Part shown: positions 1 through 26,299 of the stretch, piece by piece
How the letters are laid out: each line of letters starts with the position of its first letter
Numbering within the stretch: the first letter of the stretch is position 1
Source of the DNA: a virus
Strand: one strand, 5' to 3'
DNA: 26,299 bases
IMG/VR virus record: IMGVR_UViG_3300028925_004580
Coordinates: 1 to 26,299 of that record
Program-made: the position numbers and the translations under genes
The notes under the pieces: model-generated
The model's input: only the letters and a program-made list of their open reading frames with translations
Databases searched by the model: none
Told to the model about the DNA's origin: nothing

Positions 1-560
1 GTAGACTTTCGGTTGACATCGCCACCTGTTGGTTTACGAATATCAAGAAATTCTTCAATCTCTGGGTGTGATATATCCAAATATGCTGCATAACTACCTC
101 TTCTTGTTACACCTTGCGAGAAAGCCAGCATTTCTGCGTCAACCACTTTCAAGAAAGGAATTACTCCAGTTGACTCTGACCCCGCAGAGGTTTTACTACC
201 TACTGATCGTACATCGTTCCAACAGCCACCAACACCACCGCCTACACTAGATAAGAACGCATTCTCAGTATAGTGACCAGTGATACCGCCTCGGCTATCT
301 TCAACATAGTTCAGAAAGCAACTAATAGGCATGCCGCGGCTAGTGCCGCCATTGCTCAGTACCGGAGTACTAAACATGAACCATAGCTTACTAGCGTAAT
401 CATACAATCTCTGTGCGTGTGCTTCATCATCAGCAAAGGTTCGTGCTGCTCGTGCAAACGCATCTTGAGGGGAATTTTCGCCCTCTACCATATATCTATC
501 TTCTAGAGTTTTAATACTAAACTCTGACAGATAGTTGTCTCTCTTATAATCAATCTGCAT
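1..560 (-). CDS. nrdA: Ribonucleoside-diphosphate reductase alpha subunit, N-terminal part (cut by window edge)
   Basis: The gene starts with ATG at 560 and stays open for 186 codons to the window edge, so the C-terminal catalytic part is missing. The protein would be the large subunit that reduces ribonucleotides to deoxyribonucleotides for phage DNA synthesis. The visible sequence carries the class I signature STPVLSNGGTSRGMPISCFL, which includes the active-site cysteine region, then a glycine-rich GGGVGG stretch and the R-R-G-x-Y-A-A-Y-L-D segment with HPEIEEFL. It begins directly at the catalytic-domain lead-in, so there is no N-terminal ATP cone and allosteric activity control is probably absent. 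A GGAG ribosome site lies just upstream. The start overlaps the end of the flap exonuclease gene by 11 bases, which suggests translational coupling. The family is very clear; the class subtype is inferred. Confidence 0.93.
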   Translation of the reverse strand, partial: MQIDYKRDNYLSEFSIKTLEDRYMVEGENSPQDAFARAARTFADDEAHAQRLYDYASKLWFMFSTPVLSNGGTSRGMPISCFLNYVEDSRGGITGHYTENAFLSSVGGGVGGCWNDVRSVGSKTSAGSESTGVIPFLKVVDAEMLAFSQGVTRRGSYAAYLDISHPEIEEFLDIRKPTGGDVNRKS

Positions 561-1389
561 TTGTCATTCTCCGCTTTATATCAGACACATTGTCTGCACC
601 AATTGCATCATCGCAATATGTTACTAAGTCCATCAACTCATAATTTGTCAAGAGTAGTTCTGCATTTGCATTTAACTCTTGTATATATTTATACTTACCA
701 TCTATAGGAATGTTATCATAGATGGTCATTGCATCTCCATACTCTCCGATAAGCTGCTCAGCTCTCTTTGGCCCTATACCATTGATGCCTGGAACGTTGT
801 CGCCCTTATCGCCGGTTAAACACTTGAAAGAGATATACTCTTCTGGAGTTACGTTGTAGTGTTCATTCCAGTTATTTATTGTAACTTCTTTTCGAGTAAC
901 GTAAGAAAATCTACTTACGCCATCTTGGATCAATAAGTCCCAATCTCGGTCACTTGATACTAACCAAATCTCATCTAAACCATACTGCTCTTTACGTTTT
1001 ACGAGGTGGGCAGCAAGATCATCTGCCTCTACACCTTCGTAACGTAGAACTGGATATGACTCTGCTAGTAGCTCTAGTGCGCCTTCATACTCATCAAAGA
1101 AGTCTATAAATGCTTGCTTCTCTGCTTCTGTTTGCTCTGCGTATTTATCTTTACGATTCTGTTTGTACTCTGGGAGTATTGCCTTTCTGTAGCTTGAAGA
1201 ACCCCAGTCTGCTGTGATAATAATGTTACTACACTTATAAGATTGTGCAAGAGATCGTACGGTTTGTAGATAGTCGTCTCTAAAATCTGTTCTGCCTTGA
1301 TGCTTCCATCGAAAGGCTAGGTTGAGTGCATCTATTACAATCGTTTTACCTGGTTTGCCTGATGTTGCTTGTTTAAAACTAAAAGCCAC
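550..1389 (-). CDS. 5'-3' exonuclease / flap endonuclease (FEN-1/RNase H family)
   Basis: This 279-residue protein matches the stand-alone phage 5' nucleases (T4 RNase H, T5 exonuclease) that remove RNA primers and 5' flaps at the fork. Metal-binding acidic residues appear in the expected order: D20 (VIDALNLAFR), D61 (TADWGSSSYRKA), E121/D123/D124 (GVEADDLAA), D147/D149 (SSDRDWDLL), and D194/D197 in TGDKGDNVPGINGIGPKRA, which opens the helix-three-turn-helix DNA-binding motif. The YRK...EYKQNR segment is the usual arch region. Because the polymerase in this window lacks a 5' nuclease domain, this gene probably supplies that activity separately. It overlaps the nuclease gene upstream and nrdA downstream by 11 bases each, consistent with one operon. 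The start is ATG at 1389. Confidence 0.93.
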   Translation of the reverse strand: MAFSFKQATSGKPGKTIVIDALNLAFRWKHQGRTDFRDDYLQTVRSLAQSYKCSNIIITADWGSSSYRKAILPEYKQNRKDKYAEQTEAEKQAFIDFFDEYEGALELLAESYPVLRYEGVEADDLAAHLVKRKEQYGLDEIWLVSSDRDWDLLIQDGVSRFSYVTRKEVTINNWNEHYNVTPEEYISFKCLTGDKGDNVPGINGIGPKRAEQLIGEYGDAMTIYDNIPIDGKYKYIQELNANAELLLTNYELMDLVTYCDDAIGADNVSDIKRRMTNAD

Positions 1390-1825
1390 CTATCCACTCC
1401 ACTTCTTCTGCTTCCAACCAATCTTCTGCTAGTAGTATGTAACAGTCTAAAAAAGCTACGAATAAATACTGTTTAGTATTTACGGGCTTTTGCGCGGTAC
1501 ATACAAATACCTTGGATCGATCATATTTAAAAAATAGCATAGGCTTTTGATCGCCTCCTGCCGCTTGTACTACAACCTTCTTCCACCATCGAATAATATT
1601 ATTAGTCTTAGGCTGGGTAAAGATCTTGTCGCTCAATGGTGAGTCTTTATAGTTCTTTACTTCGATACAGAAATGATTTCTCTGATTAGGGACGTATAAG
1701 TCCCCTTTCAGGTATTCAAGAGCACCCGATGCGGGTACTCTCTCAAACTTCAATCCTGTAGATTCCCGAAGCATATCACGCACTAAGTACTCGCCCCTCG
1801 CTCCTTTCGCTCTCGAATCTACCAT
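1379..1825 (-). CDS. PD-(D/E)XK nuclease, Holliday-junction-resolvase-like
   Basis: The 148-residue protein has the core of the Hjc/VRR-type PD-(D/E)XK fold: RAKGARGEYLV with E12, then the VPASGALEYLKGDLYV segment with metal-binding D42, then IEVKNYK with E55 and K57. The spacing and the GARGE start resemble archaeal and phage Holliday junction resolvases and related structure-specific endonucleases. Its neighbours are SbcC and SbcD upstream and a flap exonuclease downstream, so a role in resolving branched DNA during replication or packaging is likely. The exact substrate cannot be read from the sequence. ATG at 1825 is used here. The gene overlaps a small reading frame upstream by 50 bases and the exonuclease gene by 11. 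Confidence 0.78.
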   Translation of the reverse strand: MVDSRAKGARGEYLVRDMLRESTGLKFERVPASGALEYLKGDLYVPNQRNHFCIEVKNYKDSPLSDKIFTQPKTNNIIRWWKKVVVQAAGGDQKPMLFFKYDRSKVFVCTAQKPVNTKQYLFVAFLDCYILLAEDWLEAEEVEWIGGF

Positions 1826-1931
1826 CTTCTTCCTCTTCTTCTGGTTCCTGGGGTTTGGCTTCTACAACCACAACCTCCTCTTCTCTAGCCTTTATGTGTC
1901 TCCACCATAATCTACGTCTACCTGCGCTCAT
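1776..1931 (-). CDS. Small charged protein of unknown function, coupled to sbcC
   Basis: This is a 51-codon reading frame whose ATG (1931-1929) overlaps the sbcC TGA as ATGA, a typical translational-coupling arrangement. The predicted protein starts MSAGRRRLWWRHIKAREEE, a basic tryptophan-rich head, followed by a valine stretch and an acidic tail with a run of five glutamates. It overlaps the start of the PD-(D/E)XK nuclease gene by 50 bases in another frame. Without it, the interval 1826-1927 would be an unexplained gap in an otherwise gap-free operon. No homologous domain is recognised. Confidence 0.55.
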   Translation of the reverse strand: MSAGRRRLWWRHIKAREEEVVVVEAKPQEPEEEEEDGRFESERSEGRVLSA

Positions 1932-3721
1932 CTCTCTAATCCGCTAACGTTTCCGTTCTTGATGACTTCAATCTTTTCAAGGAGTGGGTGCGTCCATCCA
2001 TGTGATACGATATAAGTATTTAAGTCTTCTTGTAGCAACACTTCTACCATTCTCTCGCGCCCTGTCTCATCTAGTACATTGATAACTTCATCTAAAAATA
2101 ATACATTGATTCTTGACTTAGAGATACTGCCCATTAGCTTTCTAATTGCAAGTAGGGTTGCTGTATTTACACGAGCCAACTCACCACTAGATAGAGCTAA
2201 AATGTCAATCACATTACCAGTATCGGTAATCTGAACATTGAGTTTATCATTCGATACTACAAACTCAAGGGTAAATCTTCCGTCAGATAGTTCGGCTAGA
2301 TACTCATTTGCAAGTTCTTCTAGCTCTTTCACCAGGTTCTCAATCTTATATGCCAACAATCCATTAGTACTAAAAGCCTTCTTCAAAACGTCTAAGTTAC
2401 TTTCGTGCTTTTGTATTACTGCGAGTTCGTCTGCATACTGTGACTGTTGAGCCTTAAACTCATCAGTCTGTTCTTCAATTACTTGGATTCTTGTGTTTCT
2501 TCTTGTACGTTTTGTGTTCTCTCGGAGTATTCCCTGCTCCACCTCTTTCTCCTCTTGAACTCCAGTACGACAGTGTCGAACGCTGGCTTCAAGCTCTGCA
2601 CTGTCCACATGATGTGTAGAAATGCTACTATCGTAAGATTGATACAGGCTTTCCCAATCACGGATAGCTTTTCTGGTATGCTCAAATTGTATATTATTTT
2701 CTTTAATTCGCTTAAGTTCTGCTGTAAGCCCATCTAATTTCTCCTTTGCTTCTGCAAATTTCTCTTGCTCTACTTTAATCATCGACTTCTCTACTGAGTT
2801 GTCAATAGATTGCTTACAAGTAGGGCATTGATCATGTACTTTCCCTAGCTTTGCTAAGGTTGTCTGCGCACCCGCAGCGACTGCTCTAACTGATCCAATC
2901 TCTGAGATGAGGTCGTCAGGTTTAATATATACTAATGTACTAGCCTGTAAACTAGCGATATCTATTGCGCTGAGCTGTCGTTTATATTCATTATTTTTGG
3001 TAATTTTCTGATTATTCTCAGACCATTTTGCAAGTTCATTCGTCCAATGACGCAAACCTTCTTCGTACTCTTCCAACTTACTTTCTACTTTTAACAAGGG
3101 TAGTATGTTGGTATCACTCAATTTATTATCTTCTAACCATTTCTCTACGGTTGCTAACTGTGCTGAGATACGTGTACTGTTCGTACTTGCTTCTTTCGAG
3201 GCTTCTTTGAATATCTCAAATAGTTCTACATAATGCTCAAGGTGAAGAAGGTCGATTAAGAACTTCTTGCGATTAGAGTCTGTAGCTGTAAGAAACTGTA
3301 GACTAGCATTCGTATTCTGATATACTAGCTGAGAGAAGGTTTTAAAGTCTACTCCGATGATTCCTTGCAGGGTCTTGTAAGTATTAGTAGCCGTATGACT
3401 ACTAATGTCTTCACCATCTTTCTCTAACTTCACTTTTATATTAGATTTACGACTAACAGTAATCGAATACATACTATCATCTTTAGTAAAGGACAAAAAG
3501 ATGTTGTATCCCTTGTTGATATATCTATTGGGAATGTCTGCTTTTTTGATACCTTTGGAGTTCTTATTGTAAAGCGCTTCTTCAATGATTAACGGAATGG
3601 ATGATTTACCCATGCCGTTAGTACCAATAATCTGAGTTAAGCAGTTATCGTCTAGGTCAAGCTCGTTACCAGAACCGTAACTAAAGCAGTTATCCCATTT
3701 GAGCTTTTGAAGCGTAATCAT
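1928..3721 (-). CDS. sbcC: SbcC/Rad50-like ATPase subunit of recombination nuclease (T4 gp46-like)
   Basis: This 597-residue SMC-like ATPase is the partner of the SbcD nuclease next to it; such complexes process double-strand ends and hairpins and feed phage recombination. The Walker A motif GTNGMGKS is at 33-40. Long heptad-rich coiled-coil arms flank a zinc-hook motif CPTC at 299-302. The ABC signature LSSGELARV is at 510-518, Walker B VLFLDEV with D544 and E545 follows, and the H-loop histidine is H574 in YIVSHGW. The length matches short phage gp46-type proteins rather than bacterial SbcC of about 1,000 residues. The gene overlaps sbcD by 32 bases and overlaps the next small gene by ATGA. 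Confidence 0.94.
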   Translation of the reverse strand: MITLQKLKWDNCFSYGSGNELDLDDNCLTQIIGTNGMGKSSIPLIIEEALYNKNSKGIKKADIPNRYINKGYNIFLSFTKDDSMYSITVSRKSNIKVKLEKDGEDISSHTATNTYKTLQGIIGVDFKTFSQLVYQNTNASLQFLTATDSNRKKFLIDLLHLEHYVELFEIFKEASKEASTNSTRISAQLATVEKWLEDNKLSDTNILPLLKVESKLEEYEEGLRHWTNELAKWSENNQKITKNNEYKRQLSAIDIASLQASTLVYIKPDDLISEIGSVRAVAAGAQTTLAKLGKVHDQCPTCKQSIDNSVEKSMIKVEQEKFAEAKEKLDGLTAELKRIKENNIQFEHTRKAIRDWESLYQSYDSSISTHHVDSAELEASVRHCRTGVQEEKEVEQGILRENTKRTRRNTRIQVIEEQTDEFKAQQSQYADELAVIQKHESNLDVLKKAFSTNGLLAYKIENLVKELEELANEYLAELSDGRFTLEFVVSNDKLNVQITDTGNVIDILALSSGELARVNTATLLAIRKLMGSISKSRINVLFLDEVINVLDETGRERMVEVLLQEDLNTYIVSHGWTHPLLEKIEVIKNGNVSGLER

Positions 3722-4649
3722 TATAAGTTCCTATTATGTCAGGTATTTTATCTTCACTAATTTCTAGTATGTATGTCAGGTACTCTACAAGCTCTTCATC
3801 AATTGACATATCCTTATCAATGATGAGACTTGCTTCTGACTTTCGTACTACTACTTTCTTGTCCAGGAGATCAGAGTTCTTTACACTAGCCAGATCTTGA
3901 ATATCTCCTTCTATCTCGTATATCGTATGATGATAGTCGGTTGGTACCATTTCATCTGGATTTGATACTGTCTTACGCAATAACTGTGGTAAAGTGAACT
4001 GTTCCCACATCCAGCTCCAGTCCTGTTCATTGATAAGTAAGTAACCTGTCTTCACTATACTTCTGTGAAAAGATGTAGTCATTGGACTACCGGGGTACAC
4101 TATATTCAACTGACTGTTGGAGTGAGAGTGTAAGTCTCCTGCAAAAACTATAGGAAAGTCTTCAAACCTACGTAGATCTACCTCAGGCTTAACGTGGGGA
4201 GGTATCTCGCCACGAACATGAGTAAATAAAGGTTGACTTGTGTTAAACTGCTCGATACTATCTTTACGATAAAGATCTGCGTAAGGCAAGATACCAAAGC
4301 CCAGATCTTCATCAATGTAAGATATATCTACTATGTGTACTAGAGGGTTGATGTCTCTAGATACTTGCTTGAGCTGCGTAAAGAACGTCCTGTTCTTTTT
4401 AGTAGCTTCATGATTACCATCGTAGATGATAGTTGGAATCTTTACTCCTCGAATAAACTTGAAGTAAAGTTCCAACTCTTCCATATTCGGCAGTCTATCA
4501 AACAGATCGCCCCCTATAATGTGCATATTGCACTCTTTCTCAAGCTCATAAACCTGTTGAAAGAATAGATCATAGCGGTTTAAAGCCCACGCTACTGGGA
4601 CGTTCTTCTGTCCCAGCTTGATGTGCCAATCTGCTGTGTATAATATCAT
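3690..4649 (-). CDS. sbcD: SbcD/Mre11-like nuclease subunit (T4 gp47-like)
   Basis: The 319-residue protein is a calcineurin-like metallophosphoesterase nuclease. Metal-binding motifs appear in order: ADWHI (D7, H9), GGDLFDR (D48), DGNHE (N79, H80), FTHVRGEI (H144) and AGDLHSH (H174, H176). This is the Mre11/SbcD set. It is followed by a C-terminal region expected to bind the SbcC coiled-coil base. It forms an endo/exonuclease complex with the SbcC-like ATPase, whose gene overlaps it by 32 bases. It follows the SSB gene with a 4-base overlap at 4646-4649. ATG at 4649 is the first start and gives the motif at the normal N-terminal position. Confidence 0.94.
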   Translation of the reverse strand: MILYTADWHIKLGQKNVPVAWALNRYDLFFQQVYELEKECNMHIIGGDLFDRLPNMEELELYFKFIRGVKIPTIIYDGNHEATKKNRTFFTQLKQVSRDINPLVHIVDISYIDEDLGFGILPYADLYRKDSIEQFNTSQPLFTHVRGEIPPHVKPEVDLRRFEDFPIVFAGDLHSHSNSQLNIVYPGSPMTTSFHRSIVKTGYLLINEQDWSWMWEQFTLPQLLRKTVSNPDEMVPTDYHHTIYEIEGDIQDLASVKNSDLLDKKVVVRKSEASLIIDKDMSIDEELVEYLTYILEISEDKIPDIIGTYNDYASKAQMG

Positions 4650-5278
4650 GCGATATTGAACTCAGCTTCTAAAGCCTCGTCATCAGTCTCCGCACCTGCG
4701 TTGCGCAAGCGGTCAAGCAGTTCTTTCTGTGCGTCTGCTGTTGGGCGAGGCATAACATCGTCCATAGACTTAAGATCAGCAATAGATGCCAACTCAACTT
4801 CAGTCAGAGCGCGTGGCTTGCACTTCAATGCTTGTAGCTGGTACTCAACATTGTAAGGCAGTGGGCCGGTCTTTACTCGCTTGAAACATACGTCCCAGCC
4901 AGTAGAATGATCAGTAGGATCACCAAGATCTTCTGCGGCAGTAATTACTTGCTCCCACAACTTCTTCTTGAGATTTGCTACTTTAACCTTACCATCGGTA
5001 GGGTCGATTACCTGTACAGCGTAGCTCCAGCCACACTTAAGGTCTGGGAAGTATTCACGAACCCAATCTTGTTCTTTGTTGTTGAATCGCTCGGCGTTGC
5101 GATCGAATGATAGACACTCCAAAGGAATGTTCTTGCCGTTCTCGCCTTCAATCCAGTAGACGTAGCGAGCTAGGATGTCGCCGACGATACGCATTTTATT
5201 GTCTCCATCTTTGTACTGAAAAGTAGAGATAGATGATTTTTGTGCGCCGCCAGTTTGCTTATTAAATGATAATGCCAT
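4646..5278 (-). CDS. Single-stranded DNA-binding protein, gp32-like phage type
   Basis: The 210-residue protein resembles phage single-strand binding proteins of the T4 gp32-like core type. It has an MRIVGDILARYVYWIEG strand-rich start, a conserved ECLSFDR segment, aromatic and basic residues across an OB-like core, and a C-terminal acidic tail (TDDEALEAEF) of the kind used to recruit replication proteins. The zinc ligands of T4 gp32 are not obvious. Position supports the role: it is next to SbcCD and in the replication arm. ATG at 5278 overlaps the previous stop as TAATG. The assignment rests on pattern and context, not on a diagnostic catalytic motif. Confidence 0.7.
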   Translation of the reverse strand: MALSFNKQTGGAQKSSISTFQYKDGDNKMRIVGDILARYVYWIEGENGKNIPLECLSFDRNAERFNNKEQDWVREYFPDLKCGWSYAVQVIDPTDGKVKVANLKKKLWEQVITAAEDLGDPTDHSTGWDVCFKRVKTGPLPYNVEYQLQALKCKPRALTEVELASIADLKSMDDVMPRPTADAQKELLDRLRNAGAETDDEALEAEFNIA

Positions 5279-5679
5279 TAGTGTGTATTCTCCGTTGTGA
5301 CTTCCTCATATAGAAAATGGACTACGCCATCACCTATACGAAGTAGGCTGTTTTCTTCGATTAGTTCTAGATCAACCGGTACATGGTATAGATCTAGTGT
5401 GGTTTGTTGTGTTGCTATGTAATCCGCCATGCTCCGAACTGCAGCTAGGGCGTAATATATTGCCACATCTCTGTGACTGTACTTATAAGCGTTGAGTGCC
5501 ATAACATCGGCATGTAACATAAAACTCGTACCGTTGAAGGACTTGGTTGCATACTTGAATATTGGGTCATATTTATTTTTTGGTATTTGCTTTTCAATAA
5601 GCATTTCCATGATACGACAACATTCAAGCGGACTTCCCTCCGCCTCGTTAAAAACCTTCTCCCAGCTAAATAAGAACAC
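5278..5679 (-). CDS. Conserved-looking phage protein of unknown function
   Basis: The reading frame encodes 133 residues starting FLFSWEKVFNEAEG when GTG at 5679 is used. It is mostly alpha-helical, soluble, has no recognised motif, and ends in an acidic stretch (YEEVTTENTH). The start is uncertain. A strong promoter (5682-5710) predicts a transcript start near 5675, downstream of this GTG, so the GTG could be used only on read-through messages from the helicase operon. Internal candidates in frame are ATG at 5610 and ATG at 5604, neither with a well-placed ribosome site. A GGGAGAAGG purine run lies at 5663-5655 but no standard start codon follows it in frame. It is the first gene of the SSB-SbcCD unit and overlaps the SSB start by one base. 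Confidence 0.7.
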   Translation of the reverse strand: MFLFSWEKVFNEAEGSPLECCRIMEMLIEKQIPKNKYDPIFKYATKSFNGTSFMLHADVMALNAYKYSHRDVAIYYALAAVRSMADYIATQQTTLDLYHVPVDLELIEENSLLRIGDGVVHFLYEEVTTENTH

Positions 5680-5681
5680 GT

Positions 5682-5710
5682 ATTATACTCTCTTTTTAAG
5701 TAATTGTCAA
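5682..5710 (-). promoter_or_regulatory. Sigma70-type promoter, minus strand
   Basis: On the minus strand TTGACA (5710-5705) is followed after 17 bases by TATAAT (5687-5682). The -35 is preceded by the shared extension AAATAGTTC. It sits just after the stop of the SF2 helicase and would start the SSB-SbcCD-nuclease-NrdA unit near 5675. Confidence 0.88.
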
Positions 5711-5721
5711 GAACTATTTTT

Positions 5722-7005
5722 TTAAAGGTATTTCATGTCCCAACCCTGTTTCATGTAGAATCCTACCCTATTTGAAGCCTGACGTTGTGCAGTCTTGCCT
5801 CTCAAGTGTATATCTATAACAACAGGTGAGATCTTACCTTCCTTCTTTCTGATAACTCTACCAATCAACTGCGTTAGTAGAGGCTCGTTGTTTACTGGTG
5901 TGGCCAGTATTAGGCAGCTCAATGTATCTACTGATATGCCTTCTGAGAAAATTGCCTGCGTTCCGTAGAGAACATTAGCGTCCCCGTAGAGAATCTCATC
6001 CACAAGCGTCTCTCTGTCCTCATGCGATACCTCCCCTGTAACACAAACGGCTTTGTCACCCGTCAGCTCGGCGCAGGACTTGAGGAAACCGACTCGATCG
6101 CTGACCACTAAGACTTTATGTCCTTTGGCAGCATATCCTGCGGCAAGCATTGAGATAGTATGCTTGTATTCCTCATCATTGGCTAACGCTGTTACACGAT
6201 TTGCCCAAGGTATCTTTGCCCCATCCATGAAGCGTATCTCAGAGTGTACTAGATGAATTGTAGGTGTCATATAGTTCTCTTTTGGTGGTTTGAATAGCTT
6301 AGAGCCAAAGTAGTCTCTAAATACCACGTGTTTTCCGTCTTTTCTCTCGATAGTGCCTGATAGACCTATCTTATATCGACAATAATTTGTGTCGAGAATC
6401 TTAGAAAAGGTCGGGCTACTAACATGGTGCATCTCATCCAATATGATAGTCCCGAACTCCTTACGGATCTTGTCTATGTTTCGGTACAAAGTCTGGGTAT
6501 TGCCAATGACGATAGGAGCATCAAGTTCAAATCTCCCACTGCCTATGATACCAGGCTCAATTCCAAAGACTTTCTTTACTTCCTTAGCCCATTGATTACG
6601 CAGTGGGACAGTGTGGGTAACAACAAGTGTTTTTTGACCCAACTTACCGGCTATTGCAAGACCTGTAAAAGTCTTGCCCCAACTGACCCATGCGTTTACA
6701 ATAGCGTTGTCTTCGATCTCGTCATATACATCCTGTTGGCTTTGTCGTAACTCAAACTTAAACTCTGGAAACTCTACGGGCACCTTGAGACGTTTGTCGA
6801 TTATCTCGTAGTGATCTGGTATCAAATCCATACGTCCAATAGGCAATGAGATCAACCCGTTGCGAATAAGTCCCATATTCTTAATCATCTGAGGAGGATC
6901 AAGTGGATTATGGGACGGAATCGCATACGTAAGCTCTTTGTCGATCTTCTGTTGAAGTTCGGCACTGCAATCCATATAAATTCTGTTACTAATTACTGCC
7001 TTCAT
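5722..7005 (-). CDS. SF2 DNA helicase, UvsW/DEAH-like
   Basis: The 427-residue protein has the superfamily 2 helicase motifs in order: Q-like entry FELRQSQQDV (84-93), an atypical Walker A NAWVSWGKT (104-112) with catalytic K111, motif Ia HTVPLRNQW, motif II DEMH (190-193), motif III GLSGT (214-218), and motif VI QLIGRVIRK (379-387). Organisation and size match phage UvsW-type branch-migration helicases that remodel forks and R-loops. The first glycine of the usual GxGKT loop is replaced by serine 108. The start ATG overlaps the PhoH stop as ATGA, so the two are probably translated together. It is the last gene before the promoter at 5682-5710. Confidence 0.92.
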   Translation of the reverse strand: MKAVISNRIYMDCSAELQQKIDKELTYAIPSHNPLDPPQMIKNMGLIRNGLISLPIGRMDLIPDHYEIIDKRLKVPVEFPEFKFELRQSQQDVYDEIEDNAIVNAWVSWGKTFTGLAIAGKLGQKTLVVTHTVPLRNQWAKEVKKVFGIEPGIIGSGRFELDAPIVIGNTQTLYRNIDKIRKEFGTIILDEMHHVSSPTFSKILDTNYCRYKIGLSGTIERKDGKHVVFRDYFGSKLFKPPKENYMTPTIHLVHSEIRFMDGAKIPWANRVTALANDEEYKHTISMLAAGYAAKGHKVLVVSDRVGFLKSCAELTGDKAVCVTGEVSHEDRETLVDEILYGDANVLYGTQAIFSEGISVDTLSCLILATPVNNEPLLTQLIGRVIRKKEGKISPVVIDIHLRGKTAQRQASNRVGFYMKQGWDMKYL

Positions 7006-7661
7006 AGACTCAATTCATTTTTAGCTATAATATATGATTTAACGAAGTCGGATCGAACAATATCTTCTACTTGAAAGTCGATAAAGTCGAAAAGCTCCAT
7101 ACGCTTGAGGATTTTCATGAAATCCTTCATTCCATTGCCTTTCAGGTCTGCTTGTCGGAAGTCTCCACAAAAAATAACTCTACAATTCTCGCCCATACGG
7201 GTAATAATTGAATCTAGCTCATGAAATGACATATTTTGACACTCATCAATGATAATTACTGCATCTCTGAGTGTAATTCCTCGAATAAACGAGGTAGTCA
7301 TAAATTCTACTATATTCTTTGTCTTCATAATTCCGTATGCGTCACCTCTCTGGAAAAGCTCATTAGCAATATCCTTATAAGGTTCTTCATATACAGAAGC
7401 CTTTTCTTTTTCAGTTCCAGGGAGGAAACCAATATCTCTAGTTGGTACAGCACTACGGATAATTACTAGCTTCTCATATAAACCTTTGGACATATCATCA
7501 TATGCAAGGTAACTAGAGATAAAGGTCTTGCCTGTCCCTGCTAGACCATGTAGAATCAAATTCTTCTTTGACTCAAATGCTCTAACTTGGTTACGGGTTA
7601 AAGGTTCAATCTCATGTAATGTTAAGCTAGCGCCTGCTAGTGTCTTGTTTCTTTTAGCCAT
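7002..7661 (-). CDS. phoH: PhoH-like P-loop ATPase
   Basis: The protein belongs to the PhoH family, P-loop ATPases common in marine phages whose biochemical role is unresolved. ATG at 7661 gives 219 residues; it lies one base after the preceding stop (TAATATG), whereas the frame could formally extend to 7730 inside the neighbour. In the 219-residue numbering Walker A GLAGTGKT is at 39-46 and Walker B VIIIDECQN has D139 and E140, followed by an R-M-G-E-N-C-R-V-I-F-C-G-D-F-R-Q sensor segment. Fused PIN or KH domains found in some bacterial homologues are absent. It overlaps the SF2 helicase gene by 4 bases, so both are in one operon. Confidence 0.92.
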   Translation of the reverse strand: MAKRNKTLAGASLTLHEIEPLTRNQVRAFESKKNLILHGLAGTGKTFISSYLAYDDMSKGLYEKLVIIRSAVPTRDIGFLPGTEKEKASVYEEPYKDIANELFQRGDAYGIMKTKNIVEFMTTSFIRGITLRDAVIIIDECQNMSFHELDSIITRMGENCRVIFCGDFRQADLKGNGMKDFMKILKRMELFDFIDFQVEDIVRSDFVKSYIIAKNELSL

Positions 7662-7662
7662 A

Positions 7663-8157
7663 TTATACTTTTCTTCTGGTATCTTTGAGTTTCTCTTCAG
7701 AATACTCGTAAAGCATCCACGGAAGTCCATGCAGATGCAGAATGCCAGCCCAGTTCATACTCGAATCGGGAGGCCGTGGTACGGTGAAGGGGGTCTTGCA
7801 TCCTTTCACTCGTATTATAGAAGCTGTCTCCTTTTGCACAACCTCTGTAATCTTTAAATACTTCATCGTAGACATTAGTGTTTTCTCATAGATAAAAGGT
7901 ACTCCCTTACTATCAATAAAACAATTTGTGCCTTGCTTTAGTATTCCATGTTTACTACTAATTGCTCTACTCAAGCGGTGCAGCTCTGGGTAAGATGTCT
8001 GCGCTCTTCGTATTCCAAGAGTTGCCCCGGACATATTCTTATCGTCAAGGAGCTTCTCATCTAGAAATAATAAGCCATCATGTAAAGCCCAGTTACTGTT
8101 TGGTAGCAGGAACACTGGAAAAGTTATGTTAGCCAGCGTCTTGTATGTAATTACCAT
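7663..8157 (-). CDS. Phage protein of unknown function between polA and phoH
   Basis: With ATG at 8157 the product is 164 residues, starting MVITYKTLANITFPVFLLP. This start has a GAGAAG ribosome site; the longer frame to 8226 lies inside the polymerase gene and is less likely. The protein contains a DEKLLDDKNMSGATLGIRR segment and two proline-rich loops near the C-terminus (FTVPRPPD). No catalytic motif is recognised. It overlaps the end of the polymerase gene by 29 bases and stops one base before phoH, so it is co-transcribed with replication genes. The tight conserved-looking placement suggests an accessory replication role, but that is inference. Confidence 0.75.
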   Translation of the reverse strand: MVITYKTLANITFPVFLLPNSNWALHDGLLFLDEKLLDDKNMSGATLGIRRAQTSYPELHRLSRAISSKHGILKQGTNCFIDSKGVPFIYEKTLMSTMKYLKITEVVQKETASIIRVKGCKTPFTVPRPPDSSMNWAGILHLHGLPWMLYEYSEEKLKDTRRKV

Positions 8158-10417
8158 ATTTCTTCTCGAACTTACCACCGGAGTAGTCTTGGTGTACAAT
8201 CTCAAAATCACAACCAACCGGAACACCTGGAATAGAAATACCTCTATCCATCTGTATAAACTTGGCTAGTTGCTCCATGTATTCATCAACTTCTTCATCT
8301 GGTACTTCTGCTAGGATGGAATCGTGTACTAAGGCGAAGATACGTGCTTTCTTCTTGTTTGCCTTAATCCATGAGCCCATATCAATTGCTCCTAGGAGGT
8401 TAATATCAGAAGCAGCAGACTGCACCAGAAAGTTAAGACCAGACCTAATGCTATGGCTCTGGATGCCCGAATCTGTCGAGGCGACATTTGGTAATCTCCT
8501 TTTGCGACCAAAGTAACTGTAAATGAAGCCATTCTGTTTGATGAACTTCTGGTTCTCTTCGATCCATGATTTTAGTTTATGGAACTCAGCAAAGTACTCG
8601 TTAATAACTTCAGTAGCTTCCTGAGGGCTAAAGTATGTTCCTGAATCTTTTGTAACTTGCTCACTGATCTTCTTCGGTCCTGCACCATACATAATACCAA
8701 AGGTTACAGCCTTAGCTGCCTGTCTTTGTGTGCTGTATAGCTCAGCTACTTCTGATGCTTCACAAGGTAGCTTAAATACCTTCTTAGCGATCTGAGAGTG
8801 AAAGTTACCGCCTGCCTTAAATACTTCAATCAATGCTGTATCTTTTGCAAGCACTGCCGCTACATATACTTCTGCAGTTGTCAAATCCATTGCGACAATC
8901 TTATGTCCTGGAGCTGCTTTAATGCAACCTTTTACAATGGGATTATCCCTAGGCAATTGCTGCATGTTGAGTTTACCGCTAGAGCTAAGGCGGCCGCTAG
9001 TAGTACTGTGCAAGTTAAAACCAGTACGTAGTCGAGAATCCCTATCCAACTGTGGTATGATTTTGTCCAGATAAGTATTTTTAATCTTTGACTTCTGACG
9101 TATGGACAAGATAAGTCCAGGGACTTCGGACTGTTGTGCCAATTCTCCAAGTACTTCTGCATCTGTGCTGTTTGCTCCAGTACCAGTTTTCTTTCCAGTT
9201 GGATTGAGACCAATAAAGTCAAAAAGAAGACTGCGAAGCTGCACAGTACTGTTAGGATTAAAATCTTTTCCATTTACTTTCTCAAATTCTGCGATAACAG
9301 GGTTCTTATAAAGTGTTGCCACTGCTTCGTCAATCTCGTCTTGCATCAATGCCTGAGACTTTACTAGCCTACCCACATCGAAAGGTACACCGTTTTCCTG
9401 AATGTCTGTAAGGAATCGGCAACCAGGTATAAGAATATTCTCATATACTTTACACAAGCGCTTGTTTTGTTTAATCTTTACGAACTTTTCGTAAATCAAG
9501 AAGGTACAGGCTGCATCCATGCCTGCATATAGCTTCATAATATCAAAGGGAATATCTCCCCAGTTGAAGTCATTTTTGAGAATGCCATGTTCTTTGCGGA
9601 ATGTCGCAATCCACTCATACATAGTCTTCTCATAGTCCCCGTAGGGTGTATACTTCATAGACAACTGTTTCAATCCATGAGTGCCTGGGTTTTCATCAAT
9701 CAGGTAGTGCAGTAGCATTGTATCTTCGAACTGAGGAAACTTAAAGTTGAAGTGGTACTCAAAGAACGCAATATCAAACTTAGCGTTATGAAATACTACT
9801 GTCTTCTTGTCAAACAGCTCTTGCAGAAGACGCTCAGACTCTTCGTCTAGGCACTCTGTGTCTATGTAAGCCCCGCGATCTGCTTCATAAGAAAGAGACA
9901 GGCCAAGGATGTGGCCGTCACGAGGGTACAACCCCGTAGTTTCCGAATCGAGTGCAACGTAAGGCAGAGGTGCATCAATAGCTGCTTGAAAGAAAGCATT
10001 CGCTTCAGCAGTGTCTTGGATACCCCAAGCATTATGGGTTGTGATTACAGTGTCTTGTTTCTGGTCGAGAATGTACTCTAGGATACTCTTCTTTGAGTCG
10101 TCCCAGGTACGTTGAGCTTCTGGCTTAAATGCCAGCATTGCAGGGTTGATGATTGGCAAGAACTTCTCTTCTACTTTCTTACCAGAATACTCAGTGATTG
10201 AGTTAATTGGAGTAAAGTACTTCAAAGCATCACTACCTACTAGGATAATCCAGTCGTATTCGTCTGTATTGATCTCAATATCACAGTCTCGCTTTAGTAC
10301 TTTCTTGATGAATGGGTCTGAACAGAGTTGAAAGCGATCAAACTCAAACTCGTGGTCAAATTCATTATTAAAATTGGTCTTACTTGGTTTAGTTTCTACT
10401 AATGCAACTTTAGGCAT
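8129..10417 (-). CDS. polA: Family A DNA polymerase with 3'-5' exonuclease and N-terminal UDG-like region
   Basis: This 762-residue replicative polymerase has three regions. Residues 1-115 resemble the C-terminal half of uracil-DNA-glycosylase folds (DWIILVGSDALKYF, then LPIINPAMLAFKPE), without iron-sulfur cysteines. Residues about 150-310 form the proofreading exonuclease: D157/E159 (DSETTG), NAKFD with D215, and YAGMD with D301. The polymerase domain has motif A D511 (AMDLTTAEV, E516), the O-helix R565, K569, F573, Y577 (RQAAKAVTFGIMYG), and motif C H698-D699. No 5' nuclease domain is present; a separate FEN gene lies at 550-1389. Phenylalanine occupies the position equivalent to E. coli Pol I 762. 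Start ATG 10417 overlaps the primase end by 8 bases. Confidence 0.96.
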   Translation of the reverse strand: MPKVALVETKPSKTNFNNEFDHEFEFDRFQLCSDPFIKKVLKRDCDIEINTDEYDWIILVGSDALKYFTPINSITEYSGKKVEEKFLPIINPAMLAFKPEAQRTWDDSKKSILEYILDQKQDTVITTHNAWGIQDTAEANAFFQAAIDAPLPYVALDSETTGLYPRDGHILGLSLSYEADRGAYIDTECLDEESERLLQELFDKKTVVFHNAKFDIAFFEYHFNFKFPQFEDTMLLHYLIDENPGTHGLKQLSMKYTPYGDYEKTMYEWIATFRKEHGILKNDFNWGDIPFDIMKLYAGMDAACTFLIYEKFVKIKQNKRLCKVYENILIPGCRFLTDIQENGVPFDVGRLVKSQALMQDEIDEAVATLYKNPVIAEFEKVNGKDFNPNSTVQLRSLLFDFIGLNPTGKKTGTGANSTDAEVLGELAQQSEVPGLILSIRQKSKIKNTYLDKIIPQLDRDSRLRTGFNLHSTTSGRLSSSGKLNMQQLPRDNPIVKGCIKAAPGHKIVAMDLTTAEVYVAAVLAKDTALIEVFKAGGNFHSQIAKKVFKLPCEASEVAELYSTQRQAAKAVTFGIMYGAGPKKISEQVTKDSGTYFSPQEATEVINEYFAEFHKLKSWIEENQKFIKQNGFIYSYFGRKRRLPNVASTDSGIQSHSIRSGLNFLVQSAASDINLLGAIDMGSWIKANKKKARIFALVHDSILAEVPDEEVDEYMEQLAKFIQMDRGISIPGVPVGCDFEIVHQDYSGGKFEKKYGNYIQDAG

Positions 10418-11237
10418 ATAATTTTCTCTTTAGTGTTTGTACTGCTTTTTCTTGTAAAGCCCCAGGATCAGTGTCCTTGAGACAAATATTTCTGTGTGCT
10501 AACTCTACACTTTCGCACATAGTTTGTACGTGCTTTGCTGCATCTTGTCCCGCAGCATCTCCATCAAAGAATATATCTATCGAGTCAACTCCTTGAATAG
10601 ATAACATTCTTAGTTTGTCTTCATTGATGTTCTTTGTGCCAAAGGTACAGACTGCGTTGGTTAAGCCCTTATCATGTAGATTGATCATATCAAAGATACC
10701 TTCTACTAGAATAACTGCACCCTGTATAGGCTTTACTATAGGGAATAAAGGCATCTTCGCACCCGCAGGCGAGATCATATACTTAGGTGTACCGCCTGTT
10801 GTATGACGACCATTGAACGCTGTAATACGACCAGATATGTCTCGTACCGGAAATACAATGCGTCCGATGTAATCAGGATCTGCGTGCTGAAATGCTTCAA
10901 ATCTTTTGTAAGTCTCAGGCTTAATACCTCGCCAATTACCTGCATATGGCATAACATTCTTGGGAAAAGACAAACCAATACTTTCTGACCTCTTATCTAT
11001 AATTTTACGTTTTAATAGTTCTCGTCGTAATTGTAATTGGTTTGCCTTTTCCCCAAAATGCGTAAAAAGGCTGCCTTTGTATTCGCATGAAAAGCACTGG
11101 AAGATACCAGTTAGCTGATCCACCCGCATACTTGGATTTCTATCTGCGTGTTCAGGGTTGAGGCAACTTACTAGGAAGTCACCGCCCTTAGGTATAAAAT
11201 AAATGTCTTTCCGCTGTAGTAGTTCTTCTACTGTCAT
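10410..11237 (-). CDS. DNA primase (CHC2 zinc finger + TOPRIM)
   Basis: The 275-residue protein makes RNA primers for lagging-strand synthesis. The zinc-binding motif is near the N-terminus: C25, H30, C48 and C51 (SCLNPEH...FQCFSCEY). The TOPRIM catalytic core follows, with E179 in ILVEGIFD and D225/D227 in IFFDGDAAGQDA. No helicase domain is attached; the DnaB-like helicase is a separate gene at 11903-13252, unlike the fused T7 gp4. The protein is much shorter than DnaG, lacking the helicase-interaction domain. ATG at 11237 overlaps the previous gene by 4 bases. Confidence 0.94.
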   Translation of the reverse strand: MTVEELLQRKDIYFIPKGGDFLVSCLNPEHADRNPSMRVDQLTGIFQCFSCEYKGSLFTHFGEKANQLQLRRELLKRKIIDKRSESIGLSFPKNVMPYAGNWRGIKPETYKRFEAFQHADPDYIGRIVFPVRDISGRITAFNGRHTTGGTPKYMISPAGAKMPLFPIVKPIQGAVILVEGIFDMINLHDKGLTNAVCTFGTKNINEDKLRMLSIQGVDSIDIFFDGDAAGQDAAKHVQTMCESVELAHRNICLKDTDPGALQEKAVQTLKRKLYA

Positions 11238-11554
11238 ACTAAGTTTGCCCAGTCAGTGTTTTTATCCATCATTTCTACAGCACCTGGAAACTGTTCCAGA
11301 ATCTGCTTACATATACCACCATTATTCATTCTTAACTCATAGCTGTTCTTATGGCAGATGTACTCGCTACCAGAGTGTCCGTGAAAAGTCCAATACTTCT
11401 CGCTCTCCTCAACCTTCACAATACCACTATTAAGTCTCCAGGAGTCTCCCCAAGCAAAAGAACCTGACCAGCCTCCAAGTACTTTATAGATAGTCTCATC
11501 GCCGAGGGTATTCTTTAAGACCACCCAATTGTCTGGATAATTCTTCTCGCTCAT
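11234..11554 (-). CDS. Small phage protein of unknown function
   Basis: The 106-residue product begins MSEKNYPDNWVVLKN and is rich in tryptophan, glycine and tyrosine (GGWSGSFAWGDSWRLNSG, YWTFHGHSGSEYICH). It looks like a compact beta-sheet protein without membrane segments or metal-site motifs. It overlaps both neighbours by 4 bases, between a basic small protein and the primase, so it is part of the replication operon driven from the promoter at 11866-11894. No function is recognised. Confidence 0.72.
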   Translation of the reverse strand: MSEKNYPDNWVVLKNTLGDETIYKVLGGWSGSFAWGDSWRLNSGIVKVEESEKYWTFHGHSGSEYICHKNSYELRMNNGGICKQILEQFPGAVEMMDKNTDWANLV

Positions 11555-11838
11555 CGTCCAATATCCTTTACATTTTCTCTACTGATTACTTGATACGCAC
11601 CTTTGTTATATGCAGGTGCAATAGTAAATCTACAAGCATCGGCCCAGGCTGATCTGTCAACTCTTTCAGTAGCAGAGCCAGACTCTCTAACAGAGCTATA
11701 CTCTATAAGATCTCTACGATAGTAATCGGACTCTTTCAGCGGAGCAAAGTTTGGTGTATAAGTATTGCGTTTCTTTGGTAAAGGCTTTCGTCTTCTACCT
11801 GAGGTTGTGTGTCGTAAACTACCGAATGTGTGTGCCAT
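11551..11838 (-). CDS. Small basic protein of unknown function, first gene of the primase-polymerase operon
   Basis: ATG at 11838 is chosen because a GGGAGAAAG ribosome site stands just before it and the predicted transcript start (about 11859) leaves a 21-base leader; an upstream in-frame ATG at 11853 would lie almost at +1. The 95-residue product is strongly basic, with an arginine/lysine-rich stretch GRRRKPLPKKRNTYTP at about 14-29 and a tyrosine-rich DYYRRDLIEY segment. It may bind nucleic acid, but no known domain is visible. The stop overlaps the next start by ATGA. Confidence 0.72.
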   Translation of the reverse strand: MAHTFGSLRHTTSGRRRKPLPKKRNTYTPNFAPLKESDYYRRDLIEYSSVRESGSATERVDRSAWADACRFTIAPAYNKGAYQVISRENVKDIGR

Positions 11839-11865
11839 TTGCTTTCTCCCCATTTATTAAACATA

Positions 11866-11894
11866 ATTATACGCAAAATAAGGATGAAAGTCAA
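11866..11894 (-). promoter_or_regulatory. Sigma70-type promoter, minus strand
   Basis: Minus-strand TTGACT (11894-11889), 17-base spacer, TATAAT (11871-11866). The -35 is preceded by AAAATAGTTC, beginning right at the helicase stop codon. It should drive the unit from 11838 down through primase, polymerase, PhoH and the SF2 helicase. It is the only one of eleven with a deviating -35. Confidence 0.87.
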
Positions 11895-11902
11895 GAACTA
11901 TT

Positions 11903-13252
11903 TTAAAGATCGTGGACGTCTTCGCCTGTTTTATGCGTAGAGTCGTCTTTCTCTTTAGGAGTGAGAGCAGACTCTGGGCCAATTTTTAATGACTCCCAGT
12001 CTACTTCAGAAGTGAAAGAGCGCATAGCAGCTGATCGCATTTTAACACAATTGAAGGTCATACAACCGTCTTCGTGGTCCCAGGTCTCAAGAGTATAGGC
12101 AGCATCTGCCGCATCAAGAATACCTTTAGCAAAACGCGCTTCACCACTAGCGTCTGTTTGATATGGTGAGAATACGGTACAATCGTATTCTTGTGCCATT
12201 GACTTCAATGCTTTACTTACTTCGATCTGCTCAGTCCAGTCGTACTGACCGCCTCGTGATGGAAGGTTCGACCGCTTTACTTGGTTCATATAATCGACAA
12301 TAACGACTCCGACATTCATCGCCTTAACCTTTTTATCAAGCTCAGCTCGAATCTTGGCTAGGGTGAGAGAGGGATCATAGACTATGTTCAACTGTTGAGT
12401 CGGGAGGATCTCGCAGGTTGTCTTTAGTGCTGAGTGAAACTTCTCAAAATCTCTATGTTCTTTATATTCCTTCAAACGGTCTTGCCCATTCACAAAACGA
12501 TTCGCCCACCATGTTGCAACTTTCTCCCACTCAGCAACACTAAGATTCTTAGTGCGTAGACGTGAAAAAGGTACTTTAGTAGCGATAGCGCAACAGCGTT
12601 GCAAGATAGACCGACTATCCATCTCAATAGTGAAATAGATAGCCGACTTTCCAGATTCATAAACATTGTTTGCAATGTTAGCACAGATTACCGACTTGCC
12701 TGCACCTCGTTTACCACCTACCATAACCAAATCTCTGGGAGAGAATTGAATATCAAGGTCGTACTCTTCGTTGAGGCCAAGTGGTATGTACTTAGCTAAA
12801 TCTTCCTCAGGCTCGAACAGTTCAATACGTTGCATACTTTCCTGTGGTTCCTCCAGATCAACTTTGTCTTCGATGTCGAGGACAATTTGATGAAGGTGAT
12901 CAACCGATTCTTGTGCATCTTCAAAAGCTACACTGTGTTCGACATAATCTTCGAGCGAGGTTAGGATCTCTTTCTGAGTATATTCGTTCTTCAAGTACTG
13001 AAGGAGCATATACGGTTCTGCATCTGCCTTGACAGCTTCTACAGCGTACAACTTCTCACGGGTACTAGAATCACGAATCTCAAGTTTAAGATCCTCAATC
13101 GAGGGCATCTTATGGAACTTCTCAGAATGCTTATCAATAATTGAATGCAAACTGTGATACTCACTAGGCAAATAACGCTTATGCACCTGTGTCCAAGTCT
13201 CGAAGTCTTGTAACTCAAGTGTGCGTTTAATTAAGGCACTAGCAATATTCAA
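11903..13252 (-). CDS. DnaB-like replicative helicase
   Basis: The 449-residue protein is a hexameric-type fork helicase of the DnaB/RecA-like group. The N-terminal 150 residues are helical and acidic. The ATPase core has Walker A GGKRGAGKS (179-187), the catalytic glutamate E210 in YFTIEMDSR, and Walker B VGVVIVDYMNQ with D320, followed by a Q/arginine sensor region (SPYQTDASGEARF). The C-terminus is acidic and flexible. The start is TTG at 13252, supported by a GGGAG site seven bases upstream; no ATG is available in frame near it. It stands downstream of the double hairpin after the HTH-repeat gene, so its expression depends on read-through there. Confidence 0.9.
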   Translation of the reverse strand: MNIASALIKRTLELQDFETWTQVHKRYLPSEYHSLHSIIDKHSEKFHKMPSIEDLKLEIRDSSTREKLYAVEAVKADAEPYMLLQYLKNEYTQKEILTSLEDYVEHSVAFEDAQESVDHLHQIVLDIEDKVDLEEPQESMQRIELFEPEEDLAKYIPLGLNEEYDLDIQFSPRDLVMVGGKRGAGKSVICANIANNVYESGKSAIYFTIEMDSRSILQRCCAIATKVPFSRLRTKNLSVAEWEKVATWWANRFVNGQDRLKEYKEHRDFEKFHSALKTTCEILPTQQLNIVYDPSLTLAKIRAELDKKVKAMNVGVVIVDYMNQVKRSNLPSRGGQYDWTEQIEVSKALKSMAQEYDCTVFSPYQTDASGEARFAKGILDAADAAYTLETWDHEDGCMTFNCVKMRSAAMRSFTSEVDWESLKIGPESALTPKEKDDSTHKTGEDVHDL

Positions 13253-13270
13253 TGAAATTCTCCCGATTCA

Positions 13271-13304
13271 TATTAAAGATGGCAGACCCCGTAGAGCCTG
13301 CCAT
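13271..13304 (-). terminator. Rho-independent terminator-like hairpin with UACG tetraloop
   Basis: On the minus strand ATGGCAG (13304-13298) pairs with CTGCCAT (13285-13279), extended by four inner pairs including two G-U wobbles to an 11-bp stem closing a C(UACG)G tetraloop. A modest U-rich tail (CTTTAAT) follows. It lies between the HTH-repeat gene and the helicase gene. The weak U-tract suggests partial termination. Confidence 0.6.
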
Positions 13305-13309
13305 TGTAA

Positions 13310-13327
13310 CTACCGAGTACTCGGTAG
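13310..13327. repeat. Perfect 18-bp palindrome CTACCGAGTACTCGGTAG
   Basis: CTACCGAGT is followed immediately by its exact reverse complement. It stands between the HTH-repeat gene stop and the UACG hairpin. It could be a DNA operator for a dimeric protein or, in RNA, a hairpin assisting termination or mRNA stability. Confidence 0.8.
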
Positions 13328-13343
13328 CTGATACTAAGTTAGA

Positions 13344-14072
13344 TTAAGCAGAAGCTTTTTCTTTCTTAGCTGCGCCATCATAGTCAGCAGCAACGAGGCC
13401 ACGACGAGTCAGCATAGTCTTAACACCGCGAGCAGTTTTACCAATCGCTTCAGCGATAGATTCAACAGTCTGAGTGCTCAGATCACCCAAGGTAGCCAAT
13501 GGATCTTCTTTCGAAGCGCCTTTAGTTACTTCTTGCTTAGGAATAGCGCCGATCTCACCAGCACGCAGGAGGCTAAGAGCCTTACCACGAACAGAGTTGA
13601 TTGGACGACCCATTGCTTCAGCGATAGCTTCTACGAAAGCGCCATCATTTACCATAGAGATAAAGGTGACTTCTTCGTCAGAAGAGTACGTGCGTACAGC
13701 TTCTACTTTAGGAGCAGGCTTAACATGGCTGGTCAGTTCCATAGACAGGATCTTACCCTGGATTGACTTAGGAGAGAAAGCACCATCTTCGAAATGGCCA
13801 GCAATATCTGCATAAGTGTATGAACCGCTATTGTCAGTGACAAAAGCAGAAAGAGTAGCTTCTTGAGCATCGGTAAAAGACTTACCAGCGCCTGCAGAGG
13901 CTAATTCTACGTCAAAACCCATCTTGCGCAATTTGCTTGAGATGGAACGAGTAGATGTTTCAAGCTGAACAGCTGCGTCTGCAACAGTAGCTTGTGATAC
14001 GGGGCTTTCGCCACCGACGAATTCAGTTAGTTGAGCAGTACGCTCGTCAGTCCACTTAGGTAAAGTTGACAT
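13344..14072 (-). CDS. Four-repeat helix-turn-helix protein, putative DNA-binding/nucleoid-type
   Basis: The 242-residue product seems to consist of four diverged copies of one HTH unit, at about 6-55, 65-118, 128-178 and 190-232. Shared features are an aromatic/acidic lead (WTDERT, SFTDAQE, TYSSDEE), a helix with alanines (VADAAVQL, YADIAGHF, EAIAEAMG, ESIAEAIG), and a recognition-helix pattern (S-x-R-S-I-S-S-K-L, SIQGKIL, SVRGKAL, GVKTML) ending in an arginine/glycine turn. The arrangement suggests non-specific or multi-site DNA binding. ATG at 14072 has GGAG upstream; a TTG at 14087 lies in that ribosome site. It follows the ligase C-half by 4 bases and precedes a palindrome and terminator. 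The lead resembles the protein at 16595-17035. Confidence 0.8.
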   Translation of the reverse strand: MSTLPKWTDERTAQLTEFVGGESPVSQATVADAAVQLETSTRSISSKLRKMGFDVELASAGAGKSFTDAQEATLSAFVTDNSGSYTYADIAGHFEDGAFSPKSIQGKILSMELTSHVKPAPKVEAVRTYSSDEEVTFISMVNDGAFVEAIAEAMGRPINSVRGKALSLLRAGEIGAIPKQEVTKGASKEDPLATLGDLSTQTVESIAEAIGKTARGVKTMLTRRGLVAADYDGAAKKEKASA

Positions 14073-14076
14073 AATG

Positions 14077-14826
14077 TTATTCTCCAATAATTTCAGTTAG
14101 GTTAGTTATAATTTCTACGCCAGCGTTTCTGGCTTTAATAGTTTTGGCGGATTCTACGCCACTTTCATTTACCAGAATCGTGACATCCTTGGTCAGGCTG
14201 GTTTTTACCTCATAACCAAGCTCCTGTAAGAGCTTATGTGCTTCGGCTTTAGTCTTGTAGCTCACTAGCTTTCCAGTGATACATACAACACCTTGCGTGG
14301 CTGAGGGTACTACGTTGTTTACAAACTCGAAACTGAAGGGTAGCATATTCAGTTGAAAGAACTCCATTTCTAGCCAATGAAGTAAGTTAGCAGTAGCCTT
14401 CTCACCGAGACCAGCAGAACGACACATATCATAGTCTATTTCGTTTATATCTATGCAGACCTTGGATAGTTTTGCCGAAGCTGATTTCCCGATAAGAGGG
14501 ATACTAAATGCCGGTAAAAGGACATTTAGAGGTGCATCTGTGGAGCGAAGAATCTCAGCGTGTAGCTTTTCGCCTAGCTTCTCAGAGTCTAGACCATCTA
14601 CGATATCCTCCAGGCTTAGTTCATACAATTCTTCGAAAGACTGTATGTCTAGCTTTTGGATAGTAGCTGCACCTAATCCTTTGATTTTAAGGCTAGTGGC
14701 GAAATGCGCTATCAGTTTTGAGATCTTAGCTCCGCAAGATGCGTTTCTACAATACAAAAGAAAGTTGACGTCTTCTAAGACTGAGCTACAAGATGGACAA
14801 GTAGTTGGGGCTTCGATTTTCGTCAT
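14077..14826 (-). CDS. ligB: NAD-dependent DNA ligase, C-terminal half (zinc finger, HhH, BRCT)
   Basis: The 249-residue protein corresponds to the C-terminal part of bacterial LigA encoded as its own gene. It opens with the tetracysteine zinc finger (C10, C13, C26, C31), continues with helix-hairpin-helix repeats (SLKIKGLGAATIQKL, LLPAFSIPLIGKSASAKL, SAGLGEKATANLL), and ends with a BRCT domain from about 177 (GVVCITGKL, then ELGYEVKTSLTKDVTILV). It must act with the adenylation/OB half at 14906-15850 to seal nicks. Start ATG 14826 has an AGAGGA site and lies 20 bases from the predicted +1 of its own promoter. T5 is a known precedent for a two-gene phage LigA. Confidence 0.9.
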   Translation of the reverse strand: MTKIEAPTTCPSCSSVLEDVNFLLYCRNASCGAKISKLIAHFATSLKIKGLGAATIQKLDIQSFEELYELSLEDIVDGLDSEKLGEKLHAEILRSTDAPLNVLLPAFSIPLIGKSASAKLSKVCIDINEIDYDMCRSAGLGEKATANLLHWLEMEFFQLNMLPFSFEFVNNVVPSATQGVVCITGKLVSYKTKAEAHKLLQELGYEVKTSLTKDVTILVNESGVESAKTIKARNAGVEIITNLTEIIGE

Positions 14827-14852
14827 GGTCTTTCCTCTGAAATTGAATATGT

Positions 14853-14881
14853 ATTATACGGCGTTTTAAGATTATTGTCAA
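14853..14881 (-). promoter_or_regulatory. Sigma70-type promoter, minus strand, between the two ligase genes
   Basis: Minus-strand TTGACA (14881-14876), 17-base spacer, TATAAT (14858-14853). Upstream reads AAAAATAACTC, a variant of the shared TAGTTC extension. It starts transcription near 14846, serving the ligase C-half, the HTH-repeat protein and, by read-through, the DnaB-like helicase. Confidence 0.88.
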
Positions 14882-14905
14882 GAGTTATTTTTACGAAGGT
14901 AGCAA

Positions 14906-15850
14906 TCAATCTATGCGTCTTACAACGCGAGGTATGATCTCTCCTGAACGTATAATTTCCACTTTACATCCTATCTCTAGGTCTAAATCGCGTATATACT
15001 GGATGTTGTGCAATGTAGCTCTAGATACTGTTGCATCGCCTACCACAACAGGCTCTAAGAGCGCTACAGGGCTGACTACACCAGATTTACCTAGTTGCCA
15101 CACTACATCAACAAGGGTTGTTTCGACACCCGCTTTCTGCTCTTTGAGAGCGAAAGCACCCCGTGGGTGTTTAGCAGTGTGTCCTAACTTCTCGAAATCA
15201 CGTGTATCTATGAGACGATATACATCGCCATCAGTAGGATAGTCTGTAGAATCGAATCGAGTAACAACATTCAAGCCCATCTGCTTTAATATACTCATTT
15301 CGTTACTATAAGTAGGAACGCAATGGGGATAAGCATCATAAGCTACGAATACTAAGGGACGAGTTTTGAATTCCTCAACGTCATTCAAACCAAGCGACCC
15401 CGAAGCGAAGTTACGCGAGTTAGTAATACTGCTAGGAGCAACTACTTCACCAGTAATCTGCACAACACCATTGTATAAGTCTTTAAATCGACCTGTTCGA
15501 CGGAGTTTAGTAGGTACTAGGTGTTTCATCTTATCAGTAATATCTCTACCTTGTATACCGTCACCACGAGTTAAAGCTAACTCTAGGTTTCCGTCTACAT
15601 ATAGGATAGATACTGCTGCTCCATCTAGCTTAGGAGTACAGATACATTCGTTAATATCTAATGGAGCTTTAGCAAGATCAAAACACTTCTGTAAAGAGTA
15701 CATCTGATACGTATGCGGAACCGCATCTGTAACAGTGTAGCCAACAGAGTTGTAGTGATGTTTTATAGCTAAGAGGTCAAACTCTTCATCCGAAAGGAGT
15801 GGAGTACCCTCATAGTATAACTTGCTTGCTCGATCTAAAAACTTTTGCAT
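14906..15850 (-). CDS. ligA: NAD-dependent DNA ligase, N-terminal half (adenylation + OB)
   Basis: The 314-residue protein is the catalytic half of a split LigA. A shortened NMN-binding start (YYEGTPLLSDEEFD, then VPHTYQMYSLQK) is followed by the adenylation motif CTPKLDGAA with nucleophile K74, then TRGDGIQGRDIT, GEVV, SRNFASGSLG, and the OB-fold entry WQLGKSGVVSPVALLEPV...SRATLHN. It ends at VVRRID, where whole LigA proteins continue into the zinc finger. That zinc finger is supplied by the next gene, 80 bases away, with its own promoter. ATG at 15850 lies 19 bases after the predicted +1. Confidence 0.93.
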   Translation of the reverse strand: MQKFLDRASKLYYEGTPLLSDEEFDLLAIKHHYNSVGYTVTDAVPHTYQMYSLQKCFDLAKAPLDINECICTPKLDGAAVSILYVDGNLELALTRGDGIQGRDITDKMKHLVPTKLRRTGRFKDLYNGVVQITGEVVAPSSITNSRNFASGSLGLNDVEEFKTRPLVFVAYDAYPHCVPTYSNEMSILKQMGLNVVTRFDSTDYPTDGDVYRLIDTRDFEKLGHTAKHPRGAFALKEQKAGVETTLVDVVWQLGKSGVVSPVALLEPVVVGDATVSRATLHNIQYIRDLDLEIGCKVEIIRSGEIIPRVVRRID

Positions 15851-15875
15851 ATAATTTCCCTAAGTAAGAAGTGAT

Positions 15876-15904
15876 ATTATACGCAACTTTCAGATCCTTG
15901 TCAA
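15876..15904 (-). promoter_or_regulatory. Sigma70-type promoter, minus strand
   Basis: Minus-strand TTGACA (15904-15899), 17-base spacer, TATAAT (15881-15876). The TAG stop codon of the PC4-like gene (15910-15908) is itself the start of the shared TAGTTC element. It drives the ligase N-half. Confidence 0.88.
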
Positions 15905-15907
15905 GAA

Positions 15908-16207
15908 CTATTTATAGATTTCGTCAATTAAATCCATAAAATTATCCTCAATAAGCGACTTTGATTCTGCTAGTGATAGTATCTCTGTCAGCCCTGCAAA
16001 AAGCTCACGAGAGTTACTGAGATCAAGCGGCATAGCTACACCCTCAGGTGTTGGCTTCCACTCTTCATCAAAGTCCATATAGTATTTGCGCAAATGTAAA
16101 TACTCAACACCCCTGAAGGTATTGACCGTTAACCTAATCTGTACTTCTTTTACTGTATCATAATGTATTACACGGGAGTAGGCTTCAGGAGCCTCGTGTA
16201 TATCCAT
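15908..16207 (-). CDS. PC4/YdbC-like single-stranded nucleic-acid-binding protein
   Basis: The 99-residue protein matches the transcriptional coactivator PC4 (p15) fold, which in bacteria and phages (YdbC, T5 p5.4 type) binds ssDNA as a dimer. The diagnostic run is VQIRLTVNTFRGVEYLHLRK (22-41), followed by YYMDFDEEWKPTPEGVAM, giving the four-strand sheet with basic and aromatic residues and the W-K-P-T-x-E-G turn, and then a dimerising helix (SRELFAGLTEILSLA). Its C-terminus ends with TAG inside the next promoter. It overlaps the gene upstream by one base (TAATG-type). A role in replication, recombination or transcription is inferred. Confidence 0.78.
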   Translation of the reverse strand: MDIHEAPEAYSRVIHYDTVKEVQIRLTVNTFRGVEYLHLRKYYMDFDEEWKPTPEGVAMPLDLSNSRELFAGLTEILSLAESKSLIEDNFMDLIDEIYK

Positions 16208-16479
16208 TATCGTCTGCCTTCATTCTTAAGAATAGATGACAGTGGTACGACACTTGATACGCTAGAAGGTCTAAGCAATCTATAAGAATCTGTATCCCAG
16301 CAGAAGAAGAGAAGAGTATCTTCTGTTTCTTTAGCTCGATTTTTCTTACCCTGAATATACGGAGTAGTAAAGTCTAAGGTACAAACATTATATTTTAGCT
16401 TTCTGGAGTGTTCGCTACGATAGGTAATAATAGCGTCTCCATAGTCCTGCACTAAACGTGCTAGTTCTTGCTTTTTCAC
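16207..16479 (-). CDS. Small phage protein of unknown function
   Basis: The 90-residue product starts with GTG at 16479, preceded by an AAGGA site. It reads as a mixed alpha/beta soluble protein with a GDAIITYRSEHSRKLKYNVC start and a LLFFCWDTDSYRLLRPSSV segment, and ends in arginines. No domain is recognised. It lies behind the terminator hairpin at 16554-16584 and no clear promoter separates the two, so expression probably depends on read-through. It overlaps the PC4-like gene by one base. Confidence 0.75.
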   Translation of the reverse strand: MKKQELARLVQDYGDAIITYRSEHSRKLKYNVCTLDFTTPYIQGKKNRAKETEDTLLFFCWDTDSYRLLRPSSVSSVVPLSSILKNEGRR

Positions 16480-16553
16480 TATAGTTTCCTTTTGTAGTAG
16501 TTAGCAATCATCATTGCTAGTTTACATACTCAAAGGTCAATTATAGGAGGTGC

Positions 16554-16584
16554 AAAAATACCCCACTAGGCGAACCTAGCAGGG
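16554..16584 (-). terminator. Rho-independent terminator with UUCG loop, minus strand
   Basis: On the minus strand a 10-bp stem (16584-16575 with 16570-16561; two G-U wobbles) closes a UUCG loop and is followed by TATTTTT. On the plus strand the same stem has two mismatches, so the element is minus-oriented. It comes 10 bases after the stop of the HTH gene at 16595. Confidence 0.8.
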
Positions 16585-16594
16585 TTATTACTTA

Positions 16595-17035
16595 TTAACC
16601 TTCGTCAGAAAGTAGGCTAGTAATGTACTGTGCTGCTTTACCAGTCAACTTAGAGATGATCTCTTCGTCAACAGGCTTACCTGCATCAGTGATAGCTGCG
16701 GTGAGGGCTTCTTGTGCTGCTGCTTTAGAGACACGAGTGCCACCTGTAGCTGCGCCAGTAGAAGCTGCTTTAGCAGCTGGGGTTTTCTTAACATAGACGC
16801 CAGCCTTTGTTAAAATCATGCGAACACCGTTAGGTGATTGATCCAGCTCGTCAGCGATGTCTTTTACAATCTCCATGCTGTTCTCTGGGGTAGGCTCTGC
16901 CTGTTCGTATAGTGATACTGCTTCTGCTTTTAGCTCATCTGTCCAAGCCATGTTACGTTTCCTTTTGTTAGGGGTTTTATTTCCTGGGCAATTACCCAGT
17001 TTTGCAAGCTGTTGTTCGTAGAATCTTTGTCCCAT
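16595..17035 (-). CDS. Putative DNA-binding HTH protein with alanine-rich tail
   Basis: ATG at 17035 gives 146 residues, with a GAGGA ribosome site and an 18-base leader from the promoter; the longer frame would start inside the -35. A second ATG at 16951 (MAWTDELKAEAVSLY), also with an AAGGA site, could make a 118-residue form. The N-terminal 28 residues are basic (PNKRKRN). An HTH-like unit follows (AWTDELK, then IVKDIADELDQSPNGVRMIL and a glycine/valine turn), similar in pattern to the repeats of the protein at 13344-14072. An alanine/threonine linker leads to a second helical part (ISKLTGKAAQYITSLL). Strong promoter, good ribosome sites and a terminator suggest high expression. Confidence 0.82.
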   Translation of the reverse strand: MGQRFYEQQLAKLGNCPGNKTPNKRKRNMAWTDELKAEAVSLYEQAEPTPENSMEIVKDIADELDQSPNGVRMILTKAGVYVKKTPAAKAASTGAATGGTRVSKAAAQEALTAAITDAGKPVDEEIISKLTGKAAQYITSLLSDEG

Positions 17036-17059
17036 ATATTCCTCGATTTCAGAAAAGAT

Positions 17060-17089
17060 ATTATACGGGAAAAACAACCATGTTGTCAA
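17060..17089 (-). promoter_or_regulatory. Sigma70-type promoter, minus strand
   Basis: Minus-strand TTGACA (17089-17084), 18-base spacer, TATAAT (17065-17060), with AAAAAATAGTTC upstream that begins at the stop codon of the preceding gene. It is the only member with an 18-base spacer. Predicted +1 near 17053. Confidence 0.86.
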
Positions 17090-17099
17090 GAACTATTTT

Positions 17100-17825
17100 T
17101 TACAACCTAGTTAAATCTATACCGTACTTTTTCAAATGCTCTAGTTTGCCTAGATCATATGCCTTAGAGTAAGCACTGAAGCCGCCTTGGGTCACACTCG
17201 AAAAGAATGTATCTTCGCTATCAACCTTTTGAACAACGTAGACTTGGTACACGGGGGTCGAGTACTTGGCATCGTAGTCTACAGTTGCAAGACCGGGCTT
17301 ACTTTCTTGGTAGTCTTGTGTGAGGCGTTTACCTACCTTTACTGCACTATGGTAGATGGCCGACCATGCGATCTCACCTTCAGAAAACTCCTCAGACACA
17401 CACTCATCAGGGAAGTAATCTATTGCTTTTCGTTCTTCTCCTGTGGGTCGTTGCGGCACTCCAACGAGTTCAAGAATGTTTCGTACAAACCCGACGGAAC
17501 GAAAAAGACGCTTTGAAATATCGGTAAGATTCGCACCTTGTAGATAGTCTGTAACCGCCTCCCCAATCTCTGCATCAGTGGCAGGACGGCCTCGATTTTG
17601 TGACTTACGCTTTTTAACATATGCTTTCTGCTCTATGTGCCCTTCGATGATGGCACTTAGCCTGGTTGTATTATACGCAATATTGAGTATATCACAAGCC
17701 TGCTTCTTAGTTATCGCTTTTTCCGTAACTGGGGCTGAAGTATTCGGGTTTAGAAGTGCTATAACTTTCTCGATGTTCTTGCTCGATAGGTTCTCGTAGT
17801 CCTTCTTCTTTACTCTCTTCGCCAT
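17100..17825 (-). CDS. Two-HTH protein, possible phage regulator or DNA-binding protein
   Basis: The 241-residue protein has a very basic N-terminus (MAKRVKKKDY), a first HTH-like segment at about 40-60 (KKQACDILNIAYNTTRLSAI), a basic linker (YVKKRKSQNRGRP), and a second HTH-like segment at about 87-122 (LTDISKRLFRSVGFVRNIL). The C-terminal 100 residues look beta-rich and may bind a ligand or partner. This architecture suggests sequence-specific DNA binding, perhaps as a transcription regulator of phage units. ATG at 17825 has a GGAG site. It overlaps the DUF3310 gene by 119 bases in another frame, an unusually long overlap. The function is inferred from composition and motif pattern only. 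Confidence 0.72.
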   Translation of the reverse strand: MAKRVKKKDYENLSSKNIEKVIALLNPNTSAPVTEKAITKKQACDILNIAYNTTRLSAIIEGHIEQKAYVKKRKSQNRGRPATDAEIGEAVTDYLQGANLTDISKRLFRSVGFVRNILELVGVPQRPTGEERKAIDYFPDECVSEEFSEGEIAWSAIYHSAVKVGKRLTQDYQESKPGLATVDYDAKYSTPVYQVYVVQKVDSEDTFFSSVTQGGFSAYSKAYDLGKLEHLKKYGIDLTRL

Positions 17826-18093
17826 ACTCTAACTCCAATAATAGTTCACAATAATGTATAATTTTCTTAATGTCTTCAGCGCCATTCTTCTTCTTATGTC
17901 GAGTGGCATACTTAATGATGTTGCCCTCAATAAAACCCAGCTCGTTCGCATGGATATACTCGATAGGCTGAATGTTTAGCTTGTAGTGGCTACCACCCTC
18001 TTGTCTGAGGATACCCCGTAGCGACTTAATCTCTGATTCATCTTTCCACACAGGTAGTTCTCCACTAGGTGCTATGTTGATCATCTTCTTCAT
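17707..18093 (-). CDS. DUF3310 protein (SaV-like / T7 gp1.7-related domain)
   Basis: The core at about 33-90 reads GGSHYKLNIQPIEYIHAN, then LGFIEGNIIKYATRHKKKNG, then AEDIKKIIHYCELLLELE, which is the DUF3310 pattern found in many phages and in T7 gp1.7, a nucleotide kinase. It is therefore plausibly linked to nucleotide metabolism, matching its place directly after thyX. The last 40 residues are polar and overlap the next gene. ATG at 18093 is preferred, with an AAGGA site eight bases upstream; the frame could open with a TTG at 18099. It overlaps thyX by 29 bases. Confidence 0.82.
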   Translation of the reverse strand: MKKMINIAPSGELPVWKDESEIKSLRGILRQEGGSHYKLNIQPIEYIHANELGFIEGNIIKYATRHKKKNGAEDIKKIIHYCELLLELEYGEESKEEGLREPIEQEHRESYSTSKPEYFSPSYGKSDN

Positions 18094-18742
18094 GAACAAA
18101 ATCCTTGATCATAGGGAACATCGGATTGATAGCATAAGCACAGGCTCTAGCAATATCCATATGTTCTCTCTGCGTTCCCGGAGTAGTTCGCACATCAATG
18201 TAGTGTATCCAGGAGCGTACAGTACCGTGCATATATAAACGAGTCTTTGTTAGACCTTCTGGAAGAACAGTACGAGCCTGCTCTTTAGCAATACCATTTT
18301 CAATAGCCCAAGCATAGGCTTCCGAAGCTGCATCAATGACACGCTTCTGCTGGGATACCCAATGCTCGTGTAACAACTCGTCGTCAGTTTGAACACTATT
18401 CTGTCGGTTCTTAGTATCCTGCAAACGACACTCACGCAACTCAAAAGGGTATCCCATCTCTTTTGGGTCTGCATAACGCTGGCTAAACTCTTGAAAAGCA
18501 AAGCTACGATGACGCACGATCTGGTGAGCAATGTCACGAGTAGTATTGATCTCTAGCGTAATACCGGACATCTCAAAAGGAGACCAGTGTTTGTGCTTGA
18601 TGAGATACTTCACTAGCTTGTGTGAAGTCAGTTCGTTGCTCTGGTTCTTAGGGTTTGATACTCTAGCCATGTATGCAATGTCTGCAATTAAGTCTGGCGA
18701 AGATGTTGATACAAGTTCTACTTGTGGTTGGTTTGGTCTCAT
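18065..18742 (-). CDS. thyX: Flavin-dependent thymidylate synthase
   Basis: The 225-residue protein makes dTMP from dUMP using FAD and methylenetetrahydrofolate. The ThyX signature RHRSFAFQEFSQR is at 77-89 (RHR 77-79, S87), preceded by HWSPFEMSGITLEI, the conserved flavin/substrate entry. The C-terminal half has a TRLYMHGTVRSWIHYIDVR helix and the QREHMDIA segment that positions dUMP. The length is normal for the family. The start overlaps the previous stop as ATGA. It complements the ribonucleotide reductase, together giving the phage its own dTTP supply. Confidence 0.95.
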   Translation of the reverse strand: MRPNQPQVELVSTSSPDLIADIAYMARVSNPKNQSNELTSHKLVKYLIKHKHWSPFEMSGITLEINTTRDIAHQIVRHRSFAFQEFSQRYADPKEMGYPFELRECRLQDTKNRQNSVQTDDELLHEHWVSQQKRVIDAASEAYAWAIENGIAKEQARTVLPEGLTKTRLYMHGTVRSWIHYIDVRTTPGTQREHMDIARACAYAINPMFPMIKDFVHEEDDQHST

Positions 18743-19332
18743 TGTCCTGATATCCTGTTGTCATAGTCTGCTAGTTCTTCGTCCCACCACTCTGGTTTGT
18801 CTCTATGCTTCCATCCTGCAAAGGTGGCTTTGTCAAGCATATAGAAGTTGCGGTAGGCCTGTATTGGGTTGTCATCATCTTTCAACTCCTCAGTCATAGC
18901 AAGAGCAAACTGAGTAAAGCCGTGGTCTTCGATATGCTTTGGGTCTGGAAGATTGTTAATCATTGTTAGGCTTTTGTGTGTGCTGCCATAGCGATAATGA
19001 GCCTCACTGCCAAGCGCGTTCGCATAGCAGTGAGTCCAGTAAAAATTCTCGAGAGAAGAACGCACCCAAACACAACTAGGGTGGTTCTGCATTGTAGGAA
19101 GGTAAGGAAAGATACGCTCTTCCATAGGCAACTCTTTCTGTTCTTTACGAGTCGTCTGAAGAATAGCGTTCTCTTCCTTAGTAATAAGTCTAGGCACATA
19201 TCCGAATAGATGATCTATCCAGAGATTAGTACAGATAAGTTGTGCTGCTTCGAGTATCATCTTGTTGACGTGTTTATCAACGTGATATTCTGCACATTTG
19301 TCAAGGTCTGCGTCAAGGTAAAATAAATTGAT
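18739..19332 (-). CDS. Uncharacterised phage protein of the D-x-D...YHxDKHVxKMILE type, apparently starting at ATC
   Basis: From the ATC at 19332 the product is 197 residues. The first 35 read as INLFYLDADLDKCAEYH, then VDKHVNKMILEAAQLIC, a conserved histidine/aspartate-rich start I recognise from many uncharacterised phage proteins. A second block follows later (HPSCVWVRSSLENFYW and SEAHYRYGSTHKSL). The paired His/Asp residues suggest a metal or nucleotide site, but the function is unknown. The first ATG in frame (19260) would delete the 24 residues carrying the block. A TAG stop lies 12 bases before the ATC and no ATG, GTG or TTG lies between. A TAGGAG ribosome site is six bases before the ATC and the leader would be 20 bases. 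Confidence 0.78.
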   Translation of the reverse strand: MNLFYLDADLDKCAEYHVDKHVNKMILEAAQLICTNLWIDHLFGYVPRLITKEENAILQTTRKEQKELPMEERIFPYLPTMQNHPSCVWVRSSLENFYWTHCYANALGSEAHYRYGSTHKSLTMINNLPDPKHIEDHGFTQFALAMTEELKDDDNPIQAYRNFYMLDKATFAGWKHRDKPEWWDEELADYDNRISGQ

Positions 19333-19358
19333 GGTACTCTCCTAAAATTTGAATAACT

Positions 19359-19387
19359 ATTATACCGAAGTTTAGGAAGAGTGTCAA
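19359..19387 (-). promoter_or_regulatory. Sigma70-type promoter, minus strand
   Basis: Minus-strand TTGACA (19387-19382), 17-base spacer, TATAAT (19364-19359). The holin stop codon TAG (19393-19391) is the first part of the shared TAGTTC element. Predicted +1 near 19352; it drives the unit with thyX. Confidence 0.88.
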
Positions 19388-19390
19388 GAA

Positions 19391-19753
19391 CTATTTTTTC
19401 TTGTTCATGAATCCTACTACTGAGCGAACACCAAACGATGCACTCACAATTACACTTAAAGTATACTGATACCAGCTCGGCATTGCACTAAGGGCATCAA
19501 ACCCCGCAGTGACGTAACCTACTGTTTGTGGAAAGAAACATAGTATCATAGGGATACTAAAGAGTACTGTTAGCCACTCGTCTTTCCAAGAGCCACCAGA
19601 GTTGCGAGCCATGATAGACTCCCAGTCTGCGACACTTTTAGAAGCCTGAACCATTACTGTGGCTTCTGCTTCTGCTTTCGCTTTTGATTTGGCATTCTTT
19701 CCTTCGAGCCAAGTCTTCCCTAGTCCTGTTACTGCACTAAGTATCTGTAACAT
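19391..19753 (-). CDS. Holin, GTA_holin_3TM-like
   Basis: The 120-residue membrane protein would make the inner-membrane hole that times lysis. An amphipathic alanine/lysine-rich N-terminal region (about 18-45) is followed by the family-typical GSWKDEWLTVLFSIPMILCF, the start of a membrane segment (60-78), and a second one including SWYQYTLSVIVSASFGVR (94-115). It ends with a positively charged tail NKKK. The pattern W-K-D-E-W...F-S-I-P...W-Y-Q-Y...A-S-F-G-x-R matches holins of the gene-transfer-agent/3TM type. It follows the lysozyme gene with a 17-base overlap, completing the lysis cassette. Confidence 0.82.
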   Translation of the reverse strand: MLQILSAVTGLGKTWLEGKNAKSKAKAEAEATVMVQASKSVADWESIMARNSGGSWKDEWLTVLFSIPMILCFFPQTVGYVTAGFDALSAMPSWYQYTLSVIVSASFGVRSVVGFMNKKK

Positions 19754-20189
19754 TCTCTAGTCTTCCCATCAACCGCTCAGCGCGATTGCCTACTTGGCGA
19801 TACCAAAGAGAGTCTCTCCCTTCTGTAGCGGCAAGTTCCCAGCATCGTGAATCCAATGCTTTTTTCATATTCTTAAACTTACTAAGTCGAGGCCGCCCAA
19901 GATTAAATAGCATATTAACTAATATCTCTTGGACTTCCTCTGGAAAGTATTCCCAATCTTTATATAGCTGCATGCACTCAAACAAGGCTATAGTGAGGTC
20001 ATGATCAAAGGCTTCTTTTACACGCTCTTCTGATACGGGTGTACCTACTGGCAGGTTAAACTCAGGGTCTCCTGTCAATACTAGGTGTCCAATACCGAAC
20101 GTTTCGTAGCCAAGGTGATCTTCGTAGATTTCATATACTACGCCTTCGTCAATCTCTAGCTGTTTTCGTACTCTGTCTATATTCATCAT
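19737..20189 (-). CDS. Endolysin, T4-type lysozyme (GH24 muramidase)
   Basis: The 150-residue enzyme cleaves the glycan chains of peptidoglycan. The catalytic triad of T4 lysozyme is recognisable in the first 35 residues: E15 in LEIDEGVVY, D24 in IYEDHLG, T30 in GYETFGIGH. The helical C-terminal lobe carries VQEILVNMLFNLGRPRLSKF and the SLWYRQVGNRAERLMG segment, both typical of the family. No signal peptide or membrane anchor is present, so release depends on the neighbouring holin. ATG at 20189 has a GAGG site. Confidence 0.94.
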   Translation of the reverse strand: MMNIDRVRKQLEIDEGVVYEIYEDHLGYETFGIGHLVLTGDPEFNLPVGTPVSEERVKEAFDHDLTIALFECMQLYKDWEYFPEEVQEILVNMLFNLGRPRLSKFKNMKKALDSRCWELAATEGRDSLWYRQVGNRAERLMGRLENVTDT

Positions 20190-20203
20190 GGGCTAATCCT
20201 CTT

Positions 20204-20305
20204 TTATTGCATGCTGGCGTATATTGTTATAAATGGTAAGGCTAAACAACTTACAGCTGTAACCACATTGCAAAAATAGCAAGCGGCCTCATTACGATCT
20301 TTCAC
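20204..20305 (-). CDS. Very small membrane protein in the lysis cassette
   Basis: A GTG at 20305, six bases after a GGAG ribosome site, opens a 33-codon frame. The product has a short charged head (KDRNEAA) and one hydrophobic segment (CNVVTAVSCLALPFITIYAS), so a single-pass membrane protein is expected. It fills the gap before the lysozyme gene. The frame continues upstream without a start for 24 codons to a double TAG that ends the preceding gene, and that stretch also looks protein-like. Lysis-regulator or spanin-like roles are possible by position only. Confidence 0.45.
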   Translation of the reverse strand: MKDRNEAACYFCNVVTAVSCLALPFITIYASMQ

Positions 20306-20380
20306 TTTTATCTCCGTCTCTTGGCGTATTAAAACACCTTCTATTGTAGTGAGTTCTTCGACCGGGTTCTCCCAATCCTA

Positions 20381-20590
20381 CTAGGCTTCGCTCGTTGCCT
20401 CTACTAATGATTCTTGTCGACGTACTAACTCATTACGAATTTTCTGCTTACGAGGACCACGCGTGTGTTCATTTGCTAAAGTCTTTTGTAGCTCGTCTGT
20501 AGCAATTGTGTGAATGTAGTAGTTCTTAGTTGTTTTCTTCTTAGTGTTGCGGTCTACTACTGTTTCTGAATCTTTAAATTTAATAGGCAT
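20381..20590 (-). CDS. Small basic phage protein of unknown function
   Basis: The 69-residue product is lysine/arginine-rich (MPIKFKDSETVVDRNTKKKT, later KQKIRNELVRR). It resembles small conserved phage proteins with the pattern IKFK-x(6)-DRN-x-KK...KIRNELVRR, whose role is unknown. ATG at 20590 has a GGAG site eight bases upstream. The gene ends with two TAG codons in tandem. It belongs to the unit led by the tandem promoters at 20782-20886. Confidence 0.75.
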   Translation of the reverse strand: MPIKFKDSETVVDRNTKKKTTKNYYIHTIATDELQKTLANEHTRGPRKQKIRNELVRRQESLVEATSEA

Positions 20591-20607
20591 TGCTGTATCT
20601 CCGTTGA

Positions 20608-20748
20608 TTATAGTTCGTCGTCTAAAGTAATTTGTCCTGTCTCGACTAAATGGGCAATAACATCTTCCATACCTTCTTGCTTGCCTAAGTTGTGGCTATG
20701 GTAGCCGCAACCAATCATGCAAAACATAAAAATGGCATACTCAATCAT
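20608..20748 (-). CDS. Small phage protein with hydrophobic N-terminus
   Basis: ATG at 20748, six bases after AAGGA, opens a 46-residue frame starting MIEYAIFMFCMIGCGYHSHN, followed by GKQEGMEDVIAHLVETG and an acidic end. The cysteine- and methionine-rich head could be a short membrane segment or a lipid-anchored leader (I-G-C-G). The pattern 'CGYHSHNLG...G' recurs in phage small proteins of unknown function. It is the first gene after the promoter at 20782-20810, with a leader of about 27 bases. Confidence 0.7.
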   Translation of the reverse strand: MIEYAIFMFCMIGCGYHSHNLGKQEGMEDVIAHLVETGQITLDDEL

Positions 20749-20781
20749 ATTTTTTCCTTATTAGCTCGATTTCAAAAACAT

Positions 20782-20810
20782 ATTATACGTTGAAAACAGC
20801 ACCCTGTCAA
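20782..20810 (-). promoter_or_regulatory. Sigma70-type promoter, minus strand (proximal of a tandem pair)
   Basis: Minus-strand TTGACA (20810-20805), 17-base spacer, TATAAT (20787-20782), with TTATTTAGTTG upstream. Predicted +1 near 20775. It drives the small-gene and lysis unit. Confidence 0.88.
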
Positions 20811-20857
20811 CAACTAAATAAATTTTCCTCAATCAATTTCAACATTTTATACGAGGG

Positions 20858-20886
20858 ATTATACAGTATTTGCACCAGTTTGTCAA
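20858..20886 (-). promoter_or_regulatory. Sigma70-type promoter, minus strand (distal of a tandem pair)
   Basis: Minus-strand TTGACA (20886-20881), 17-base spacer, TATAAT (20863-20858), preceded by AAAAATTATCC. It lies 76 bases upstream of the proximal promoter. Its transcript could include a 12-codon frame (20845-20807) that ends inside the proximal -35. Confidence 0.82.
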
Positions 20887-20928
20887 GGATAATTTTTACC
20901 ATGTGACGAGGGGTGTAAGAAATAATTG

Positions 20929-20957
20929 TTGACAAACTACCTACTTTGGTTTATAAT
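20929..20957 (+). promoter_or_regulatory. Sigma70-type promoter, plus strand, giving a leaderless transcript
   Basis: TTGACA (20929-20934), 17-base spacer, TATAAT (20952-20957), preceded by AAATAATTG. The standard distance puts +1 at 20964, the A of the ATG of the first plus-strand gene. It is divergent from the two promoters at 20782-20886. Confidence 0.87.
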
Positions 20958-20963
20958 ACGCCC

Positions 20964-21134
20964 ATGAAAAAATATAAAAAGAAACCTTGGACAGAACTTG
21001 AGCGCAACACACTGCGGGCATATTACTTCAACGCTAGTATAGATGAAGTGATGGACATGATACCCGACAGAACAGAGCGATCTATCCGTAACCAGGTTTC
21101 CTACCTACGCAAACGAGGAGTACGTTTTAAATGA
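20964..21134 (+). CDS. Small SANT/HTH-like DNA-binding protein, leaderless
   Basis: ATG at 20964 gives a basic 56-residue product starting MKKYKKKPWTELERNTLRAY. It is one Myb/SANT- or HTH-like unit: an aromatic PWTELE lead, three predicted helices (ELERNTLRAYYF; IDEVMDMI; ERSIRNQVSYLRKRG). The pattern W-T-[DE]...R-S-I-R-x-Q-V resembles repeat units of the phage proteins at 13344-14072 and 16595-17035. It is the first plus-strand gene and stands at the divergence point, so a regulator role for the two arms is attractive. There is no Shine-Dalgarno site; the ATG coincides with the predicted +1. A frame-opening TTG at 20946 lies inside the promoter and is rejected. Confidence 0.8.
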   Translation: MKKYKKKPWTELERNTLRAYYFNASIDEVMDMIPDRTERSIRNQVSYLRKRGVRFK

Positions 21135-21223
21135 CAACCCCTGAAATTTACATAGTATGCACAATCCTGATCCTATGGTTGATGATACAAGGCATCGAAG
21201 ATGACGATGATTGGAATGAATAA
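21131..21223 (+). CDS. 30-residue single-pass membrane protein
   Basis: The ATG overlaps the previous stop as ATGA, with GAGGAG further upstream. The product has a hydrophobic helix (IYIVCTILILWLMI) and an acidic tail (GIEDDDDWNE). It stops directly before the S21 ATG (TAAATG). Coupling to both neighbours supports translation. The function is unknown. Confidence 0.6.
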   Translation: MTTPEIYIVCTILILWLMIQGIEDDDDWNE

Positions 21224-21412
21224 ATGCAAGTTAAAGTTAAAAATGGTAATGTTGAAGGGGCACTGCGCCTCTTTCGTAAAAAAGTTACAGAGAGTGGAGT
21301 TCTTTTCAAGCACAAAGAGAAGCAGTTCTACGAAAAACCCTGTCAGAAAAAGAACAGAAGAAAGGCTTCCGCAAAAATGCGAGAAAGAAAAAGACGTACC
21401 ATGGAGCCGTGA
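21224..21412 (+). CDS. rpsU: Phage-encoded small ribosomal subunit protein bS21
   Basis: The 62-residue basic protein matches bacterial S21, which binds the 30S platform near the anti-Shine-Dalgarno end of 16S rRNA and helps initiation. Matching features are the short beta start (MQVKVKNGN), the helix with ALRLFRKKVTESGVL, the invariant FYEKP turn, and the arginine/lysine tail with KASAKMRERKR. E. coli S21 is about 71 residues. Phage S21 homologues are known from pelagiphages and metagenomic phages and are thought to replace the host copy on ribosomes. The ATG follows the preceding stop by no bases. A +1-frame overlapping ORF at 21201-21425 is judged a shadow. Confidence 0.9.
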   Translation: MQVKVKNGNVEGALRLFRKKVTESGVLFKHKEKQFYEKPCQKKNRRKASAKMRERKRRTMEP

Positions 21413-21428
21413 TATACGTTTTTAGTTC

Positions 21429-21457
21429 TTGACATTCGCCTTAAAACGCCGTATAAT
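21429..21457 (+). promoter_or_regulatory. Sigma70-type promoter, plus strand
   Basis: TTGACA (21429-21434), 17-base spacer, TATAAT (21452-21457), preceded by TTTTTAGTTC, the shared extension. Predicted +1 near 21464. It starts the long small-gene unit. Confidence 0.88.
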
Positions 21458-21483
21458 ACTCTTATAAATTGGAGAAGCAAGCA

Positions 21484-21900
21484 TTGATTACATATTATAA
21501 CGAAGACACTAAATTTGACGCATTCATTACAGACTGTTTAAAAGCACTCTTTGATGATGAGCCAACTGCAGATATTGAGATAACCTGGACAAAGTGTATT
21601 GGTGAAGGCTATGCGGGACTATGTAACGGTACTACAGATGAGGTGGAGATTGCACTAGCAACCCACTTCAACCTTGATTGTGGTGAGAGCCTGCCTTATG
21701 GTGACGCAATACTTGCCTCCAACCTAGCACATGAGCTAGTTCACGCTCGTCAGTTTATTCGTGGCGAGATTAACGCAGACAACTACTACTACAAAGGAAA
21801 CGACTACGAGGCTGTTGAGTACGCTGAGACCCCGTGGGAAATTGAAGCATACGCCCTTGAGGATGTACTGGTTGATTTATTTTGGAGTAAAGAATGTTAG
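21484..21900 (+). CDS. Putative zinc metalloprotease-like protein (HExxH)
   Basis: The start is read as TTG at 21484, six bases after GGAGAAG and 20 bases from the predicted +1; a TTG at 21469 forms part of that ribosome site. The 138-residue product has the zincin motif AHELVHARQFIRGE (H83, E84, H87) followed by ETPWEIEAYALED, whose glutamate (E119 or E121) may be the third zinc ligand, as in small minimal gluzincins. The acidic N-terminal half contains a CNGTTDEVEIALAT segment. There is no signal peptide, so the target would be cytoplasmic. It could act on host proteins or be a non-proteolytic zincin fold; the substrate is unknown. Confidence 0.75.
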   Translation: MITYYNEDTKFDAFITDCLKALFDDEPTADIEITWTKCIGEGYAGLCNGTTDEVEIALATHFNLDCGESLPYGDAILASNLAHELVHARQFIRGEINADNYYYKGNDYEAVEYAETPWEIEAYALEDVLVDLFWSKEC

Positions 21901-22010
21901 ATATTTTAGCAGGAATACTAGGAACCACAGCTGCAATAGCACTATTTTACGCATCTTTTAGTATATTTCTAGAGATGGAAAAGCAGAAAGACAGAGAACG
22001 GAAAGATTAA
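21894..22010 (+). CDS. 38-residue single-pass membrane protein
   Basis: ATG at 21894 has a GGAG site six bases upstream and overlaps the end of the metalloprotease gene by 7 bases. The product has a hydrophobic N-terminal helix (ILAGILGTTAAIALFYASF) and a charged C-terminal tail (EMEKQKDRERKD), suggesting an inner-membrane protein with the tail inside. It ends directly before the next ATG. The function is unknown. Confidence 0.65.
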   Translation: MLDILAGILGTTAAIALFYASFSIFLEMEKQKDRERKD

Positions 22011-22244
22011 ATGACTCCACAAGAGATAGCAGACTACAAACGCAGATGGGTAGTAGGTTCAAAATACAGCCTACGGATACATTCAGACAGACGCAGAGAA
22101 GCGCTTGACTGGTGTAAGATAAACTTATCAAAGCAACAATGGCAGCATAGTAAATTCACAGATGTTTATGAAGATACTGTAAGTTTTGAAAGCCGAGTAC
22201 ACTATCTCTATTTTCTAGAGTGGTATGGGTGGGATAAAGTATGA
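22011..22244 (+). CDS. Small phage protein of unknown function
   Basis: The 77-residue basic/aromatic protein starts MTPQEIADYKRRW and carries WCKINLSKQQWQHSKFTDVY followed by an aromatic end (YLYFLEWYGW). The W-C-x-x-N-L-x-x-x-Q-W arrangement with T-x-V-Y-E-x-T recurs in phage small proteins without a known role. The ATG directly follows the previous TAA, and its stop overlaps the zinc-ribbon start as ATGA. Confidence 0.75.
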   Translation: MTPQEIADYKRRWVVGSKYSLRIHSDRRREALDWCKINLSKQQWQHSKFTDVYEDTVSFESRVHYLYFLEWYGWDKV

Positions 22245-22387
22245 AAGAGACAACTAAAGAGTGTCCAAACTGTGGCAATGTACATCTAGTACTACTCCAC
22301 AGTATGAATATGAAGCTGTGTACCGATTGTAGGACTGAGATTCCTTGGTACTTAGAGGAAGGACAGAAGCCTTTACATGGGTCATGA
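22241..22387 (+). CDS. Small zinc-ribbon protein
   Basis: The 48-residue product has two CxxC knuckles, C8-x-x-C11 (KECPNCGNVHL) and C27-x-x-C30 (MKLCTDCRTEIPW), a zinc-ribbon arrangement often used to contact nucleic acid or polymerases. It overlaps its neighbours by ATGA on both sides. The role is unknown. Confidence 0.75.
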   Translation: MKETTKECPNCGNVHLVLLHSMNMKLCTDCRTEIPWYLEEGQKPLHGS

Positions 22388-22557
22388 AAAAACTTTGGAG
22401 AATATGGGCAAAGTCCCTAGGAGAGAAAGTTGGAGAAACTAATAAACAAGCAGACAGTATTGCGATTGTCCGTACTGTTTGGTGGCTGGTTCATATGGTC
22501 ACTTGCATATTCATTATACTCAATGCCATAGCAAACCACGGGTGGAACCTAATATGA
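22384..22557 (+). CDS. 57-residue phage membrane protein
   Basis: ATG at 22384 overlaps the zinc-ribbon stop as ATGA. The N-terminus is a basic amphipathic helix (MKKLWRIWAKSLGEKVGETN) with ADSIAIVRTVWW after it, and then one membrane segment (LVHMVTCIFIILNAIA). The W-R-I-W-A-K-x-L-G-E-K start recurs among small proteins of many tailed phages. No function is known. The longer frame from 22345 lies within the zinc-ribbon gene and is not used. Confidence 0.75.
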   Translation: MKKLWRIWAKSLGEKVGETNKQADSIAIVRTVWWLVHMVTCIFIILNAIANHGWNLI

Positions 22558-22922
22558 TACACTATAGTACAAACTGGATGGGGCCGGTATCAACACTCTG
22601 GTACGAAGATCGTAACATACCGTATGTGTTGAAGAAGACAAGCGGTGAGATATTACCTGCTGTTGAGTACAAAGACTTTCTAGAGTCATACTCATGTGGT
22701 CGTATAGACATCTATGGTCTTTGTGAAGAAGAGTATTGGGGTGGTAAGTCTGAGTACGGTCTTGGTGTTATGAGTGCCGAATCTTGGCACTTACTCTCTG
22801 AATATCTCGATACCTTCGCGTCTTCTCAGCTAGTACCATATGAAGAGCTAATACAGCACTTTGAAGATATCACTGGCCATGAGATAGAATGGTTTGACGA
22901 GAGTACACCTCGGTGTCAGTAA
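22554..22922 (+). CDS. Phage protein of unknown function (NWMGP...SYSCGRIDIYG type)
   Basis: ATG at 22554 overlaps the previous TGA and gives 122 residues; the frame from 22479 is an artefact inside the neighbour. The product starts MIHYSTNWMGPVSTLWYEDR and has a central SYSCGRIDIYGL block and an acidic C-terminus (FEDITGHEIEWFDE). Both blocks are familiar from uncharacterised proteins of diverse phages. It appears soluble and acidic. It ends before an intergenic region with hairpins, so it may close a sub-unit of the operon. Confidence 0.78.
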   Translation: MIHYSTNWMGPVSTLWYEDRNIPYVLKKTSGEILPAVEYKDFLESYSCGRIDIYGLCEEEYWGGKSEYGLGVMSAESWHLLSEYLDTFASSQLVPYEELIQHFEDITGHEIEWFDESTPRCQ

Positions 22923-22924
22923 TT

Positions 22925-22962
22925 CGATTTGAGAATCGCAATCTCATCGTTACTCGTTTTTT
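22925..22962 (+). terminator. Weak terminator-like hairpin in the gap 22923-23032
   Basis: CGAT..GAGA (22925-22934, two-base bulge) can pair with TCTCATCG (22942-22949), and six T follow at 22957-22962. A second hairpin GTCCTAA/TTAGGAC lies at 22966-22984 without a T-run. This is the only sizeable gap in the plus-strand unit. Partial termination or mRNA processing is possible. Confidence 0.33.
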
Positions 22963-23032
22963 AATGTCCTAACTACCTTAGGACTGACCTGAGTATGTCT
23001 CGAAACTGCTCACCTAATTACTGGAGAAAACG

Positions 23033-23326
23033 ATGAAGAAATATGTAAATAGATATGGAAACAAGTACTGGTTCGAAGAGAGAGAGAACAATATCTTTGA
23101 AATCATGGGCGATCTCGAATACTGGAGACTTGGAGGCAAGAAGGGACAAGACAATATTGACATGGAAGATCTCGGTATGTGCGACCCAAGCGGTGGCCCA
23201 TACATTGAAGTTGGAAGTGTTATCAACGGTAGAGAAGTACTGAAGATCAGCTCTCGAGACGGTGGCCTATTTCTTACTCTTGAACCTAGCAAAACATGGC
23301 TTAGCAGCCCAGCGAACCTGCTATGA
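23033..23326 (+). CDS. Small phage protein of unknown function
   Basis: The 97-residue product begins MKKYVNRYGNKYWFEERENN and looks beta-rich, with GGPYIEVGSVINGREVLKIS and FLTLEPSKTW suggesting a barrel-like fold. ATG at 23033 has a GGAG site seven bases upstream. It overlaps the next gene by 4 bases. No motif identifies a function. Confidence 0.75.
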   Translation: MKKYVNRYGNKYWFEERENNIFEIMGDLEYWRLGGKKGQDNIDMEDLGMCDPSGGPYIEVGSVINGREVLKISSRDGGLFLTLEPSKTWLSSPANLL

Positions 23327-23790
23327 AAGCAATTATTACAAAAAACAGTCAATATGTGAAGATTGATAAGCATGATACGTGGTCAATGGATGAAACGCTT
23401 GCACACATCGTTGTGCCGATGCTAGTTCAGCTTCGTGATAGTACTCATGGCTCACCCTTTGTTGAGTTGGAAGATCGTCCTGAAAACTTAGTTGGCACAC
23501 TACCTGACACAAAGAGTGGTGATGTTGATGAGTTCCATCATCAAGCATGGTACTGGGCGCTCGACGAAATGATCTTTGCATTCAGTAGCAAACTTGAAGA
23601 CTGGGAAGATCAGTTCATTAGTGGCACAACAGATCTAAGAACAGAAGACATGGGCAATGGTTATTCCAAAGTAGTCTGGGGAGACAAACATACTTGGTGT
23701 TGCGACTGGGATGCACGAAAAGAATACCAGGACAGAATCACTAAAGGCTTCCTTTTATTTGGCAAGTACTATGAGAGCTTATGGGACTGA
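23323..23790 (+). CDS. Conserved-type phage protein of unknown function (HHQAWYWALDEM type)
   Basis: The 155-residue product has a helical core with the block EFHHQAWYWALDEMIFAFSS, whose paired histidines and acidic residues could bind a metal, and a C-terminal half with tryptophan and basic residues (WCCDWDARKEYQDRITKGFL). The block is familiar from other phage proteins, but no activity is known. The start overlaps the previous stop by 4 bases and its stop overlaps the next ATG by one base. Confidence 0.78.
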   Translation: MKAIITKNSQYVKIDKHDTWSMDETLAHIVVPMLVQLRDSTHGSPFVELEDRPENLVGTLPDTKSGDVDEFHHQAWYWALDEMIFAFSSKLEDWEDQFISGTTDLRTEDMGNGYSKVVWGDKHTWCCDWDARKEYQDRITKGFLLFGKYYESLWD

Positions 23791-23882
23791 TGCTAGACGA
23801 TATTATTGCATACGCTGCGTTTGTTACATGGGCTTTTGTGATATACTTTAGTTTCAAAGCCTTCCTAAATTTTATCGTATAA
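23790..23882 (+). CDS. 30-residue single-pass membrane protein
   Basis: ATG at 23790 shares its A with the previous TGA (TGATG). The product MLDDIIAYAAFVTWAFVIYF followed by SFKAFLNFIV is almost all hydrophobic and would span the membrane once. It continues the series of tiny coupled membrane genes. The function is unknown. Confidence 0.55.
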   Translation: MLDDIIAYAAFVTWAFVIYFSFKAFLNFIV

Positions 23883-23892
23883 AGAAAACACT

Positions 23893-24066
23893 ATGGGACT
23901 AACAACAGTATTTAAAGATGAAGAAGGGAACCTAGCCATTGAGCTTCCTGAGTGGGCTTGTGATACTCTAGAACTTATTCCTGGTTCAGAAATTATTTGG
24001 TATAAGAACGACAGTGGAGACTGGACTATTTTTAAGAAGGACATAAAAAAAGTTCTTGACAAGTAA
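23893..24066 (+). CDS. AbrB/MazE-like small protein
   Basis: The 57-residue product resembles one swapped-hairpin (AbrB/MazE-type) unit: a short strand with acidic turn (TVFKDEEGNLAIELPEWACD), L-E-L-I-P-G-S-E-I-I-W-Y, and a final strand DWTIFKK. The pattern 'G-x-L-x-I-x-L-P...L...P-G-x-x-I-x-W...W-x-I' is that of the family, whose members bind DNA as dimers. No toxin partner is next to it. The ribosome site is weak (AAAGAA). Its last codons overlap the -35 of the next promoter. Confidence 0.58.
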   Translation: MGLTTVFKDEEGNLAIELPEWACDTLELIPGSEIIWYKNDSGDWTIFKKDIKKVLDK

Positions 24067-24084
24067 CCCAAAGGCTAGTATAAT
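24056..24084 (+). promoter_or_regulatory. Sigma70-type promoter, plus strand
   Basis: TTGACA (24056-24061), 17-base spacer, TATAAT (24079-24084), preceded by AAAAAAAGTTC. The -35 is inside the last codons of the AbrB-like gene. Predicted +1 near 24091 for the unit ending with GroES. Confidence 0.87.
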
Positions 24085-24119
24085 ATCCGCATAAACTAAA
24101 CAAAGAGAGCAAAATAAAA

Positions 24120-24365
24120 ATGTCAAACCCATCTTACAAATTCACTTCATACCCTTACGAATGTCCATTCCGCAGCTCGCCAGATGTGGTTGTTGAGTAT
24201 TCTATCGTTACTAAAGATATGTCACGCAATGATATGCTTGAGCAGTTCGAGTACTTTCTCAAGGCTGTAGGCTTTCACTTTGATGCAACCGAATCTATTG
24301 AGATTGTAGACCACGCTGACTATGAGATCACAGATGCAGAAACTAACTCTGGGAAGATTTGGTAA
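24120..24365 (+). CDS. Small acidic phage protein of unknown function
   Basis: The 81-residue product starts MSNPSYKFTSYPYECPFRSS and contains a DMLEQFEYFLKAVGFHFDAT helix and an acidic end. It is the first gene after the promoter at 24056-24084, with a leader of about 29 bases containing AAAGAGAG. It overlaps the next start by one base (TAATG). No motif identifies a function. Confidence 0.75.
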   Translation: MSNPSYKFTSYPYECPFRSSPDVVVEYSIVTKDMSRNDMLEQFEYFLKAVGFHFDATESIEIVDHADYEITDAETNSGKIW

Positions 24366-24526
24366 TGAGCAACTATAATCGTAATATTCTAAACACTGCA
24401 GGCGTTGGTATCCTCAATCTTGTAGTAGGCATCTCGTTTGATGTTGGGATACTCACTGCCATAGGTGTTGGCTTACTAGCTTTTTCTGCCTATGATCTGT
24501 ACAAGGAAGGTAAGGATGCTATCTAA
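24365..24526 (+). CDS. 53-residue membrane hairpin protein
   Basis: The product has two hydrophobic stretches (ILNTAGVGILNLVVGISF and VGILTAIGVGLLAFSAY) separated by a short turn with an aspartate, then a charged tail (DLYKEGKDAI). A two-pass membrane hairpin is predicted. It overlaps the MazG-like gene by 11 bases and shares TAATG with the gene before. The function is unknown. Confidence 0.65.
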   Translation: MSNYNRNILNTAGVGILNLVVGISFDVGILTAIGVGLLAFSAYDLYKEGKDAI

Positions 24527-24782
24527 TAAACTAACACAGGGCGAGATAGAGCTTCTCGTCATTACAATGGAAGAAGCAGGTGAGCTCGTCCAAGCCTGCT
24601 CAAAGATACTAAGATTTGGTAAAGAGCATGAGCATATGTCAAATCTTGCACATGAAACAGGTGACTTAATCTGCATGACAGATCTCCTCGACCAGTATGG
24701 TTTAGTAGAGTTTGATCGTGCAGCTGAATTCGCCGCAGCTAAATATGAAAAATTACGTAAGTGGAGTGACTTAATACGATGA
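24516..24782 (+). CDS. MazG-like NTP pyrophosphohydrolase-type protein
   Basis: ATG at 24516, after GGAAGGTAAGG, gives 88 residues; the longer frame from 24492 is less likely. The all-alpha NTP-PPase metal motif is visible: MEEAGELVQACSKI (E19, E20, E23) followed by HETGDLICM (E47, D50). These enzymes hydrolyse nucleoside triphosphates to monophosphates, and phage forms have been proposed to alter nucleotide or ppGpp pools. This version is short, so it may work as a multimer. It overlaps neighbours on both sides. Confidence 0.8.
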   Translation: MLSNKLTQGEIELLVITMEEAGELVQACSKILRFGKEHEHMSNLAHETGDLICMTDLLDQYGLVEFDRAAEFAAAKYEKLRKWSDLIR

Positions 24783-25105
24783 GAACACATGGTGGAAAGG
24801 GCAGTAAACAGCGGCCTGGAGACAAAGAGAAGTTTGAAGCTAACTATGACACTATCTTTAGCCAAGTAACTGAAAACAAAGAAGAGCTACTGAAAGAGCA
24901 AGTGATTGACTCTGCATCAGAAATGCTTACTAACTCAATGAATTTGATGCGGGATGCTATGACAGATGGCGGCTTCATAGCAACACACGATGCTAGGACA
25001 GTAAGCCTCGAACACTGGGACGAGATTCTTTACTTCCTCGACAATATACAACTATACGATTACCCTGCCCAAGAAGGCAAAGACTTACTAAAGAGAATAA
25101 CATAA
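24779..25105 (+). CDS. Phage protein with N-terminal HGGKGS-RP-D motif
   Basis: The 108-residue product starts MRTHGGKGSKQRPGDKEKFE and continues ANYDTIF, a motif seen at the head of many small phage proteins of unknown role. In most of those it forms nearly the whole protein. Here it is followed by about 75 helical residues (ELLKEQVIDSASEMLTNSMN, then LEHWDEILYFLDNI). The start overlaps the MazG-like stop as ATGA and its stop shares a base with the next start. A function cannot be assigned. Confidence 0.75.
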   Translation: MRTHGGKGSKQRPGDKEKFEANYDTIFSQVTENKEELLKEQVIDSASEMLTNSMNLMRDAMTDGGFIATHDARTVSLEHWDEILYFLDNIQLYDYPAQEGKDLLKRIT

Positions 25106-25497
25106 TGATTACAATAAGCAATTTTGAGAAGGCCGGTGACTTTATGGAAGCATTCGGTCAAGAAGTACTGCACCGCCCCACTGTTCCCGGTTATAGCCTC
25201 GCAGCCCTGCGACTTGATTTGATTCAAGAAGAAGTACAAGAGCTTACGGTTGCTCTCGCTGCTGGAGATATTGTAGAGATTGCTGACGCACTTACTGATA
25301 TTCTTTACGTTACTTACGGGGCTGGACACAGTTTTGGTATTGATCTCGATGATTGCTATCAAGAAGTTCACCGTAGCAATATGACTAAACTTGGTGAAGA
25401 TGGCAGACCTATCTACCGCGAAGATGGCAAGGTAATGAAAGGCCCGAACTACGAGCCACCAAACTTAGTACAATTTATACTACCACAGGAGATTTAA
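25105..25497 (+). CDS. All-alpha NTP pyrophosphatase (MazG/HisE-like phosphohydrolase)
   Basis: The 130-residue protein matches phage phosphoribosyl-ATP-pyrophosphohydrolase-like NTPases. Metal-binding acids lie in LIQEEVQELTVAL (E42, E43, E46) and VEIADALTDILYV (E58, D61, D65), followed by the family's GAGHSFGIDLDDC and the conserved tail blocks VHRSNMTKL, REDGKVMKGPNYEPP. It probably hydrolyses (d)NTPs or modified nucleotides, helping balance pools during replication. It is the second enzyme of this fold within 1 kb, next to the shorter MazG-like protein. The start shares a base with the previous stop. Confidence 0.88.
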   Translation: MITISNFEKAGDFMEAFGQEVLHRPTVPGYSLAALRLDLIQEEVQELTVALAAGDIVEIADALTDILYVTYGAGHSFGIDLDDCYQEVHRSNMTKLGEDGRPIYREDGKVMKGPNYEPPNLVQFILPQEI

Positions 25498-25499
25498 GA

Positions 25500-25685
25500 A
25501 TGTTTGCAGAATTTAAAGTAATTGATGAGAAGGCAGACTTTGAGATGGCAGAGAACGGCTTCGTTCTTCGTGTCTCTGGTCGTCGAGCGTCAGACGAGAT
25601 GTGGATCACCCGTAGCTACGTCTATGTTGGTCAGCATGATTTTCTTGTAGCGGTTAGAAAACTAGCGGAGATGGAAAGAACATGA
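25500..25685 (+). CDS. Small phage protein of unknown function
   Basis: The 61-residue product reads as a beta-rich protein with a FVLRVSGRRASDEMWITRSY block and a helical end (DFLVAVRKLAEMER). ATG at 25500 follows GGAG (CAGGAGATTTAAG). It overlaps the next gene by 4 bases. No function is recognised. Confidence 0.73.
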   Translation: MFAEFKVIDEKADFEMAENGFVLRVSGRRASDEMWITRSYVYVGQHDFLVAVRKLAEMERT

Positions 25686-25948
25686 TCAAATACTACATGG
25701 TAGATACAGTAAGCACTTTCCACAATACATACCTAGTAGCTATGGAAGAGAGTGATGACCCTACCTGGGCACATGAGGTAGTTATGGAAGGTGATGGTCT
25801 TGAGATTGCTCAGCGTCATCTTGGAGATAGCATTATTCTTTCTAAGGAAGCTAATGATAAGAACATTAAAGAAGCAGTAGCAGGCAACTACAATCAAGGC
25901 TGGAGTGTTGAGGAATTCAAAGCTCAGGCGTTGGAGATCCTTAAATGA
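25682..25948 (+). CDS. Small phage protein of unknown function
   Basis: The 88-residue acidic product starts MIKYYMVDTVSTFHNTYLVA and has a glutamate/aspartate-rich middle and a helical end (SVEEFKAQALEILK). The start overlaps the previous stop and its stop overlaps the next start, each by ATGA. No motif identifies a function. Confidence 0.73.
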   Translation: MIKYYMVDTVSTFHNTYLVAMEESDDPTWAHEVVMEGDGLEIAQRHLGDSIILSKEANDKNIKEAVAGNYNQGWSVEEFKAQALEILK

Positions 25949-26097
25949 CACTCTATGATACCTTCGTTCAGAAACTATGGATTGAGAACTGTATTGAGCG
26001 AGACAGTGTAGGAGACCCCGTACTGTCGAAGAAAGATTATATCAGCCGTTTTGCTGATTTTATTAAAGATGAATGGGAAGAAAGTGATGAGAGTTAA
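25945..26097 (+). CDS. 50-residue phage protein of unknown function
   Basis: ATG at 25945 overlaps the previous TGA. The product MTLYDTFVQKLWIENCIERD continues into a helical, acidic C-terminus (ISRFADFIKDEWEESDES). Its end overlaps the groES start by 11 bases in another frame, so it is probably translated in tandem with it. Confidence 0.65.
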   Translation: MTLYDTFVQKLWIENCIERDSVGDPVLSKKDYISRFADFIKDEWEESDES

Positions 26098-26299
26098 ACC
26101 AATTGGAGATCGAGTACTTGTTAAAAGGGAAGAGATCGAGGACACTAGCGCTGGTGGTATTATTCTTACTCACAGCCAGCAAGACGTACCTGCTCAAGGT
26201 GAAGTAAGAGCTGTAGGTACTGGTATTGAGGGCATCGAAGTTGGAGATACTATTATCTTTGGCAAGTATGCGGGTACTGACAATGTTCAGGTAGACGAG
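26087..26299 (+). CDS. groES: GroES co-chaperonin, N-terminal part (cut by window edge)
   Basis: ATG at 26087 with a GGGAAG ribosome site opens a frame of 71 codons to the window edge. The protein is a Cpn10/GroES homologue: it begins MRVKPIGDRVLVKREEIED, has the mobile-loop region with TSAGGIILT that docks on GroEL, and continues GEVRAVGTG and VGDTIIFGKYAGT. Phage co-chaperonins (T4 gp31 and similar) redirect host GroEL to fold capsid or other phage proteins. Unlike divergent gp31, this one looks like a regular GroES. The C-terminal beta strands are outside the window, and no groEL is visible. Confidence 0.92.
   Translation, partial: MRVKPIGDRVLVKREEIEDTSAGGIILTHSQQDVPAQGEVRAVGTGIEGIEVGDTIIFGKYAGTDNVQVDE

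Follow-up and report, generated by a model that had tools for sequence, protein, structure and literature searches.

A ribosomal protein bS21 gene in a predicted leaderless operon of uncultured T5-like phages

On sequence similarity, uncultured phages related to T5 carry a gene for ribosomal protein bS21. It closes a compact operon whose mRNA is predicted to begin at its first AUG. The gene was found in a 26.3-kb virus record (41.6% G+C), analysed over its whole length and referred to below as the window, and in relatives of that record. That a T5-like phage produces a ribosome-directed bS21 from a leaderless, translationally coupled operon is, in our judgment, the probable explanation of the whole. 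Phage-encoded bS21 as such is already known; what is new is the operon setting.

Results

Identity and maintenance of the phage bS21

The bS21 open reading frame (ORF), whose coordinates, strand and length are exact (Table 1), translates as MQVKVKNGNVEGALRLFRKKVTESGVLFKHKEKQFYEKPCQKKNRRKASAKMRERKRRTMEP. This protein matches Pfam PF01165 (Ribosomal_S21) with E=2e-13 and 50.3 bits over profile positions 1-54 of 55, above the curated cut-off of 27 bits, as well as the PHROG ‘ribosomal protein S21’ (7e-12) and the sequences of solved bS21 chains (best 3.6e-8), and is thus not the product of a chance ORF. An AlphaFold model (pLDDT 79, pTM 0.36) places helices at residues 10-24 and 41-60 around FYEKP, and together with the profile matches this upholds an earlier note on the same DNA, which had described a 62-residue phage bS21 with the S21 helices and the FYEKP turn. 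Because a Foldseek search with the model returned only weak matches, all to mitoribosomal chains (E 0.25 or worse; several of them mitochondrial bS21), it is the sequence evidence that carries the assignment to the family. Pairwise dN/dS against close relatives is ~0.04-0.26, indicating strong purifying selection and hence that the protein is maintained. On these matches, the gene is a genuine phage-encoded, rpsU-like bS21.

Compared pairwise over ten contigs, the polymerase has a median identity of 83%, bS21 of 59%, and the HTH protein encoded at the start of the operon of 61%, so that bS21 and the HTH protein change faster than the polymerase. In one relative, L211, YEKP has become YDSP, yet its contig encodes a polymerase with 77% identity to that of the window. 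Given this faster divergence and the loss of YEKP in L211, not every member of the clade need have kept a strictly ribosomal function. A single clade of T5-like bS21 was not rejected (p-AU 0.29), in a tree of few columns that decides little.

A replication-region fragment of a T5-like phage

The window DNA polymerase is 44% identical to Demerecviridae polymerases, and the order of the replication genes (PhoH, helicase, polymerase, primase, DnaB, a D5-like protein and two NAD-ligase genes) is that of Aeromonas phage AhSzw-1. T5-type replication genes, D5 and a two-gene NAD ligase among them, thus stand in T5 order. Outside the window, related contigs that carry the operon (those of L118, L122 and L123) encode a major capsid protein of T5 type, at 31-38% identity. 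By its gene content, the window comes from the replication region of an uncultured T5-like (Demerecviridae-related) phage; a pelagiphage origin is ruled out by the T5-like polymerase and the gene order. A search for end repeats found none.

No near nucleotide match to the first 25 kb of the window was found among cultured phages, nor any match there to the HTH protein of the first cistron. In tblastn searches with three different bS21 proteins of the clade, no T5-like record appeared among the matches listed (for one query, 12 of 33). The bS21 sequence was rejected as a guide to the host: further bacterial bS21 among the matches listed reach no more than 39-44% identity, and the tree is poorly resolved. 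A 77% match in L015, assigned to a ‘Bacteroidetes’ MAG (UBA10340), was considered as a bacterial rpsU, but its 4-kb contig carries the same promoter, HTH gene and bS21; it is probably a phage contig and hence no sound evidence of a host. The matches in Acinetobacter ‘phages’ are neighbors of gcp and yqeY and seem to be chromosomal.

Organization of the bS21 operon and its neighbors

Table 1. Features of the bS21 operon and flanking region (window positions).
Feature	Coordinates	Strand	Remarks
Second divergent consensus promoter	20782..20810	-	Drives SD-led gene at 20608-20748 (-)
Divergent consensus promoter, upstream of operon	20858..20886	-	Consensus match
Sigma-70 consensus promoter TTGACA-17-TATAAT, bS21 operon	20929..20957	+	12/12 bases; conserved in relatives
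First cistron, predicted leaderless, 56-aa DNA-binding protein (MKKYKKKPWTE..)	20964..21134	+	phrog_323, 7.5e-5
Second cistron, 30-aa hydrophobic peptide with acidic tail	21131..21223	+	Start overlaps first-cistron stop (ATGA)
bS21, third and last cistron, 62 aa	21224..21412	+	Start abuts second-cistron stop (TAA/ATG)
Second consensus promoter	21429..21457	+	~20-nt leader with GGAG Shine-Dalgarno (SD); contrasts with leaderless head
HExxH metallopeptidase-like gene, own promoter	21484..21900	+	TTG start; ATG in several relatives

The operon promoter has a 6-nt discriminator, which puts the predicted +1 on the A of the ATG at 20964. The DNA-binding (HTH) protein that starts there resembles part of the T5 D5-like regulators, with a Myb-like Pfam match below cut-off, and its dN/dS is ~0.02-0.18. 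The peptide of the second cistron matched no family in a Pfam profile search; it is conserved at 23-31 amino acids, with a hydrophobic stretch and an acidic end.

The HExxH gene has Peptidase_M91 and SprT-like matches, both below cut-off. Most relatives have it next to the operon, those that lack bS21 among them; it was not seen near L120 or L122. It has been speculated that phages with bS21 may encode a protease against the host bS21 (PMC9976891).

Perfect TTGACA-N17-TATAAT promoters are numerous in the window and in related loci, with 5-15 in related contigs longer than 20 kb, where the reversed pattern gave none; the leaders behind them often open with a similar A/T-rich stretch ahead of the SD. 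Promoter class was rejected as a guide to early or late timing, as related contigs also have consensus promoters close to their terminase and capsid genes.

The earlier note had also pointed to non-standard initiation codons elsewhere in the window. The gene at 19332-18739 (-) does have an ATC start, behind a GGAG-type SD, and at this same position in distinct relatives ATG (12), ATC (10) and TTG (5) alternate; the GTG and TTG starts are likewise present in the window, and ordinary.

The predicted leaderless head is conserved across the clade

Related loci and contigs are denoted by L-numbers; the 30 HTH-bS21 heads counted first below were fetched by protein similarity and not selected for promoter-to-ATG spacing, and it is the spacing in heads so chosen that indicates conservation of the leaderless head across relatives. 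An open-frame ATG follows the -10 box at 4-8 nt in 33 of 169 distinct consensus promoters of the clade. Thirty of these 33 are heads of bS21 operons; the other three, apparent further leaderless starts in L103, L125 and L126, reflect an in-frame ATG that precedes the SD-led one. For most of the remaining 136 perfect promoters the distance to an ATG is 20-40 nt. An ATG at 4-8 nt that opens no frame of at least 25 codons occurs at three more: those of L120 and L122, which head bS21, and one in L108. Spacing between promoter and ATG is 6 nt in 38 of 40 distinct heads, 5 in one and 8 in one, although this set was partly fetched by a pattern requiring a spacing of 6, and the 30 heads are the fairer count.

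With the first ATG at the predicted transcription start in ~30 distinct heads, we infer that the operon mRNA is leaderless. Within the clade, a leaderless head is very nearly confined to the bS21 operon, candidates at other consensus-promoter genes being unconvincing.

The start of bS21 is internal

The earlier note had placed S21 itself in a leaderless unit. This stands for the head of the transcript, whose promoter ends 6 nt before its first ATG, but not for the S21 start codon, which is the internal start of the third cistron. Since the first ATG is that of the DNA-binding protein, initiation of bS21 is internal and probably coupled to the upstream cistrons, rather than leaderless. In 36 loci, each cistron start overlaps the preceding stop or lies within 11 nt of it; for bS21 the distance is at most 5 nt in 31 of them and 9-11 nt in the other five. 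Where the second cistron is missing (L011, L013, L103, L125, L126), bS21 overlaps the stop of the HTH gene.

The SD of bS21 itself is weak in the window (-3.3 kcal/mol). Across the clade its median is -4.2 kcal/mol, between the -6.4 of promoter-proximal genes and the -1.65 of background, and in several relatives the internal start has some SD character.

Heads without bS21, and heads in other viruses

Two relatives, L189 and L190, keep the leaderless HTH gene and the second cistron and lack bS21 at the operon; none was found elsewhere in their contigs, both of which are fragments. The leaderless start is therefore not simply there for S21, and these two loci argue that it may serve the HTH gene by itself. 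IMG/VR was also scanned for a consensus promoter followed by 6 nt and ATGAAAAA. Among the matches listed, bS21 lies within 900 nt in 11 of 124 such heads, including every full-length HTH head of this family, and the remaining heads start unrelated genes. The notion that leaderless starts are unique to bS21 across viruses was dropped accordingly: with most listed heads before unrelated genes, consensus-promoter leaderless heads are not special to bS21, and the pattern suggests that various viruses make use of leaderless messages.

The same loci bear on whether the head has anything to do with bS21. We hold it possible, though doubtful, that the leaderless start serves the DNA-binding protein, as in lambda cI, a known leaderless precedent (named in PMC4965119), and that bS21 only shares the transcript; L189 and L190, in which the head persists with no bS21 found in the contig, and the unrelated genes behind other viral heads would both be expected if this were so. 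Against it, L120 and L122 have no HTH gene at the operon and nevertheless retain an ATG at the predicted 5' end, which there opens a 9-codon ORF directly before bS21 (the L122 contig also carries the T5-type capsid gene), and apart from L189 and L190 the full-length HTH heads of the family, among the matches listed, all have bS21 within 900 nt.

Discussion

The reading that we prefer, a ribosome-directed bS21 made from a leaderless, coupled operon, would work as follows. A host-type consensus promoter would drive a compact operon for a DNA-binding protein, a hydrophobic peptide and, last, bS21; its mRNA would begin at the first AUG, and ribosomes starting there would pass on to bS21 through coupling. 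The phage bS21 would then bind the platform of the host 30S subunit, beside the anti-Shine-Dalgarno tail, and replace or supplement host bS21, adjusting initiation on phage messages, which are mostly SD-led. A leaderless head may open the operon to ribosomes in many states, including those poor in bS21.

By homology, and by analogy with another phage, incorporation of the protein into host 30S subunits is likely, and replacement or supplementation of host bS21 would be its most likely role. E. coli 70S ribosomes take up bS21 from Pelagibacter phage HTVC008M, although with it they had only ~5% activity in vitro (PMC6375957). That ribosomes might in this way be biased towards phage mRNAs, as the earlier note suggested, is a hypothesis; a preference for phage transcripts through phage bS21 has already been proposed for Bacteroidetes phages (PMC9723584).

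A more elaborate circuit, in which ribosomes lacking bS21 prefer the leaderless bS21 operon until, as bS21 fills them, SD-led phage messages gain the upper hand and less bS21 is made, seems to us unlikely. It draws on E. coli 61S ribosomes, which lack bS1, uS2, bS21 and other proteins and translate leaderless mRNAs selectively (PMC4929434, PMC7069363), and on Flavobacterium, where ribosomes lacking bS21 selectively translate rpsU, which is autoregulated via a very strong SD (PMC9976891), and of which the phage circuit would be the mirror image; the near confinement of the head to the bS21 operon within the clade, and its survival in L120 and L122 without the HTH gene, point the same way. However, the absence of bS1 and uS2 as well from 61S particles means that their preference for leaderless mRNA need not be due to bS21 alone, L189 and L190 have the head without bS21, and the start of bS21 is internal and, in several relatives, has some SD character. 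A self-adjusting viral switch for ribosome remodelling, by which bS21-deficient ribosomes would make more bS21 and replete ones would turn to SD-led phage mRNAs, strikes us as quite improbable. A role outside the ribosome, such as binding a partner RNA with no remodelling of ribosomes, is very unlikely: bS21 is reported to belong to the OLE ribonucleoprotein complex (PMC12054373), and the phage protein diverges faster than the polymerase, but the match to the Ribosomal_S21 profile spans almost all of it, ribosomes take up the bS21 of a distant phage (PMC6375957), and an Rfam search of the window matched no RNA family.

The setting of the gene differs from those of the phage bS21 genes already described. 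HTVC008M (Mizuno et al. 2019, PMC6375957) encodes a bS21 of the same Pfam family, 49% identical over 47 residues. In contrast to the window, HTVC008M is a Kyanoviridae myophage whose bS21 has CobS, hypothetical and heat-shock neighbors, and a search of that locus for a consensus leaderless head or an HExxH neighbor found neither. Freshwater Bacteroidetes huge phages (Chen et al. 2022, PMC9723584) also carry a bS21, proposed to replace that of the host; these are myoviruses of 293-331 kb in which the gene is late and lies on the opposite strand among structural genes, whereas the window bS21 is near T5-like replication genes behind a consensus promoter. Cultured T5-like phages (Demerecviridae, such as AhSzw-1) share the replication order and the related polymerase, but no T5-like record was among the bS21 matches listed. 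No earlier report of bS21 in this phage lineage, and no description of a conserved operon with a leaderless start and coupled bS21, was found in the literature searched.

Parallels in initiation come from bacteria and from phage lambda. Flavobacterium johnsoniae rpsU (PMC9976891) is similar in that its initiation signal is unlike that of other genes, and in a possible link between ribosomes lacking bS21 and the synthesis of bS21; it has an extra-strong SD, a feature that the window bS21 lacks, and the phage has instead a leaderless head with coupled cistrons. E. coli mRNAs with a 5'-terminal AUG (PMC4965119) and lambda cI share with the phage operon, by prediction, an AUG at the 5' end, and L120 and L122 resemble the former further in having a 5'-terminal mini-ORF followed by an SD-like signal and the next gene; neither involves a phage bS21 operon, and the transcript ends in the phage are predictions.

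As a small construct (<500 bp), the operon would make any link between bS21 and leaderless and SD-led initiation accessible in a laboratory strain, and it raises a testable question: how do phages control ribosomes that they may be remodelling? If the switch were true, leaderless initiation would achieve in these phages what Flavobacterium rpsU does by an extreme SD.
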